DNA from: Aliidiomarina taiwanensis
Lineage (GTDB): Bacteria > Pseudomonadota > Gammaproteobacteria > Enterobacterales > Alteromonadaceae
Assembly (NCBI RefSeq): GCF_003987015.1
Contig: NZ_PIPQ01000001.1
Location: forward strand, 186,001 to 250,000
DNA: 64,000 nt
Direction of reading: 5' to 3'
Below are positions 1-64,000 of the stretch, one piece after another. The position numbers and the translations under genes were made by a program. The notes under the pieces were generated by a model, which made no database searches, had not been told where the DNA came from, and saw only the letters and a list, made by a program, of their open reading frames with translations. Numbering within the stretch: position 1 is the stretch's first letter; every line of letters starts with the position of its first letter.

Positions 1-1232
1 TACGCTGCCAAGTACCTGTTTTACTGGTTGATCCTGAATTGGCTGAGTCGGCAAAGTTACATATGTATGAGCAGCTAGGCGTTGGTTTTGAATTTACAGC
101 TGGCTCGAAAGAGCGGCAGGGTGAATTAAAGCAGCTGCGAGCAGATTGCCATGGGCCAGCGAGTGGCGCGGTGGCCTTGATGCTTAGCACCTCGGGTAGC
201 TCGGGCAGCCCCAAGGTGGTGATGCTTAGTGCGGCGAACCTGCAAAGTAATACCACAGCAATTAGCCAATACCTTCCTATTGAGCCTTCCGATGTAACCA
301 TTACCACATTACCGCTGCATTACAGTTATGGCTTGTCGGTATTAAATACGCACTTGGCTATGGGTGCGGCCATTGTGCTAACTGAGCAGCCCTTGATGTC
401 GCGTGAATTTTGGCAGCTGGCTCATAACCATAAAGTGACTTCACTGGCTGGTGTGCCCTTTCATTACCAAATGCTGCAAATGCTGCGTATTGAGCGTATG
501 GAGCTTCCAGCCATGCGTTATTTAACCCAAGCAGGCGGTAAGCTGGACGCCAAAACGGTGTCGTATTTTGCCCAATTAGCGGCAGACAAAGGCTGGCAGT
601 TTTTTGTTATGTATGGTCAAACAGAAGCGACCGCTCGAATGGCCTTTGTACTGCCAGACCTGATTGCTAAATATCCTGATGTGATAGGCCAAGCGATACC
701 AGGTGGACGTTTTGAAATACGAGATGTAGATACTAAAGAAACGATTACTATAGCAGGACAAGAAGGGCAGCTCTGGTACTTCGGCGACAATGTAATGTTG
801 GGTTACGCCAAAGAGCAGGCTCATTGGCAGCAGCCGCCAAAGCCTAACCACGCGTTAGAGACTGGAGATTTGGCGTGCTGGACTTCACAAGGGCTCGTAA
901 AGATTACCGGGCGCTTATCTCGGTTTATTAAAGTGAGAGGCAAGCGTCTTCAGCTCGATCATTTAGAGCAGAAATTAAATGAGCAGGGCTTTACAGTGTA
1001 TTGCTGTGGTCACGATGACCAATTGTTTTTTGCACTCGCCATGTCTGACAGCCAAACAGGGAGTAGTCAGGCTCAGCTAGCGCTTACTATGGTTAAACAG
1101 CTGGTAACGGAAGAGCTGCAAATACATCCTAGCCTGTGGGCAGTCGTACAGCTGAAAGAAATACCGTATTTAGCTAGTGGCAAAGTTAACTACACTGCCT
1201 TGTTAGCGCGATGCATAGAGATGAGGGAGTGA
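1..1232 (+). CDS. AMP-forming acyl/aryl-CoA ligase (5' truncated by window edge)
   Basis: The frame is open from base 3 without a stop, so the N-terminus lies outside the window; a TTG at 39 is not a credible start. The visible part has the adenylate-forming enzyme motifs in order: the phosphate loop STSGSSGSPK, the YGQTEATARM motif, the GDLACW motif with KITGRLSRFIKVRG at the hinge, and a C-terminal LASGKVNY whose Lys would be catalytic. Such enzymes activate a carboxylic acid as acyl-AMP and pass it to CoA or a carrier protein. LuxE-like and LuxC-like genes follow with a 3-base gap and then a 4-base overlap, suggesting that the activated acid is reduced or transferred. The substrate cannot be read from the sequence. 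Confidence 0.85.
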   Translation, partial: RCQVPVLLVDPELAESAKLHMYEQLGVGFEFTAGSKERQGELKQLRADCHGPASGAVALMLSTSGSSGSPKVVMLSAANLQSNTTAISQYLPIEPSDVTITTLPLHYSYGLSVLNTHLAMGAAIVLTEQPLMSREFWQLAHNHKVTSLAGVPFHYQMLQMLRIERMELPAMRYLTQAGGKLDAKTVSYFAQLAADKGWQFFVMYGQTEATARMAFVLPDLIAKYPDVIGQAIPGGRFEIRDVDTKETITIAGQEGQLWYFGDNVMLGYAKEQAHWQQPPKPNHALETGDLACWTSQGLVKITGRLSRFIKVRGKRLQLDHLEQKLNEQGFTVYCCGHDDQLFFALAMSDSQTGSSQAQLALTMVKQLVTEELQIHPSLWAVVQLKEIPYLASGKVNYTALLARCIEMRE

Positions 1233-1235
1233 AGT

Positions 1236-2312
1236 ATGATAACGGATTTACTTGAGGCTTCACCTTATAGCGTTGCGAGTGCTGATAAAAAACGCTTATT
1301 GCTGCGTGGTTTGCAAGAACTAACAGTGTACCACCAGCAAAATTGCTTAGCCTATCATCAACTTTTTAATGAGCCCGTAGAACCTTTTACGGATATAAGC
1401 GCTGTCCCCTTCTTAACGGTGCCCTTATTTAAACAGCGCCCTTTGAAGAGTATTCCAGTAGAACAAGTTTTTAAAGTGCTGACCTCGTCCGGTACGACAG
1501 GGACGGTACCTTCTCGTATTTACTTAGACGCCGACACCGCTAAGCTGCAAAGTCGTGTGCTAGTGAAAATAATGCAAGAGTGGTTAGGTAAACAACGTTT
1601 ACCCATGCTGATATGGGATAGCCCCAGTGTTATTAAAAGCCGTGACTCGTTTACAGCCCGAGGAGCAGGAATACAAGGTTTATCGTTTTTAGGCAGGCAC
1701 CATACCTACGCATTAAACGACGACATGTCGCTAAACATTGAAGCCATTAACACCTTCTTTGAACGCTTCGGTAGCGGGCCGGTATTTATGTTCGGATTTA
1801 CCTTTATGGTATGGAAGTTTGGTGTACAGGCATTAAAAGAGCAGGGCTTAAAGTTTGACTTTCAAAATGCTGTATTGATTCACAGCGGTGGCTGGAAGAA
1901 GTTGGAAGATGAAGCGGTGACAGCTGAAACTTTTAATTCAAAAACGGAAGACCAACTAGGTCATGTACGGGTACATAACTTTTATGGCATGGTGGAACAA
2001 GTAGGCTCTATTTTTGTTGCTTGTGAAGAAGGGCATTTACATTGCCCGTCGTATGCCGATGTTTTAGTGCGTGAGCCTGGAAACTGGCAAGTAGTGCCCG
2101 AAGGTAATGTTGGCGTATTACAAGTGCTGTCGTTATTACCCAAAAGCTACCCTGGACATAGCCTGCTCACGGAAGACAGAGGGCGAATATTGGGTGAAGA
2201 CAACTGTAACTGTGGCCGCAAAGGAAAGTATTTCGAGGTGTTAGGCCGCATGGAAAAAGTAGAAGCGCGTGGTTGCAGCGATACCTTTGAACGTACAGGA
2301 GCTGGCCAATGA
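1236..2312 (+). CDS. LuxE-like acyl-protein synthetase
   Basis: A 358-residue member of the LuxE acyl-protein synthetase branch of adenylate-forming enzymes. The phosphate loop LTSSGTTGTVPSR lies near residues 85-97. NFYGMVEQVGSI occupies the place of the usual acyl-adenylate-binding motif, and NCNCGRKGKYFEVLGRMEK near the C-terminus resembles the hinge region. LuxE activates a fatty acid and hands the acyl group to LuxC; the downstream gene is LuxC-like and overlaps by 4 bases, so the pair is very probably translationally coupled. No luciferase genes are present in the window, so a role in light emission is not supported. A role in modifying a surface glycan or making a lipid-like group is inferred from the neighbours. 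Confidence 0.8.
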   Translation: MITDLLEASPYSVASADKKRLLLRGLQELTVYHQQNCLAYHQLFNEPVEPFTDISAVPFLTVPLFKQRPLKSIPVEQVFKVLTSSGTTGTVPSRIYLDADTAKLQSRVLVKIMQEWLGKQRLPMLIWDSPSVIKSRDSFTARGAGIQGLSFLGRHHTYALNDDMSLNIEAINTFFERFGSGPVFMFGFTFMVWKFGVQALKEQGLKFDFQNAVLIHSGGWKKLEDEAVTAETFNSKTEDQLGHVRVHNFYGMVEQVGSIFVACEEGHLHCPSYADVLVREPGNWQVVPEGNVGVLQVLSLLPKSYPGHSLLTEDRGRILGEDNCNCGRKGKYFEVLGRMEKVEARGCSDTFERTGAGQ

Positions 2313-3481
2313 CAGTACAAGTTATAAACCCAGTTACTACGAAAGGGCAGTTAGCTCCTTTTGCAGACAGCAAAGCGTTAGCGTACTGCAAAGCTTTATC
2401 GCAGGCATTATTAACGGAGCCCCCTGCGCGGGAGCATTCCGACTTAATGGCATTAGGCTTTTGGTTACGCCCGGCCAATATTGAACGCATGTTAACACCA
2501 TATAAAGAGCTAAAACTTCGACCGCTCGGCCATGTATTTCATGCTGCACCCGGAAACGTGGATAGCCTATTTGTGTATTCAGGTATTTTAAGTGTGCTTT
2601 GCGGCAACCTGAACACCATTCGACTTTCGGATAGAGCTGGCGGCAGTGCCCAAGTACTTTGTGAGGTGGTACAAGGGTTAACAGCAGAACACCCTGAAGT
2701 GAGCGCCCGCTTTCAAATTATCCGCAGCCCGCGTGATGCCTGTGAACTTATTCAGCTGCAACAGCAGGTAGATGGCCGAGTGCTGTGGGGCTCCGATGAA
2801 GGCATACAAGCATTACGACAACGGACCATTCCCGCCCATGCCCGCGAGCTCACCTTCGCCAATAAATTGTCGTTTGCAGTAATCGATATTGACGCAGTGC
2901 TGCAGGCCACGCCAAAAGAGCTGGAGCAATTAGCGAGTAAATTTGCCCGCGACAACCTAACCTTTGCTCAGCAGGCATGCTCATCGGCCAAGGTGGTGAT
3001 ATGGCACGGTAACTTGTTCAATAAGGAAAAAGCCCAAGACGTTTTTTGGCTGGCGCTAAGTGCATTTCTAACTTCCGAACAAGGCCAAGGTAAGTACCCA
3101 CTTACTGAAAGCGAGCACTATCGCGCGCTAAACAACGCGCAAGACATGGTTATGTCGGGCTTAGCGAGCCAAGTGAAAACCTGCGGTGGTTACATTCGCA
3201 TGGCTGTTGATAGCCTGCACCATGCCCTTTTAGGTGAACACCAAGGCTGTGGTTTGTTTGCAGAGCTACATACAGATAAGCTCAATGACCTTCATTCACA
3301 GCTAACGCCTCAGCACCAAACCATGTCGTATTGGGGCTTAATTGAGAACGATGTAATGGATTGGCTCGCAACTTGCTTGGTAGGTGTAGACCGCGCCGTT
3401 CCTATAGGCAACGCTCTAGACTTTAATGAGGTTTGGGATGGTGTTGATTTAATAAGGGCGTTTTCGAGAGTGGTGGTTTAA
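2309..3481 (+). CDS. LuxC-like acyl-CoA reductase
   Basis: A 390-residue protein of the LuxC fatty-acid reductase family within the aldehyde dehydrogenase superfamily. HAAPGNVDSLFVYSG (about residues 79-93) is the conserved nucleotide-binding region, and the candidate acyl-accepting Cys is C224 in FAQQACSSAKVV. LuxC takes an acyl group from LuxE or CoA and reduces it with NADPH to an aldehyde. Together with the preceding ligase and LuxE-like protein this gives a complete acid-to-aldehyde route. The stop at 3479-3481 is followed by a sharp drop in GC content, which marks the border to the AT-rich polysaccharide genes. The acyl substrate is unknown. Confidence 0.82.
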   Translation: MTVQVINPVTTKGQLAPFADSKALAYCKALSQALLTEPPAREHSDLMALGFWLRPANIERMLTPYKELKLRPLGHVFHAAPGNVDSLFVYSGILSVLCGNLNTIRLSDRAGGSAQVLCEVVQGLTAEHPEVSARFQIIRSPRDACELIQLQQQVDGRVLWGSDEGIQALRQRTIPAHARELTFANKLSFAVIDIDAVLQATPKELEQLASKFARDNLTFAQQACSSAKVVIWHGNLFNKEKAQDVFWLALSAFLTSEQGQGKYPLTESEHYRALNNAQDMVMSGLASQVKTCGGYIRMAVDSLHHALLGEHQGCGLFAELHTDKLNDLHSQLTPQHQTMSYWGLIENDVMDWLATCLVGVDRAVPIGNALDFNEVWDGVDLIRAFSRVVV

Positions 3482-3611
3482 GAATTTTGCTCTCTCAATA
3501 GAACATCTATGTTTTTATAGAGTCAAATTTCACTACATTAGGATGATAATTAAACTCGGAATAACTCAGGTTAATAGGAATTATGGTTGCTCTTTTAATT
3601 TAGGAAAAATT

Positions 3612-4769
3612 ATGAAAACAATATGCTTCGCTGGTTTGGTATCAGAAACTAATCTAGGAGATATTGCGATTTTAAAATCAACAGAGTATTTATATAAAAA
3701 AGCATTACCCAACATTGAAAAATTTGGCTTCAAACGATTAAATATCCAGCATGAAAATGTTAAAAGTACATTGCTACATAAATTAAAAATTTCGGCCCTG
3801 GAAAAGTTAAATATAGATGCGAGTAAAGTTAAAATACACAAGTTGATATCTGACTCGAAAAAGCAATATAGAAATGAGCTTGGGGGAGTGGACTTAATAG
3901 TAATTGTTGGTGGTGGACTAATAAAGTATAAATACCAACGTTTTTTTATGTACTTAGTTGCTTTAATCGAAGTTGCAGAAGAGCTAAACATTCCAGTAGT
4001 ATTAAACTCAGTTGGAATAGAGGGTTATAGTAAAACTGATCGACGCTGCCAAATGCTTAAAAAGGCATTAAATAATCCTACAGTTAAAAGTATAACTACA
4101 CGTGATGATATTAATACCCTGAAAAATCTATATATGCTTCCTACCAGTAGCAAGCTCATAGGGAAAGCGGCTGATTCAGCTGTATATTCTAATGAGGCTT
4201 ACAATGTTAACAAGAAACAAACTGATGTATTTGGTATCGGGCTAGTGAGAGGGGGTATATTTAAGGATAATGAGCGGGACTTGCCTCCTGAGCAATTGGC
4301 TGAATTTTATTATCAGTTAATATCTGAAATGGAAAAGCGTGACATTAAATACAAGCTATTTACTAACGGTTTAAAATCTGACAGTGAATTGCTTCCACTG
4401 ATTATGAAAAAATTAGGTAGAACCAAGCTAGAATTAATTGAGCCAAAGGAAGACATTGACCTAGTGCAAGTTATATCGAGCTTTACTACAGTTATCGCAG
4501 CAAGGTTACACGCTAATATTATATCCTACTCTTTAAATATCCCGTCTGTTGGCCTAGTTTGGAATAATAAACTGAAATTGTTCGGAAAGGATATTGGGTA
4601 TCCTGAAAGGTTTTTTGACTATAAACACTTTAATGTGAAAACTATTCTAGATACTGCTATTCAAGCAAATAGTGAAGGGTATGATCAGAAGTACATGAAG
4701 GAATATAAATCGTCAGCTAAATTAAATATAAATAAAGTTATAAACAAGTGGCTGGCGGGTGAATTATGA
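3612..4769 (+). CDS. Polysaccharide pyruvyl transferase family protein
   Basis: I place the start at ATG 3612, which has an AGGA 7-8 bases upstream and begins MKTICFAGLVSETNLGD; an upstream in-frame ATG at 3543 would add 23 residues unlike the family. The 385-residue product has the GDxAIL-type N-terminus, VIVGGGLIKYK in the middle and IAARLHANIISYSLNIPSVGL near the end, which are hallmarks of the PS_pyruv_trans (WcaK/CsaB-like) family. Members add ketal pyruvate to glycan residues, and many have unproven acceptors. The gene is markedly AT-rich compared with the preceding LuxC-like gene. It overlaps the following cytidylyltransferase gene by 4 bases. Confidence 0.8.
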   Translation: MKTICFAGLVSETNLGDIAILKSTEYLYKKALPNIEKFGFKRLNIQHENVKSTLLHKLKISALEKLNIDASKVKIHKLISDSKKQYRNELGGVDLIVIVGGGLIKYKYQRFFMYLVALIEVAEELNIPVVLNSVGIEGYSKTDRRCQMLKKALNNPTVKSITTRDDINTLKNLYMLPTSSKLIGKAADSAVYSNEAYNVNKKQTDVFGIGLVRGGIFKDNERDLPPEQLAEFYYQLISEMEKRDIKYKLFTNGLKSDSELLPLIMKKLGRTKLELIEPKEDIDLVQVISSFTTVIAARLHANIISYSLNIPSVGLVWNNKLKLFGKDIGYPERFFDYKHFNVKTILDTAIQANSEGYDQKYMKEYKSSAKLNINKVINKWLAGEL

Positions 4770-5494
4770 GTGATAAAAACATAGCTATTATTTTTTCTGG
4801 TGGTGTTGGTGCCAGAATGAACTCAAAGGCAAAGCCTAAGCAATTTTTAGAGTTACATGGTAAGCCAATTATCGTGTACACATTAGAGTTATTCGAAAAC
4901 CACCCGGAAATTGACGCCATTGTGATCGCTATTTTAGCCGATTGGGTGGATTATATGAATGAGCTTATTGTTCGCTATCAGCTAACTAAAGTGGTTGCTG
5001 TGGTTGAAGGAGGGAAAACTGGTCAGCTATCCATATATAACGGCTTGCTAAGTGCAACAAATTTATTTTCAGCAGATTCAACAGTTCTGATTCATGACGG
5101 GGTAAGGCCGCTTATTAATCAACAAATTATTAGCGCAAATATTGATCAAGTCAAAAAAAGTGGTAATGCAATAACTACTTCTCCCACCATTGAAACTTTT
5201 GTAGTAGTGGATGACAACATGTTGGTACAAGATGTGCCAAGCCGAAAACATTCACGCTTAGCTAAAGCACCTCAAAGTTTTGTTTTAAGTGACATTCTTG
5301 CTGTTCACCAGCAAGCACTCCAGGATGGTGTTTTAGACTCAATAGATTCGTGTACATTGATGAGCCGATACGGCTATAAAATTACTTTGGTAGAAGGTCC
5401 GGTGGAGAATATAAAGATAACAACACCCACTGACTACTTTATGTTTCGCGCAATTGTCGAGTCACGTGAAAACAGCCAAATTTTTGGAGGGTAA
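4766..5494 (+). CDS. TarI/ISPD-type cytidylyltransferase (probable CDP-ribitol or other CDP-polyol synthase)
   Basis: A 242-residue IspD/TarI-family nucleotidyltransferase. The N-terminal CTP-binding signature reads SGGVGARMNSKAKPKQFLELHGKPI (split as SGGVGARMNS and KAKPKQF), followed by VEGGKTGQLSIYNGL and LIHDGVRPLI. The last motif has HDGVRP where housekeeping IspD usually has HDAARP, which favours the TarI/ISPD branch that makes CDP-ribitol from ribitol-5-phosphate and CTP. Its place between glycan genes and two genes before a LicD-family transferase supports the same reading. Housekeeping IspD normally sits beside ispF, which is absent here. The exact polyol is an inference. It overlaps the upstream gene by ATGA. 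Confidence 0.75.
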   Translation: MSDKNIAIIFSGGVGARMNSKAKPKQFLELHGKPIIVYTLELFENHPEIDAIVIAILADWVDYMNELIVRYQLTKVVAVVEGGKTGQLSIYNGLLSATNLFSADSTVLIHDGVRPLINQQIISANIDQVKKSGNAITTSPTIETFVVVDDNMLVQDVPSRKHSRLAKAPQSFVLSDILAVHQQALQDGVLDSIDSCTLMSRYGYKITLVEGPVENIKITTPTDYFMFRAIVESRENSQIFGG

Positions 5495-5497
5495 AGT

Positions 5498-6544
5498 ATG
5501 GTTCAGTATCACTCCTCACTGGTAAAAAATGACTTAGATGAAATTCTAGAACAAAGCTTGCCTTGGCAAAAACTGAAAAACACAACTGTTTTAGTTACCG
5601 GGGCTACAGGAATGCTTGGTTCTTACGTTGGCTTCACTTTGCTGTACTTAAACGAACAGTTTAGCTTAAATATTAAACCCGTCTTTTTAGCTCGCAGCGA
5701 AAAAAAACTTGAGCAAACCTACGGCAAGGAACTAAGTAAAGCAAAAACCTTAGTTCAAGATGTGTGCAAGCCAATTAGTTTTAATGGCAAAGTTGATTAC
5801 ATTTTTCATGCCGCGGGTGCAGCAAGCCCTAATTATATATTAAGTGATCCTGTAGGTATTATTAATGCCAATGTCATAGGTACGCAACAAGTATTAGAGT
5901 TATCCCGAACTCATCAAGCTATTAATACGGTATTCGCTTCTACACGTGAAGTTTATGGGAGTGTCGAAGGGAAATATAATATTAATGAACATGATATGGG
6001 GGTCTTAGACCCTTTAAACCCTCGGAACTGTTACCCTGAAAGTAAACGTTTAGCCGAAGCCTTACTAATGGCTTACCACACACAATATGAAGTTAACTTT
6101 AATAGCGTGCGCATAGCACACACGTACGGGCCAGGCATGCAAATTTCCGGTGATGGTCGTGTTATGTCAGATTTTATTAATGATGCAGTTAATGGTCGTG
6201 AAATACTTTTAAAAAGTGACGGGCAAGTGGAAAGAGCCTTCTGCTATATCACCGATGCAGTGACAGGTATTTTCAGAGTCATGCTAGAAGGAAAGCCAAC
6301 TCAAGCTTATAACTTATCCAACGAGAATGAGCCAGTTCGCATAATTAGCTTAGCAAACCTTTTGCAAGAGCTTACTAATAGTGACAAAGGAGTTAAAGTT
6401 GAAACCGGCTATTGTCGAGCTGGGTATACAAACTATGAACGCACTGCATTGAACACAAATAGATTAACTAGTTTGGGATGGAAGCCTATAGTAAGCCTGA
6501 GAGAAGGGCTAGCGAGAACATTAATGGCAATGGGTGGAAAATGA
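5498..6544 (+). CDS. Extended SDR: NAD-dependent epimerase/dehydratase
   Basis: A 348-residue extended short-chain dehydrogenase. The nucleotide-binding motif VTGATGMLGSYVG is near residues 33-45, ASTREVYGS carries the Ser/Thr of the active site, and the catalytic YPESKR (Tyr-x-x-x-Lys) follows. The general look is that of UDP-glucuronate decarboxylase or dTDP-glucose dehydratase-like proteins. It follows the cytidylyltransferase gene by 3 bases with GGAGGG just before its ATG. A co-directional SDR next to TarI is reminiscent of the TarJ or Bcs1-type ribulose-5-phosphate reductase partner, but an NDP-sugar substrate is equally possible. Substrate not determined. Confidence 0.78.
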   Translation: MVQYHSSLVKNDLDEILEQSLPWQKLKNTTVLVTGATGMLGSYVGFTLLYLNEQFSLNIKPVFLARSEKKLEQTYGKELSKAKTLVQDVCKPISFNGKVDYIFHAAGAASPNYILSDPVGIINANVIGTQQVLELSRTHQAINTVFASTREVYGSVEGKYNINEHDMGVLDPLNPRNCYPESKRLAEALLMAYHTQYEVNFNSVRIAHTYGPGMQISGDGRVMSDFINDAVNGREILLKSDGQVERAFCYITDAVTGIFRVMLEGKPTQAYNLSNENEPVRIISLANLLQELTNSDKGVKVETGYCRAGYTNYERTALNTNRLTSLGWKPIVSLREGLARTLMAMGGK

Positions 6545-6545
6545 A

Positions 6546-7367
6546 ATGATAGATAAAAAACTCATGCCAGAACAAGAAAATATTTCTCAATATAATGCTG
6601 AGGGTACTAACCTTAGAAAAGCGCAGTTACGCTTACTTGAAATCTTATTAGTATTCGATCGGGTTTGTAAAAAGCATGACATCAAGTATTTTTTGAGTGG
6701 TGGAACCTGTTTAGGAGCCATAAGGCACGGTGGCTTTATTCCATGGGATGATGATATAGATATAGATATTTGGCATACCGATTATAAAAAGCTTGAAAAG
6801 GTTTTACAGGCTGAGTTGCCTGATTGGGTGAAATTACAAAACTCAAAAACAGATAAAGGTTACTATCATTTTTATATGAGATTAGTTGATGCTAACTCTC
6901 ACCTTGTTTATGAAGATAACTTTGTAAGAAATAAAATGAAATATACAGGTCTTTTTATAGACTTGTTACCTATAAATCACTCATTTTCATTTCGCGTTCG
7001 ACAAGTGCTTAATAGAAAGCTTCGCTTGGCTTATTCTATGTATAGGGTAGGGGCAAAGAAAAGGCATAAGCAGTACATTGCATACTTCACATTGCCTATT
7101 TATATGACACTGTGGGGATTATATACACTTGTATCAAAATTTGCGTCAAGTGAAAAAGTTTCTCATGCAGTCCCTTCTATACACAACCCAAAGTTAAAGT
7201 ATTCGAACTGCTATCCGCCAGTAGAGATAAAGTTTGAAGGGTATGAGTTTTTAGGTCCGGCAAAACCACATGAGTATTTAAAAGAATTGTATGGTGATAA
7301 TTACATGACAATTCCCCCTAAAAACAAGCGTTTTATTCATGCAAGCGACATTAAATTTGAGAACTGA
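6546..7367 (+). CDS. LicD-family phosphotransferase
   Basis: The start is ATG 6546, two bases past the previous stop; a GTG at 6534 would add four residues. The 273-residue product carries the LicD signature LSGGTCLGAIRHGGFIPWDD followed at once by DIDIDIW, whose acidic residues are thought to bind metal and the CDP-linked donor. LicD proteins move phosphocholine, and the fukutin/FKRP relatives move ribitol-phosphate, from CDP donors to glycans. With a TarI/ISPD-type enzyme two genes upstream, a polyol-phosphate transfer is the best inference. No licA/B/C choline genes are visible. Base composition is strongly AT-rich, like its neighbours. It probably acts at the cytoplasmic face of the membrane. 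Confidence 0.82.
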   Translation: MIDKKLMPEQENISQYNAEGTNLRKAQLRLLEILLVFDRVCKKHDIKYFLSGGTCLGAIRHGGFIPWDDDIDIDIWHTDYKKLEKVLQAELPDWVKLQNSKTDKGYYHFYMRLVDANSHLVYEDNFVRNKMKYTGLFIDLLPINHSFSFRVRQVLNRKLRLAYSMYRVGAKKRHKQYIAYFTLPIYMTLWGLYTLVSKFASSEKVSHAVPSIHNPKLKYSNCYPPVEIKFEGYEFLGPAKPHEYLKELYGDNYMTIPPKNKRFIHASDIKFEN

Positions 7368-7403
7368 AATGTTACTGAATAAAGTATCTAAATTGAGGTT
7401 ATT

Positions 7404-8429
7404 ATGAAACATGGACTCTTAAGGTATGATCCAAAAGATGGTGTGCGAAAAAACATTGGTGACTATATTCAAAGTATGGCCGCAAAGCAATTTTTAAATA
7501 ATGTCGATGTTTTGGTCGAAAGAGAGCAACTGCACAATTATGACGGTGAGCATATAAAGTTAGTTATGAACGCTTGGTGGATGCACATTCCAGAGAATTG
7601 GCCTCCGTCTGATAAAATAACCCCTCTTTTTATATCATTCCATATTACCCCGCGCGTAGCCGAAAGAATGCTGACCGAAAAATCGGTACAATATTTTAAA
7701 AAACATGCTCCTATTGGATGTCGTGATAAAGGGACACAAAAAATACTAGAAGGCTTTGGAATTAAAACCTATTTTTCAGGCTGTTTAACTTTAACCTTAG
7801 GTAATTCTTATAAACATAAACCTGAACAGGGGAAGGTGCTTATTGTAAACCCACAATTCACACGCCCGACATTAAAAAGCCCTTTTAACTTTATTAAGTC
7901 ACTTGTTTCTTGTTTTATAAATTACAAAGCAATAAAGCATATAAGTAAAAAACTTTACCTTTCAAACTCTTTACTTTCAATGATGAAAACTACGTATTTC
8001 TATAATTCGTATAGAAAACAGTTTTCTGACGAATTACTTATGGACGCACAGTATCACAACCATGGTGTTAATATTAAAAAGTTCAAAAACGAGGCTGAGC
8101 GTTTTGAATATACGGATAAATTATTGGAAGAGTACAGTACTGCAAGCTTAATAATTACAAGCAGGTTACATGCAGCTTTACCCTGTGTTGCCATAGGCAT
8201 ACCAACTATATTTATATATGGTGAGGATATTCCTCGCAGTTCAGGTAGGTTTGATGGCTTACTTGAGCATGTGAACTGCTTGCAATATGTGAATAAAAAG
8301 TGGGTGGGGCTAAATCAATTTGAAGCTAAGGGCATAATTGATAAAAACACCAATATAGAAAACAAAAATACGCATTTTGAAATATCTCAGCAAATGTCTG
8401 AAAAGGTTAGAGAGTTTTTTAAAAGCTAG
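7404..8429 (+). CDS. Second polysaccharide pyruvyl transferase-like protein
   Basis: A 341-residue protein beginning MKHGLLRYDPKDGVRKNIGDYIQS, with the family's N-terminal GDYIQSMAA pattern and LIITSRLHAALPCVAIGIPTI near residues 248-268 (the RLHA motif). It differs strongly from the first pyruvyl transferase-like protein in this locus, so the two probably act on different acceptors. AGGTT lies just before the ATG. The gene is AT-rich and ends in a poorly conserved tail. An 11-bp inverted repeat follows and separates it from the convergent cytidylyltransferase gene. Pyruvyl transfer is the family function; the acceptor is unknown. Confidence 0.75.
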   Translation: MKHGLLRYDPKDGVRKNIGDYIQSMAAKQFLNNVDVLVEREQLHNYDGEHIKLVMNAWWMHIPENWPPSDKITPLFISFHITPRVAERMLTEKSVQYFKKHAPIGCRDKGTQKILEGFGIKTYFSGCLTLTLGNSYKHKPEQGKVLIVNPQFTRPTLKSPFNFIKSLVSCFINYKAIKHISKKLYLSNSLLSMMKTTYFYNSYRKQFSDELLMDAQYHNHGVNIKKFKNEAERFEYTDKLLEEYSTASLIITSRLHAALPCVAIGIPTIFIYGEDIPRSSGRFDGLLEHVNCLQYVNKKWVGLNQFEAKGIIDKNTNIENKNTHFEISQQMSEKVREFFKS

Positions 8430-8442
8430 ATGGGCATTATAA

Positions 8443-8480
8443 GCTAGAAGATATCAAACTAAAAGAGGTTATCTTCTAGC
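8443..8480. terminator. Inverted repeat between convergent genes, possible terminator
   Basis: GCTAGAAGATA at 8443-8453 is the exact reverse complement of TATCTTCTAGC at 8470-8480, with a 16-base loop. It lies between the stops of the two convergent genes. No clear T-run follows on either strand, so intrinsic termination is possible but not certain. Confidence 0.45.
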
Positions 8481-8488
8481 GCTGGTCA

Positions 8489-8905
8489 TTACTCCCCAAA
8501 CACATCGTTTATTTGTTTAAAAACCAATACTGCTTGTTTGATAGCGCTTGATGAAATGTCTTTGGTACGGTCTAAATACACCACTTCGCAGAGGTCGCTT
8601 AAGTCGTCGAATTTGCCCTGCCAGTCGTTGCCCATTACAAACGTATCAATCTCATGTTTAGCAATATCTTGTCTTTTTTGTTCCCATGATGATTCGGGAA
8701 TGACGAGATCGACATAGCGGCATGCTTCTAAAATAGCGACTCGTTGTTCGTATGGTACGAGCGTTACTTTACCTTTGCTTTCATTAAACTCATCGGTGGA
8801 AACCGCTACGATGAGCCTATCGCCTAATGCCTGTGCACGTTTTAGCAAGTTCACATGGCCAACATGAAAGAGGTCGAAGGTTCCGTACGTGATTACGGTG
8901 GTCAT
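8489..8905 (-). CDS. TagD/TarD-type glycerol-3-phosphate cytidylyltransferase
   Basis: A 138-residue cytidylyltransferase of the usual TagD length. It begins MTTVITYGTFDLFHVGHVNLL, with the YGTFDLFHxGH nucleotide-binding motif, and has SSSAIK near the C-terminus where the family has the RTxGISTT-like loop, here DRTKDISSSA. TagD makes CDP-glycerol from CTP and glycerol-3-phosphate for teichoic acids; Gram-negative homologues supply glycerol phosphate to capsules or O-antigens. An AAGG precedes the ATG. It is encoded against the direction of its neighbours and has a more ordinary base composition than the AT-rich block. A related sugar or polyol phosphate substrate cannot be excluded. Confidence 0.85.
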   Translation of the reverse strand: MTTVITYGTFDLFHVGHVNLLKRAQALGDRLIVAVSTDEFNESKGKVTLVPYEQRVAILEACRYVDLVIPESSWEQKRQDIAKHEIDTFVMGNDWQGKFDDLSDLCEVVYLDRTKDISSSAIKQAVLVFKQINDVFGE

Positions 8906-9011
8906 TAAAAAGCTACCTTTTTGTCGTGTTTATTGTGCTAGCTATTATTGTGTCTCTTCTGCTATCGGCCTAAAGGCTAAGTTATTTAGGGCTTTTAAAC
9001 TAGTATGACAA

Positions 9012-9041
9012 ATGACTATAGTGGCTGCATTAGGATATGAT
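9012..9041 (+). promoter_or_regulatory. Weak candidate promoter for the second LicD gene
   Basis: ATGACT at 9012-9017 and TATGAT at 9036-9041 are spaced by 18 bases and sit 35 bases before the LicD start. The -10 is good and the -35 matches four of six consensus bases. It falls in the 171-base gap between the divergent TagD-type and LicD genes, where a promoter is expected. Confidence 0.35.
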
Positions 9042-9076
9042 TCATTTCAGCTTTTACTGTGACTAAAGGGGAACTG

Positions 9077-10009
9077 ATGTCTCTTCGTAAGCAAGTGATT
9101 TTATTTGGTGCGAGCCTAGGTGGTGAAAATTTCATCAAACATAATAGCCAAGTGGACGTGATAGCTTTTACTGACAATGACTCCTCTCGCTGGGGAACTA
9201 CGCTTGCCGGGCGGCCAATAATTAGCCCCTTGAATATAGCGCAGCACGACTTTGACGAAGTGATTATAACCAGCCAATGGCAAGATAGTATTAAAAACCA
9301 ACTTATTAATGAGTTGAGTATTCCTGCTGAAAAGGTTGTGATTCCCAATAAAACTTACCTAAAGCCTGCTATTAAGCCTTTCACGCACGCTGCTACGTTG
9401 GCTTTTGCTCAACAGAGCTTAGGGATTATTAGCGAGTTTTTAGCTAAACACGGCATTTATGCGATGGTTGATTCGGGTACGGCCCTTGGCATAGTGCGAG
9501 ACGGTGATTTAATACCTTGGGATGATGATATTGATTTTGCAATCAATGCCAAAAATTTTGATAAGGCTGTTGAATTAACGGCTCAATTACTCGCTGCTTT
9601 ACCACAAATACCTGAAGCGCACTGGGTGGCAACAGTGATTACTTTAGCGGGAGAAGATGTTTGCATAAACTTGGATTTAGAAAGTAATGACCATGACACT
9701 ATAAAAGATATCGAAATTAGTTTGCAAAAGAGAACTGAGCGTAATGGTCGTTCTGAGTTGGACTCTTCAGCGGGTATTTTTGATGCTCCTGCGGTTCACT
9801 TTCAAACCCCTCAGCCAATAAAATATTGTGGCTATACGGTTTATTTGCCTGATGAAGTTGAAAGCTTTTTGACCTTTATGTATGGCGATTGGCGTAGCCC
9901 GCAGCCCAATACAAGCTTGCAAGATTATGATAATCGTTATCAACAAACGAAAGCGGACCCTAGATCTCAACAAGTAACGAAACGCAAAATACAGAGGGTT
10001 AAAAACTAG
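9077..10009 (+). CDS. LicD-family phosphotransferase with N-terminal nucleotide-fold domain
   Basis: The start is ATG 9077, preceded by AAAGGGG at good spacing; a GTG at 9059 is less likely. Residues 1-95 form a separate domain beginning QVILFGASLGGENFI and continuing VIAFTDNDSSRWG, a Rossmann-like fold often attached to glycosyl- or methyltransferases in surface-glycan loci. From about residue 110 comes a LicD domain with MVDSGTALGIVRDGDLIPWD and DDIDFAI. The family transfers phosphocholine or polyol phosphate from a CDP donor. The divergent TagD-type gene suggests that CDP-glycerol could be its donor. It is not a close copy of the other LicD protein here. It closes the polysaccharide region. 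Confidence 0.8.
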   Translation: MSLRKQVILFGASLGGENFIKHNSQVDVIAFTDNDSSRWGTTLAGRPIISPLNIAQHDFDEVIITSQWQDSIKNQLINELSIPAEKVVIPNKTYLKPAIKPFTHAATLAFAQQSLGIISEFLAKHGIYAMVDSGTALGIVRDGDLIPWDDDIDFAINAKNFDKAVELTAQLLAALPQIPEAHWVATVITLAGEDVCINLDLESNDHDTIKDIEISLQKRTERNGRSELDSSAGIFDAPAVHFQTPQPIKYCGYTVYLPDEVESFLTFMYGDWRSPQPNTSLQDYDNRYQQTKADPRSQQVTKRKIQRVKN

Positions 10010-10068
10010 CGGTTTGTTTACTTAATCACCACCTAAGCCCCAATACAGGTGCTTTTGCAAGAAAACCC

Positions 10069-10096
10069 TTGCGGCGGGGGTGGGCTTGGGTATAAT
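10069..10096 (+). promoter_or_regulatory. Promoter of tRNA-Trp
   Basis: TTGCGG at 10069-10074 and a perfect TATAAT at 10091-10096 are spaced by 16 bases. The mature tRNA begins 39 bases beyond the -10, as expected for a stand-alone stable RNA gene. Confidence 0.7.
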
Positions 10097-10134
10097 GCTT
10101 CTCGGTTGCTTCAGCAGCCGCTGCAAACATCTGC

Positions 10135-10211
10135 AGGGGTGTAGTTCCAATTGGTAGAACGGCGGTCTCCAAAACCGACGGCTGGGGGTTCGAGTCCCTC
10201 CACCCCTGCCA
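10135..10211 (+). tRNA. tRNA-Trp (anticodon CCA)
   Basis: The 7-bp acceptor stem pairs AGGGGTG with CACCCCT, then G discriminator and encoded CCA. The anticodon loop contains CTCCAAA with anticodon CCA, and the T-arm reads GGGTTCGAGTCCC. It is very similar to enterobacterial tRNA-Trp. It stands alone, with its own promoter, between the polysaccharide locus and rimI; such an edge position is typical of islands, but I see no integrase or repeated 3' end. Confidence 0.97.
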
Positions 10212-10251
10212 GTTTTCTTCGTAGTTCCTTTCTTGTTTTAACTCTTTTATG

Positions 10252-10752
10252 TTACTCAATAGCTCTGCCGTACACTAGGCCGGTTTCCATGTCTGTGGTG
10301 TTGGGCAATGGGTAGTAGTTTGCGCGAGCGCCAAGCTTTTTAAAGCCATACCTTTCGTACAAACGAATGGCGCTGATGTTGCTTTCCCTGACTTCAAGAT
10401 AAACGGGGGCTGCCAGAATGAGTTGGCCCTCATGCCACCGGCTAGCACGAGTGAGCAGGTCTCCGAGAAGTTCGCTGCCGAAGCCTTGACCTTGGTAGTC
10501 GGGGTGTATGGCTATATTCATGAGTGTCTGTTCGCCGGCAATGTCATGCACAATATAGAAACCGGCTAATATGTCTTGGATAAAAAGCCCGACAACTCGG
10601 TAGCTGGGCCCAAAGCAGCCTTGTAGGGCTGATTCTTTCCAAGGAACGAGGTGAGCTGCTTGTTCAATATTATTGAGCTCTGGTGTGTAACTGTATAAAG
10701 GCCTGAGTATCACGAGTTTGATTGCGCCAGGTAGGGTTTTAGCTGCTGCCAT
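10252..10752 (-). CDS. rimI: RimI: ribosomal protein bS18 N-alpha-acetyltransferase
   Basis: A 166-residue GNAT acetyltransferase. The acetyl-CoA loop HPDYQGQGFGSELL is at about residues 80-93, then LEVRESNISAIRLYERYGFKKLGARANYYP, matching the RimI pattern (motifs LEVRESN and RANYYP). RimI acetylates the N-terminal Ala of ribosomal protein S18. The first 42 bases overlap the holD 3' end, as in the enterobacterial holD-rimI pair; an internal GTG start is also possible. Transcribed with serB and holD. Confidence 0.88.
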   Translation of the reverse strand: MAAAKTLPGAIKLVILRPLYSYTPELNNIEQAAHLVPWKESALQGCFGPSYRVVGLFIQDILAGFYIVHDIAGEQTLMNIAIHPDYQGQGFGSELLGDLLTRASRWHEGQLILAAPVYLEVRESNISAIRLYERYGFKKLGARANYYPLPNTTDMETGLVYGRAIE

Positions 10753-11174
10753 AGAGCACGCTTTTCGGTTTGACTTAATGTTTCTTTTGCTACAAATGTA
10801 CAGTCAATAATGGGTCTGGTACCGGCTTGGCTGACTTGAGTTGGGCGCGACTCTACAAAGTGACTTAAGTCTTTTAGCCAGGGATAGTAATTCACTGGAA
10901 GTACGTGAGGAAATGCAAGTAGCCACGGACCGAGTTGGTAAAGAATTGGCTGCGCCTGCATTTCAACTTGATCATTAGCCTCTGCTGATGCTGGCTTATG
11001 GTGCGTCCCAAGTGCACTTGATTGAGTTGGCTCTGTACGGGTGACTGCTTCGGACACTGGCGAGGCTTTCAATTCCGCCTGTTCAGCAGGGGAGGCTGCT
11101 GCTTGATTCCTCTGGTAGAGGGGAATGCCAAGCTTATCTAAAGCGGCTGCTTGCATTTCTGTCCACATATTCAT
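10710..11174 (-). CDS. holD: HolD: DNA polymerase III psi subunit
   Basis: A 154-residue protein with the expected start region MQAAALDKLGIPLYQRN, a variable Pro/Ala/Glu/Thr-rich linker at about residues 25-75, and a conserved globular part around LYQLGPWLLAFP. Its C-terminus contains KRALWQQLKPYL, close to the RAALWQQI motif of E. coli HolD. HolD links the clamp loader (with HolC) to SSB. The family diverges fast, so the call rests on these motifs plus the conserved position before rimI. Its ATG overlaps the serB stop (ATGA), so the two are translationally coupled. The linker makes it longer than usual. Confidence 0.8.
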   Translation of the reverse strand: MNMWTEMQAAALDKLGIPLYQRNQAAASPAEQAELKASPVSEAVTRTEPTQSSALGTHHKPASAEANDQVEMQAQPILYQLGPWLLAFPHVLPVNYYPWLKDLSHFVESRPTQVSQAGTRPIIDCTFVAKETLSQTEKRALWQQLKPYLAQSNS

Positions 11175-11827
11175 TCGCTTAGGGCCTCAATAATTAAGCT
11201 TAGGTCGGGGCTATCAATGCATATGTCTGCAACCTCTCGTAGGGCTGGTTTTGCCATAAAAGCAATGCCTGTGCCTGCGGCTTGCAACATGGGAATGTCA
11301 TTCGCTCCGTCGCCAATAGCGACGATTTGCTCTGGCTCTATTCCATAGGTACTCGCCAACGAAAGCAAAATGTTTCGCTTAGCTTCTGCGTCGATAATGT
11401 CACCAAGTAAACGGCCCGTTAGCTTGCCTTGTTTTACTTCTAAAATATTACAAGAAACATGGTCGGCATTGAATCTGCGAGCCGCTTCATCAGCAAACCA
11501 AGTGAAGCCACCGGAAACAATAACAATGCGCCACTTGTGTTGCTTAAACCATTGTATTAATTGTTCTGCACCGGGCATGAAGGGCAATGCGTCGCACATA
11601 TCGAGAATTAATTGCTCCGGTACGCCTCTTAACTTACCTACGCGGGCATGTAAGGCTTCTGTGAAGTTGAGCTCACCTTGCATGGCGGCCTCGGTAATGG
11701 CTGCCACTTCTGCGCCGTGGCCAGCAGCTTCAGCTATCGCATCGATACTTTCCATGTCAATGGGGGTGGAGTCCATATCAAAGACGGCAAGACCAGGAGC
11801 GTGCATATTAGGTTTATTATTATGCAT
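11171..11827 (-). CDS. serB: SerB: phosphoserine phosphatase (short form)
   Basis: A 218-residue HAD-family phosphatase that makes serine from phosphoserine. Motif I is DMDSTPID (nucleophile D17, acid D19), motif II VSGGFTWF, and motif IV GDGANDIPML. The length is that of the catalytic domain alone; the N-terminal regulatory part of the roughly 320-residue E. coli protein is absent. In motif I a Pro replaces the usual Leu after DMDST, but the catalytic residues are intact. It leads the serB-holD-rimI operon and is divergent from smp, as is common in gammaproteobacteria. Confidence 0.92.
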   Translation of the reverse strand: MHNNKPNMHAPGLAVFDMDSTPIDMESIDAIAEAAGHGAEVAAITEAAMQGELNFTEALHARVGKLRGVPEQLILDMCDALPFMPGAEQLIQWFKQHKWRIVIVSGGFTWFADEAARRFNADHVSCNILEVKQGKLTGRLLGDIIDAEAKRNILLSLASTYGIEPEQIVAIGDGANDIPMLQAAGTGIAFMAKPALREVADICIDSPDLSLIIEALSE

Positions 11828-11912
11828 GAGAAGTAAGCCCTCGCAGTTATACAGATAGCTATATTAGCAGAATATCGTTGTCACTCCATAAGGCTTCCGA
11901 TAAAGTGAATGC

Positions 11913-12587
11913 ATGCAAAGTGAAATACAGTCAAAAACAAATTCTCGCTGGTACTTTTATGAGGACCGCTGGCTACGTCTTGGTTTATATATGGGCGTGG
12001 CCGCTTTATTATTTTCGGCCATTGCGAATGTCTGGGTGCAGCTTAACCAACGGGGTGAAGAAGCCTTGATGGCGCACACAGAACGGTTGGCGCGGGTGAT
12101 TATGGCGCAAGCTGAGCATGAGTCACAAATATGGTTTATGGAAAACAACCATGAAGCTTTAAGCAGCTTAGCAAGGCATTTGCAGCAACAAGACGAAATT
12201 CTTGAAGTTGCGATTCAAGACAACCTAGGCCGGACGATTGTTCGTGCGGGGCACTCGGTTTCTATTGATAACTATTTAAGAAACCTCCCAGAAGTCATTT
12301 GGGCGGTGCCTATGGTGGAAGACGTTCTGGATAGCGATGAGGCGAATGCCAAACTCCTGGGCTTTGTGCGTATTACCTTCGACTACGACCGAATTATGGC
12401 GGAAACACGGCCTTACCATCGCTCTATTATGAGTGAGAACGCGTACACTTTAATTCTTGCGTTTTTTGCTGGTGTTCTTGTGGCCACCGCATTTGTTCGC
12501 CGCCGGAAACCTGTATTAATTCATCAAAGTGCCCGTCCAAGAAAGTCACGGCATATTCCTAACTCCCATGACTCACTGCCTTTTTGA
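11913..12587 (+). CDS. Smp/YtjB family membrane protein
   Basis: A 224-residue inner-membrane protein with a transmembrane segment at about residues 23-42 (LGLYMGVAALLFSAIANVWV), a periplasmic region of about 135 residues, and a second membrane segment near residues 178-197 followed by an Arg/Lys-rich tail. Length, topology and the position divergent from serB match the Smp (YtjB/AhpA) family, whose role is poorly defined. Its last 20 bases overlap the start of the TatD-type gene, so the two are probably co-transcribed. Confidence 0.8.
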   Translation: MQSEIQSKTNSRWYFYEDRWLRLGLYMGVAALLFSAIANVWVQLNQRGEEALMAHTERLARVIMAQAEHESQIWFMENNHEALSSLARHLQQQDEILEVAIQDNLGRTIVRAGHSVSIDNYLRNLPEVIWAVPMVEDVLDSDEANAKLLGFVRITFDYDRIMAETRPYHRSIMSENAYTLILAFFAGVLVATAFVRRRKPVLIHQSARPRKSRHIPNSHDSLPF

Positions 12588-13347
12588 CTCCCACTGCCAC
12601 CTTGATTTTGATACATTTACGCCCGACAGAGCCCAGGTTATAACGCACGCTCGACAGCAGGGGGTGAAAGGGTTTGTTGTGCCTGGTGTGACGCGTCGCC
12701 AATGGCCTCAACTCGTTCAGCTTGCTCAGCAGTACCGCACTTGTTCGGTTGCCTTTGGCTTACACCCTTACTTTATAAATGAGCATGTCCCAGCCGACTT
12801 AATGCACCTTGAGCGCATGTTAAGGGATAACCCCAAAGCCAGTGTTGGAGAAATAGGGTTAGATGCATACTGTCCTCATCCGGCCGTGCAATTACATTTA
12901 TTGCGTGAACAGCTGGTTTTAGCTGTTGCGGAAAAGCGGCCTGTTATTTTGCACCATAGAAAAACAATGCACCTTTTGCTGAGAGAAATAAAACAAGCAC
13001 AGCAAAAGGGGCCTTTATTGGGCGTTCTTCATGCCTTTAGTGGTAGCGTTGAGCAAGCCAATGAGTGGGCTTCAATAGGGTTTAAGCTTGGTGTAGGCGG
13101 AGTTATTACCTACCCGCGGGCACAAAAAACTCGGCAAGCCATTGCGGCCGCGCCCTTGAGGAGCTTGGTGCTAGAAACGGATAGCCCGGATATGCCTGTT
13201 GCTGGTTATCAAGGTCAGCGTAATGAACCTGCGCGGATAACAGAGGTTTTTGCAGCATTATGCGCGCTAAGAACCGAGTCACCAGCGACGATAGCGCAGC
13301 AGCTTTTAATAAATACACAACAAGTTTTTCCCAACGTCGCAATTTAA
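12568..13347 (+). CDS. TatD-family metal-dependent hydrolase (YjjV-like)
   Basis: The start is ATG 12568 (MTHCLFDSHCHLDF), inside the end of smp; a GTG at 12529 would add 13 unlikely residues. The 259-residue protein has the TatD metal motif FDSHCHLD at residues 5-12, GEIGLD, ILHHRK, LHAFSGS and LETDSPDMPV, in the usual order. TatD proteins are Mg-dependent DNases or hydrolases; the YjjV subgroup lies near serB/holD in enterobacteria, which agrees with this place. The exact substrate is unknown. Confidence 0.88.
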   Translation: MTHCLFDSHCHLDFDTFTPDRAQVITHARQQGVKGFVVPGVTRRQWPQLVQLAQQYRTCSVAFGLHPYFINEHVPADLMHLERMLRDNPKASVGEIGLDAYCPHPAVQLHLLREQLVLAVAEKRPVILHHRKTMHLLLREIKQAQQKGPLLGVLHAFSGSVEQANEWASIGFKLGVGGVITYPRAQKTRQAIAAAPLRSLVLETDSPDMPVAGYQGQRNEPARITEVFAALCALRTESPATIAQQLLINTQQVFPNVAI

Positions 13348-13443
13348 CCTTACTTCATCGTCATCTCTATGCAGGGCGATTGTGCCTCGTGTAATCTAAA
13401 CTTAAAGCATACTTTTTAGCCACAGATAAAAAGGAAATCTATT

Positions 13444-15483
13444 GTGCGACATTTACTTATAACTTTATTCAGTTGGAGTTTGCTGCTGGTTGCTATACCC
13501 CAGGCATTGGCTGCTTCTGAAAGCGTAACGCCTTTACAATTCGACGATGTGTTTCAACTTGAATATGCAGCTGATCCACAGCCTAGTCCTGATGGGAAGC
13601 AGGTGGTGTTTGTTCGCCACTGGATGGATAGCCAGACGGACAGGCGCCGTGCATCGCTCTGGATTATGAATGCGGATGGTACCAACCTCCAAGCACTGAC
13701 AGACAGAAATATAGACGCTTATGCGCCACGTTGGTCACCGAATGGTAATCGCATTGCCTTTGTGTCGGGTGGTCAAATTAACCTGTTGTGGTTAGAGACA
13801 GGGCGCACAGCGACATTGTCTACAGTTACGAGTAACCCTGGTAACTTAAGTTGGTCACCCGACGGGAACCACATTGTATTTTCTATGTTTACGCCAGAGC
13901 CTGCGGCGGCACCGGTTACTTTACCTGGTAAGCCTGCGGGTGCCGAATGGGCAAAGCCTGTAATTTATATCGACAAAATGAATTATCGCGCCGATGGTGC
14001 TGGCTATTTGTCAACGGGGTATCAGCAGCTATACATGATCTCTGCACAAGGAGGTACGGCAGCCCAGCTGACCAATGGGCCGTTTAACCACGGCGGGACT
14101 GTGTCCTGGGCGGCAGATGGTAGTGTTTTTTACTTTTCTGCGAACCGCCACGAAAACTGGCAAGAGCAGCCTCTTAACTCGGAATTATTTAAGTTCAGTC
14201 TACAGGATAAAAGCTTAACTCAGCTGACAGATAGAAACGGACCAGACAGCAATCCGAAAGTGTCGCCAAACGGACGTTTTATTGCTTATACGGGCTTTGA
14301 TGATAAACGCATGTCGAGCCAACGTAACCGTTTATATGTTATGGAGCTAGATGGGAGCAATATTACACCCCTCACGGATGACTTAGACCGGAGTATTAGT
14401 GGTTTTGAATGGATGAGCAATAGCCGTGGCTTAGTTATTTCCTATGACGAGCACGGCAATGGCGTTATCGCTGAGCAGTCGCTACGAGGCTCACGTAAGG
14501 TGCTCGCAAGTGATATGGGTGGACTTTCTTATAGCCGCCCATACTCAGGCGGACAATTTAAACTAGGTCACCGCGATGCTGTGTACTACACCCAAAGCAG
14601 TACCCAACACCCAGCCGAGTTAGCTGTGGTGAAAGGGCGTAGTAAGCAAACACTGACCCAGCTAAATGCAGACTTTGTTGCTCACCGCACAATAGGGGAA
14701 GTGGAAACGTTTTGGTATACATCCTCTGTTGATGAAAAAGACATTCAGGGCTGGATTATTTATCCACCCGGGTTTGATGCCAACAAAACCTACCCACTTA
14801 TTCTTGAAATTCATGGTGGACCGCATACAGCCTATGGCCCTGTTTTTGCTATGGAGCTACAGTTAATGGCGGCTCAGGGGTATGTCGTGCTTTATACAAA
14901 CCCACGTGGAAGCACCAGCTATGGTGACGACTTCGCTAATGAAATACACCATAACTACCCGAGCTATGACTTTAATGACCTGATGGACGGTGTTGACGCG
15001 CTTCTTGCTCGCGGCTTCATCAACGAAAAGGAACTGTTTATTACCGGGGGTAGTGGCGGTGGCGTGCTAACAACTTGGACCATAGGGCATACGGACAGAT
15101 TTGCTGCAGCGGTTGCAGTGAACCCTGTGATTAACTGGTACAGCTTCGTTTTAAACGCTGACATGTATAACTACTTTACTCAGTATTGGTTTCCAGGGCT
15201 GCCTTGGGATATGCCAGAACATTACTTAAAACATTCGCCAATTAGTTATGTTGGCAATGTCACAACCCCTACCATGCTGTTTACTGGAGAGTCGGACCAT
15301 AGGACTCCCATTTCTGAAACCGAACAGTACTATCAAGCATTGCAATTGCGGGGGATTGAGTCGGCCATGGTGCGAGTCCCTGGCGCTTCCCACGCGCTGC
15401 ATACACGTCCGAGTAATTTAATGGCAAAGCCAGCGTACGTGACTTACTGGTTTAACAAGTATCGAGAAAGCTCAAACGATTAA
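13444..15483 (+). CDS. Secreted S9-family serine peptidase (prolyl oligopeptidase type)
   Basis: A 679-residue exported peptidase starting at GTG 13444 behind AAAAGGAAA. Residues 1-24 are a signal peptide ending in ALA, before ASES. Residues 30-400 hold WD40-like propeller repeats with WSPDGNHI and WSPNGNRI type blades. The C-terminal alpha/beta hydrolase domain has the triad S537 in GGSGGG, D618 in GESDHRTP and H650 in GASHALH. Family members are dipeptidyl or acylaminoacyl peptidases; here it would degrade oligopeptides in the periplasm, useful for a marine proteolytic heterotroph. A strong hairpin follows the stop. Confidence 0.9.
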   Translation: MRHLLITLFSWSLLLVAIPQALAASESVTPLQFDDVFQLEYAADPQPSPDGKQVVFVRHWMDSQTDRRRASLWIMNADGTNLQALTDRNIDAYAPRWSPNGNRIAFVSGGQINLLWLETGRTATLSTVTSNPGNLSWSPDGNHIVFSMFTPEPAAAPVTLPGKPAGAEWAKPVIYIDKMNYRADGAGYLSTGYQQLYMISAQGGTAAQLTNGPFNHGGTVSWAADGSVFYFSANRHENWQEQPLNSELFKFSLQDKSLTQLTDRNGPDSNPKVSPNGRFIAYTGFDDKRMSSQRNRLYVMELDGSNITPLTDDLDRSISGFEWMSNSRGLVISYDEHGNGVIAEQSLRGSRKVLASDMGGLSYSRPYSGGQFKLGHRDAVYYTQSSTQHPAELAVVKGRSKQTLTQLNADFVAHRTIGEVETFWYTSSVDEKDIQGWIIYPPGFDANKTYPLILEIHGGPHTAYGPVFAMELQLMAAQGYVVLYTNPRGSTSYGDDFANEIHHNYPSYDFNDLMDGVDALLARGFINEKELFITGGSGGGVLTTWTIGHTDRFAAAVAVNPVINWYSFVLNADMYNYFTQYWFPGLPWDMPEHYLKHSPISYVGNVTTPTMLFTGESDHRTPISETEQYYQALQLRGIESAMVRVPGASHALHTRPSNLMAKPAYVTYWFNKYRESSND

Positions 15484-15499
15484 TATAGTAGAGCAGTGA

Positions 15500-15547
15500 G
15501 GCTCGACGAATGAGGTCCCTCGGTAACCTCATTGTCGGGCCTTTTTT
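15500..15547. terminator. Bidirectional intrinsic terminator
   Basis: GGCTCGACGAATGAGGT pairs with ACCTCATTGTCGGGCC (one bulge) across a short loop, and TTTTTT follows at 15542-15547. It ends the S9 peptidase transcript and overlaps the last codon of the convergent Yip1-family gene. Confidence 0.85.
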
Positions 15548-16145
15548 AATGCAGAAAGTTTGGGGTTAAACCATTTGTCCAAGCAATAATCGTCAGCATG
15601 ACCAGGGCCACAAGGAAGATAAGGCTCACCATGAGAACGGCACTTGCGTAAACAAACCCATGCTCTGCAGAGATCGAGAATAGGGTGGGTAGACCCGAAT
15701 AGAGCAGGTAAATAGAGTAGGCAAGCCCGCCTAAAAAGACGCATGCAATAAACCATAACTGTGGGTTCAAAGCGGCTAAGCCGGCCATATACACAGGGGT
15801 AGCTGCGTAGGCGAGAACGGCGAGTGCTTGTGAGTATGTAACCTGCACAATATATACTTGGCCTAAACGCGTGGTAATATAGGCAAGTGCGCAAGGGGTT
15901 AGCACTAAACCTAAATACATAAACGACGCCATAATAAAAGCGCTAGGCTTGGCGATAAACATATGCTTGCCCGGCGCCACATGCCACCCTAAGTGGGTTG
16001 AAGCATAGTAGGCACAAAGGACTGGTATAAGGGCTATCAGTAGTAAGTGAATGGCAGGCGGAACGAGTCCTTCATGGCGTTGCTGAATGAGCTGCCATGT
16101 TTTTCGCGGGTGGGCATAGAGCCCCCAAACATGATTTAGTATCAT
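15546..16145 (-). CDS. Yip1-domain integral membrane protein
   Basis: The start is the ATG at 16145 with GGGAGG five bases upstream; a TTG four codons earlier is less likely. The 199-residue product starts with MILNHVWGLYAHPRKTW, typical of bacterial Yip1/YIPF (DUF1282-like) proteins, and has about five hydrophobic segments from residue 28 on. Function is unknown. It is transcribed alone toward the terminator shared with the S9 peptidase gene. Confidence 0.75.
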   Translation of the reverse strand: MILNHVWGLYAHPRKTWQLIQQRHEGLVPPAIHLLLIALIPVLCAYYASTHLGWHVAPGKHMFIAKPSAFIMASFMYLGLVLTPCALAYITTRLGQVYIVQVTYSQALAVLAYAATPVYMAGLAALNPQLWFIACVFLGGLAYSIYLLYSGLPTLFSISAEHGFVYASAVLMVSLIFLVALVMLTIIAWTNGLTPNFLH

Positions 16146-16202
16146 GTGGCCTCCCAAACTAAGTTAATTGATGACACTCTTTAGAATAAGGCAACCTTTG
16201 TT

Positions 16203-16976
16203 GTGAGTACAGCCCCATTAGCTTCCCAAATAAATCAGCTTTTAGAACCTATCCATGATTTTTTACTGACCCCGACGCCACAGGCTTGGCTTGATCAGGC
16301 GGCACAGCCTGAAGCTTTGCCCTTGTTGCTTATCGACCATTTGCACTGTGAGTTAAAAGCCGCGCAAAGTGCTGCTTTATTGCTTCGCCGTTATATTTTA
16401 GATAAGGAAGCTGCTAGTCAGGTCTTGCAGTGGTTATTGCCCTATGAAGACGCAATTTACCGAAAGCAAGCGGTGAATTTGCGAGCTTTGGGGAACCAAA
16501 TACCACGACTAAAGGTTGCGACACAGACTGCTTGGCAAGCTCGCTTGGTAGACCGTATGGTACTGCTTATGAAAGAGGAGCTTCATCACTTTACGCAAGT
16601 TTTTGAGATTCTGCAGGCGCGAGATATTGAAATTCAAGCCGTCAGCGCTTCTCGCTATGCAGCCGGGTTGATGCGTCATGCCCGTACTCACGACCCTGTG
16701 ATGTTAGTGGATAAGCTTATTATTGGGGCCTTAATAGAAGCGCGCTCATGTGAGCGGTTTGCTGCCTTAGCCCCTTATTTAGACGAAGAGCTTTCGCGCT
16801 TTTATGTGTCGCTGCTTCGCTCAGAAGCGCGTCACTTTGAAGACTACCTTACCTTGGCGGAAGAAGTAAATGGTGGGCCTGTAACCGAGCATGTGGCACG
16901 GCTGGCGCAGGTGGAAGCTGAGTTAATTACCACTCCAGACACAGAGCTGCGGTTCCATAGTGGCGTACCGAGTTAG
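16203..16976 (+). CDS. miaE: MiaE: tRNA-(2-methylthio-N6-isopentenyladenosine) hydroxylase
   Basis: A 257-residue diiron protein of the MiaE family starting at GTG 16203. It has the ferritin-like iron ligands: IDHLHCELKAA, KEELHHF, IEARSCERF and RSEARHFEDY, supplying paired Glu and His residues in four helices. MiaE hydroxylates ms2i6A at tRNA position 37 using O2, as the last step after MiaA and MiaB. The stop overlaps the end of the convergent lpxH by 4 bases. No strong ribosome binding site is visible before the GTG, so a nearby start remains possible. Confidence 0.9.
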   Translation: MSTAPLASQINQLLEPIHDFLLTPTPQAWLDQAAQPEALPLLLIDHLHCELKAAQSAALLLRRYILDKEAASQVLQWLLPYEDAIYRKQAVNLRALGNQIPRLKVATQTAWQARLVDRMVLLMKEELHHFTQVFEILQARDIEIQAVSASRYAAGLMRHARTHDPVMLVDKLIIGALIEARSCERFAALAPYLDEELSRFYVSLLRSEARHFEDYLTLAEEVNGGPVTEHVARLAQVEAELITTPDTELRFHSGVPS

Positions 16977-17713
16977 TCTGCTGTTAAAGGTTCGCTACGT
17001 AAAATAAAGGTGTCGGCAGTAACCTCTAAAATACTGCCTTGCTCGTACCAGTCTCCAAGTACTATACGTGTGCCGCATGCACCCTTAGGCAATGAATGTT
17101 CATGAATATCGGGCTTATGCGTATGCCCATGAATGATGCGGTCGACCTGAAACTCTGCAAATGCATGCTGGACTGCTGCTTCGGTCGTGTCCATTTTTTG
17201 CAGTTGTTCTGGCGTTAAGGGTTGGTTACTTTTACTCCCAGAGCGCAATTTATGCGCTAAGCCACGACGCCAGCTTAACGGTAAACGCTTAGCAATACCT
17301 AGCAAAAAGGGGTTGCGGATAATCTTACGAAACTTTTGGTAACTAACATCTTCGGTGCATAAAGTGTCGCCATGCAGTAATAAGGTGGGTATGCCGTAAA
17401 TGTTGGCAATATAGTGTTCGGGGAGCAAGGTGACACCGGTTTCTGCTGCGAAGCGTTCGCCTATCAAAAAGTCACGGTTTCCTGCAATAAAAAAACATGG
17501 AATGCCGCTTGAGGTGAAGGCTTTAAGTTCATCCATAATGTGGCGATGAAAGACGGTTTGATCATCATCGCCAATCCAATAGTCGAACAAGTCACCTAAT
17601 ATGTAGAGCGCGTCACTTTCACGAGCTTCAGTACGCAAAAAGTGGACAAATAGGCCAGTGATATCGGGCCTGTCTGCACTTAAGTGAAGGTCGGAAATAA
17701 AGCGCGTAATCAT
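16973..17713 (-). CDS. lpxH: LpxH: UDP-2,3-diacylglucosamine diphosphatase
   Basis: A 246-residue calcineurin-like phosphoesterase with all metal motifs: FISDLHL (D8, H10), LGDLFDYWIGDD, AGNRDFL, LLHGDTL and IHGHTHKPD. LpxH splits UDP-2,3-diacylglucosamine into lipid X and UMP in lipid A synthesis at the inner membrane. Its start overlaps the ppiB stop (TAATG), and the pair lies near cysS as in E. coli, so the annotation is secure. It shows that the organism makes canonical lipid A. Confidence 0.95.
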   Translation of the reverse strand: MITRFISDLHLSADRPDITGLFVHFLRTEARESDALYILGDLFDYWIGDDDQTVFHRHIMDELKAFTSSGIPCFFIAGNRDFLIGERFAAETGVTLLPEHYIANIYGIPTLLLHGDTLCTEDVSYQKFRKIIRNPFLLGIAKRLPLSWRRGLAHKLRSGSKSNQPLTPEQLQKMDTTEAAVQHAFAEFQVDRIIHGHTHKPDIHEHSLPKGACGTRIVLGDWYEQGSILEVTADTFILRSEPLTAD

Positions 17714-18216
17714 TACTTTTCTACAGTTGTGCGCTCGATGATAACGTCTTCTACCGGTACATCAGCGTGGTAACCAGAGCGGCCTGTTTTAACGTCACGA
17801 ATAGCGTCAACAACGTCCATACCTTCAACCACTTCACCGAATACACAGTATCCCCAGCCAAAGCTGTTTTCTGCTGTGAAGTCGAGACCTTTCGGCCCGT
17901 TGTCTTCTACGTTAATAAAAAACTGACAGGTTGCTGAATGTGGGTCTTGAGTGCGCGCCATGGCAATGGTGCCGCGAGTGTTTGAAACCTGGTTATTCGC
18001 TTCGTTTTTAATTGGATCTTTGGTTGGCTTTTGCACCATGCCTGGCTCAAAACCACCGCCTTGGATCATAAAGTTGCTAATCACCCGGTGAAAAATAGTG
18101 TTGTCGTAGAAGTTGCTTTCGGCATAGTCAAGGAAGTTAGCAACAGTTTCAGGCGCTTTGTCTGCAAACAATTGAATGCGAATATCACCATGGTTGGTGT
18201 GTAAAGTAACAAACAT
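17713..18216 (-). CDS. ppiB: PpiB: cytoplasmic peptidyl-prolyl cis-trans isomerase
   Basis: A 167-residue single-domain cyclophilin without a signal peptide. It has [16 protein letters not shown] with the catalytic Arg, [12 protein letters not shown], and [12 protein letters not shown], all diagnostic. It speeds proline isomerisation during folding. It is transcribed with lpxH, whose ATG overlaps its stop. GGATTCC precedes the ATG. Confidence 0.94.
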
Positions 18217-18300
18217 AATGGAATCCTTTAACGAATAGGTATAAACGGCCTTAAGTTTAACGGAAATTGCCCTTATATGGAAAGGTAGGGTGCAATTCTG

Positions 18301-19053
18301 TTAGGGCTTCAGCTTGGTTAAAACTGGCAGCAGAATCTCTAAGGCTTGGTCCACTGTGTCGACAACGTGGTAAAGGGCCAAGTTATTCTTGTCGATAAGC
18401 CCACACTCTGAAAGAACAGTAAAGTCGAATAAACGGTTCCAGAACTCAGCACCATAAAGAACAATAGGAATGGGTGGCAATTTCTTGGTTTGAATCAGGG
18501 TAAAAGTCTCAAATAATTCATCGAGGGTGCCAAACCCACCGGGGAACACAACAAGTGCCCGCGCACGCTTAAGAAAGTGCATTTTACGCAAGGCGAAGTA
18601 TTGAAATTCAATACTATGCTTAGCGGCAATAAACGGGTTAAGCTGCTGCTCGCGAGGAATTTTAATATTGAGGCCAATGCTACTGTGCCCGGCGTCGTAG
18701 GCTCCACGACTGGCCGCTTCCATAATGCCGGGGCCACCGCCAGTAATTAAGCGAGTGTGCGTCAGTTGTCCCTGTTCAATAAATTGCCCTAATTGAAAAG
18801 CTAGAGCGCGAGCGGCAGCATAGTAGGAGCTCATATGCTGACAAGGGCTAGCTTGGTCAACCGACTCGTCGGGCTCGGGAACGCGTGCGCTACCGAAAAT
18901 AGAGACAGTATGTTGCACTTTTTCGTTGGCAAAGGTTGCTTCAGCCAATTCCCATTCATGGGCGAGGCGCTCTGCGTGGTTTAGGCTTTCTGCGGAAAGG
19001 TTGGCAGTAGGCTCCATGGATTTATATGGGGTAGCGCTATAGTCTTTGCTCAT
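18301..19053 (-). CDS. LOG-family nucleotide 5'-monophosphate phosphoribohydrolase-like protein
   Basis: A 250-residue member of the TIGR00730/LOG family, formerly called lysine decarboxylases. The signatures GGGPGIMEAASRGAYDAG and FPGGFGTLDELFE (the PGGxGTxxE motif) are both present. Known members split nucleotide monophosphates to base and ribose-5-phosphate. The gene is divergent from cysS. A 60-residue N-terminal extension precedes the Rossmann core, as is seen in several proteobacterial members. Physiological substrate unknown. Confidence 0.85.
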   Translation of the reverse strand: MSKDYSATPYKSMEPTANLSAESLNHAERLAHEWELAEATFANEKVQHTVSIFGSARVPEPDESVDQASPCQHMSSYYAAARALAFQLGQFIEQGQLTHTRLITGGGPGIMEAASRGAYDAGHSSIGLNIKIPREQQLNPFIAAKHSIEFQYFALRKMHFLKRARALVVFPGGFGTLDELFETFTLIQTKKLPPIPIVLYGAEFWNRLFDFTVLSECGLIDKNNLALYHVVDTVDQALEILLPVLTKLKP

Positions 19054-19147
19054 GAAAGTTCCTCGAATACTACAAAAATGGTAAACTCTATTTTTACGTT
19101 TATATTAACCGCAAACTAGTAGATAGTCGCCGGAGACGAATTGTAGC

Positions 19148-20542
19148 ATGCTTCAAATTTATAACTCACTGACACATAAAAAAGAAGAATTTAAACCCCT
19201 AACACCTGGCAAGGTGAGCTTATATGTTTGCGGCGTCACAATTTACGACTACTGCCATATTGGCCATGCGCGAACTTATGTAGCCTTTGATGTGGTGGTA
19301 CGTTACCTGCGCTATCGTGGGTACGACGTGACCTTTGTCCGAAACATTACCGATGTGGACGACAAAATTATTAAACGGGCAGCAGAAACGAATGCAGACA
19401 TAAATGCTATAACGGAAGAGTTTTTGCAGTTTATGCATGAAGACTTCGACGCGCTCAGCCTGACAAGGCCAGACATTGAACCGCGTGTAACCACCCATAT
19501 GCCTGAGATAATAGAAATTATTGAAACCCTATTGGCAAAAAAGCACGCCTATATTGCTGGCTCTGGCGATGTGTTATTTGATGTCAGCAGCTTTCCAGAG
19601 TATGGCAAGCTTAGCGGCCAAGCACTAGACCAACTGCAAGCAGGGGCGCGGGTTGCTGTTGCTGAAGGGAAAGAAGACCCCCTTGATTTTGTTCTGTGGA
19701 AGCGGGCCAAGGAAGGGGAGCCAAGTTGGAGTTCGCCTTGGGGAGAGGGCCGGCCTGGTTGGCATATTGAGTGCTCTGCTATGAGTGGCAAGCACTTGGG
19801 TGAACACTTTGATATTCATGGTGGTGGCTCGGACTTACAGTTCCCACACCACGAAAATGAAATTGCTCAGTCGAGCTGTGCCCATGACACGCCCTATGTG
19901 AACTACTGGATGCACACGGGCATGGTCCAAGTGAATGAAGAGAAAATGTCGAAGTCGCTAGGTAACTTCTTTACGATTCGTGAAGTATTGAGCCAGTACG
20001 ATGCGGAAACGGTTCGCTTCTTCTTACTGAGTGGCCACTACCGGAGTCAGCTCAATTACTCAGAAAGTCACTTAGAACAAGCACGTGCAAGCTTAGAGCG
20101 ACTTTATACTGCTATTCGTGGCATAGAGCCGGTAACAGCATCCGATGAAATAATGCAGGTCTATCAGACCCGTTTTGTAGCTGCACTGGATGATGACTTT
20201 AATGTGCCAGAAGCTATGTCGGTGATGTTTGATTTAGCTCGTGAAATAAATCGACTACGCACTTTAGAAACGGCTGAAGCCAAAACCAAAACACAGGAGC
20301 TTGCATTTATCATGCAAGAATTTGGTGCGGTTCTTGGTATTTTGCAGCAACAACCCGAGCAGTTTTTACAAGGCCAGGGTGATCAAGATGAGATTGAAAA
20401 AATAGAAGCGCTGATAAAAGCGCGGAATGATGCACGTGCCGCAAAAGATTGGGCTGGCGCAGACCAGGCCCGCGACACCTTGCAGGCTATGGGAATAGTA
20501 TTGGAAGACTCTGCAGGTGAAACACGCTGGCGCCGACAGTAA
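19148..20542 (+). CDS. cysS: CysS: cysteinyl-tRNA synthetase
   Basis: A 464-residue class I synthetase of normal length. It has the zinc and HIGH regions [19 protein letters not shown], then [29 protein letters not shown], and the KMSKS loop in [11 protein letters not shown]. It charges tRNA-Cys in the cytoplasm. It is divergent from the LOG-family gene, near ppiB as in many gammaproteobacteria. Confidence 0.97.
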
Positions 20543-20580
20543 GCGCGGCTAATGCAGCGGCAATAAAAATAAGGTTGTGA

Positions 20581-22128
20581 ATGATGACAGTAGAACATAC
20601 GGAATTTTTAACGCCCCAAGCGGTTACTTGGGAAAACTTGGATACAGGAAGCTGGGACGCACTCGTGGTAGTTGGCCCTGAGTTCAGTGAACTACCAGAA
20701 GACTTTCAGGCAGCGATTGCTGCAGCGAAAGCGACCGATGCGTCGGTTGGTGAGCAAGTAAGTGTAGTGGCCTGCGACAAAGCTCCCGGCGGGCGTTTGA
20801 TTCTAGCGCCTACAGGACCTCTTGATCGTGACTACGATGATGTGCGCCGCTTTTACGACGCGGCCCGTGACGCAGTCACCCGTATTGCGCAAACAGGTGC
20901 GAAACAGCCCGTGTTAATGGCAACACAAGTACCCGCAGGTGAAGCTTGGAGCAATGCATTAGGGCTTAGCTTTTTAGGTTTTCAGCAGGGCCGCTATGAG
21001 CCACTTGAAGCCCGTGAACACTTTGGTAAAGACGTGGAATCGTTCACGGCGATTGGGGTGCTTGGGGACACAGAATTAAGTTGGTTAGACGCAGTCGAAC
21101 AAGGCCGCCGCGTGGCGCGCGATATTTGCGGAACAGAGCCAGAGCGCATGTCCCCGATGAAAGCTGCTGAATATTGTAAGCAAGCGTTTGCCGGAACAGA
21201 CGTAAAAGTCACTGTGTTTAATGACAGGCTTGAACTTCAACACGAATACCCACTATTAAGTGCAGTAGCTCGTGCTTCTTTTGCTGTCGAGCAGCAGCGT
21301 CCATGCGTTGTCCGCCTAGAATATGATGGTGAAGGACCTATTACAGACAGCTTGTTTCTCGTAGGGAAAGGCATTACCTATGACACAGGGGGTGCGGACT
21401 TAAAAACGGGCGGTCACATGGCCGGCATGAGCCGAGATAAAGGTGGAGCCGCTGGCGTTGCTGGTTTTATTAAAGCGGTCGCAGGTGTTCGCCCTAAAGG
21501 GCTGCGCGTGGTTGCAGAATTAGCCTTTGTACGAAACAACATTGGCAGCTTGGCCTTTGTGGCCGATGAAATTATTACCGGTCGGTCGGGTGTGCGTGTA
21601 CGTATTGGTAACACGGATGCAGAAGGCCGACTAGTCTTGGCGGACTCGCTAGCAAAACTCAAAGATGAAGCTGTTACTGCTACGAACCCTTCGCTGTATA
21701 CAGTGGCGACTCTGACCGGTCACGCTGCACTTGCTAAAGGCCCTTACTCGGCCTTGGTGCCAAATGGCCCTGCTCTGAAAACAGGAATTGCTCAGCGAAT
21801 TATTGATGCAGGAGAAGCTTGGGGTGATGCGGCGGAAATATCCATCAGTCGCCGCGAAGACTTCGACTTTGTTCGCGGCCGCACCAAAGCCGACGATGTC
21901 TTGTCATCGAACAATGGGCCCTCAGCGACGACTGCGCGTGGTCACCAGTTCCCTATGGCGTTTCTTGTGTTGGTCAGTGGGCTTGATCAGCATGGTCAGT
22001 CGGCAGAAAAGCCATTGCCTTATACACACATTGATATTGCCGGAAGTGGTGTGGAAGGTGGTGACTGGCAGCATGGTAAGCCGTCTGCTGCTCCTGTTCT
22101 TGCATTGGCAGGAGGTTTCTTGCGTTAA
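20581..22128 (+). CDS. M17 leucyl aminopeptidase family protein
   Basis: A 515-residue M17 metallopeptidase. The metal site is formed by GKGITYDTGGADLKTGG, MSRDKGGAAG and the family signature NTDAEGRLVLADSL, with the catalytic Lys and Arg in these motifs. These enzymes remove N-terminal residues from peptides using two metal ions and are usually hexamers. It is not the classical PepA sequence: the family's YDMGGAA site is SRDKGGAA here. It follows cysS by 38 bases and ends at a strong terminator. Confidence 0.87.
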   Translation: MMTVEHTEFLTPQAVTWENLDTGSWDALVVVGPEFSELPEDFQAAIAAAKATDASVGEQVSVVACDKAPGGRLILAPTGPLDRDYDDVRRFYDAARDAVTRIAQTGAKQPVLMATQVPAGEAWSNALGLSFLGFQQGRYEPLEAREHFGKDVESFTAIGVLGDTELSWLDAVEQGRRVARDICGTEPERMSPMKAAEYCKQAFAGTDVKVTVFNDRLELQHEYPLLSAVARASFAVEQQRPCVVRLEYDGEGPITDSLFLVGKGITYDTGGADLKTGGHMAGMSRDKGGAAGVAGFIKAVAGVRPKGLRVVAELAFVRNNIGSLAFVADEIITGRSGVRVRIGNTDAEGRLVLADSLAKLKDEAVTATNPSLYTVATLTGHAALAKGPYSALVPNGPALKTGIAQRIIDAGEAWGDAAEISISRREDFDFVRGRTKADDVLSSNNGPSATTARGHQFPMAFLVLVSGLDQHGQSAEKPLPYTHIDIAGSGVEGGDWQHGKPSAAPVLALAGGFLR

Positions 22129-22141
22129 TGCCAAAGCATAT

Positions 22142-22176
22142 AAAAAAAGGCTGTCATTTTTATGACAGCCTTTTTT
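22142..22176. terminator. Bidirectional intrinsic terminator
   Basis: GGCTGTCAT (22149-22157) pairs perfectly with ATGACAGCC (22162-22170) over a TTTT loop, flanked by an A-run on the left and TTTTTT on the right. It ends both the M17 peptidase transcript and the convergent thioesterase transcript. Confidence 0.92.
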
Positions 22177-22193
22177 ATGGGGTAACTCAATGT

Positions 22194-22580
22194 TTAAAGC
22201 TTAAGCTCAAGCAGTTCCTCTTTCGTTTTCCCATGCGCAACCGGTTTACGTGTTTCACTGTCAATGTGCACGAACACAATGTCATCGGCAACACAGATTG
22301 TTTGCTTGGTTATTTTGTTGCGGACCATGCAAGTCACAGACACCGAGGTGCGGCCCACGTTTTTAATATCCAGGCCGAACTCGACCACATCGCCCTGATA
22401 AGCAGAAGACTCAAATGAAATGGCTCCAATATGCTTAGTCACTAGGCTACGTTCATCGAGCTGACAGGAAGCAAAAATATAAGCTTCTTCGTCAATCCAC
22501 TCTAATATACGACCCCCAAATAATGAGCCCGCAAAGTTGAGGTCATTCGGCATCACTAACCGGCGTGATAAAAAGCGCAT
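22194..22580 (-). CDS. Hot-dog fold acyl-CoA thioesterase
   Basis: A 128-residue single hot-dog domain protein. MPNDLNFAGSLFGGRILEWIDEEAY (split MPNDLNFAG and GGRILEWIDE) is the typical acyl-CoA thioesterase (YciA/BACH-like) start, in which Asn/Asp and Glu act on the thioester. SFESSAYQGDVVEF and GRTSVSV also fit. It follows the TonB-dependent receptor gene by 39 bases on the same strand, so the two may be co-transcribed, without an obvious functional link. Substrate chain length unknown. Confidence 0.82.
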   Translation of the reverse strand: MRFLSRRLVMPNDLNFAGSLFGGRILEWIDEEAYIFASCQLDERSLVTKHIGAISFESSAYQGDVVEFGLDIKNVGRTSVSVTCMVRNKITKQTICVADDIVFVHIDSETRKPVAHGKTKEELLELKL

Positions 22581-22619
22581 AAATACTCCTTAAGTAGTTC
22601 GCTGCTATTATAGCTGAGC

Positions 22620-24767
22620 TTAAAACTGTGTGCGAACACCAATACCAAATGAGCGGCCTGGTAATGGTGCATGGGCTTTAATAAATGAGTTATGCGCAAA
22701 ACCAAGCTGGTTCGTTAGGTTTTCAGCCTTAAAATAAAGAGCGACATCCTGATTGCCAGAGAGGCTCGGATAATAGTTTACATGTAAGTCGAGGGTACCA
22801 AACCCTGCGGTTTCTTCCTCATTTAAAGCCACCTTGTCTTGCTTGAAATGATAGGTGTAGGTTGCTTTAACGTCCCAGCTCGCATTCATATAGTTAATAT
22901 GCATGCCTGCGCGCTGTGCAGGAATTCGCGGAATATTTTTACCATCTGCAGTAGCAGCCGTAAATTTAGCGCGGGTGTAGTCGCTAAAGGCACCTACATG
23001 CCAGTCACTATTGAACTCGTAATGACCAGATACCTCATAGCCAATGAGCTCTGCGTCTTGTTGGCGATAAGCGTAGATTGGCAGGGTGGTATCTCCGTGG
23101 TCGTGACCTGCGTGGTCAGCTGGCTCGCTGTGGTCATGCTCTAGCATGTCACTGTTAATGCCAATGTTTTCTTGATAAATGAAGTGCCCAATGCGATTAT
23201 AAAAAACACTCGCATCGAGATGAAACTTAGCACCGTCGTAATGGACACCTAAATCGATGTTTTTAGCTTGTTCTTTACTTAAACCAGCTTGTGTTGCTTC
23301 AAGATGGTAAGTTTCTGTCGCTGCGTCCGGGTCTAAATGCAAGGCATAGACACCCCCTAGCTCATAGGTGCGGGTTGCAAAGTGGGCGCCGTTAGAAAAG
23401 AGCTCATAGGCCTGGGGAGCGCGCTCACTGTAGCTTAAGTTTAACGTGTAATTAAGATCGGGTGTGGCTTTATAGTTCATACCAAAGCTACCACTGAAGG
23501 GCGTGTAACGGATGGTGTCAAAACTATCGGTTTTTATGCGTACTTCTTCAATACGTACGCCGCCTTCATAGGTTAGCTTGTCGAAGGTGCGCTCCACAAG
23601 CCAAAACAGGCCGGCTAAGTCTGTTTCTGAGGAAGGAGTAAATGCCTCCAGACCGTCAGCCACATACTTTTGGTTTTGTACTTGCACACCAACGGCACCG
23701 TCCCAAGCGAAAAGAGGGTTGTGTGCAGCCGTTAGGCGTAGCTCGGTTTGCTCTAACCCGAAAGAAGTCTCTACGTGCTCGCCTTCAATTTCATCGTGCG
23801 TCATTTCAGTGTAGCCCAGGTTAATATCAAGGCGCTTAAAGCCCGTTATAGGGTCCATAAAAGAGCCTAATACTTGAAACCTGTCTTGGACAAAACTGGC
23901 ATAAATATCATCATGGGCTTCATGTTCGTCGTGACCTGCATGCTCGTCATCACCATGGCTATGCCCCGGCAAGCCATAGTCGCGCTCCATACGTCCGTAG
24001 GAAAATCCGATAAAACCAGAGTCTACAAAGTAGCTGGCGCCTAGGTTAAAGCCCACATCATCTGTGAAGGAGTTGTCGATTTTAGTGCTAAGTTCACCTT
24101 CGTCGTTTAAAAAGCGAGGGATGTCGTAGTCGTCTCCTTTGCGCACAAAGGCGTCAAGGTGTAGCGCAATGTCGCCAGTCCCGGCATCTACACCAGCGCT
24201 TACGTTGCGCTCGTTGGCGCCACTGCTATATCCCGCGCCATAGTAACCACTTACACCCTGCACTGAATAGCGCGGCACGCGATTGTCGACAACGTTCACG
24301 ACTCCGCCGCTGGCGCCACTCCCGAACAGCAAGGTGGAAGGGCCACGAAATACTTCAATTTGTTGCGCTGTGGTACTTTCGGTTGATACCGCATGGTCGG
24401 GGCCACCACGAGAAATGTCCGCTGCATCGAGTCCGTTTTGCACAATTTTAACGCGCGGACCGTCTAAGCCGCGAATAACAGGGCTACTAGAAGTAGGGCC
24501 AAAGTAGCTGGACTGAACGCCAGGAATGCCACGTAACGTTTCGCCCAAGGTAGCAGCCTGTGCTGCACGTAGTTCGTCGTCACTTAATACATGAATTGGT
24601 TGTGAGCTATTAATTGCAGACTTCTCAAGCGGTGAGGCGGTAACAATAATGCGCTCGTATTTATGATCATGTTCGTGAGGCTCTTCATTTTCAGCTTCAT
24701 GTGCATGAATTGAAAGAGGGAAAATAACGGCTGCGACAGCAAGAGCAACGCGGGTCTTCTGCAACAT
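22620..24767 (-). CDS. ZnuD-like TonB-dependent zinc receptor
   Basis: A 715-residue outer-membrane receptor with a 22-residue signal peptide ending in IHA and an N-terminal His-rich stretch (HEHDHKYE). The plug has IIVTASPLEKS and the barrel ends in Phe (TQF). Two further His-rich extracellular loops occur near residues 268-290 (EHAGHDEHEAHDD) and 540-558 (EHDHSEPADHAGHDHGD). Such loops and this plug are typical of ZnuD-type zinc receptors. A near-perfect Zur operator 36 bases upstream of the ATG indicates repression by zinc. AAGGACA precedes the ATG. Copper or another metal is possible but less likely given the operator. Confidence 0.87.
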   Translation of the reverse strand: MLQKTRVALAVAAVIFPLSIHAHEAENEEPHEHDHKYERIIVTASPLEKSAINSSQPIHVLSDDELRAAQAATLGETLRGIPGVQSSYFGPTSSSPVIRGLDGPRVKIVQNGLDAADISRGGPDHAVSTESTTAQQIEVFRGPSTLLFGSGASGGVVNVVDNRVPRYSVQGVSGYYGAGYSSGANERNVSAGVDAGTGDIALHLDAFVRKGDDYDIPRFLNDEGELSTKIDNSFTDDVGFNLGASYFVDSGFIGFSYGRMERDYGLPGHSHGDDEHAGHDEHEAHDDIYASFVQDRFQVLGSFMDPITGFKRLDINLGYTEMTHDEIEGEHVETSFGLEQTELRLTAAHNPLFAWDGAVGVQVQNQKYVADGLEAFTPSSETDLAGLFWLVERTFDKLTYEGGVRIEEVRIKTDSFDTIRYTPFSGSFGMNYKATPDLNYTLNLSYSERAPQAYELFSNGAHFATRTYELGGVYALHLDPDAATETYHLEATQAGLSKEQAKNIDLGVHYDGAKFHLDASVFYNRIGHFIYQENIGINSDMLEHDHSEPADHAGHDHGDTTLPIYAYRQQDAELIGYEVSGHYEFNSDWHVGAFSDYTRAKFTAATADGKNIPRIPAQRAGMHINYMNASWDVKATYTYHFKQDKVALNEEETAGFGTLDLHVNYYPSLSGNQDVALYFKAENLTNQLGFAHNSFIKAHAPLPGRSFGIGVRTQF

Positions 24768-24802
24768 TTAAAGTGTCCTTCTGTTAGCAATCAAACGAAT
24801 GT

Positions 24803-24825
24803 GTAATGTTATACTATAACAATAC
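24803..24825. promoter_or_regulatory. Zur operator (zinc uptake regulator box)
   Basis: The 23-base element is centred on C24814 with perfect 7-base arms TGTTATA and TATAACA. It closely follows the gammaproteobacterial Zur consensus (GAAATGTTATA-n-TATAACATTTC) as I recall it. It lies between the divergent receptor and M28 peptidase genes, 36 bases from the former's start, where bound Zur would block RNA polymerase. Confidence 0.82.
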
Positions 24826-24919
24826 CTCAGTGCAGAGATTGCTTCAACCCTTTTGGTGGTACGCAAACGCAGAAAAGAGTAGACTAACCGCACATTTAAT
24901 TAATTATTTGAAGTTGCTT

Positions 24920-26620
24920 ATGTACCGTAAAGGATTGTTCTGTACCCTATTTATGCTTGGCGCTGTGGCCTGTACACCCTCGGAAGAGGTGCAACAAAAA
25001 ATACAGCCAATTGCAACTGAGCACGCACTTGAAGCACACCTTGAGTTTTTGGCGCACGACCTGCTTGAAGGGCGGGACACAGGCGCTCGGGGCCACGATA
25101 TTGCTTCTGCTTATATTGTGAGTCAGTTTAAACAGCTCGGTTTAGAGCCTGCAGGCGATGACGGCTATTATCAAAATATAACCTTCCGTGTCGCTCACTT
25201 AGTGGAGGGTAGTGCGCAGCTGACCTTGCATGACGGCAACCGCGATATACCGCTCACATTCTTGCAAGACTTCACCACGAGCCCAAGCACCTTGGCCCAG
25301 CAACTTGAAGTGCGAGCACCCTTGGTATTTGTTGGCTATGGCCTTGTCTCTGAGCGCTTTGGCTTTGATGACTATGCAAACCATGACGTAACGGACAGCA
25401 TTGTTGTTACTATTTCCGGGTTGCCAGAAGGCTTGCCTAGCGAAGAGGCAGCCCACTTGGGGCGTATCAAAACAGAACTAGCTATAGAGCGGGGCGCTAT
25501 CGGCGTTATCACAATCCACACTCCCGAGCGAGAAGCAGTGCGTCCTTTTGACACCATACGAAAGTATGCGAAAAGTGCACGTCGCATGACCTGGTTATCT
25601 CCAGAAGGACGACCAAACTCAACACATCAAAAACTGCTTGGAAGTGCTTACTTACACTACGAGGCTGCCGAACAGTTATTTGAGCATGTTGGTTTTAGTT
25701 TAGACGACGTTTGGCAACAGATAGCGGATAACAAAATGCCACCAAGTGCTGAACTCGGCTTGTCGGCTACACTGAGCAAAGCTTCAGTCTTTGAAGAAGT
25801 TCAAAGCGCTAACGTGATAGCGAAACTGCCAGGCACGAACCCGGTGTTGCGTGACGAGGTGGTGTTGTACACAGCGCACTCAGACCATTTGGGTTTGGTG
25901 AATAATAGTGGAAATCCAGCCAAAGTGTACAACGGCGCGTTGGATAATGCTGCTGGTGTTGCGGTTATGCTAGAAACAGCGCGCATGTTTGTGGACGCAG
26001 CGAAGCAAGGAGACACACTCGACCGTACGGTCATGTTTGCAGCTGTGACGGCGGAAGAGCGCGGCTTACTCGGTGCGGACTACTTTGCTCACTTCCCGAC
26101 GACCCCTATTGAAAACATTGTGGCAAATGTGAATTTAGACATGCCAGTGCTTCTGTATAACTTTGCAGATGTTGTCGCCTTTGGTGCTGAGCACTCGAGC
26201 TTGGGTGATGTGGTGGCAACAGCGGCTGAGCAGTATGGCATTTCTAGAAGCCCAGACCCAATGCCAGAGCAAGCTATTTTTACGCGATCAGACCACTATG
26301 CTTTAGTAAAAAAAGGAATTCCGGCTGTATTTTTGATGACGGGTTTCCAGTCGCAACATGACGATGAAGATGGTGGCCAAGTATGGGCCGACTTCTTTGC
26401 CGAGCACTACCATCAGCATTCAGATGAAATTAGCACACTGTCGGAGCAGTATGGTGGCATTCGTTACGACGCCGGAGTGGTATTTAGTCAAATTAACTAC
26501 GAGATAGGCTACCTGATTGGCACCGCACAGAAACGACCAGAATGGCTACCAGAAAGCTACTTTGGGCAAGTCTTTGGTGGTCATCGTGCAACACCCATGG
26601 AGCAGGAGTCACATGAATGA
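24920..26620 (+). CDS. M28-family zinc aminopeptidase lipoprotein
   Basis: I choose ATG 24920 because it begins a lipoprotein signal peptide MYRKGLFCTLFMLGAVAC with lipid-modified C18; an ATG at 24806 lies inside the Zur operator and is not credible. The 566-residue product has an inserted protease-associated region and the M28 metal site: YTAHSDHLG, GALDNAAGVAV, AVTAEERGLLG and NLDMPV, with a final YHQHSDEIS. It would cleave peptides in the periplasm using two zinc ions. It shares its upstream region with the Zur-controlled receptor gene and overlaps the HIT gene by 4 bases. Confidence 0.87.
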   Translation: MYRKGLFCTLFMLGAVACTPSEEVQQKIQPIATEHALEAHLEFLAHDLLEGRDTGARGHDIASAYIVSQFKQLGLEPAGDDGYYQNITFRVAHLVEGSAQLTLHDGNRDIPLTFLQDFTTSPSTLAQQLEVRAPLVFVGYGLVSERFGFDDYANHDVTDSIVVTISGLPEGLPSEEAAHLGRIKTELAIERGAIGVITIHTPEREAVRPFDTIRKYAKSARRMTWLSPEGRPNSTHQKLLGSAYLHYEAAEQLFEHVGFSLDDVWQQIADNKMPPSAELGLSATLSKASVFEEVQSANVIAKLPGTNPVLRDEVVLYTAHSDHLGLVNNSGNPAKVYNGALDNAAGVAVMLETARMFVDAAKQGDTLDRTVMFAAVTAEERGLLGADYFAHFPTTPIENIVANVNLDMPVLLYNFADVVAFGAEHSSLGDVVATAAEQYGISRSPDPMPEQAIFTRSDHYALVKKGIPAVFLMTGFQSQHDDEDGGQVWADFFAEHYHQHSDEISTLSEQYGGIRYDAGVVFSQINYEIGYLIGTAQKRPEWLPESYFGQVFGGHRATPMEQESHE

Positions 26621-27045
26621 GCGATATATGGACACTTGATAGTCAACTGGAAGCAGATACTTTAACAGTAGGTGACTTGCCTTTAAGCCGAGTTCTTATC
26701 ATGCAGGACAGCCAGTACCCTTGGGTTATATTGGTGCCGCGGGTTGCAGGTGTGCGTGAAATATATGAGTTAGAGCCCATGCAGCAACAGCAGTTACTGC
26801 AAGAGTCTACTTTTACGGCGATGTGGCTCATGAAACACTTCCAAGGCGATAAGCTGAATATAGGTGCGCTGGGCAATGTTGTGTCGCAACTGCACTTGCA
26901 CCATATTGTGCGCTTTGAAACAGACGCAGCTTGGCCTCAACCCGTATGGGGCGTGCACCCGGCAAAGCCCTATGCAGCAGACGAGCTGGAGGCATTCAGT
27001 GCCGCACTGAAAGAAGGGTTAAGGCTTCAAGCGCCTTTGTCCTAA
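26617..27045 (+). CDS. HIT-domain protein
   Basis: A 142-residue HIT-like protein whose ATG overlaps the stop of the M28 gene (ATGA). It has WVILVPRVAGVREIYEL and the active-site triad region VSQLHLHHIVRF, in which Gln replaces the first His of the usual His-x-His-x-His motif while the central nucleophile His remains. Family members hydrolyse or transfer nucleotide monophosphates. This shorter HIT subgroup is common in gammaproteobacteria and has no assigned substrate. Confidence 0.82.
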   Translation: MSDIWTLDSQLEADTLTVGDLPLSRVLIMQDSQYPWVILVPRVAGVREIYELEPMQQQQLLQESTFTAMWLMKHFQGDKLNIGALGNVVSQLHLHHIVRFETDAAWPQPVWGVHPAKPYAADELEAFSAALKEGLRLQAPLS

Positions 27046-27049
27046 TTAA

Positions 27050-27076
27050 AAATAGCCGCTTAACCAGCGGCTATTT
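27050..27076. terminator. Bidirectional terminator between HIT and flavodoxin genes
   Basis: AAATAGCCGCT (27050-27060) pairs perfectly with AGCGGCTATTT (27066-27076) over a TAACC loop. The A-rich side serves as U-run for the reverse-strand flavodoxin gene, whose stop lies in the loop. Confidence 0.75.
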
Positions 27077-27584
27077 CCTCTAATATTTGTTCACACCAAG
27101 CGGCTATACGCTCATCTGAGAGTTCGTATTGAGAGTCTTCGTCTAGCGCTAAGCCAACAAAATGAGACTTGTCAGCCGTTAACGCCTTCGAGGCTTCAAA
27201 AGTGTAGCCTTTATTAGGCCAAAAGCCTATGCGCTTTAGGTTAGGTTGTGCTACGGCGTCGTGCAGCATGCCGAGAGCATCTTGGAACCATTCCGGGTAC
27301 CCTTCTTGGTCGCCCATGCCATACATGGCCAAAGTTTTACCTGCTAAGTTCAAGGTGCTGGCCTCTTGCCAGTGGCTTTCCCAGTCTTCTTGAATCTCAC
27401 CAAAGTCCCACGTAGAAATGCCAAAAATAAGCAGAGAATACTGGCTAACCTTGCTTAAGGATACATCTTTAATATTGTGAATCTCAACAATGTCAGCGCC
27501 TATAAAGTCGCGTATTTTTTCTGCGGCCATTTCGGTATAACAGGTTGAAGAGCCGTAAAATAAGCCAATCCGAAAGTCACTCAT
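27060..27584 (-). CDS. fldB: FldB: long-chain flavodoxin
   Basis: The start is ATG 27584 ([19 protein letters not shown]); upstream codons do not resemble the family. The 174-residue protein has the FMN phosphate loop [49 protein letters not shown] and [16 protein letters not shown], which agree with E. coli FldB rather than FldA. It carries electrons in the cytoplasm through FMN. It is divergent from yfcL. Confidence 0.92.
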
Positions 27585-27724
27585 GGGCTGCTGTCTACTC
27601 CAAGTGCAAATAATGGGCTGCATTGTACCAGAAAGAATTCTCTGGGGAGACCCTCGAATTAGGGCCATAGGCTCTGTATACTTGCGCTTTCTTTCGTAGC
27701 AAAAATAGAAGATATAGGGGCTGT

Positions 27725-28000
27725 ATGAGCGGGAAAACTATAACGGACATGTCGGTTGAACTCGACGCTGTATTCGATGACATTATAGCGCAAGGTAACG
27801 ACGATGAGTTGTTCGCGAGCGGTTACTTGCGTGGTCACTTTGACCTTGTGGTTGCACGCTTGACCATGTCAGGTGTTGAAGACCAAAGCCAATTTTGGCC
27901 AGCCTTACATGAAAGTGTTGCAGCGAGCGCACATGAGCTAAACGAAGCTGATTTGGCTTTAGTGAATGGCATGTTAGCACGCCTTCAAAGTCACACTTAG
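27725..28000 (+). CDS. yfcL: YfcL family protein
   Basis: A 91-residue acidic soluble protein without known motifs. Its size, composition and position facing mnmC match YfcL, which sits beside mnmC in E. coli. Its stop region overlaps the end of mnmC by 4 bases on the opposite strand. Function unknown. GGGGCTGT precedes the ATG. Confidence 0.75.
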
Positions 28001-29889
28001 TCTTTCCCTTTTCCCTGAGAGCGCACAACAGCTCGCTTGGCAAATCGGTCGGCGGACGTCGCCTGTAATAACGTCGCGCCTGCTGGCTGTGGACGACCTA
28101 AAATAGCACAGGCGTTTAGGTGGGCAAGCCAGGGGGCGGAAGTAAACCCGCGTGAACCGAGCCCGAGTAACACGCTGACGCCGTTTAGGCGAATGACACC
28201 TTGTCCCGGCGGCTTCGGTCGCACGAGCGGCCCTTGAACGGGTAAGTGGTCAGGGGTCGTAGCACGCACAGAAGCGCGGTGACCTATTACGTGTTCCTTC
28301 GTATAATGACTACCCAGCATTTCGTTGAGCTGAAGCAAGTTGGTTTCATCATCTGCTTCATCAATATGCGTCTGAACAGAGCCACGCTCGAAGGTTGCAC
28401 CTGTGCATAACACCTTACCTTGAGGGGGGAGCGCATACCCTTTTTGGCAAATTACATGGGACAGTGTGGTTTCTTCCATTTTTTTTACTAAAGTCACTTG
28501 GCCTCGTACTGGCTGTATAGGCAAATCTTCAAGCTCAGGGTAAGCGAGCGTGTGGTGTCCTGTACAAAGCACTAAATGGTCAACTTTAAATTGCTGCTTG
28601 GCGGTGGTTAATTGCCATTGATAGAGTGCGCGAGTTATCTGGGTGATGGGCTCATTCGTTACTAAGCGGGTGCTGAGTCCACGCTCGGTTCGATAGGCAA
28701 TGACTTGTTGAAATAAGTCGTGCACGACAGCAACAGGGTCAAGCCACCCAGCCTTGGGCATGACTAAGCCTTTCTCAGAAGAGTGTAAAAAGCTCTCCGG
28801 ATACAATTGACGTTTTAGCATCTTCTGTTGTCTTTCAGCATCGGCAGACGAGCGCGTGTACAGTTCAACACCAGTCCAGTGAGTGTGCTGCGGCGTCTTT
28901 CTTTGATAAAAGTCGCGCGCATATTCAAAGGCGTGAGAGTAAAACTCGCTTAAGCGTGTCCATTGCGCTTGTAAAAGAGGGTATACGGCGGCTTGGGGGT
29001 TGCCTGACGCACCGTCGGCGGGTGCTTTCTGCGACCACAACAAGGTTAAGGAGCCTGGGTAGTCTTGTAGTTCCGAAGCCATGCAAGCGGCCGCTATGCC
29101 ACTACCGACAATGGCAATGGAGTTAGGCGTACGTGAGCGAGGCATTCCAAAGGTGCGTTTGACCCCGTACAGCATGTCCCGCTTATGGCCGAAGCCCGGT
29201 GCTTTTTTCATGCAGATACCGGCTTGTATGAGCCCGCGACGGACATGGCCTGTCGCAGTGAACGTCGCTAAAGTACCATTGGCCTTTAAGCTAGTATAAA
29301 CCTCGCGGTATAAGCTTGGCTGCCACATGCTTGGGTTTTTACTGGGAGCGAAACCGTCTAAGTACCAAGCGTCAACTTGGCTAGCATGGGCTTTTGCCCA
29401 GTCGGGCAGGGTGTCGAGCACATCGCCAAACACTAAGTCTAGTGTTATCCGTGGATGAATATGCAACCGGTGGACACCAGGGAACAGCTCTGGGTAGTGC
29501 TGTAAGGTAGCTGCACTGATGTCGTTAAACTCTGGCCAGTGGGCTATGGCGGCCTGTAAGTCACTAGGCTGTAAAGGGTACTTTTCGAAGGAAACAAAGT
29601 GCAAATGGGTTGCTTGTGGTGCCTCGGCAAGAAAGTCCGTGGCTGTTATATAAAAATTGAGCCCGGTGCCAAAGCCCGTTTCAGCGATAACAAAGTGCTG
29701 GCCAGGTTGTAACTTATGCCAACGCTGCGGAAGTTTGTTGTGCTGTAAAAACACGTAGCGACATTCCGCAGCACCTTGACCACGCGAAAAGTAAACGTCG
29801 CCATGTCGAGAAGACTGGGGTGTGCCAGCCTCGTCAAACTCTAACTCAGCATAAGACAAAGTGTTTTCTGGGGGCATTGAATGACTCAC
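27997..29889 (-). CDS. mnmC: MnmC: bifunctional tRNA mnm5s2U34 biosynthesis enzyme
   Basis: A 630-residue fusion of the usual length. The N-terminal SAM-dependent methyltransferase domain has ETGFGTGLNF and YLDGFAPSKNP. The C-terminal FAD-dependent oxidoreductase domain starts near residue 260 with AIVGSGIAAACMASEL and ends with LGSRGFTSAPWLAH. The protein converts cmnm5U to nm5U and then methylates it at the tRNA wobble base, following MnmE-MnmG. It is divergent from fabB as in enterobacteria. A second ATG four codons in is possible. Confidence 0.95.
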   Translation of the reverse strand: MSHSMPPENTLSYAELEFDEAGTPQSSRHGDVYFSRGQGAAECRYVFLQHNKLPQRWHKLQPGQHFVIAETGFGTGLNFYITATDFLAEAPQATHLHFVSFEKYPLQPSDLQAAIAHWPEFNDISAATLQHYPELFPGVHRLHIHPRITLDLVFGDVLDTLPDWAKAHASQVDAWYLDGFAPSKNPSMWQPSLYREVYTSLKANGTLATFTATGHVRRGLIQAGICMKKAPGFGHKRDMLYGVKRTFGMPRSRTPNSIAIVGSGIAAACMASELQDYPGSLTLLWSQKAPADGASGNPQAAVYPLLQAQWTRLSEFYSHAFEYARDFYQRKTPQHTHWTGVELYTRSSADAERQQKMLKRQLYPESFLHSSEKGLVMPKAGWLDPVAVVHDLFQQVIAYRTERGLSTRLVTNEPITQITRALYQWQLTTAKQQFKVDHLVLCTGHHTLAYPELEDLPIQPVRGQVTLVKKMEETTLSHVICQKGYALPPQGKVLCTGATFERGSVQTHIDEADDETNLLQLNEMLGSHYTKEHVIGHRASVRATTPDHLPVQGPLVRPKPPGQGVIRLNGVSVLLGLGSRGFTSAPWLAHLNACAILGRPQPAGATLLQATSADRFAKRAVVRSQGKGKD

Positions 29890-30000
29890 AGGGCTCTCTA
29901 TTTTTTAGGCAATACGTGCTATCAAAGCAGACCACTGCATTGATAGATTCTCGTTTGCGCGCGGACGCGCTATGATAGCGTAAATTTTAACATAGGACAG

Positions 30001-31221
30001 ATGAAGATGAGACGTGCTGTTGTTACCGGATTAGGTATTGTTTCAAGTATCGGCAATAACCAAGAAGAAGTTTTAGCTTCACTACGGGAAGGGCGTTCAG
30101 GCATTACCCGTTCAGAAAGTTTTGCTGAAATGGGTTTACGTTGCCAAGTGTGGGGCGACCTGAAAATTAATGTTGCCGAACATATTGACCGTAAAGCATT
30201 GCGCTTTATGGGAGACGCTGCAGCGTATGCATATATTTCATTAACCCAAGCTATCGCAGACGCAGGCTTAAGCGAAGAAGAAGTAAGCAATGAACGCACG
30301 GGGCTTGTGGTTGGCTCTGGAGGTGCTTCAGGTGAACACCAAGTGGCAGCTGCTGACACGCTCCGCGAACGTGGTGTGCGCCGAGTGGGACCTTACATGG
30401 TGCCACGCTGCATGGCATCAACGACGTCTGCCTGTTTAGCAACACCGATGAAAATTAAAGGGGTGAACTACTCCATTAGTTCGGCCTGTGCTACCAGCGC
30501 GCATTGTATTGGTCATGCACTAGAGCTGATTCAACTGGGCAAGCAAGACCGTGTGTTTGCCGGTGGTGGAGAAGAACTTCACTGGACCTTAGGCATGGAG
30601 TTTGACGCCATGGGGGCCCTCAGCAGCAAGTACAACGACACACCAGAAAAAGCATCGCGTACCTACGACGCTGATCGTGACGGCTTTGTTCCATCGGGTG
30701 GTGGTGGCATGCTCGTTATAGAAGAGCTTGAAACAGCCCTGGCTCGTGGTGCAAAAATTTACGGTGAAATTGTTGGCTATGGCGCGACATCCGACGGTTA
30801 CGATATGGTTGCACCTTCAGGCGAAGGGGCCGTTCGTTGTATGAAAATGGCCATGGCAAACATTGACCAGCCAATTGACTACTTGAATACACATGGTACG
30901 AGTACGCCGGTTGGTGACGTGAAAGAGCTAGAAGCCATTCGTGAAGTTTTTGGTGAAAACACTCCAGCGATTAGTGCGACGAAAGCGATGACAGGTCATG
31001 CCTTAGGTGCGGCAGGTGTGCATGAAGCTGTATTTTCACTGCTCATGATGCGTGACGGCTTTGTGGCCCCTTCTATTAATATCGACACCCTCGATGAGCA
31101 AGCAGCAGGTATGAATATTATTAAGGAGCCAACCGAGCAGAAGCTTGATCTGGTCATGTCCAACAGCTTCGGCTTTGGTGGCACCAATGCGTCACTGGTA
31201 TTTAAGCGCTATGAAGGTTAA
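30001..31221 (+). CDS. fabB: FabB: 3-oxoacyl-ACP synthase I
   Basis: A 406-residue condensing enzyme of fatty acid elongation. The nucleophile Cys163 is in [12 protein letters not shown], and the two His are in [11 protein letters not shown] and [13 protein letters not shown]. It extends acyl-ACPs, including unsaturated ones, with malonyl-ACP. The start could be ATG 30001 or ATG 30007 ([10 protein letters not shown]); AGGAC precedes both. A TATGAT -10-like element lies at 29971-29976, and upstream is an inverted repeat (CTATCAA...TTGATAG, 29919-29946). Confidence 0.95.
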
Positions 31222-31293
31222 GTTCTTCTGATTGCTATAATATTTTAAGATTCTTGCTAAAATGGACTCAAACCTATTCTCTGGTGCGAGTCC

Positions 31294-32445
31294 ATGAACT
31301 TTCTCATTCACGAAAACCTGCCTAAATTAAGTCAGTACCTAGAAGGGTACGGGACACTGCAAACGTTCTCTGGCCGTACGCCACCCTCTGAATTATTAGC
31401 CAATACGCATGCTTTGCTCATCCGCTCGGTGACGCAAGTAAATGCCCGCTTGCTTGAACAAGCACCCAACCTTTCATTTGTGGGTACAGGCACCATAGGT
31501 ACAGAGCATGTGGACACGCAGACACTTGCAGAACGAAACATTGGGTTTGCCAGCGCCCCTGGCGCTAATGCTATTTCTGTTGGCGAGTATGTCCTTGCCG
31601 CCACCTTAGAGTTGGCAAGCAAAGCTCAAGTGTCTTTAGACGGAAAGCGGGCATTGATTATTGGTGCAGGGCACACGGGGACACAGGCTGGCCTACGGTT
31701 AGCTGCACTCGGTATGCAGGTTGAGTATATTGACCCTGCCCCTGTGTTACCCACAGACAATAAAACAATGGTGGGCTGGGAGGCTTTAGCTACAGCAGAT
31801 GTGGTGAGCTTGCATGTACCTTTAATACACGCAGGTGAACATGCCACTTATCACTTGTTCAATGAAAAAAATCTCGCTCAACTCAAGCCTGGGGCTATTT
31901 TCATTAACGCGAGCCGAGGGCCTGTTATTCAAGAGCTGGCACTCATTAAGCGCTTGCGTACAGGTCCTAAGCTCTATTGCGCTCTAGATGTATGGGAGCA
32001 AGAGCCACAAGTGTCCCGTGAGTTGGTGGGCTTAGTGAATATTGCCACTCCTCATATTGCAGGACATAGCCAAGAAGGCAAAATTCGCGGTAGTTACTTA
32101 CTGTACAAAGCTCTCGCGGCTTACTTTTGCTGGCCTCATGCGAACAAAAGTGAAGAGATCTATATGCCCGAGCGTGGCATACGGGAATTTAGTTCTCTAT
32201 CTCAGGATACGCAGAGAATACCTCAGAGCACGATAACAGAATGGGTGCGAAGTAGTTATGACATTATGGCTGACGACAAAGCGTTTCGTGCCCAAGGACT
32301 GAGTCCTGAAGGGTTTGATGGACTAAGAAAAAAATACCAACATCGACGTGAGTTAAGTGCGACTTGTGTTAAGGTGTGGAAGCAGCATGAAAAACAATGC
32401 CAGCAACTCGGTTTCCTAGTAGTGCCGTTAATAAATTCGCAGTAA
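31294..32445 (+). CDS. pdxB: PdxB: erythronate-4-phosphate dehydrogenase
   Basis: A 383-residue D-2-hydroxyacid dehydrogenase for pyridoxal phosphate synthesis. It has FVGTGTIGTEHVD, the NAD-binding region ALIIGAGHTGTQAGLRL, INASRGPVI with the active-site Arg, and TPHIAGHSQEGK with the His. The roughly 100-residue C-terminal extension typical of PdxB, as opposed to SerA, is present. Its place between fabB and asd is standard. Confidence 0.94.
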   Translation: MNFLIHENLPKLSQYLEGYGTLQTFSGRTPPSELLANTHALLIRSVTQVNARLLEQAPNLSFVGTGTIGTEHVDTQTLAERNIGFASAPGANAISVGEYVLAATLELASKAQVSLDGKRALIIGAGHTGTQAGLRLAALGMQVEYIDPAPVLPTDNKTMVGWEALATADVVSLHVPLIHAGEHATYHLFNEKNLAQLKPGAIFINASRGPVIQELALIKRLRTGPKLYCALDVWEQEPQVSRELVGLVNIATPHIAGHSQEGKIRGSYLLYKALAAYFCWPHANKSEEIYMPERGIREFSSLSQDTQRIPQSTITEWVRSSYDIMADDKAFRAQGLSPEGFDGLRKKYQHRRELSATCVKVWKQHEKQCQQLGFLVVPLINSQ

Positions 32446-32496
32446 AATGTAGCGTCGAATGCCAGTTTGGCGTTTTTAAAAAGTGAGAGGATGTAA

Positions 32497-33513
32497 ATGA
32501 ACTTAGAGTTGAATGTCGCTGTTTTAGGCGCCACAGGTTTGGTGGGTAAGCAAATAATTGAAAGCCTGAGCGAGCGAAACTTTCCAATAAAGCAATTGTT
32601 TCCATTAGCAAGTGCGCGCTCGGCAGGCACTGATATTCAATTCAAGGGCGAAACACTGGTTGTGGAAGACGTCGAGCAGTTTGACTGGAGTACAGTGGAT
32701 ATCGCATTTTTTTCGGCAGGAGGGGCAGTCTCGGCAGAATATGCCCCGCGCGCTGCTGACGCTGGCTGCGTGGTCATTGATAATACATCTCACTTTAGAT
32801 ACCAACCAGACGTACCTCTTGTAGTGCCCGAAGTAAATGGTGAGGCGTTGGTGGACTTTAGAAATTGCAATATTATTGCCAACCCAAACTGTTCAACCAT
32901 CCAAATGGTGGTGGCATTAAAGCCTATTCATGATGCGTTTGGTATTGAGCGTATTAATGTTTCGACATATCAGTCTGTTTCTGGTGCTGGCGCTGCCGGT
33001 GTAGATGAATTAGCTCAGCAAACTGCAGCTTTATTAAATGGTAAGCCCGTAGAGCCCGAAGCCTTTGCGCGCCAAATTGCGTTTAACTGCATCCCTCAAA
33101 TTGACGAGTTTTTAGATAACGACTACACCAAGGAAGAGATGAAAATGGTGTGGGAAACACAAAAAATATTTGGTGATGAAAGTATTCGCGTAAATGCCAC
33201 GGCGGTTCGTGTGCCCGTATTCTTTGGTCATGCAGAAGCGATTAATATTGAGCTACGTCAACCAGCCGATGTAGAAGAAATTAAAAATATTTTGCGTGAA
33301 GCTCAGGGCGTAGAGCTGCTTGAGAATCAAGCGGACTTCCCAACCCAAGTGTCAGGTGCTAGTGGCCAAGACAAAGTGCTTGTGGGGCGTGTGCGCGCCG
33401 ACATTTCACATGCGCATGGTATGAATTTATGGGTGGTGGCAGATAACGTTCGAAAGGGCGCAGCGACCAATAGTGTGCAAATTGCGGAGCACTTGATTCA
33501 TACTTACTGGTAA
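32497..33513 (+). CDS. asd: Asd: aspartate-semialdehyde dehydrogenase
   Basis: A 338-residue enzyme preceded by AGAGGATG. It has the NADP loop VLGATGLVGKQI, active-site C132 in NPNCSTIQM, and SVSGAGAAGVDEL. The catalytic Cys shows it is a functional Asd and not the Usg paralogue found at this locus in E. coli, which lacks that Cys. It makes aspartate semialdehyde for lysine, diaminopimelate, threonine and methionine. Confidence 0.93.
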   Translation: MNLELNVAVLGATGLVGKQIIESLSERNFPIKQLFPLASARSAGTDIQFKGETLVVEDVEQFDWSTVDIAFFSAGGAVSAEYAPRAADAGCVVIDNTSHFRYQPDVPLVVPEVNGEALVDFRNCNIIANPNCSTIQMVVALKPIHDAFGIERINVSTYQSVSGAGAAGVDELAQQTAALLNGKPVEPEAFARQIAFNCIPQIDEFLDNDYTKEEMKMVWETQKIFGDESIRVNATAVRVPVFFGHAEAINIELRQPADVEEIKNILREAQGVELLENQADFPTQVSGASGQDKVLVGRVRADISHAHGMNLWVVADNVRKGAATNSVQIAEHLIHTYW

Positions 33514-33686
33514 TGGCTTTTCAATAATTGCCTACAGGTAAAGGCGGCGTGAGAATTGCGCTGAGTGATAAAGAACACTCTTCTTGCGCCGTTATATAAA
33601 AGGAAGCTTAGGGCGCGTAAGTACTCGTTGTATCGTTTTTACGCTATCACAATTATAATTTTTGCGTTCGATTCAGGATAAATACA

Positions 33687-35777
33687 ATGACCCAATTTGC
33701 TCAGGGAAGTTTAACTTTTTTTCGGTTGCCTCGACGTTGGCTCCGTACTGCGCTCAGTTTGACAGTAGGAGTTGGCTTGTGTGCAGTTTTACTGCAGCCA
33801 CTGCCAGCCATGGCTCAGGAAGCAGACCGTGTGGTTATTCGGGGGCCGCAAGGCTCTGAAAGCGCTCAGGTTCGCCGCGGAACAGAACAGTACGGCCCTA
33901 TCAAAGCAACCGATACCTTGTGGAGTATTGCAAACCGTCATCGTCCTCATTCGAGTGTTACCGTGCCACAAATGATGGCTGCCATAGTGCAAGCGAACCC
34001 GGACGCATTCCCAAACGGCAATGCAAATGAAATGCTGACGGGCTTTTATTTACGTATTCCTAGTTTGGAAGAAATACAACAGTTAAATCCTGCCGCAGCA
34101 CAGGTGCAAGTGGAGCAAGCCGAGCTAATTGCCCGACAGCAACGCATTTTAGAGCAAGAAGAAGCCTTAGTTCAGCAACGACGAGAAGAACAACAGCGGC
34201 TTGTGGAAGAGGCGCGTGCGCAGGCGGAAGCTGCTGTGCAAAGCGTACAAAGCAGCCAAGAGCAATCCTTCAATGAACTTCAGCAGGCGCTGCTTCGTTC
34301 CATTGAAAGTACGGAAGCCTTGTACCAAGACAACATGGAACTGAAGGAACGCTTAAAGCTGTTAGAAGACGCGTTACAAGCTATGCAAAACGACGTCGTC
34401 ACCGCTGCTGAATACGAAGCAGAAATAAGCCAAATAAAACAAGAGCAAGAAGCCCTAAAGCAAGCGCAAAGCGGCCAAAATACTGCTTCAAATTCTATGC
34501 TAGACGACTTGTTAGAGCAGCCAGGTATGTTAATTGCTCTAGCGTCGGTACCTGCATTATTGATGATTTTATTAACCACTTGGTTACTGCGCCGTCGACA
34601 AGTGGATATGGCAACGCACGAGTTATTAGCCGAGGAACCGGCTGAGCGCGAGAACGAACCTGAGCTCACCGATGAAGAAGCCCGAGACGTATTAGAGCGT
34701 GAGCTAATGGGAGGGGTTACTGTTGATGAAGATGCAGGAATAGAGGATCCCTTCGCGGACTTTGCAGACGATGAAGAAGAAGGCACCGATTTAGATCGCT
34801 TGTCTGATGAGATGCTCAGACCAACGGACGACGGTGAAAGCGAAGCGGAAGATAGCTTTGGGATAAACGAAGAAGCAAGTGAGTTCGATCACTTCACAGA
34901 GCTTGATGAAGACGTACAAAATCCGACGGAAATCGATGACGCACCAGACTTAGTTGACGATGAAGAGGAGATGGAGCCGCTTGGAAAAGAAAGCCTGGAT
35001 CAAGACGACCTTGATGCGCTTTTTGAAAGTGAACAATTCTCAGCTGGAGAGTCTGAAGCGCAAGAAGAGCTTGCTACTGACCCTGTAGATGTAGCCAGTG
35101 AGGTGCAAGCACCGGTTGAAGAGGCGGACACCCTTGCGGAAGACGATATTGATAGCTTGATTGACAGTATAGGTGAGCCCCCGGCAGCGGAGGACCCAGA
35201 CACAGTAACTGAGCCAGACGTAGAACTGTTGCCGGAAGACAACCATGAATTAGACCCGTTAGACCCAGATGTCGCTCTTGACCAGTCTGAACAGGCAGAC
35301 GAACAAACACCGGCTGAGTTAGATGTAGATGAGCTGCTAAATGAACTGGGTATTGAGGAGGATGCGTCCGCAACACAGGTCGACGACATCGACACCCTTC
35401 TGGAACAAACGCAAGCCTTAGAAAGAGAGTTGAAAACAGAGCCCGACACGGACTTGGTATTTGACGATGAAGCTCATGAAGATGAGATGCCTCAAGAAGA
35501 AGGGGATGAGGAAACGCCAGAAAACGACCCATTCCTTGATATTGATGACATTCTTGCTGATGCAGAAAACACCAGCGAGCCAGATGATAGCGAGACGGAA
35601 GATGATTCTTCCCGAGCAGAAGACCAGCTAGCAGCTAAACTAGACTTAGCGCGTGCTTATCTTGAAATGGGTGACAAGGAAAGCGCCTTAGAAGCAATTC
35701 AAGAAGCTTTAACTTCAACAGATATCAGTATTCGAGAAGAAGCAGAAGAACTGAAAATACGTATTGAATCAGAGTAG
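33687..35777 (+). CDS. fimV: FimV/HubP-family polar peptidoglycan-binding protein
   Basis: A 696-residue inner-membrane protein. A signal-like N-terminus (to about residue 35) is followed by a LysM region at about 70-130 (TDTLWSIANRHRP), a coiled coil rich in Gln/Glu at about 135-265, and a membrane segment near 280-301 before RRRQVD. A long, very acidic low-complexity cytoplasmic domain (Asp/Glu, about 310-640) leads to the FimV C-terminal domain at the end (AAKLDLARAYLEMGD). FimV/HubP organises the cell pole and type IV pili or flagella. AGGATAAA precedes the ATG; a TATAAT at 33654-33659 may be the -10. It lies between asd and truA as usual. Confidence 0.92.
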   Translation: MTQFAQGSLTFFRLPRRWLRTALSLTVGVGLCAVLLQPLPAMAQEADRVVIRGPQGSESAQVRRGTEQYGPIKATDTLWSIANRHRPHSSVTVPQMMAAIVQANPDAFPNGNANEMLTGFYLRIPSLEEIQQLNPAAAQVQVEQAELIARQQRILEQEEALVQQRREEQQRLVEEARAQAEAAVQSVQSSQEQSFNELQQALLRSIESTEALYQDNMELKERLKLLEDALQAMQNDVVTAAEYEAEISQIKQEQEALKQAQSGQNTASNSMLDDLLEQPGMLIALASVPALLMILLTTWLLRRRQVDMATHELLAEEPAERENEPELTDEEARDVLERELMGGVTVDEDAGIEDPFADFADDEEEGTDLDRLSDEMLRPTDDGESEAEDSFGINEEASEFDHFTELDEDVQNPTEIDDAPDLVDDEEEMEPLGKESLDQDDLDALFESEQFSAGESEAQEELATDPVDVASEVQAPVEEADTLAEDDIDSLIDSIGEPPAAEDPDTVTEPDVELLPEDNHELDPLDPDVALDQSEQADEQTPAELDVDELLNELGIEEDASATQVDDIDTLLEQTQALERELKTEPDTDLVFDDEAHEDEMPQEEGDEETPENDPFLDIDDILADAENTSEPDDSETEDDSSRAEDQLAAKLDLARAYLEMGDKESALEAIQEALTSTDISIREEAEELKIRIESE

Positions 35778-35780
35778 TAG

Positions 35781-36575
35781 ATGACAAAAAGAATTGCCCT
35801 CGGCATTGAGTATAACGGCCAACTTTATTCAGGTTGGCAGCGGCAGCATCATGCCGAAACGGTGCAAGCCTGTGTAGAAAGAGCACTTGAGAAAATCACC
35901 TTGCACCCAACCTCAGTTGTGTGCGCAGGACGGACCGACGCTGGTGTTCATGCGACCCAGCAGGTGGTGCATTTTGATACACCAGCAGAGCGCCCAGATG
36001 GTGCTTGGACTATGGGGGTGAACTCCCATTTGCCGTCTGATATAGCAGTACGCTGGGTGAAAGAAGTGCCTGAGGACTTTAGTGCGCGCTTTTCTGCCAA
36101 AGCGCGACGCTATCGCTACATCATTTATAATGCCCCCTTGCGACCAGCCATTCTTAACGGAGGGGTTACGCATGTATACCAAGCGTTAAATGAGGTTGCC
36201 ATGCATGAGGCAGCGCAAGCCTTGCTGGGCGAAAATGATTTTAGCTCATTTCGGGCGGCACAATGCCAGTCTCATACGCCTTTTCGCAACGTGCACTTTG
36301 TAACGGTTGAACGCTATGGCGCTTATGTAGTCATAGATATACAAGCCAATGCTTTTGTGCACCACATGGTACGAAATATTGCTGGCGCGCTGATTGCCGT
36401 TGGCAGTGGCGAGCAGCCCAAGGAATGGATACAACATTTACTCGATGTCAAAGACAGGCGTTTGTCTGCAGCGACAGCAAAGCCAAATGGTTTATACTTA
36501 GTACAGGTTCACTACCCAGAGGCACTTGAATTGCCCCAAGTACCGCTCGGGCCACTATTTTTACCGCCGGAGTAA
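35781..36575 (+). CDS. truA: TruA: tRNA pseudouridine(38-40) synthase
   Basis: A 264-residue pseudouridine synthase starting 3 bases after fimV. It has [14 protein letters not shown], the catalytic Asp in [15 protein letters not shown], and RRYRYIIYN and [17 protein letters not shown]. It isomerises U38-40 of tRNA anticodon arms. Gene order fimV-truA-accD is conserved. Confidence 0.96.
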
Positions 36576-36686
36576 AACATATTAGACCACTTAGTTCTGC
36601 AAGTGACTGCAAAAATATGGTTTAATGTGCGGTAATTCAACGAACATGACGCAATTTGGCAACACGCCAATTAGTGATAGGTATAT

Positions 36687-37574
36687 ATGAGCTGGATCGA
36701 AAAAATACTTTCAAAACCTCAGTCAAGCAAACGTCGTAACATACCTGAAGGGGTATGGAGCAAATGCGGCGGCTGTGAAGCTATTCTTTATCGTGCCGAC
36801 CTAGAACGCAATATTCACGTCTGCCCAAAGTGCGACCACCATATGCGTTTGACAGCTCGTGAACGTTTAGACCACTTTTTAGATACCGAGGGTCGAGAAG
36901 AGTTAGGTGTAGAGCTAGAGCCGCAGGACCAGCTGAAGTTTCGGGACTCGAAACGTTATAAAGACCGTATTTCAGCTGCGCAAAAAGCAACCGGTGAAAA
37001 AGACGCTTTGGTTGCTATGAAAGGAACTTTGAAAGGTCAGCCTATTGCTGCTGTGGCCTTCGAATTTAGTTTCATGGGGGGCTCGATGGCAACAGTGGTT
37101 GGGTCCCGTTTTATTAAAGCCGTGGAGGCCTGCCTTGAGCACAATATGCCGCTGGTATGCTTTTCAGCATCTGGTGGGGCGCGTATGCAAGAAGCGCTAT
37201 TATCCCTCATGCAAATGGCGAAAACGTCTGCTGGGTTGGCTAAAATGTCCGAACAAGGCCTACCTTATATTTCGGTACTCACAGACCCTACCATGGGGGG
37301 CGTATCAGCCAGTATTGCTATGCTAGGCGATGTGAATATAGCAGAGCCGAAGGCCCTTATTGGATTTGCCGGGCCACGTGTTATTGAACAAACAGTACGT
37401 GAAACTCTGCCAGAAGGCTTCCAGCGGAGTGAGTTCCTGTTGGAGCATGGCGCTATTGATATGATCGTTGACCGCCGCGACATGCGTAATAGAGTGGCCA
37501 GCTTGTTGTCTAAGTTTCAGCACTTGCCAGCACCGAAAGATGAAATTATGATGGCAGACAACACTGCGGACTAA
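36687..37574 (+). CDS. accD: AccD: acetyl-CoA carboxylase carboxyltransferase beta subunit
   Basis: A 295-residue subunit with the N-terminal zinc finger C27-x2-C30...C46-x2-C49 (KCGGCEAI and CPKCDHHM) and the crotonase-like core with [16 protein letters not shown] and [10 protein letters not shown]. With AccA it moves carboxyl from biotin to acetyl-CoA. It lies 111 bases after truA, so it probably has its own promoter, and 16 bases before folC. Confidence 0.96.
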
Positions 37575-37590
37575 AACGAGGTTTAAAACC

Positions 37591-38901
37591 TTGAGTACTT
37601 CAAGCTATTCAGAACAGCCACGCTCATTAGACGCGTGGCTTTCTTATTTAGAACAAATACATACTAAAGAAATTGACATGGGGTTGGAGCGCATCACTCA
37701 GGTTGCTACCACCCTGGGCGTATTACAACCTGCGAAAAAGGTACTCACTATTGCGGGTACCAATGGTAAAGGCTCCTCCGTTGCCATGGCAGACGCTATA
37801 TTACGACAAGCAGGTTACTCCACAGCCTGTTTTACTTCACCACATATTGTGGACTACCGGGAACGCGTTGTAGTCAATGGGAATATGCTGTCGGAGCAAG
37901 CTCATTGCGATGCATTCAGTGCCGTTGAGAAGGCTCGCGGTGAAACGTCACTGACTTATTTTGAATTCGGCACCTTGGCCGCTTTATGGCTAATGAAACA
38001 ACACAAGTTAGACGTAGCTATACTTGAAATTGGATTAGGTGGCCGCCTAGATGCGGTGAATATAGTAGAGCCTGACGCAAGCATTGTGACCAGTGTCGAT
38101 ATTGATCATGTGGGTTTTTTAGGTGATAACCGAGAAGACATTGGCTATGAAAAAGCAGGGATTTACCGAACGGGAAAACCTGCCATTTGTGGTGATCCAA
38201 AGCCCCCGCAGCGGTTAGTTTCCCATGCACAAGCGCTAGGAGCGCAGCTATTTTGTGTTGAACAAGACTATCGGCATGAGCTAGACGAACACACATGGGC
38301 CTTTATGCCCTGTTCTGAACGAGGACAGGAGTATTTAAAGCCTCTCCAGCAGTTACCTGTTCCACAGCTACCACTGGCGAATGCACCAGGCGTGATTGCT
38401 GCCTTGCAGATGCTTGGCTTGCCTATTTCAGATGAGGCGATGAAACGAGGCCTAGCGACCGCTGCAGTTCCAGGGCGTTTCGAGCGTTGGCCTGGCCAAC
38501 CCGAGGTGATTTTGGATGTGGCACACAACCCCCATGCGGCAAAATACTTACACGATAAGCTCATGCAAATACGCCGAACACAGTCTACACAAGGTAAAGT
38601 TTTAGCTGTATGTGGTATGTTGAAGGACAAGGATATAAAATCGACCCTAGCTGAACTGACGCCTGCAATATCACATTGGTATGTGGCGAGCTTACCAGGG
38701 CCACGTGCCGCATGTGCAGAGGAGCTAGCGGGCGTCCTGGACAGCATGGGTCAAAAAGCACAGCCATTTATGCAGGTCGCTGCGGCCTATGAAGCAGCGC
38801 TAGCAGAGGCTGAGCCAAATGATATACTTGTTTGTTTTGGGTCTTTTGTGACCGTGGCCGCTTTGTATGAACATAAAGGGAGAGCTTTCAATGGCAGGTA
38901 G
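37591..38901 (+). CDS. folC: FolC: dihydrofolate synthase/folylpolyglutamate synthase
   Basis: A 436-residue ATP-dependent ligase starting at TTG 37591, the only credible start before the conserved SLDAWLSYLEQIH. It has the P-loop GTNGKGSSVA, SPHIVDYRERV, GLGGRLDAVN and DVAHNPHAA. It adds glutamate to dihydropteroate and to folates. GAGGTTTAAAACC lies before the TTG. Its end overlaps dedD by 11 bases. Confidence 0.94.
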   Translation: MSTSSYSEQPRSLDAWLSYLEQIHTKEIDMGLERITQVATTLGVLQPAKKVLTIAGTNGKGSSVAMADAILRQAGYSTACFTSPHIVDYRERVVVNGNMLSEQAHCDAFSAVEKARGETSLTYFEFGTLAALWLMKQHKLDVAILEIGLGGRLDAVNIVEPDASIVTSVDIDHVGFLGDNREDIGYEKAGIYRTGKPAICGDPKPPQRLVSHAQALGAQLFCVEQDYRHELDEHTWAFMPCSERGQEYLKPLQQLPVPQLPLANAPGVIAALQMLGLPISDEAMKRGLATAAVPGRFERWPGQPEVILDVAHNPHAAKYLHDKLMQIRRTQSTQGKVLAVCGMLKDKDIKSTLAELTPAISHWYVASLPGPRAACAEELAGVLDSMGQKAQPFMQVAAAYEAALAEAEPNDILVCFGSFVTVAALYEHKGRAFNGR

Positions 38902-39448
38902 TCCTTTGCAAAATAGAGTGGTTGGCACCGTATGTGTGGTTGCCCTAGCGGTTATTATACTGCCAGACTTGTTCGGTAATGCAGGGCAAGCGCAGCGCGA
39001 TGACTTTCAAGTAACACCCCTTAGCCCCACGATAGACTCGCATATGCAGTCACCTGACTTTCCGCGTGACTTTGCAACGACGGCACGTACCCAAAGAAAT
39101 AGCATTGCGGTTCCCATTATTGATGCTGAAGAAGACAGTACCGGCAGTGAACCGTCGGAGCAGCAGGAAGTATTTGCCGAAGATCTCGATACCCCTTCAG
39201 GTGACCGCTGGGTTATTCAGTTGGGTGCTTTTCGCAATGCTGACTCGGTAGAAGAACTATTGGCGAAGTTAAGAGACGCAGGTTTTGCGGCAGATAGCCG
39301 AGTTGTTCGCCGTACGGATGGCGCCTTGCATTTATTGTTTGTTGGGCCTGACCTCAATAAAGAAACACTCAATGCACAGCTAGAAGAGCTAAAAGAGTTA
39401 ACTGCGCTAGAAGGAAAGGTAGTGCCATATCAACCAGCGAATAACTAA
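38891..39448 (+). CDS. dedD: DedD: SPOR-domain cell division protein
   Basis: The start is ATG 38891 with GGGAGA upstream, inside the end of folC. The 185-residue protein has a membrane segment at about residues 9-24 (VVGTVCVVALAVIIL), an acidic variable linker, and a C-terminal SPOR domain from about residue 110 (WVIQLGAFRNADSVEELLAKL). DedD binds denuded septal peptidoglycan and assists FtsN. Order folC-dedD-cvpA-purF is conserved. Confidence 0.92.
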   Translation: MAGSPLQNRVVGTVCVVALAVIILPDLFGNAGQAQRDDFQVTPLSPTIDSHMQSPDFPRDFATTARTQRNSIAVPIIDAEEDSTGSEPSEQQEVFAEDLDTPSGDRWVIQLGAFRNADSVEELLAKLRDAGFAADSRVVRRTDGALHLLFVGPDLNKETLNAQLEELKELTALEGKVVPYQPANN

Positions 39449-39513
39449 AAAGCTAACGCCCAACAATTGCTTTCTGGTAGAATCCCTGTGTCTAAAAAAG
39501 ATGGCTTAAAATT

Positions 39514-40014
39514 ATGATTTGGATTGATTACGCAATAGTCGGCGTAATAGCACTTTCAGTTTTAATAAGCTTGATCCGTGGCTTCGTAAAAGAGGCGCTT
39601 TCCTTGGCCGTATGGATAGGTGCATTTTTTGTCTCAAGCATATTCTATAGTGATTTAGCCGAATTCCTTACCGGGTTTGAAGACCCTATGGTACGCAACG
39701 GTTTAGCCGTGGCGATTCTCTTTATCTGCACACTCGTTGTTGGCGCCATGCTGACGTATATAGTGGGCCAACTCGTTCAGAAAACAGGGCTTAGCGGCAC
39801 CGACCGACTGCTAGGCGTTGTCTTTGGTGGTTTGCGGGGCATTTTAATTGTAAGCGCTTTGCTTTTTATGATGGACGCCTTTACGCCGCTTTCAAATGAA
39901 GACTGGTGGAAAAATGCAGTGCTTATTCCCCACTTCGAAATATATATTCAATGGTTTTTTGATTACCTGCAAAACTCGTCGAGCTTTTTGCAGTCAACCG
40001 AAATAAGAGGGTAG
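39514..40014 (+). CDS. cvpA: CvpA family membrane protein
   Basis: A 166-residue inner-membrane protein with four hydrophobic segments and the family hallmarks [25 protein letters not shown] (start [17 protein letters not shown]) and [15 protein letters not shown]. It lies 5 bases before purF, the usual partner. The role is linked to envelope homeostasis and colicin V export in E. coli, but the biochemical activity is unknown. Confidence 0.93.
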
Positions 40015-40019
40015 TCGTT

Positions 40020-41531
40020 ATGTGTGGTGTCGTTGGTATCGTTGGTAAGCAACCCGTAAACCAAGCATTATATGATGGGCTTACAATGCTACAACACCGT
40101 GGACAAAACGCGGCAGGCATTATGACCATTGATGGTTATAACCTGCGTCTACGTAAAGGCAATGGCTTGGTGCGCGATGTGTTTCATACTCGGCATATGC
40201 GCCGGCTCAGCGGTAATATTGGCATTGGCCATGTTCGTTATCCAACGGCAGGTAGCTCAAGTTCTGCAGAAGCACAGCCATTTTATGTAAACTCACCGTT
40301 TGGTATTGCCATGGCTCATAATGGCAACCTCACCAACTCCAACGAACTTCAGCAATCGTTGTTTGAAACTGCAAAGCGTCATATTAATACAGCTTCGGAC
40401 TCGGAAGTACTGCTGAATATTTTTGCTCATGAAATTATGCGTGAAAACCAAATGCATTTAAGTGCCGACGACATGTTTGCTGCTGTTAGCCGTGTACACC
40501 AGCAAGTAAAAGGTGCTTATGCAGTGGTTGCCATGGTCATTGGGCATGGCATGGTGGCGTTTCGCGACCCCTTCGGAATTCGTCCATTAGCGATTGGCAA
40601 ACGCGAAACGAGCCAAGGAACCGAGTATATGGTGGCTTCAGAAAGTGTTGCGATTGACGGCACTGGCTTCACATTTATGCGTGACGTAGAACCAGGCGAA
40701 GCGGTTTATATTACTGAAGAAGGCGAATTGTTTAGCCGCCAGTGTGCTGAAAACCCGGTCCACATTCCGTGTATTTTTGAATATGTTTATTTTGCCCGTC
40801 CCGACTCTTTTATTGATGGTGTTTCAGTTTATGCAAGCCGCATCAATATGGGGCGCAAGCTAGGTGAAAAAATCAAGAAAGAGTACAAAAACCTAGATAT
40901 AGATGTGATTATTCCTATTCCAGAAACCGCATGTGATATAGCGCTAGAAATATCGCGAGTGTTGGACAAGCCTTACCGCCAAGGGTTTGTTAAGAACCGT
41001 TATATTGGCCGCACATTTATTATGCCGGGACAAACTCAACGCCGGAAGTCGGTGCGCCGCAAGCTCAATGCAATTGGCTCTGAGTTCAAAGGAAAAAATG
41101 TTCTTCTTGTGGATGACTCAATTGTGCGCGGAACCACTTCAGAACAAATCATAGAAATGGCGCGTGAAGCGGGCGCGAATAAAGTGTACTTTGCATCTGC
41201 TGCGCCAGAAATACGCTTTCCAAACGTGTATGGTATTGACATGCCAAGTGCGAATGAATTAATTGGCTATGGTCGAGAAGTGGATGAAATTAGTCAGCTG
41301 ATAAAGGCTGATGCACTCATTTACCAAGACTTGGACGACCTTATTTGGTCGGCACAAGTGGAGAATAGCAACTTAAAGCAATTTGAAAGTTCTGTATTTA
41401 GTGGCCATTATGTCACAGGTGACATTGACCAAACATATTTAGATCGCCTCCATGCTGCACGAAATGACAGTAAGCAAGAAGAACAAGAGCAAGAAGAGTC
41501 AAATTTGGCTCTTTACAATGAGGCCGACTAA
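40020..41531 (+). CDS. purF: PurF: amidophosphoribosyltransferase
   Basis: A 503-residue enzyme of the first purine step. The nucleophile is Cys2 directly after Met ([10 protein letters not shown]), so there is no propeptide, as in E. coli. The glutaminase half has [11 protein letters not shown], and the phosphoribosyl half has the PRPP loop [16 protein letters not shown]. The C-terminus carries an acidic tail (EEQEQEESN). Expected control by PurR was not seen in the sequence. Confidence 0.96.
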
Positions 41532-41554
41532 CCACAAAAGAATTGGAGAAATGG

Positions 41555-42433
41555 ATGCTCACACTTGCTACAAGGTATCGAAAGTTTAAGCTCGCATTTC
41601 TCTTTTCCCTTCTTATCCCGCTCGTGCTGCCATTCAACACGCGAGCGGAAATTCTTTATCAAGTCCAACTACCCGACCGCTCCTTATGGATTTTGGGTAC
41701 CATTCACTTAGCAGCAAAGTCCTCCACCGAGCTCAGCGACAAAGCTAAACACAGCATTTCTACCAGCGATCGCCTTTGGATGGAGATTACCCCAGAAGAG
41801 CTTAACTTAAGCGCAGAGATGCTGTTTGAACAAGGCTTACACGACTTCCCTTATTTGCGAGAACAGTTACCCGAAGAGCTTTGGGCCGAGCTCGCTGCAC
41901 TCATTGCTCGGGTGGGGTTGGCTCCATCGATCGTACAAAGAATGGAACCCTGGCTGGTTGAATACCTGGTGATGGTTATGTGGCTGCAGCGCGAAGGCTT
42001 CAAGACCAGCTTGGGTATTGACTATCAAGTCATGCGATATGCAGCCTTGAACAGCATGACGGTCAGTGGCTTGGAGTCTGCACATGACCAAGTAACCGCC
42101 TTGGAAAAAGCACGCCTTGGCGTGGACCCAGAGCAGCACGTTAAAGAGATCTTGGCGCAGTTCCATAGTATTTCGCAGGAGCTTGCTGAGCTTGAGCGGG
42201 GCTGGCAAGAAGGGGATTTAGACTATATTTGGCAGCAAGTCGAGCAGAGTTTGTCGGCCCAGAGTCAACGTGTATTGCTTGAAGCGCGCAATAAGCTGTG
42301 GTTTGAACGGTTGCAACAAGCTGTAAAGAAAGATGAGCAGCACTTTGTTGCCGTTGGGGCTGCTCATCTTGCAGGTGAACAGGGCTTATTAGCGCTATTT
42401 GAGCGCGCCGGAGCCCTCATCACCAAGCATTAA
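41555..42433 (+). CDS. TraB/GumN family protein
   Basis: The start is ATG 41555 with TTGGAGAAA upstream; a TTG 12 bases earlier is part of that ribosome binding site. The 292-residue protein has a signal peptide (to about residue 30), then LWILGTIHLAAKS and later FVAVGAAHLAGEQGLL, which are the paired GxxH motifs of the TraB/GumN (Tiki-like) family, thought to be metalloproteases. It probably sits in the periplasm. It converges on astB with only 1 base between the stops. Confidence 0.85.
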   Translation: MLTLATRYRKFKLAFLFSLLIPLVLPFNTRAEILYQVQLPDRSLWILGTIHLAAKSSTELSDKAKHSISTSDRLWMEITPEELNLSAEMLFEQGLHDFPYLREQLPEELWAELAALIARVGLAPSIVQRMEPWLVEYLVMVMWLQREGFKTSLGIDYQVMRYAALNSMTVSGLESAHDQVTALEKARLGVDPEQHVKEILAQFHSISQELAELERGWQEGDLDYIWQQVEQSLSAQSQRVLLEARNKLWFERLQQAVKKDEQHFVAVGAAHLAGEQGLLALFERAGALITKH

Positions 42434-42434
42434 G

Positions 42435-43769
42435 TTAACGTTGGAACGGGTACACAGAGCCCAGTTGAAGGATTTGCGTCAGTTCATCGAGCGCTTCCCG
42501 CGACTCTACGAGCAGCTGCGGGTCGGCTAAGTCTGCAGTGCTTAGCTCATCTCGGTAGTGGCTGTCGACCCACGAATTTAGACGCTCAAATAGGGCGTCA
42601 CTCATAATGCAGGCTTGGTTGACAGCACCCAGCTCTGCGTCGTTCATAGCCACCCGCAAGCGCAAGCAAGCAGGGCCGCCGCCATTGCGCATGCTTTGTT
42701 TTACATCGAAGTAGCGCACTTCTTTAATAGGTGTGTCTTTGCTGACTAACTCTTCAAAGTAGCTGCGTACAATGGCACTTTCTTCACACTCTGTAGGTGC
42801 GATAATCACCATACGACCATTTTCAAGAGTGACCAACTGCGTGTTGAACATATAGGTTTTAACCGCTTCAGCCACAGACACTTGCTCAGTAGGCACTTCA
42901 ATAAAGTGCATAGGTACTTGTAGCTTCTGTTCTAGCTCTGCAAGTTTGGCTTCCGTGTTCAAAAAAGCCTCTTGGTGATAAAACAAAACATTTTGGTTAC
43001 CTACGGCAATCACGTCATTGTGAAACACGCCTTGTTCAATCACTTCTGGGTTTTGCTGAACAAAAACTGTTGAAGCATCTGTTAAGCCGTGTAAACGAGC
43101 AACGGCTTCGGACGCTTCACGGGTTTGCCGTGCAGGGTATTTTTTAGGAGCAGGTTTGCTACCATCAAAAGCGTAACGCCCATAGACAAACATTTCCACG
43201 CCTTCTAAGCCGTAATCTTGGCAAAAGCGAGTATGGTTTGCGGCACCTTCGTCGCCAAAATGTTCGTTGTCAGGTAAATGGGTGTGGTGCTGGAAGTAGT
43301 CCGGGTTCTTAAACATGGCCTGGAGAATACGGCCCGTCACTTCAGGCTCGAGGGAACGGTGAAACTTATTGGTTAAATTTGCGGGCGTAAAATGAACGCG
43401 ACCATCTGCCGTGTCAGCACTTGCTGAGACAGTAGCTGCATTGGCGGTCCACATACTGGAAGCAGAGCACACGGCCTGAAAAATAGCTGGAGAGGCTTTG
43501 TAAGCAGTGCTCAGAACCTGGGCGTCAGTGCCTTGAAAACCAAGTCGACGAAGCGCATAAACATCAGGACGCTCTTGTGGTGCGAGGACCCCTTGGACAA
43601 GTCCCATGTCGTGCAAAGCTTTCATTTTCTTCAGGCCTTGCTTGGCAGCAGAGCGTGGGCTCGATACACTGCGCGCATTACTGAGTGACGCGACATTACC
43701 GTATGAAAGGCCCGCATAGTTATGAGTTGGCCCGACGAGACCGTCAAAGTTAGCTTCGTAATGTTTCAT
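42435..43769 (-). CDS. astB: AstB: N-succinylarginine dihydrolase
   Basis: The start is ATG 43769 ([21 protein letters not shown]); an upstream ATG would add 20 residues unlike the family. The 444-residue enzyme belongs to the arginine deiminase superfamily. C368 in [11 protein letters not shown] is the nucleophile, and [14 protein letters not shown] and [14 protein letters not shown] are conserved. AstB turns N2-succinylarginine into succinylornithine, CO2 and ammonia in the AST pathway. No other ast gene is in the window, so it stands alone here. Confidence 0.94.
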
Positions 43770-44092
43770 TTCAGAGGGTGCTCCTGGTCGTTCCGAGGAA
43801 ATTAGGCGGAAAAGGAATTTATTTTGCATTTTATTATACGCACCCTAGACTGGAAGGAAAGCCATGATTTTACTGAGCTTCGCCAGTTTTCCGCCGTGTT
43901 TGATTAGCTATTCACTTTGCGTTGATTAGTATGTGATGAATAGCTGTGGCTTGTTACTGAGCTCGAATAATTATATATGTGTAAATAGAACGCCGTTTAC
44001 AGGCAAAGCTTGCAGATTGTATTTGAAAAGCTTATATAGGCACTGTTTCACGCTAAACTCACGCTTCATTAAAAGTAGAGAACACAGATTTC
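43770..44092. other. Divergent astB-topA intergenic region with paired repeats
   Basis: These 323 bases contain no gene. AGCTATTCA at 43906-43914 and TGAATAGCT at 43937-43945 form an inverted repeat with a 22-base spacer. TTGATTAG occurs twice, at 43900-43907 and 43922-43929, 22 bases apart, or about two helical turns. Both lie between the divergent starts, where promoters and an operator for astB or topA are expected. No textbook operator was recognised. Confidence 0.5.
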
Positions 44093-46774
44093 ATGAGTAA
44101 ATCGTTAGTAATCGTTGAGTCTCCTGCGAAAGCAAAGACGATAAACAGGTACTTGGGCAACGACTTTATTGTTAAGTCGAGCGTTGGTCATGTCCGCGAC
44201 TTGCCTACCAAAGCCTTAAAGAAGGCACCAGCGAAACCACCTGCTGAAGTGCGCAAAATGTCGCCTGAAGAAAAGGCCGCATACCGCAGCAAACGAGATT
44301 ACATCAACTTGGTTATGCGTATGGGGATAGACCCTGAAAATGGTTGGGAGCCTCACTATGAGGTTTTGCCAGGGAAGGAAAAGGTAGTGAAAGAGCTACA
44401 AACCCTAGCGCGAAAGGCCGACACCGTTTATCTCGCAACGGATTTGGACCGCGAAGGAGAGGCGATTGCGTGGCACTTACGCGAACTCATAGGTGGTGAT
44501 GACAGTAATTACCAGCGCGTGGTGTTTAATGAAATTACTGAAAAAGCCATAAAAGAGGCTTTTGCAGAGCCCGGAGAACTTAATGTCGCTCGCGTCAATG
44601 CGCAGCAAACACGCCGCTTTCTTGACCGAGTGGTGGGCTTTATGCTGTCTCCTTTACTTTGGAAAAAAGTGGCACGAGGACTTTCGGCTGGCCGGGTACA
44701 GTCGGTCGCTGTCCGTCTCGTGGTGGAGCGAGAGCGAGAAATTAAAGCGTTTAACCCAGAAGAGTTTTGGGACGTTCACGCAGACTTACAAGCCGCCGAA
44801 GGGCAAGCTCGCTTCCAAGTCAATAAAGAGTCTGGCAAAGCCTTTAAACCTGTTAATAAAGAACAAGCTGACCAGGCTGTGGCTGCACTAAGCGGTGCAG
44901 ACTACGAGGTGGTTGGGCGTGAAGATAAACCTACACAAAGCCGACCGAGTGCTCCCTTTATCACTTCCACCTTGCAGCAAGCGGCGAGCACACGCCTTGG
45001 TTTTGGGGTAAAGAAAACCATGACGATGGCTCAGCGCTTATATGAAGCGGGTTATATTACCTATATGCGTACAGACTCTACGCACTTGAGCCAAGACGCA
45101 CTGCAAAGCTGTCGAGGCTTTATAGAAAAAGAATTCGGGAAAGCCTATTTACCAGAAAAGCCCAACTTTTTTGGCAAGAAAAGTAATGCCCAAGAAGCGC
45201 ACGAAGCGATCCGCCCTTCCAATGTGAACGTTCGCTCGCATCAGCTAAAGGGAGTAGACCGTGACGCTGAGCGCTTGTACGAATTGATTTGGAGACAGTT
45301 CGTGGCGTGCCAAATGCCACCCGCTCGATACGACTCGACCACCTTAACTGTGGCTGCTGGGCCGTATGAACTGCGCGCTCGTGGCCGCGTGTTACGTTTC
45401 GATGGTTGGACAAAGGTGCAACCACAAGTGAACCGTAAGGGTGCGGATGACTCGGCATTACCTGATATTCAGAAGGGTGAACAGTTGAAGTTGATCGCGC
45501 TTGATCCGCAGCAGCACTTCACCAAGCCGCCGGCCCGATTTAATGAAGCCTCTCTTGTTAAAGAGCTAGAAAAGCGCGGCATTGGCCGACCGTCAACCTA
45601 TGCTTCAATTATTTCCACCATCCAAGACCGAGGCTACGTTCGGATTGAAGGGCGACGTTTCTATGCGGAGAAAATGGGTGAAATAGTAACGGATCGGCTC
45701 ACCGAGAACTTTGAGAATTTATTGAGCTACAACTTTACTGCAGAAATGGAACAGCGCTTAGACGACATAGCAGAAGGGAAAACCGACTGGAAAGAAGCAC
45801 TTGACCAATTCTATGAACAGTTTAAAGAGCGCCTAGAGCAAGCGGAAGCGGACGAGGCCGAAGGCGGTATGCGTGCCAATCAAATGGTACTAACAGACAT
45901 TGAGTGTCCAAAATGTTCGCGTCCTATGGGTATTCGCACCGCGTCGACAGGTGTGTTTTTAGGTTGTTCAGGTTATGACTTGCCTAAAGACGACAAGTGT
46001 ACTCAAACCATGAACTTAACTCCGGGCGACGAAGCCGAAAAGGTGACCGACGGCGACGAGGAAGAAGCAGAAGTAAAAGCTTTAATGGCGCGCCGCCGCT
46101 GCCCGAAATGCGACACCGCTATGGACAGCTATCTATTAGACGAAAAGCGCAAATTGCACGTGTGTGGTAATAACCCACTGTGTGATGGCTTCGAAGTTGA
46201 AATGGGCACATTCCGCATTAAAGGTTATGAAGGGCCTGTTATTGAGTGCGACAAGTGTGGTGCTGATATGCAGTTGAAATCGGGTCGCTTCGGCAAGTAT
46301 TTTGGCTGTACCAGCGAAGATTGTAAAAACACCCGCAAGTTACTCCGCAATGGTGAGGCGGCTCCTCCGAAGGAAGACCCGGTGCATTTACCAGAGCTAC
46401 CTTGCGAGAAGTCTGACGCATACTTTGTGCTTCGCGACGGGGCGTCTGGCATTTTTATGTCGGCCAGTACTTTCCCACGTTCACGGGAAACGCGTGCAGT
46501 CAAAGTAGCAGAATTACAGCGGTTTGCAGACCGCTTACCGGACAAGTTTAAATACTTAACGGAAGCTCCTGCAATGGACCCAGAGGGTAATGAGGCCATC
46601 GTTCGCTATAGCCGGAAAAATAAAGTTCAGTACGTTATGTCTGAAGTTGATGGCAAAGCGACCGGTTGGCAAGCACACTATGAGCATGGTACCTGGACAG
46701 AGGTAGCGGCAAAGAAAAAAAAGGCCGCAGCGGCCGGGGCCAAAAAGAGGAAACCAGCAACTAAAAAGTCTTAA
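44093..46774 (+). CDS. topA: TopA: DNA topoisomerase I
   Basis: An 893-residue type IA topoisomerase that relaxes negative supercoils. The TOPRIM acidic site is [13 protein letters not shown] (D117, D119, E121), the catalytic tyrosine is Y324 in ITYMRTDST, and there are three C-terminal tetracysteine zinc ribbons ([27 protein letters not shown]), as in E. coli. The C-terminus ends in a Lys/Ala tail (about 20 residues). The pilus operon begins 19 bases after the stop, so read-through is possible. Confidence 0.97.
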
Positions 46775-46793
46775 TGGAATAGTGGAGTGAACT

Positions 46794-47174
46794 ATGCGAC
46801 GGATGACACGGATTGTCGTCGGCGCAGCTCTTGCAAGTACTTCATTTGCAGTGCCTGCGTTAGATCATGATTGTTTACCTTTTACCCAGCCTACCGAGTT
46901 TGCATCAGCTCGCTTTGAGCCTCCTGTGCGCTACAAGCTTGAAGCGGCTCTATTGCGGCCGCAATTAGAAAAGCTCCTCACCGAGCATTGGGGTGTTCAA
47001 CGTGTTGTTTGGTATGCGGACAACCACCACACTTGGCCTACCTACTTTGAGCTTGTTGCGCCTAGCTGGGATCAGCTGCTTGAAAACTTGCTGAAACCTT
47101 ATCAACTTCGAGTGGCTTTGCACCCAAACCACACGGCGGTTGTCGATTATATGCCACAGGCGACCCAGCCATGA
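46794..47174 (+). CDS. TcpQ/PilL-like type IVb pilus periplasmic protein
   Basis: A 126-residue exported protein with a signal peptide ending near VPA (residue 22) and one globular domain containing LLTEHWGVQRVVWYADN and the C-terminal FELVAPSWDQLLENLLKPYQLRV. This resembles the TcpQ domain found in PilL of R64-type thin pili and in TcpQ, which helps to place the secretin. GGAGTGAACT precedes the ATG. Its stop overlaps the secretin start by 4 bases. The assignment rests mainly on domain look and context. Confidence 0.7.
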   Translation: MRRMTRIVVGAALASTSFAVPALDHDCLPFTQPTEFASARFEPPVRYKLEAALLRPQLEKLLTEHWGVQRVVWYADNHHTWPTYFELVAPSWDQLLENLLKPYQLRVALHPNHTAVVDYMPQATQP

Positions 47175-48664
47175 AACGCTTCCTTTTTTGTTTTTTAATA
47201 GGGTTAGCGGGTTGCCAGTCGCCCACGCCCTTCGACGAAGTGAAAGGGAGTGCCGTGCAACGCTTAGCTGACGCGCGTAACCAAGAGTCGCCAGCAACAG
47301 AGCTGCGTCACGTAGTGCGATCCCAAGGTTATTTTGTCCCGCCTCTTAACTTGCCAAGCACAGAAGGCCCAGAGTGGTTTCAGCGCCCCGTTCATTTTGC
47401 GTTTGATGAATATCCACTAGAGCACGCGTTAAAAGACTTACTTTCTCCCGAGGGGGTTAGTATCCGCTTACTTGATGACATCGACGCAACCATACCATTG
47501 TCTCTCCGCCTGCAAGGGACTTTAGGGGAAGCCTTGCAGCGCATTGCGTTAGCGACTGGGCTGTCTTATACGGCTGAAGAGGGGCTGGTGGTATGGCGAC
47601 AATACGAGATAGCTGAATTTGATGTGGCATTTTTAGCAGGTGAAACCAGTTTTTTTCTCGGGGACGACGGCTCGCGACAAAGTCAGGGCAGTGGCCAGCA
47701 AGGGCAACTTATGGTGACGGGTGGAAGCGTCAACGACGATTCCAGCCAATACTTAAACTTTACCAGCCAAGAGCTTTCCGTGTGGGAGGACTTAACTTCG
47801 GCTTTGACCATGCTACTTTCTAGCCAGGGGTCGATAGCCATCAATCAGAGCTCAACGTCCATATTGGTGCGAGACTTACCTCAGCATGTGCAGCTTGTGC
47901 GGGAATACTTATTGCAGCAAAACGCACGGCTTACACGTCAGGTAGCTGTAGATATACAAGTGATTGATGTGGTGTTTACAGATCAAGACCAACGGGGCAT
48001 AGACTGGAGCTTGCTGTCCGAGCGCGTGTCTGGGGCGAATATATTGAATTTATTTGGGGGCGGCACACAAAGCATACAACAAGGTGCATCTGGGGTGCAT
48101 TTTATGCAAACGGCAGGTCGTTTTGCTGGGTCTGAACTGCTAGTACAAGCGTTGCAGGAACAAGGGGTGGTGGAAGTAAGTAACCATCCGCGCATGGTGT
48201 CGCTCAATAACCAAATATCCAAAGTTGTGCTCGAAGAAAACGTGACCTATTTAGCCTCAGCGGGCAGTAGTTCAACCGCAAACGTGGGCAGTAGTGACTT
48301 ATTGATACCTGGTGTGGTGCGAACGGGCTTTGAGTTATATTTGCTGCCTAAAATATCCAACGAGCAAATTCTGCTACAGCTCTCCACCAGCTTGAGCGAC
48401 TTACTTGGTATTGACCAAATCAATTCGGGCGACAAGCTGATACAAACGCCACAAACCACCCGTAAAAAGTTCTTTATGAAGGCAATTGTTGGCAATGCAG
48501 AAACGCTTTTAATTTCAGGCTTACAAAATACGCGTCGTCAATGGAAAGGAAAGAAAGGGTTGCTGCCTTGGTTGTTTGGCGGTCAGCGCAGCAGCCAACA
48601 CCAACACACGGAAACAATCGTCCTGTTAACGCCGCGCATTTTACCTTCGGGGAATATGTTATGA
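47171..48664 (+). CDS. pilN: PilN-like type IVb pilus secretin lipoprotein
   Basis: A 497-residue outer-membrane secretin. The lipoprotein signal ends in LAGC with C15. An N-terminal secretin/TonB short N domain (FAFDEYPLEHALKDLL) is followed by N-type subdomains and the secretin core from about residue 300, with VEVSNHPRMVSLNNQ and a final TIVLLTPRIL. It forms the pore for the pilus fibre. The match is to PilN/BfpB rather than to PilQ of type IVa pili. Start and stop overlap neighbouring genes by ATGA. Confidence 0.87.
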   Translation: MKRFLFCFLIGLAGCQSPTPFDEVKGSAVQRLADARNQESPATELRHVVRSQGYFVPPLNLPSTEGPEWFQRPVHFAFDEYPLEHALKDLLSPEGVSIRLLDDIDATIPLSLRLQGTLGEALQRIALATGLSYTAEEGLVVWRQYEIAEFDVAFLAGETSFFLGDDGSRQSQGSGQQGQLMVTGGSVNDDSSQYLNFTSQELSVWEDLTSALTMLLSSQGSIAINQSSTSILVRDLPQHVQLVREYLLQQNARLTRQVAVDIQVIDVVFTDQDQRGIDWSLLSERVSGANILNLFGGGTQSIQQGASGVHFMQTAGRFAGSELLVQALQEQGVVEVSNHPRMVSLNNQISKVVLEENVTYLASAGSSSTANVGSSDLLIPGVVRTGFELYLLPKISNEQILLQLSTSLSDLLGIDQINSGDKLIQTPQTTRKKFFMKAIVGNAETLLISGLQNTRRQWKGKKGLLPWLFGGQRSSQHQHTETIVLLTPRILPSGNML

Positions 48665-49812
48665 GTCAAACGCTGGCCTTGTTTCCTGTTCCCCGTGGCG
48701 GTTTTAATAAGCGCTTAAAACAAGCAGCACAACTATACCCAGGCGGCTATGCGGAGCGCTTTATCTGGGGTGGTAAGTCTTGGTTACTCTGTGCATCTGC
48801 GAACGTACTGGTTTACCCGAAGTTCTTTGCTCAAGGCAAAACAAGTCCTCAGGGTATTGCTGTGTGCCAGTTACAAGGGCGAAAGTTTATCTATGCATGG
48901 GACAAAGTAGGTGTGCTGGTCTGTTTCCTGGGGGATAAAGAAAAAGTAAGTGCGCTGGTGACCTTACTATTACAACGAAAGCATTTTCGCCCTCAGCTCT
49001 GGCTAGATGATGCAAGCCAGGCAGCCTTGTTAGATGTAACTGCCGAAATACCAAACGAAGATAAACACCCGTGGCCTACTCTTTCGGACAGGGAGCAGCA
49101 GAAACTGAAAATGTATTCTGTAAAACGCCTGTCGTCGAAGCCATGGCTGGGGTTGGTGAGTATTATTAGTCTGTTGGTGTTTATTGGGTATGGTCTGAAT
49201 ACGTGGGCACCTTGGCACAGTGAACCTGAATGGCAAGACCCTGGCGTAGCCTTTGAAGCGCGGTTGGCGACAACAGGGGCGAATATTATTCCCTTATTAA
49301 GGCTCGACTATAATCAGCAACTTATGCTGCAACAATTGCTTGGCTGGCAGCTTGAGCGCGTTGAGTATTCTCCTCAGTCCGTGCGCTACCGTCTTCGTCG
49401 CGAGACCGGCAGTATACAAAGTTTAAGAGACTATGCTCGCAAGCATGCACTGGCCGTGCAGCTGAATGAAGGATATGCCCAGTTAACGCGGGCAATACAG
49501 CTGCCAAGTGCCATCTCTGCCCCGAGTGACGTACAGTGGCATACCGTTACGGAGTTAACCGACTGGCTTGACTTTCAACTGACCCTTTGGTTGCCATCGA
49601 GTCGCTTAAAGCTTGGTAAGTTGCAGCGGGTAGCAAACTGGCAACAGCAACAAATAACGATTGAACTGCACGATTACCACTTGCCTGATCTGCTGACTTT
49701 AGCCGGGATTCTTGATGGCCTTCCTTTGCAATTAACTCAAGGCGCTTTCCAGGTGCAAAGTCATTTGATTTCAGGGCAAATAACCATGCAAGCAATAGGA
49801 GCGTTAGGGTAA
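48661..49812 (+). CDS. pilO: PilO-like type IVb pilus assembly protein
   Basis: The start is ATG 48661, overlapping the secretin stop. An upstream in-frame ATG within the secretin gene is unlikely. The 383-residue product has a cytoplasmic N-terminal domain of about 160 residues (including FIYAWDKVGVLVCFLGD), a membrane segment near residues 162-181 (LGLVSIISLLVFIGYGL), and a periplasmic C-terminal part. This topology matches PilO of R64-type pili (BfpC/PilO family), which links the inner-membrane platform to the ATPase. Sequence divergence is high, so the name rests on topology and position. Confidence 0.72.
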   Translation: MSQTLALFPVPRGGFNKRLKQAAQLYPGGYAERFIWGGKSWLLCASANVLVYPKFFAQGKTSPQGIAVCQLQGRKFIYAWDKVGVLVCFLGDKEKVSALVTLLLQRKHFRPQLWLDDASQAALLDVTAEIPNEDKHPWPTLSDREQQKLKMYSVKRLSSKPWLGLVSIISLLVFIGYGLNTWAPWHSEPEWQDPGVAFEARLATTGANIIPLLRLDYNQQLMLQQLLGWQLERVEYSPQSVRYRLRRETGSIQSLRDYARKHALAVQLNEGYAQLTRAIQLPSAISAPSDVQWHTVTELTDWLDFQLTLWLPSSRLKLGKLQRVANWQQQQITIELHDYHLPDLLTLAGILDGLPLQLTQGAFQVQSHLISGQITMQAIGALG

Positions 49813-50321
49813 TGTACTGGCTATTACTTACGGCGGCTGTTACGGCACAGGACAGCTACCTCTTGACCGTAGAGGAACAGCAAGAGCAGCTCACACAGCA
49901 TGCAATGTTTCCTGCAGAAGGGCAGCAACACCAACAGCTAGCTTTGTCACTTCGAAATCAACGGTTGCTAGAACAACAAGCGGAAAGCCGTGCTCGTCAA
50001 ATGCAGTATCAGCTGCAGGCAGCAGAAGCCTTACATGCCATGCGGCAACTATCTGTTTTAGTTTCGGCAGCGGATGTTGCCCATGCTGAAGAGCCCAGGA
50101 GCGACACTCAGGTCGCTTTCCAGGTGGACCTGCACCGATTTCGTTTATTGGCTTTGTTTATGCGAAATAACCAATGGTTAGCCCGGCTTGCCTATGGGGA
50201 ACATATTTTTTCAACCGCACACAACGACATTATTTTGGGCGATATTCGAGTCATTGTCCGCTCGGATAGAGTTATTTTACAGCATCAAGAGCGTAGGCAT
50301 ACGCTAAAGGTAGGGGGTTAA
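49812..50321 (+). CDS. pilP: PilP-like type IVb pilus periplasmic protein
   Basis: A 169-residue secreted protein with a very short signal (MYWLLLTAAVTA, likely cut before QDS), a Gln/Glu-rich coiled coil at about 18-70, and a small C-terminal beta domain (ILGDIRVIVRSDRVIL). The length and pattern fit R64 PilP, thought to bridge PilO and the secretin. Its ATG overlaps the previous stop (TAATG). Confidence 0.7.
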   Translation: MYWLLLTAAVTAQDSYLLTVEEQQEQLTQHAMFPAEGQQHQQLALSLRNQRLLEQQAESRARQMQYQLQAAEALHAMRQLSVLVSAADVAHAEEPRSDTQVAFQVDLHRFRLLALFMRNNQWLARLAYGEHIFSTAHNDIILGDIRVIVRSDRVILQHQERRHTLKVGG

Positions 50322-50322
50322 A

Positions 50323-51846
50323 GTGCGCAGCATAGAAGAAGCCTCAGAACTAGGGTCGGTGCAAGCCTGTCCAGTGCTGTTAGACATCACCCTAGCGGCA
50401 CAGGAAGACTGGAATAGCCACGAACAGGGGGCGGTTATTTTAGATAATGGCCTTTTGCTCGCCTCGGCCCCTGCTTGGCATACAAATATGCAAAGCTTGT
50501 GCAATTTAACTGCGCAAGCAGAGCGCCACTACCCGGCACTAACTTGGGGCACGGCGCCCATTGCTCTTATTCGCAAATACTTGGCTGACGCAGACGCCTT
50601 TCGTCGGGATCGGCTGGCGCGAGCTAACTTGGTAGGAGAAACACAAAGTATGGCCAAGCGTGCGTTGCTCGATATTATAGTGGACGCCTATCGTTTACGT
50701 GCAACAGACATTCACTTGCGCATGACGGGGAGCGAGGCACGCATCGCTTACCGAATTGATGGTTTGTTATATCATCAAGCTACACGGAGCAGGACGTCCG
50801 TTACAGAAGCTGTTGCAGCAGCATTGAATACACAGTCGGATGACTTTCGTGAAGTGTTTGACGAACGGCAAATGAGTGGCGCTAGTATTTCACTTACGCT
50901 GCCAGACAGTGGTGAACGCCTGCGCATTCGGACCCAGAAGTCACCATGTCGAGACGGCTTTTCTGTCACCATGCGTATTCAAGCGAGCGAACAGCAACGC
51001 ATACCTAATTTATACAACCTTGGATTTTCGCCGAGCCGCGTGACGCAGTTGCAGCAGGTCATGGCACAAGCAACGGGCTTGTTATTGATATCAGGGCCAA
51101 CAGGGCATGGCAAAACCACAACCCTAGCAGCCCTAAACCGGCTCGTACCTGAGTCCCGCAAGGTGATATCACTAGAAGACCCAGTGGAGATTATTCAACC
51201 TCATATAGAGCAGAAGTTTGTACCTACAGACCAAGATCCTTTGGCTTTTGCTCATATGATCAAATCGGTCCTGCGAGAAGATCCTGACCTTGTTGAGGTC
51301 AGTGAAATTCGCGACGTGGAAACGGCAAAAGCCGGCATAACGGCTGCTTTAACGGGGCACTTGGTTATTTCCACTATCCATGCAAATGACGCTATGGGGA
51401 TTATTTCTCGCCTGATCGACTTAGGTATAGCCCCAACACAATTAAGCCAGCCAGGTTTATTTGCCGGTCTACTTGCACAGCGACTTCTGCCAAAATTATG
51501 CCCGCAATGCAAGCAGCAAGGGCAGCACGCCACTTGGGGGAAGGTGTCATTACAAAGCATAGACGGCTGCGAAACGTGCCAACACACAGGCTTACAGGGC
51601 CGCCTCGCTATATCATAACTTATTATTCCTGACGCATATGCGATGAAATGGATTCAGCAACAAGACTTTGTGAGCTGGCAAGAGGCTTTGTTGGAGCAAG
51701 GCTGGGACTCCATGGCATTTAATGCATCTGCTCTTATTTACCAAGGTGTGATTGACCCACACCATGCGGAAGAGCTGGTGCCGGGGTTACTGCAAGTTGC
51801 TCAACAACAGTCGAAGGCGAGAATGCAACATGCTGCAGTTACATAG
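50323..51846 (+). pseudogene. pilQ: PilQ-like type IVb pilus ATPase, interrupted by in-frame stop
   Basis: Translation starts at GTG 50323 behind TAGGGGG. The frame runs 431 codons with Walker A GPTGHGKT (258-265), Walker-B-like VEVSEIRD, the His-box region LVISTIHANDAMG and a tetracysteine (CPQC, CETC), then meets TAA at 51616-51618. Directly after it the same frame continues LIIPDAYAMKWIQQQDF to the true end at 51846, giving a normal full length of 507 residues. Family proteins usually have an acidic residue where the stop is, so a GAA-to-TAA change is the simplest explanation. Without read-through the last 75 residues are lost. Also odd: the usual VGEIRD is VSEIRD. Confidence 0.85.
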
Positions 51847-52870
51847 GGAAAAGCTAAATAGACAAACGCAGATACAGTTTCTAATAGATTTAAGCGACAG
51901 CTTGACTCGAGGTTTTAGTTTGTCGCAAGCATTACAGATCATGCATGCTTGCGCAGAGGAGATAGCGGCAAGGCAGATGAGCAAAGTGGTGGTGCATATC
52001 CAGGAGAAGCTAGCTCAAGGACGCAGTTTAAGTGAGTCTTTGTTACGGCACTTTGACGCAGATTTAGTCTTGGTCATGAAAAGCAGTCATGACCCGAATC
52101 AGTTAAAAAGAGCGATGTTGGCTTTTGGGACTATGCACCAAGAGCGAAAAGGGTTAACGCAGGAAGGAATAAAGAAACTGCTGTACCCATGCATATTGCT
52201 GCTAGCCAGTGTTGTGGCCGTGTGGTTTGCAGGGGCCATCATATTGCCACGGCTTGAGGCTATGGCAAGTGGCCCAGTAACACTGCACTGGTCAAGCTAC
52301 TTAAAAGGGGCGGCCAAACTTGTTCCCTGGTTATTATTTGTTGGAGCAGGTGCTCTTGTTGGCTTTCTCGTGCTGGCAAGCTCTGCAGCTATCAAGCATG
52401 GCTATAGTTTGGCTCAATCCGTTGGAGAGATTAGCCAAAGCCAAGTTTATCGCCTTTTTATTTTGGCCGGAATTTGCTACTCGTTAGGTATGTTATTGGG
52501 GCAGCAAGTGAGCTTGAATAGAGCGGTGCAGTTATTACAAGAGCGCGCAACAGGTCAAGCGAAGCGTCATTATGCTCATATGCAAGAGGCCCTTGCACTC
52601 GGGGTACTCTCGTTGACTGACGTCATGCGATCGACCTTAGTAGACCGTATTACTCTTATGCAATTACAAATGTCCGCAGGCTCGGTCCGTGAACGCAGCG
52701 AACAACTGCAAGATGTAGCCTCAAGCCTTCAACAACGAGCCGTGCGGCGTATGCAAAAGCACCTTTGGTTGCTGTCAGTTATTTGCTACAGCCTCGCTTT
52801 AGGGCTTATAGCATTACTTGGACTTGGCCTAGGACAAGCGGTAAGCAGCATGGTGACCGAGTGGGTCTAG
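51830..52870 (+). CDS. pilR: PilR-like type IVb pilus inner-membrane platform protein
   Basis: The start is ATG 51830 (MLQLHREKLNRQTQIQFL), 17 bases inside the end of the ATPase frame; an earlier ATG at 51752 gives 26 unrelated residues. The 346-residue protein has two GspF-type domains (FLIDLSDSLTRGFSLSQAL; FILAGICYSLGMLLGQQ) and three membrane segments near residues 120-140, 167-190 and 320-340. It is the platform on which the ATPase acts. Overlap with pilQ implies coupled translation. Confidence 0.85.
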   Translation: MLQLHREKLNRQTQIQFLIDLSDSLTRGFSLSQALQIMHACAEEIAARQMSKVVVHIQEKLAQGRSLSESLLRHFDADLVLVMKSSHDPNQLKRAMLAFGTMHQERKGLTQEGIKKLLYPCILLLASVVAVWFAGAIILPRLEAMASGPVTLHWSSYLKGAAKLVPWLLFVGAGALVGFLVLASSAAIKHGYSLAQSVGEISQSQVYRLFILAGICYSLGMLLGQQVSLNRAVQLLQERATGQAKRHYAHMQEALALGVLSLTDVMRSTLVDRITLMQLQMSAGSVRERSEQLQDVASSLQQRAVRRMQKHLWLLSVICYSLALGLIALLGLGLGQAVSSMVTEWV

Positions 52871-52905
52871 ACCGAGGGATTAATGATTAACTAAGGATGG
52901 TGAAC

Positions 52906-53349
52906 ATGAAACGAAACAACTCAGGATTTACGTTTATTGAAGTTTTAGCAGTGCTTAGCATTATTGCCCTGGCCACGATTGGGGTATTGGCATTACGCGA
53001 CTGGGCCGCAAGCAATGCACGGGTGGCCGACGCAAAGGTGCAAATAGCAACCATACAGTCAGGTGTACAGCAGTGGCGCCCTCGTAATGGCACGTATACC
53101 AACATCTCTATTGACGAGCTGTCTAAAGTTGCAGCAGTACCAACCGACTGGAAGTCTGGCTCTAGTATTAACCCTTGGGGGGGAGACATTAGCGTGTCTG
53201 TTGATGGAGACGATGCTACGCGTTATGTTGTGAGCTTTACCAACATACGGGTTGCAGAAGAAGGGCAGCGACTCGTGCGTGACTACTCCGAAATTGCCAC
53301 GTCAGTAAGTTTTTCTGGAAACACCCTGTATGTCACGTTCCAAGGTTAA
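52906..53349 (+). CDS. pilS: PilS-like type IVb major pilin
   Basis: The start is ATG 52906 with AAGGAT 7 bases upstream; ATG 52897 is possible. The prepilin leader is MKRNNSG, cut before Phe with Glu at +5 (FTFIEVLAVL), followed by the hydrophobic helix to about residue 30. The mature protein is about 140 residues and has no Cys, unlike most type IVb pilins with a C-terminal disulphide. It has the PDW-like NPWGGDISV region. It is probably the main fibre subunit, judged by position and size. Confidence 0.82.
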   Translation: MKRNNSGFTFIEVLAVLSIIALATIGVLALRDWAASNARVADAKVQIATIQSGVQQWRPRNGTYTNISIDELSKVAAVPTDWKSGSSINPWGGDISVSVDGDDATRYVVSFTNIRVAEEGQRLVRDYSEIATSVSFSGNTLYVTFQG

Positions 53350-53578
53350 AGCAAATAGCAGGCACTTGGTTGGGTATACTTTGTTTGAGCTACTTTTAAC
53401 GTTGGCGCTTGTAAGCGGGCTCTGTTTGAGCCTGCTTGGGTTGGTAGCAAGCAAACAACCTAACACGTCGTTACAACCCCAGTTAGTGTGCGGGTACGGT
53501 TACTGGCAGTCCCAACAAAGATTTGACGAACAATGGATGTTTGGAGAGTCACATGAACAGCAGTGTAAGCAAAAATAG
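53330..53578 (+). CDS. Very short prepilin-like minor pilin
   Basis: An 82-residue protein overlapping the pilS end by 20 bases and the pilV start by 26 bases. Its leader MSRSKVKANSRHLVG would be cut before Tyr, with Glu at +5 (YTLFELLLTLAL) and a hydrophobic helix after it. The mature part is about 67 residues, with a tail holding two Cys (LVCGYGYW and EQQCKQK). I know no exact counterpart; it is either a genuine mini-pilin, a tip or priming subunit, or the remnant of a longer minor pilin. Confidence 0.7.
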   Translation: MSRSKVKANSRHLVGYTLFELLLTLALVSGLCLSLLGLVASKQPNTSLQPQLVCGYGYWQSQQRFDEQWMFGESHEQQCKQK

Positions 53579-54485
53579 GGGGTTTAGTTTATTGGAGTTT
53601 GTTGCCGTATTGGCACTAGCAAGTGGCTTGTTATTGACCTATAGCCAAGTCCAAAGCTTACAACACAGGCAACAGGTACAGGGACATTTATTAGCGACGG
53701 TTGAAGCAGCTAAAGTGGCTTTGTATCAGTTCTATGAAACCCACCATAACTTTCCGAAAGCTCTACAAGAAGTGCTTTCCCCAGAGCAAGTTTTAACGCC
53801 TTGGCAAAGCAGTTTGTTCTTAGAAAAAGACCAGGATCGCTTGTTGCTTGTCACTCCAACGCCGAACGACAAGGTGCAGGCATGGTTATTAGCGCGCCTA
53901 GTACAGAGTGAAGTGACAGCTAGTGGGGTTGCTGTACCTATTCCAAAACCTATCCAAGCGTTAACTACAGACTTTGCACTGCACCGTGTTGCGGTGCCAA
54001 ATAAACCAGAGTTGAATACCATGAGTGTTGACTTAAATATGGGGGGAAATAACTTACTGGAGTTTGATCAGCTAGCAGTGAATGCAGCCACAGTGGAGCA
54101 GATTGAAGCAGATATGGCTTTCGTAACCCAGCTAGATGTGGAAGCGCTCAATGCAAGCATGCTAACCGTTGACACAGCCACTTTTCAGTATGTGCAAAGC
54201 TTATTATTGGAAGCCGAACAAGTATCTGTCACCCATGGCGTACTGGGTGAAGTGGAAGTCGGGACTTTACTTGTGAATGACTTGGCAGCTGACACCGCTC
54301 AGGCTCACACACTGCAAGTGGAACAGCTGCAAGCGGAGTACTTAACGGTCGACTCGTTGGCTGTAGGCAGTATACAAGCAACAGATGTAATAACCCCAGA
54401 GGGGGCCTTAGTGGATGCACAGCAACGCTTACAGAGCCTGGAGCTTGCTTGGATGGAGTGTCGAGCTGCTGGAGGCTGTCAGTAA
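53553..54485 (+). CDS. pilV: PilV-like minor pilin with repetitive beta-helix-like domain
   Basis: The start is ATG 53553 with TTGGAGAGT upstream; a TTG 30 bases earlier is less likely. The 310-residue protein has the prepilin leader MNSSVSKNRG cut before Phe with Glu at +5 (FSLLEFVAVL). A pilin domain runs to about residue 165. MSVDLNMGGNNLLEFDQLAVN opens a run of roughly 20-residue repeats (LAVNAATVEQIEAD, LDVEALNASMLTVD, LQVEQLQAEYLTVD) to residue 285, then a short heptad tail ends CRAAGGCQ. R64 PilV, the thin-pilus adhesin, has a comparable repeat region. No shufflon repeats or recombinase are seen. Confidence 0.78.
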   Translation: MNSSVSKNRGFSLLEFVAVLALASGLLLTYSQVQSLQHRQQVQGHLLATVEAAKVALYQFYETHHNFPKALQEVLSPEQVLTPWQSSLFLEKDQDRLLLVTPTPNDKVQAWLLARLVQSEVTASGVAVPIPKPIQALTTDFALHRVAVPNKPELNTMSVDLNMGGNNLLEFDQLAVNAATVEQIEADMAFVTQLDVEALNASMLTVDTATFQYVQSLLLEAEQVSVTHGVLGEVEVGTLLVNDLAADTAQAHTLQVEQLQAEYLTVDSLAVGSIQATDVITPEGALVDAQQRLQSLELAWMECRAAGGCQ

Positions 54486-55108
54486 TGCTTTTCCGTAGCA
54501 TCTCTTCTTTAAAAGGAAACCCAATTAAGCACCAGAAAGGGCAAAGCTTAGTGGAAGGATTGGTGGCCTTGCCCTTATTCTTTTTGCTGGCTGCGGCTAT
54601 TGTACAGTTGATTTGGCTATTTCTGGCGCAGCAGCTATTAATATCTGCAACAAGCTATGTGGCACTCTATGCTGCAACAGCGCCTGAAGACACATTGGCG
54701 CAGCAAGCCGTTTTCCAACAGCGAATAAAGCCACTTGGCCAGCACGTACCCTTACCGCATATTCATTTGGTATTACCAGACAAGAAACAGGCGCAGGCTG
54801 TGGCTGATTACAACGCAAATACACAAACGTTTACGCTAGACCCTGTGTACGCGAAGCTGCAATTAAAAGAAAAATACGACGTGAGCTTAGAGGAAGCAGA
54901 ACAATGGCTGCAATTGTCCAACCTGGAGGTGCAAGTACGCTGGTGTTTTAAGCTCAAGGTGCCCGTTGTGGCGAAATTAATAAAAAAGGCGTTTAGTCAG
55001 GGGGACGGAGCCTGCGGAGTGGAAAGCCTCCTCTTGACAGGGGTCTATGTACCCCTAACCTCGACAGCGAAAGTGCCACTCCATAGGAAAAGAGAGTGGC
55101 ACTATTAA
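54485..55108 (+). CDS. TadE-like pilus assembly protein
   Basis: The start is ATG 54485, overlapping the pilV stop (TAATG). The 207-residue protein has the TadE-type N-terminus GQSLVEGLVALPLFFLL with the conserved Glu, one membrane helix at about 20-45, and a periplasmic domain with two Cys (VRWCFKLK, DGACGVE). TadE/TadF are pseudopilins of Tad pili, so its presence at the end of a type IVb pilus operon is unusual; it may stabilise or cap the machine. A 10-bp hairpin overlaps its last codons. Confidence 0.72.
   Translation: MLFRSISSLKGNPIKHQKGQSLVEGLVALPLFFLLAAAIVQLIWLFLAQQLLISATSYVALYAATAPEDTLAQQAVFQQRIKPLGQHVPLPHIHLVLPDKKQAQAVADYNANTQTFTLDPVYAKLQLKEKYDVSLEEAEQWLQLSNLEVQVRWCFKLKVPVVAKLIKKAFSQGDGACGVESLLLTGVYVPLTSTAKVPLHRKREWHY
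55072..55103. terminator. Hairpin at the end of the pilus operon, possible terminator
   Basis: AGTGCCACTC (55072-55081) pairs perfectly with GAGTGGCACT (55094-55103) over a 12-base loop, inside the TadE-like 3' end and facing convergent folD. Only a short T-run exists on the reverse strand, so it may mainly end folD transcription. Confidence 0.45.
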
Positions 55109-55119
55109 TAACTATAGGC

Positions 55120-55989
55120 TTATTTGCAGTGAAACATTTCACAGGCTGTTAGTGTATTTTCCATGAGGCAGGCGACGGTCATAGGGCCTACACCGCCAGG
55201 CACGGGAGTAATCCAGCTTGCTCGTTGTTGTGCCACATCAAATTCCACATCGCCACAGAGGCTACCGTCGTGACGCCGGTTAATACCCACGTCGATAACA
55301 ATCGCACCAGGCTTAATCCATTCTCCAGGAATAAATGCAGGTTTCCCTACGGCGGCTACAACAATATCAGCTTGCTCCACATGGTGGCGTAAGTCTTTGG
55401 TAAAACGGTGACATACAGTGGTAGTCGCGCCGGCCAGCAAAAGCTCCAGACTCATAGGACGCCCTACGATGTTGGATGCACCAACGACCACAGCGTGTTG
55501 CCCGTGTAAGTCGGTACCTGTGCTTTCTAGTAATTTAATAACCCCCCATGGCGTGCATGGGCGCAGCAACGGAATACGCTGGGTGAGGCGGCCAATATTA
55601 TATGGGTGGAAGCCGTCTACGTCCTTGCTGGGTGAAATACGTTCAAGAATAGTCGTTGCGTTTAGGCCCGCTGGCAAGGGTAACTGCACTAAAATGCCAT
55701 CAACGCTTGTATCGGCATTTAGCTTATCGACAAGCTTCTCTAAAGTTTCTTGAGACGCGGTGACAGGCAAGTCATATGCGCGTGACTCAAAGCCGACTTC
55801 TTCACAGGCTCGTCGTTTACTGCCAACGTATATTTTTGAAGCTGCGTCTTCGCCAACAAGAACAACAGCTAAGCAAGGAGCGCGCAAACCTTTTTTGCGG
55901 CGTAAAGCAACACGCTCGGCGACAGACTGACGGATATGTGCGGCAATGCTTTTGCCGTCAATAAGTTGTGCGTGTGATGGGTTACTCAT
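55120..55989 (-). CDS. folD: FolD: methylenetetrahydrofolate dehydrogenase/cyclohydrolase
   Basis: A 289-residue bifunctional enzyme; the ATG at 55989 gives the usual length, and another ATG lies two codons upstream. It has [23 protein letters not shown] with the catalytic Lys, VQLPLPAGL, and [19 protein letters not shown] (key motif [10 protein letters not shown]). It interconverts one-carbon tetrahydrofolates with NADP. Placement before a tRNA cluster is common in gammaproteobacteria. Confidence 0.96.
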
Positions 55990-56144
55990 GAGCATTTATC
56001 CAAGGTTAGAATAGTAAGAGCAGAACAGGCCTACTATTTTCGCAAAAAAAGAAGCTAAAAAACAGCTAACTGGGTAATAATAGTACTTTATGCAGTAAGT
56101 GTGGCTTAAAAGTGAGCGAACGGTACTTTCTTCGTAAAAAAGGA

Positions 56145-56173
56145 TTGACGACCCGACATCGGATAGGTAATAT
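56145..56173 (+). promoter_or_regulatory. Promoter of the Pro-Arg-His-Pro tRNA operon
   Basis: TTGACG at 56145-56150 and TAATAT at 56168-56173 are spaced by exactly 17 bases, 62 bases before the first tRNA. This is the strongest sigma-70-like promoter between folD and the tRNAs. Confidence 0.75.
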
Positions 56174-56235
56174 TCGCTCCCGTTATCACCTAGCGCTTCA
56201 AAGGCACTAGAGGTAGCAATGCAAGTAAGTGTAAG

Positions 56236-56312
56236 CGGCGATTAGCGCAGTTTGGTAGCGCACTTGGTTTGGGTCCAAGGGGTCGCAGGTTCAAATCCTG
56301 CATCGCCGACCA
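56236..56312 (+). tRNA. tRNA-Pro (anticodon TGG), first copy
   Basis: Acceptor CGGCGAT pairs with ATCGCCG, followed by A and encoded CCA. The anticodon loop TTTGGGT has anticodon TGG, and the T-arm is GCAGGTTCAAATCCTGC. The second copy at 56609 is identical over all 77 bases, while the flanks differ. Confidence 0.97.
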
Positions 56313-56376
56313 TTTATGCAACAGAAAACGGCAGTATAGGACGTCGCAGTAAGGACATAGTGTCGCTGCAAACCGC

Positions 56377-56453
<77 letters not shown>

Positions 56454-56511
56454 GCGATGGAATAGCACTTTTCTGTACACTGTAGGTCACTACAACAAAG
56501 AATACCTCAGT

Positions 56512-56588
56512 GGTGGGTGTAGCTCAGTTGGTAGAGCCCCGGATTGTGATTCCGGTTGTCGTGGGTTCGAGTCCCATCATCCACCCCA
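56512..56588 (+). tRNA. tRNA-His (anticodon GTG)
   Basis: The anticodon loop contains TTGTGAT with anticodon GTG. The extra 5' G(-1) at 56512 faces C at 56585, as is diagnostic for tRNA-His, and CCA is encoded. The T-arm is GTGGGTTCGAGTCCCAT. Confidence 0.96.
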
Positions 56589-56608
56589 TCTTTTTCAATA
56601 CTATGTAT

Positions 56609-56685
56609 CGGCGATTAGCGCAGTTTGGTAGCGCACTTGGTTTGGGTCCAAGGGGTCGCAGGTTCAAATCCTGCATCGCCGACCA
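56609..56685 (+). tRNA. tRNA-Pro (anticodon TGG), second copy
   Basis: Identical in all 77 bases to the tRNA-Pro at 56236. It ends the tRNA operon; the DUF1415 gene converges on it 11 bases further on. I see no clear terminator hairpin after it. Confidence 0.97.
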
Positions 56686-56695
56686 TCTTTACGAA

Positions 56696-57241
56696 TTACT
56701 TTCCCTTTTTACACGTTACTAATAGTTGCTCCAGCTTTTCTTTGCCCATCGCAAGTGTGTGGCGAATATTCCGTTCGGGAATGCTTTCGGGATGAGGGTA
56801 CTTCTCCAGCACGCGCGCCACCTGGTCTACTCTCAGTAGGTGTAACATGGGAACTGGCGAGCGATTTGTATAGTTTGAAGGGTCATCTTCTGACGTGTCA
56901 GCAAAGCAATATTCTGGATGAAAGTGAGCCAACTGAAAGTGGTGATGCCAACCATGGCTTTGTAGTACCTGCTCTGCCATACCAATTAAACTTAAAAAAC
57001 CTTCGAAGTCTTTGGCGTTGGGCCAGATGAGCAGGCTAGTGCTTATTTCTGGCTGTTCAATAAGCCGTTTTACCTCAAGAATTAAGCTATCATAGTAGGC
57101 ATCGTCTGAATGGTCAGCTTGATAGGCATAATGAATGCGCTTGCGGGCGAACTCTTTGTGGGCAAAAGGGCATAGGTTTTGGCCTATGACAAGCCATTCT
57201 AACCAGCGCTGCGTTGCCTCTATTGCTTGTGCTTCATTCAT
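56696..57241 (-). CDS. DUF1415 family protein
   Basis: The start is ATG 57241 (MNEAQAIEATQRWLEWLV); a TTG seven codons earlier is possible. The 181-residue soluble protein contains the family motifs LVIGQNLCPFAHKE, LIWPNAKDFEGFL, FHPEYCFADT and NRSPVPMLHLLRVDQV. The conserved CPFA suggests a catalytic or metal-binding Cys, but no function is known for this family. Common in marine gammaproteobacteria. Confidence 0.85.
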   Translation of the reverse strand: MNEAQAIEATQRWLEWLVIGQNLCPFAHKEFARKRIHYAYQADHSDDAYYDSLILEVKRLIEQPEISTSLLIWPNAKDFEGFLSLIGMAEQVLQSHGWHHHFQLAHFHPEYCFADTSEDDPSNYTNRSPVPMLHLLRVDQVARVLEKYPHPESIPERNIRHTLAMGKEKLEQLLVTCKKGK

Positions 57242-57325
57242 GTTCAAGGACGCCTTGGTCAATGTCGGATAGTCTTTATAGGGAAAGCATTATAAGACGA
57301 TTTACGTGGAGTTGTGAATTTCATT

Positions 57326-57928
57326 ATGAGTACATCTTTTTGGGTTCCTGTTTCTCAAGTTGAAGTTGAGTTCGAAATAAAGAAAAGCCGATTCATAGCT
57401 CGTGCCGGGGTTGCAGAAAGTCGTGAGCAGGCAATGGAAATATTGGCACTGATGCAGCAGCGCTACCCAGAGGCCTGGCATCACTGCTGGGCCTACCAAT
57501 TAGGTTCACCACACTCTCCTTATAGTGCAGCTATGAACGATGACGGTGAGCCTTCGGGTACCGCAGGCAGGCCTATTCTGAATGTGATTCAGCATAAAGA
57601 AATTGGTAATTTAATGGTGGTGGTTTCCCGTTATTTTGGCGGGGTTAAACTTGGGGCTGGAGGTCTGGTACGCTCTTACTCGGCCGCTGCTGAACAGGCG
57701 GTAAGTGCACTCAAGCTTTCCTTATACCAACCTAAAGTTGCGCTTAAAATAGCCTGCGACTTTTCTAAAGAGCAGCCCATTCGCCATTGGCTCAGTGAGC
57801 ACAATGGCGATATAAAACAGGTGGATTATCAGAACGAGGTGTTCTTAACGGTAGACATCGTTGAAGAGTTGCAGCCGACCCTACTTGCTTTTTTAGCAGG
57901 CCAGGGGGCAAGGTTTGTCAGCTCTTAA
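57326..57928 (+). CDS. YigZ/IMPACT family protein
   Basis: A 200-residue YigZ-type protein if ATG 57326 is used; a GTG at 57314 is also possible and the ribosome binding site (TGGAG) does not decide. The IMPACT signature is clear: EIKKSRFIARAG at the start, DDGEPSGTAGRPIL in the centre and SRYFGGVKLGAGGLVRSY after it. The C-terminal ferredoxin-like domain is present. Eukaryotic IMPACT regulates GCN2, while the bacterial role is not settled. Its stop overlaps the end of the convergent lipoprotein gene by 4 bases. Confidence 0.88.
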   Translation: MSTSFWVPVSQVEVEFEIKKSRFIARAGVAESREQAMEILALMQQRYPEAWHHCWAYQLGSPHSPYSAAMNDDGEPSGTAGRPILNVIQHKEIGNLMVVVSRYFGGVKLGAGGLVRSYSAAAEQAVSALKLSLYQPKVALKIACDFSKEQPIRHWLSEHNGDIKQVDYQNEVFLTVDIVEELQPTLLAFLAGQGARFVSS

Positions 57929-58671
57929 TTATAGTACCGTTGCAACATCTCCACGGGATCTAGCTCAACACGACAAAGCTCTTCCGGGTAGTGGTCAAAG
58001 GTTTTGTCCCAGGGAACACCTTCTCGAGTCACACGGCCAATGCCCAGCATGAGTAAGTCGGCGACAGAATAGTAAAAGCCTGTGTGGTTGCCTTTATTCA
58101 TACAGCCAACGTTGTCGTCGAAACCAAACATATTCATTTTCTGGTATACCATGATCCTGTGGTAGAAACGGCGCTCGCGACGAGCGGAAGCGTTTAAGTA
58201 CTGACCTACAACTGCTTGCATACCGGGCAAACTAGAGAACGTCCATTTGTACAGCCAGCTTTCGTGTTGCACGCCGCCAGACCAGGCGACGAGGGCGTCT
58301 GGCTGTAAAGTACGTGAGGCGGCAGCTGGGAAAAGGTAATTGGCACAGCTGTCAAAGCAATAGCCCTCAACCTCTAAGCTGAGTTGGTGCTTATACAAGT
58401 AGTAGCCCCAATCCATTGCTGCCATAGGTTCACCACCGGCACTGCGTACTCTGAAGTGCCGAATGTTTGGGTTAAGTTTTGCAGTGTTGAGAAGTTGCTC
58501 AACAGCAGGTCTGTCAGCGGGCCCATGCAGCACCAAGGTATCCCCCTCAAGAAATACGCTGGCGCTAGGGTCTTGCTCGACGGTGGAAGCGCAAGCAATA
58601 AGCATGAAAGGTAAGATAAAAATAGCGACAGCTCGTTTAATTTTTTTTATGCGGCTTCTGTCTACTACCAT
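57925..58671 (-). CDS. ClpP/crotonase-fold-like lipoprotein of unknown function
   Basis: A 248-residue protein with a lipoprotein signal ending LIAC (C27). The body has FRVRSAGGEPMAAMDWG, in which SAGG resembles the ClpP oxyanion region, then YCFDSCANYLFPAA with S108 between C105 and C109, and H136 in GGVQHESW. This layout matches periplasmic ClpP-like predicted proteases (COG3904-like). If so it is a membrane-anchored serine protease with a Cys pair next to the nucleophile. The assignment is by motif only. It follows the diguanylate cyclase gene on the same strand. Confidence 0.6.
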   Translation of the reverse strand: MVVDRSRIKKIKRAVAIFILPFMLIACASTVEQDPSASVFLEGDTLVLHGPADRPAVEQLLNTAKLNPNIRHFRVRSAGGEPMAAMDWGYYLYKHQLSLEVEGYCFDSCANYLFPAAASRTLQPDALVAWSGGVQHESWLYKWTFSSLPGMQAVVGQYLNASARRERRFYHRIMVYQKMNMFGFDDNVGCMNKGNHTGFYYSVADLLMLGIGRVTREGVPWDKTFDHYPEELCRVELDPVEMLQRYYN

Positions 58672-58704
58672 TTTATAACGTCCTTAAATAATGAGTGCAT
58701 AAAT

Positions 58705-60264
58705 TTATTCAATATATTTTTTGACACTAAGCAGGTTACGACCTTTGGCTTTAGCTTCATACAAGGCTTGGTCTGCTTGTGTAATGAGAGCGTCTGCCGT
58801 TAATTGCTGTGCTTCAGTACAGCCCGTTAAGCCGGCACTTAGGGTCAGGCGCTGATTAAAGGGGCTTTCTGCATGCACGACAGCGGTTTCATACAAGGTG
58901 TCTAATGCATGTTGAACTTGTTGACGAGCTTCCGCAAGGGGCATGCCAGGAATGATCACGACAAACTCCTCGCCGCCAAACCTCGCCACCATTTCGCCGC
59001 TGCGTCGAAACTGGTCGCTTAGTATATTTGCAACTCGTTTCAAGGCTGCATCACCCGCTAAATGGCCATAACTGTCATTGTATGCTTTGAAGTAGTCGAT
59101 ATCGAGTAAAGCTAAACATAAGGGCGTTTTGTGTCGTACAGCCCGTGACAGCTCTTTCTGAAGCGTGTCATTAAAGTGGCGGCGATTGGCTAGGCCGGTT
59201 AAACCGTCGATTTGCGCAAGGCGTTTCAAAGCTTCGTTCGCTTTAGTCAGCTCGAGTTGTGCTTCTTCTAATGAATGAATGTAATGCTCTCGTTGTAAGG
59301 CATTGGTAATGACTTCGCCTACTAGCTTTAAGCGACGAATATCTGCTTCAGTCCAGCGTCGACGTCGGGCTACCATGTCGCAGCCAACCATACCGACAAG
59401 CTTTTGGTGATTATAAATACCGACACACAAAACAGAACAAATGTTTTCTTTATCAAACTCACTGCGTTCCGCTTGTCCTTCAGGAGGAATGGTACGGACG
59501 TCGTGAATAACAAATAAACCCTCTGTTTCTAGTACTTGCGAAAACCAGGGTAAAGCTTCGCGGGGCACATTTTGCAATTCGTCTCTATGGCTGGTCACAC
59601 CTTCACGAACCCACTCATACGTATTGCTCATTTCTGAGAAGTCACTGCTAAACTGAAAAATGTAAGTTCGGTCGGCTTGAGTAAACTCACCAAGAGCAGC
59701 CAATGCGCCTTGTATTTCATGTTTCGCGTCCTGCATGTCCACATTAATAAGCGTGGTCGATAGTGAAGAAATGAGCTTATCAAAAGCGATCATGTCTTTG
59801 AGAGAAATTTCGCTTGTTAGCAAGTCGGTCACATGCCGCTGTTGTACAAACAGTCGGTGGTCTCGCTCAAAAATTAACACTGAAGAGTAAGTTTGGTTAT
59901 TTACTTGAATGGTCTGGCCTTCAAGACAAATAGCCCGAGCATGCAAAACCAAGTTTCGTTGCTCTTGGTTTGGATGGGAAAGAGCGTACGGAATAGGCGC
60001 ATGAAGCGGATGCTTTACGTCTGTCGAGGCAACAAGGCCAGGGTCAATAGTAAACGGAATAGAGGCAAGCTGAACACGGTCAAGAATTGCCGAGGGCAGA
60101 TCAAGAAGCGCTTGAGCTGCTTTATTGGCATAGTAGCGTATATCGTTCGTTTGGCCGTCATCGACTGCGCTGAGCTGAACAATAATACCAATATGCGCTT
60201 GCTCTAAGAATCCAAAGCCAAGGGATGCGAGCTGATGCTCGTACATTGACTCGTCATAGGGCAT
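58705..60264 (-). CDS. GAF-GGDEF diguanylate cyclase
   Basis: A 519-residue soluble signalling protein starting at ATG 60264 behind GGAGCC. An N-terminal PAS-like region (to about 150) is followed by a GAF domain at about 170-325 (GEFTQADRTYIFQF; SVLCVGIYNHQKLVGMVGCD), a short coiled coil and a GGDEF domain from about 350. The active site is GGEEF at 430-434, so cyclase activity is expected. The product-inhibition I-site, normally RxxD, is RSGE (421-424), so feedback by c-di-GMP is probably weak. The ligand of the sensor part is unknown. Confidence 0.9.
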   Translation of the reverse strand: MPYDESMYEHQLASLGFGFLEQAHIGIIVQLSAVDDGQTNDIRYYANKAAQALLDLPSAILDRVQLASIPFTIDPGLVASTDVKHPLHAPIPYALSHPNQEQRNLVLHARAICLEGQTIQVNNQTYSSVLIFERDHRLFVQQRHVTDLLTSEISLKDMIAFDKLISSLSTTLINVDMQDAKHEIQGALAALGEFTQADRTYIFQFSSDFSEMSNTYEWVREGVTSHRDELQNVPREALPWFSQVLETEGLFVIHDVRTIPPEGQAERSEFDKENICSVLCVGIYNHQKLVGMVGCDMVARRRRWTEADIRRLKLVGEVITNALQREHYIHSLEEAQLELTKANEALKRLAQIDGLTGLANRRHFNDTLQKELSRAVRHKTPLCLALLDIDYFKAYNDSYGHLAGDAALKRVANILSDQFRRSGEMVARFGGEEFVVIIPGMPLAEARQQVQHALDTLYETAVVHAESPFNQRLTLSAGLTGCTEAQQLTADALITQADQALYEAKAKGRNLLSVKKYIE

Positions 60265-60372
60265 AGGCTTGGCTCCTTATTTGCAAGGTATTCCATAGTT
60301 ATCTTTTCTATGAGTATACTTATCTCTGAACTGAACGATAGTACTAAATTAAAACGAATTTTATTTTCTGGG

Positions 60373-60401
60373 TCGACTCTGATGCGTAGCCTCGCTATAA
60401 T
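60373..60401 (+). promoter_or_regulatory. Candidate promoter of tig
   Basis: TCGACT at 60373-60378 and a perfect TATAAT at 60396-60401 are spaced by 17 bases. This implies a 5' leader of about 140 bases before the tig start. Confidence 0.6.
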
Positions 60402-60551
60402 GCGACGTCATTTTTTTTCATCGCGACAGAGCGCAAAGGTAACCGCCCTGTGATCGTTCGCTAAGTTTAGTCTTGATATGAAGCGACACTAGCTTGGCTA
60501 AAACGTCGTACTAATATTTATTTACTACCGAAATACTGAGGTAACAACGCA

Positions 60552-61856
60552 ATGCAGGTTTCTGTTGAAACAACTGAAGGGCTAGAGCGTCGCATTACGA
60601 TTTCTATCCCTGCTGATAAGATTGACTCTGAAGTAAAAAAGCAAATTAGCCAGCAAGCACGTACCGTGCGTATGGATGGTTTCCGTCCTGGTAAGGTACC
60701 CCTGTCGATGGTTGAAAAGCGTTTTGGCCCGAGCATTCGCCAGGACGTTATTATGGAACAAATGCAGCGCCACTACGTTGAAGCGTTGGTGCAAGAAAAA
60801 CTCAACCCAACGGCAGCGCCGCGTTTTGAGCCAAAAACCGACGAGCCAGGCAAAGACTTTGAGTTTGTTGCTGTCATCGAAGTGTACCCAGAAATTGAGC
60901 TAAAAGACTTAGACAAAGTTGAAGTGTCTAAGCCTGAAGCTGAAGTAACTGATGCAGACCTTGACAAAATGCTTGAGACCTTGCAGAAGCAACACGCTGG
61001 ATGGAAAGAAGTTAAACGTGGCGCTAAAGACGGTGACCGTGTTGTGATGGACTTCTTAGGCCGTGTAGACGGTGAAGCTTTTGATGGTGGTAAAGCAGAA
61101 GACTTCTCCCTCGAAATGGGTGCAGGTCGTATGATTCCGGGTTTTGAAGACGGCGTTCAAGGGTTAAAAGCTGGCGATGAGAAAACCATCGAAGTGACTT
61201 TCCCTGAAGAGTACCATGCTGAAAACCTAAAGGGTAAGGCAGCTGAGTTTGACTTAGTTATTAAGTCAGTAGAAGCGCCAGACCTGCCTAAGCTAGACGA
61301 CGAGTTTGCAAGCCAGTTCGGTGTTGCTGACGGTGGCCTTGAAGCTTTGAAAGCAGAAGTTCGCAAAAACATGGAACGCGAACTTGCCAACGCCATTAAA
61401 AACAAAGTAAAACAGCAAGTGCTCGACGGCTTAGTTGCAGCGAACCCAGACATTCCTGTTCCGAATGCAATGAAAGAGCAAGAAATTCAAGTGCTTCGTC
61501 AACAGGCTATGCAACGGTTTGGTGGTGACGCTAAAAACATGCCTGAACTACCAGCAGAGCTGTTTGATGAGCAAGCCATTGAGCGCGTAAAGGTAGGCTT
61601 ATTACTTGGTGAAGTTATTCGTGCAAATGAGCTAAAAGTAGACGACGCTCGTGTTGATACACTGATCCAAGACGTTGCTTCTGCTTATGAAGACCCAGCG
61701 CAAGTTGTAGAACACTACAAGAGCAACCAAGAACTAATGCAACAGGTTCGTAATGTGGCTCTGGAAGAGCAAGCGGTTGAGTTCGTCCTTGAGAAAGCGC
61801 AAGTGACAACTGAAACAGTTACGTTTGACGACATCATGAACCCACCTGCGCAATAA
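60552..61856 (+). CDS. tig: Tig: trigger factor
   Basis: A 434-residue ribosome-bound chaperone of normal length. The ribosome-binding loop GFRPGKVP lies at about residues 43-50, and the FKBP-type isomerase domain at about 150-245 ([35 protein letters not shown]), followed by the helical C-terminal domain. It protects nascent chains at the exit tunnel. It heads the tig-clpP-clpX-lon block; a hairpin separates it from clpP. Confidence 0.97.
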
Positions 61857-61886
61857 GCATTTGCTGAAATTGTCAGGAATTGGTTT

Positions 61887-61919
61887 AATGGCTCGAGTGT
61901 TCGCATTCGAGCCATTTTT
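61887..61919 (+). terminator. Terminator or attenuator between tig and clpP
   Basis: AATGGCTCGA (61887-61896) pairs perfectly with TCGAGCCATT (61907-61916) over a 10-base loop, running into TTTTT up to 61919. It ends tig or limits read-through into clpP, which starts 20 bases later. Confidence 0.7.
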
Positions 61920-61939
61920 GTTTAAGGAGTTAAGGAATA

Positions 61940-62566
61940 ATGCAGGATTCTACATTCGACCCAATGGCCGCTTTAGTCCCTATGGTGGTAGAGCAAACCG
62001 CAAAAGGCGAACGTTCTTTCGATATTTATTCACGCCTTTTAAAAGAGGGTGTTATCTTTTTGGTGGGACCTGTTGAAGAGCAAATGGCCAACTTAATTGT
62101 TGCGCAAATGCTGTTCTTAGAGTCAGAGAACCCAGAGAAAGATATTCACCTTTATATTAACTCGCCAGGTGGCTCTGTTACTGCGGGTCTTGCGATTTAT
62201 GACACCATGCAGTTTATTCGGAATGATGTGTCCACTGTCTGTATTGGTCAGGCCGCAAGCATGGGTGCTTTTTTATTAGCAGGGGGCACGAAGGGCAAAC
62301 GTTTCTGCTTGCCAAACTCTCGGGTGATGATACATCAGCCACTGGGTGGTTTCCGTGGCCAGGCCTCTGATATTGAAATTCACGCAAAAGAAATTTTATA
62401 TATCAAAGAGCGTCTAAACCAGATGCTTGCTGAGCATACAGGACAAGATATTGACGTTGTCGCCAAGGACACAGACCGCGATAACTTCATGAGCGCAGAG
62501 CGCGCAGTTGAATATGGATTAGTTGACTCCATATTAAGTAAACGAGATTTAAAAGAAACAAAGTAA
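61940..62566 (+). CDS. clpP: ClpP: ATP-dependent Clp protease proteolytic subunit
   Basis: A 208-residue serine peptidase with the full triad: S107 in [12 protein letters not shown]132 in MIHQPLGG and D181 in RDNFMSAE. A short N-terminal propeptide is expected. It forms the tetradecamer that degrades proteins fed by ClpX. AAGGAGTTAAGG precedes the ATG. The clpX gene follows after 21 bases. Confidence 0.97.
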
Positions 62567-62587
62567 CGTAAAGTGCTGGAGAATTAG

Positions 62588-63862
62588 ATGACTGATAACA
62601 CGAGTGGTGGCGCAGAAGGTGGCAAAACATTGTATTGCACTTTCTGTGGGAAAAACCAGCACGAGGTAAAAAAGCTTATTGCAGGGCCTTCGGTGTTCAT
62701 TTGCGATGAGTGTGTTGACTTGTGTAACGACATTTTACATGAGGAGCTAAAAGAAGCTGTATCAGAAAGCAGTGCCGTTGCAGAAACAACGCCGAAAGCC
62801 ATTCGTGCACACTTAGATGACTATGTTATAGGCCAAGACTGGGCTAAAAAGGTCTTGTCGGTTGCCGTATACAACCATTATAAACGGTTGAATAACGATG
62901 GAAAGCACGAAGACGTTGAGCTTGGTAAAAGCAATATCTTATTGATTGGTCCAACAGGTAGCGGTAAAACCTTACTGGCTGAAACATTAGCCCGCTATTT
63001 AGATGTACCTTTTACAATGGCGGATGCAACCACACCCACCGAAGCCGGTTATGTGGGGGAAGATGTAGAAAACATCATTCAAAAGCTATTGCAGAAGTGC
63101 GACTACGACCCGGCGAAAGCAGAGCGTGGCATTGTCTACATTGATGAAATTGACAAGATTTCTCGGAAGTCGGACAACCCTTCTATTACGCGAGATGTGT
63201 CGGGTGAAGGGGTGCAACAAGCGCTCTTGAAGCTGATTGAAGGGACGGTGGCTTCTGTTCCTCCGCAAGGTGGCCGTAAGCATCCCCAGCAAGAGTTTGT
63301 GCAGGTAGATACGTCGAAAATTTTATTTATTTGCGGTGGTGCTTTTGCCGGTTTAGAAAAGGTTATTCAGCAGCGCTTAGCCACAGGAACAGGCATTGGC
63401 TTTTCAGCCCAAGTGAAGTCTGCGGAGGAAAAAGAAACCCCAGACATGCTGACAAAAGTAGAGCCAGAAGACCTTATAAAATTTGGCCTTATACCAGAGT
63501 TTATTGGTCGCTTACCTGTTGTGGCAAGCTTGACAGAGCTAGATGAAGACGCTTTGTTACAAATACTACAAGAGCCAAAAAATGCGATAACCAAGCAGTA
63601 TGGCGCTTTATTTGACATGGAAGGCGTTAGCCTAGAGTTTCGTGAAGACGCTTTGCGTGCCATTGCTCGTAAAGCGATGGAGCGAAAAACAGGCGCACGT
63701 GGTTTACGTTCAATTGTTGAAGACGTTCTACTGACGACCATGTATGAATTGCCGTCCATGGAAAATGTGAACAAAGTGGTGATAGACGAAACCGTAATAG
63801 GTGGCGAGTCAGAGCCTATTATTATATACGGCAACAATGATGCCCATGCCTCAGGCGGTTAA
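62588..63862 (+). CDS. clpX: ClpX: ATP-dependent unfoldase subunit of ClpXP
   Basis: A 424-residue AAA+ unfoldase. The N-terminal zinc finger is C17-x2-C20...C39-x2-C42, Walker A is GPTGSGKT (121-128), and Walker B is IVYIDEID (182-189, E187). The IGF-type ClpP-contacting loop (TGIGFSAQV) is present, and [10 protein letters not shown] marks sensor 2. It delivers substrates to ClpP. GGAGAATTAG precedes the ATG. Confidence 0.97.
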
Positions 63863-63872
63863 ATCAGCAGTC

Positions 63873-63898
63873 AAGGGGCCAAATTGGCCCCTTTTTTT
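63873..63898 (+). terminator. Intrinsic terminator after clpX
   Basis: AAGGGGCC pairs with GGCCCCTT over the loop AAATT, with a run of seven or more T after the stem. It ends the clpPX transcript. Confidence 0.9.
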
Positions 63899-63907
63899 AT
63901 CTTGCCA

Positions 63908-63934
63908 TTGAAGTTTGCAGCTTTAACCTCATAT
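63908..63934 (+). promoter_or_regulatory. Candidate sigma-32 heat-shock promoter before the probable lon
   Basis: TTGAAG at 63908-63913 and CCTCATAT at 63927-63934 are spaced by 13 bases. They resemble the sigma-32 consensus CTTGAAA and CCCCATNT (seven of eight in the latter), and lie 46 bases before the ATG at 63981. Confidence 0.55.
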
Positions 63935-63980
63935 TAATACATAACATTTAATAATTGGAACGCTCCACATGGGGAATGCG

Positions 63981-64000
63981 ATGACTGATAAGAGCGTTGA
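63981..64000 (+). CDS. Probable start of Lon protease (cut by window edge)
   Basis: ATG 63981 with GGGGAATGCG upstream begins MTDKSV before the window ends; an in-frame ATG at 63969 also exists. Twenty bases cannot identify a protein. The name rests only on the near-universal clpX-lon order and on the heat-shock-like promoter before it. Confidence 0.5.

Follow-up and report, generated by a model that had tools for sequence, protein, structure and literature searches.

Two candidate CDP-polyol/LicD pathways at the strain-variable end of a probable pseudaminic acid flagellin glycosylation island in Aliidiomarina taiwanensis

LicD-type transferases attach choline phosphate to LPS and teichoic acid. 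FKTN and FKRP, which are relatives of LicD, place ribitol phosphate on dystroglycan. A Group II polar flagellin glycosylation island with the gene set found upstream of the present locus has been described in Aeromonas (PMC7874193). The flag-2 regions of Enterobacterales reportedly carry TagD/TagB genes (PMC6993521), an island of Geobacillus reportedly carries tagD (PMC5109656), and a teichoic-acid-like polymer or phospholipid on flagellin was suggested earlier (PMC6993521, PMC5109656). The flagellin sugars of C. difficile type A and P. aeruginosa PAO1 b-type bear a phosphodiester-linked small molecule; in C. difficile, its donor was proposed to be CDP-activated and its transferase to be TagF-like (PMC10714395, PMC11833859). 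Mnp1/Mnp2 of S. pneumoniae 35A and HS5.18/HS5.17 of C. jejuni HS:5 are pairs of a PF01128 and a PF01370 protein. The C. jejuni pair, the nearest that has been characterised, forms CDP-6-D-fructose, which is reduced with NADPH to CDP-6-D-glucitol (PMC10918830).

The window analysed here is a 64,000-nucleotide stretch of the A. taiwanensis genome (contig NZ_PIPQ01000001.1, positions 186,001 to 250,000). Its relevant features, in window coordinates, are as follows.

39..1232, + strand: AMP-dependent acyl ligase (PF00501, 126.4 bits); the gene starts upstream of the window, at L006:15775
1236..2312, + strand: LuxE-like acyl-protein synthetase (PF04443, 158.1 bits)
2309..3481, + strand: LuxC-like acyl-CoA reductase (PF05893, 88.1 bits); final gene of the conserved island core
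3543..4769, + strand: PST1, a PF04230 protein (84.1 bits; family name polysaccharide pyruvyl transferase); the proposed acquired module begins with this gene
4766..5494, + strand: IspD-like cytidylyltransferase of an SDR-paired clade, motif HDGVRP (PF01128, 143.7 bits; NF001183; tree)
5498..6544, + strand: extended SDR, HS5.17-like, proposed to reduce a CDP-ketose with NADPH (PF01370, 141.5 bits; 8V4G, E 1.4e-35; residue comparison)
6534..7367, + strand: LicD1, proposed to transfer the polyol phosphate in the IspD-like/SDR pathway (full PF04991 domain, 119.6 bits; FKRP 6kaj; tree)
7404..8429, + strand: PST2, a PF04230 protein (70.5 bits); last gene of the proposed module
8489..8905, - strand: TagD-type glycerol-3-phosphate cytidylyltransferase (TIGR01518, 175.7 bits, cut-off 165.4; 1coz)
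9059..10009, + strand: LicD2, proposed glycerol-phosphate transferase with a nucleotide-binding-like N-terminal domain and a LicD catalytic core (PF04991, 49.9 bits; FKRP; family context)
10135..10211, + strand: tRNA-Trp, boundary of the variable region (ARAGORN)

The two cytidylyltransferase and two LicD genes named in a preliminary description are all intact ORFs, and the cytidylyltransferases belong to different families, each near a LicD. That description was silent on the SDR, the two PF04230 genes, the upstream pse and lux genes and the divergent transcription of TagD and LicD2. We propose that the block from PST1 to PST2 is an acquired module of low G+C. In Mangrovibacterium (L091) and Vibrio (L121) a PST1 relative precedes the IspD-like/SDR pair, and relatives of both PST1 and PST2 adjoin the pair in a further locus, L115. 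An alternative start for PST1 is possible at about 3612. A promoter and terminator scan returned no more sites than shuffled sequence.

The setting of the locus is that of pseudaminic acid (Pse) genes. Directly upstream lie PseF, G, I and H, a FabG-like gene, the AMP-ligase, LuxE and LuxC. A 78-residue ACP-like ORF (L006:15555-15791) resembles Aeromonas orf1 by eye and has no Pfam match. Elsewhere in the genome, on contig C12, PseB, PseC, two Maf and three flagellin genes sit together, and this PseB is the only one above the family cut-off. On balance, we therefore place the locus in a Pse flagellin glycosylation island, as the end that varies between strains, and propose that it encodes two CDP-polyol/LicD pathways. 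In pathway A, the IspD-like enzyme would join CTP to a ketose phosphate (step 1). The SDR would use NADPH to reduce the CDP-ketose to a CDP-polyol, hexitol or pentitol (step 2), and LicD1 would move the polyol phosphate onto a glycan hydroxyl (step 3). In pathway B, TagD would form CDP-glycerol and LicD2 would transfer glycerol phosphate. A Pse derivative is the likeliest acceptor, since the stretch from luxC to the tRNA yielded no glycosyltransferase. This derivative would be assembled by PseB, C, H, G, I and F and attached to flagellin by Maf. Computation supports the identities of the genes, their clades, and the conserved residues and neighbourhoods; the substrates, the donors, the acceptor and the action of both pathways on flagellin are inferred.

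Gene position thus suggests a flagellar sugar coat rather than an outer-membrane lipid sugar. The preliminary description had argued from lpxH for a surface glycan; the context redirects this to a Pse flagellin glycan, and the two polyol-phosphate pathways are kept as a proposal. A less likely reading, to which we give roughly a third of the weight of the flagellin reading, is that both pathways are real but serve LPS or capsule, as would the neighbouring Pse genes. Pse can also go to LPS or capsule, and glycerol phosphate is common in O-antigens. Plasmid-borne IspD-like/SDR pairs occur in clusters that resemble capsule loci and contain Wzz or EpsG genes. In another genome, G253, a LicD2-TagD pair (94% and 82%) lies on a different contig from pse/luxE and adjoins two GT2 glycosyltransferases. 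Against an LPS or capsule target stand the grouping of the sole above-cut-off PseB with PseC, Maf and flagellin, and a scan of ten window proteins, AMP-ligase through LicD2, which gave no polymerase, flippase or glycosyltransferase. The surroundings of LicD2 relatives also argue against it, since 22 of 47 loci have a gene for flagellin, FliD, FliS or Maf no more than about 10 kb away.

These 47 places come from a search that gave 51 LicD2 matches besides our own; four rows were dropped (two pieces of one place in G402, and partial matches in G314 and G391). When Pse and Lux genes are counted along with Maf and flagellar genes, 44 of the 47 loci have such a neighbour within about 10 kb. Several gene names in relatives generally (SerB, TatD, FlaG, FliS, FlrABC and, in locus L130, PseB and PseC) come from reading the sequence by eye. 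One gene run has the order AMP-ligase-Maf-LuxE-LuxC-LicD2-TagD. TagD itself lies within about 10 kb in 17 of the 47 loci and is lacking there in 30. Counted by genome, TagD occurs in 37 of 49 LicD2-positive genomes vs 78 of 246 others, so that TagD co-occurs with LicD2 relatives; 12 of the 49, two of them with partial LicD2 matches, lack TagD at E <= 1e-25. The Fisher values (1.6e-8 for TagD vs LicD2; 0.002 for TagD vs LuxE in 17 genomes of the genus) overstate independence because the genomes and loci are mutually related. The TagD call itself, made earlier from the letters, agrees with the family score, which is above the cut-off, and the protein matches B. subtilis GCT (1coz) over residues 2-126 with E 2.1e-48. 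In G258 and G259, the gene next to TagD at the syntenic site encodes a PF04464 CDP-glycerol transferase with an N-terminal domain like that of LicD2. PF04464 has no match in our own genome at E <= 0.001. A search of plasmids for LicD2 relatives gave no match at E <= 1e-15.

LicD1 and LicD2 are the only LicD matches in the genome at E <= 0.001. Both exceed the PF04991 cut-off and carry a WDDDxD motif, although LicD2 aligns to profile positions 3-52 of 227 only. The motif is present in 46 of 49 ORFs of the LicD2 family, the others being two short fragments and one unresolved case. For either LicD, FKRP is the sole solved structure with a sequence match below E 0.001: LicD1 matches its catalytic domain with E 9.8e-8, and LicD2 matches over 126-276 with E 2.4e-4, both at the level of sequence. 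LicD2 residues 9-97 weakly match 3nkl (E 0.069). A single-sequence structure model of LicD2 was too poor for use (mean pLDDT 36). The absence of choline genes is the preliminary description's view of the locus only. In the LicD tree, with the LicD2 family sampled at every third ORF, LicD1 and the LicD of a Balneolales module are sister branches (100/99). As a test of donor the tree fails: the module LicDs are not monophyletic (six label changes), and five of six TagD-adjacent LicDs from other families of the order form their own clade outside the LicD2 family.

The motif reads HDGVRP in the IspD-like enzyme, as described before, and HDAARP in the genome's own IspD. The housekeeping ispD is at C1:724239-724913 (E 1.1e-50 to E. 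coli IspD), and so the enzyme of the locus is a paralogue. In a tree built without the HS5.18 and Mnp1 sequences, the genome's own IspD groups with E. coli IspD. The IspD-like enzyme is separate from both IspD (100/97) and TarI (100/100), which with the second ispD rules out a housekeeping identity. It falls within a group of 61 mostly SDR-paired enzymes, with support 96/84 that needs row L161; without L161 the next fork is 81/82.

The preliminary description had taken this enzyme for TarI/ISPD. The corresponding reading, that CDP-ribitol is made from ribitol-5-phosphate and that a surface glycan such as LPS receives ribitol and glycerol phosphate from the LicDs, now seems improbable. The enzyme does pass NF001183, 'ribitol-5-phosphate cytidylyltransferase' (171.1 vs cut-off 166 bits), its best solved relatives are TarI-type, and both LicDs match FKRP. 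A true TarI of the same order (L053) reaches 354.6 bits, and the gene after it encodes a TarJ-like zinc-type alcohol dehydrogenase (PF08240/PF00107), whereas the partner here is an extended SDR. L053 joins the four solved chains of the TarI clade, and the locus enzyme lies outside. Tree, partner gene and score gap lead us to reject a TarI/ISPD identity for the enzyme, and a ribitol product is unsupported because the enzyme does not fall in the TarI clade and is not paired with TarJ. The Pse/flagellin setting also counts against this reading.

The IspD-like and SDR genes are adjacent, and this pairing recurs. Among the best 80 of 238 SDR relatives, an IspD-like gene lies within 200 bp in 57 loci and not in 23; 18 loci, some cut by contig ends, have none at all. 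LicD is present in 49 of the 80 and within 3 kb in 45. NeuB-family genes are near the module in five of the 80 vs none of 13 controls, a small set of LicD loci that come from the same order and lack the pair, and the difference is non-significant. In L130 the module lies inside a run of pse-like genes.

Our SDR carries HS5.17 residues R56, K60, E140, R164, Y167, K171, R208, D212, R233 and Y295. Across relatives, E140, R164, Y167, K171 and R208 are kept in 81 of 81 and D212 in 78; on the NADP 2'-phosphate side R56 is kept in 75, and K60 is Lys in 62 and Arg in 11. This conservation is partly a selection effect, because the 80 loci were scanned with patterns from our own SDR subclass. Three polyol-pocket positions differ from HS5.17 (M139R, T195A, Q196H), as do five further contacts (N34T, T98A, S100P, F226K, T227S), and the reaction may therefore differ from that of HS5.17. 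Since the pocket is R, A, H, we do not class the SDR as a CDP-6-glucitol enzyme. On a Parabacteroides plasmid the pair adjoins a gene annotated as ribulose-phosphate 3-epimerase, a hint of a pentulose there. This hint is not transferred to our locus, because the Parabacteroides SDR, 31% identical to ours, has a T/Q-type pocket and because a blastp search with the epimerase gave no relative among the 80 loci.

That the SDR is instead a UXS-type decarboxylase/epimerase, with pathway A leading to a CDP-sugar rather than a CDP-polyol, is the least credible reading and is disfavoured: UXS1 is its top-scoring solved relative (E 2.2e-38, slightly above HS5.17), but our SDR has Arg and Lys at the NADP 2'-phosphate positions where we read the UXS1 strand as Asp-ending (our own placement; the printed alignment puts the Asp five columns off), Asp vs Asn at the cytosine-contact position and Arg vs Ser before the catalytic Glu, and its relatives mostly neighbour a cytidylyltransferase together with LicD or, as on some plasmids, proteins annotated as CDP-glycerol glycerophosphotransferases.

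A more specific form of the flagellin reading is offered tentatively, as a possibility with the odds against it. Here two different polyol phosphates would directly cap flagellin Pse, and each would have a separate CDP-polyol pathway and a separate FKRP-like LicD. Pathway A would yield an undescribed CDP-polyol through R/A/H-pocket CDP-ketose reductases common to Bacteroidota, Bacillota, Balneolota and Vibrio, sometimes nonulosonic-acid-linked there too. If the proposal is true, LicD-type transferases also build teichoic-acid-like phosphodiesters on flagella, and the locus is a testable source for phosphate-bearing flagellin glycans and a compact bacterial model for FKRP-type chemistry. IspD-fold enzymes would then include a separate, widespread clade beside IspD and TarI, and an 'IspD/TarI' label next to LicD is not by itself proof of ribitol.

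The locus shares with Aeromonas Group II the two regions of pseBC and pseFGHI, the fabG-like gene, AMP-synthetase, luxE and luxC, and variable transferases, some of them phosphotransferases. Unlike that island, it has a PF04230 gene and no Fgi-1-type glycosyltransferase after luxC, has LicD and CDP-polyol genes, and has maf with flagellin rather than after pseI (PMC7874193). It appears to work like the Group II island without being a member, with flagellin as the predicted carrier of the glycan. CDP-glycerol genes within flagellin glycosylation regions are common to the flag-2 and Geobacillus regions and this one, with LicD here vs TagB, LtaS or PGP synthase there; a second CDP-polyol pathway, present here, is not described in the available text of those reports (PMC6993521, PMC5109656). 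In C. difficile and P. aeruginosa the small molecules are threonine derivatives, whereas a polyol and LicD are proposed here (PMC10714395, PMC11833859).

Like HS5.18/HS5.17 and Mnp1/Mnp2, the locus has an IspD-family cytidylyltransferase adjoining an extended SDR. Our SDR retains the catalytic residues of HS5.17 and its charged contacts to CDP and NADP, and has a similar N-terminal extension, with 31 residues before HS5.17 position 29. It differs in overall sequence (29% identity), in its pocket and in having a LicD partner. As in TarI/TarJ and mammalian ISPD/FKTN/FKRP, a CDP-polyol made by an IspD-fold enzyme would be used by a LicD/FKRP-type transferase; the enzyme here belongs to a separate clade, with an SDR partner and a Pse-glycan context (PMC4873967). 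The dystroglycan parallel drawn in the preliminary description extends to a CDP-polyol and an FKRP-like transferase, and no further.

The four genes named in the preliminary description (IspD-like, TagD and two LicD genes) are intact and lie where it placed them. The locus is laid out as follows:

3543-4769, PF04230 gene (PST1), overlapping the IspD-like gene
4766-5494, IspD-like cytidylyltransferase
5498-6544, extended SDR, between the IspD-like gene and LicD1 and overlapping LicD1
6534-7367, LicD1
7404-8429, PF04230 gene (PST2), so that PF04230 genes flank IspD-like/SDR/LicD1 on either side
8489-8905, minus strand, TagD, divergent from LicD2
9059-10009, LicD2

A genome search found no third LicD at E ≤ 0.001. 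G+C is 33-40% in the five genes of the module (3543-8429), 43% in TagD and 42% in LicD2. It is 42-49% in the upstream pse and lux genes, 48-50% in the downstream RimI, SerB, TatD and peptidase genes, and 48% over positions 16000-64000. The module looks like a recent acquisition, since its SDR marker (E ≤ 1e-20) occurs in this genome alone of 17 in the genus.

RNA genes frame the region at both ends. A complete rRNA operon (16S, 23S, 5S; 6134-10916 and 11387 of L006, the fetched locus covering the upstream DNA) lies directly upstream of pseF, and tRNA-Trp at 10135 bounds the island.

The IspD-like enzyme had been taken for a TarI, which was not borne out. In a tree of 69 cytidylyltransferases it falls in a group of 61 (support 96/84), separate from both the TarI (100/100) and IspD (100/97) clades, with long branches between the three. 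Most of this group was chosen for adjacency to the SDR: 58 of the other 60 members, 57 of them within 200 bp of it plus one from locus L051. The remaining two (L129, L161) are some 2 kb away from the SDR. The enzyme scores 171.1 bits against the TarI model NF001183 (cut-off 166), versus 354.6 for a true TarI from the same order (L053) that sits inside the TarI clade and has a zinc-type dehydrogenase next to it. Tree position, bit-score gap and the different partner gene led us to reject a TarI identity. The L053 locus (8593-13232; G074, a 2.5 Mb genome), with its true TarI and TarJ-like pair near LicD, is the real counterpart of what had been described. Housekeeping IspD is a separate second gene with the usual HDAARP. 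The HDGVRP that had been remarked on here reflects a motif usual in SDR-adjacent IspD-like enzymes (44/57). The nearest relatives are in Mangrovibacterium marinum (70%), a Balneolales MAG (64%) and Labilibacter sediminis (62%).

Comparison of the adjoining SDR with solved structures gave E 1.4e-35 for HS5.17 from C. jejuni HS:5 (8V4G) and a slightly better 2.2e-38 for UXS1 (2b69). HS5.18 and HS5.17 are described as converting CTP and fructose-6-P to CDP-6-D-fructose and, by NADPH reduction, to CDP-6-D-glucitol; Mnp1/Mnp2 yield CDP-mannitol in an analogous way, and the same paper counts about 400 such Pfam pairs (PMC10918830). We compared 81 relatives (80 loci, the best 80 of 238, plus L051). 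HS5.17 contacts E140, R164, Y167, K171 and R208 are kept in all 81, Y295 in 79, D212 in 78, R56 in 75 and R233 in 72; K60 is Lys in 62 and Arg in 11 more. The polyol pocket carries fixed changes: M139R (78/81), T195A (81/81) and Q196H (80/81). Contacts N34, T98, S100, F226 and T227 are also changed in the window SDR. UXS1 has Asn at the position of Asp212 of the window SDR and Ser at that of its Arg139. Because the contacts are kept, the pocket is changed in a fixed way and the UXS1 residues differ, we propose from sequence that the SDR belongs to an uncharacterised subclass of NADPH-dependent CDP-ketose reductases.

Among the best 80 of 238 SDR loci, an IspD-like gene lies within 200 bp in 57 and anywhere in the locus in 62, and LicD lies within 3 kb in 45. 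The order PF04230-IspD-like-SDR-LicD recurs in Mangrovibacterium (L091) and Vibrio rotiferianus (L121; shorter LicD ORF). On plasmids the pair stands beside LicD or proteins annotated as CDP-glycerol glycerophosphotransferases, so it apparently supplies two families of polyol-phosphate transferase. NeuB-family genes occur in 5/80 SDR loci (L092, L115, L130, L135, L140) versus 0/13 control loci, a difference that is not significant. In L130 the module is flanked by PseB-, PseF- and PseI-like and by PseC- and PseG-like genes; L115 holds LicD, IspD-like, SDR, PST1 and PST2 together; and LicD1 is sister to the L092 LicD (100/99).

Other arrangements were also seen. In gut Clostridia loci (L093, L094, L098 and others) the SDR has LicD and/or PF04230 as neighbours, but the locus yielded no IspD-like gene; their cytidylyltransferase is either encoded elsewhere or of another family. 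A Parabacteroides distasonis plasmid (L252:4286-9237) carries in a row genes annotated as an IspD/TarI cytidylyltransferase, an NAD(P)-dependent oxidoreductase, a ribulose-phosphate 3-epimerase and a pair of CDP-glycerol glycerophosphotransferase family proteins. This set hints at a CDP-polyol derived from a pentulose on that plasmid. In L051 (8963-10288; G033) a 441-aa ORF with a TagD domain at its start adjoins LicD, about 4 kb from an IspD-like/SDR pair.

Of 295 genomes of the family, 49 have a LicD2 relative (E ≤ 1e-12; two are partial hits). Pse, Lux, Maf or flagellar genes are present in 44 of the 47 loci fetched; 22 contain flagellin, FliD, FliS or Maf, and 17 contain TagD. Within 300 bp on the same strand, LicD2 has LuxC as neighbour in 15, TagD in 15 and PseI in 8. 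Examples are PseC-PseB..LicD2-PseI-PseG-PseF-flagellin (G204), AMP-ligase-Maf-LuxE-LuxC-LicD2-TagD (G172) and a single run from flagellin through pse and lux genes to Maf and LicD2 (G183).

TagD (E ≤ 1e-25) is found in 37/49 LicD2-positive versus 78/246 other genomes; within the 17 of the genus, TagD is in 5, LuxE in 4 and both in 4. Against a strict LicD2-TagD link, 12 LicD2-positive genomes lack TagD (two are partial hits), 30/47 loci have none within about 10 kb, and TagD-adjacent LicDs elsewhere in the order form a different clade. At the syntenic site of G258 and G259 (beside SerB- and TatD-like genes, by eye), TagD adjoins a protein with a LicD2-like N-terminal domain (38% and 42% across some 70 residues) and a catalytic part from PF04464, the CDP-glycerol transferase family. 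PF04464 was not found in the present genome. The strongest argument for CDP-glycerol as the putative LicD2 donor is this exchange of catalytic domain, LicD for PF04464, next to a TagD that stays in place. G258, a member of the genus, may make a longer glycerol-phosphate chain, because a second PF04464 protein (492 aa; L068:5526-7004) lies at its syntenic site.

Upstream of the module, PseF, PseG, PseI and PseH, all of which pass their NCBIfam cut-offs, are followed by FabG-like, AMP-ligase, LuxE and LuxC genes. PseB and PseC, also over cut-off, are on contig 12 with two Maf genes (both above the PF01973 cut-off), three flagellin genes (a scan covered one, and the other two share its N-terminal sequence), a FliD-like gene and one that looks FliS-like by eye. 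The stretch from LuxC to tRNA-Trp at 10135 yielded no glycosyltransferase, and for this reason the target of LicD1 and LicD2 is probably the Pse derivative or its acyl group. The polyol phosphates may instead decorate LPS or capsule: in G253 the LicD2-TagD pair adjoins glycosyltransferases, and its contig is not the one that carries the pse/lux genes.

Among the literature matches listed, from a search with subscription journals mostly outside it, none links LicD to a flagellin island; where LicD was a search term, it has zero occurrences in each of the listed papers. For both C. difficile and P. aeruginosa, phosphodiester-linked decoration of flagellin is known (PMC10714395, PMC11833859). The presence of TagD/TagB within flagellin regions was interpreted as pointing to a teichoic-acid-like glycan (PMC6993521); for tagD, a phospholipid derivative was suggested (PMC5109656). 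The present pse/lux island shares the anatomy of the Aeromonas Group II island as described in PMC7874193, where pseBC lie apart from pseFGHI, an ACP, fabG-like orf2, orf3, luxE and luxC are present, phosphotransferases fall within the variable part, and the AH-3 glycan, which is Pse-linked, includes phosphorylated HexNAc.
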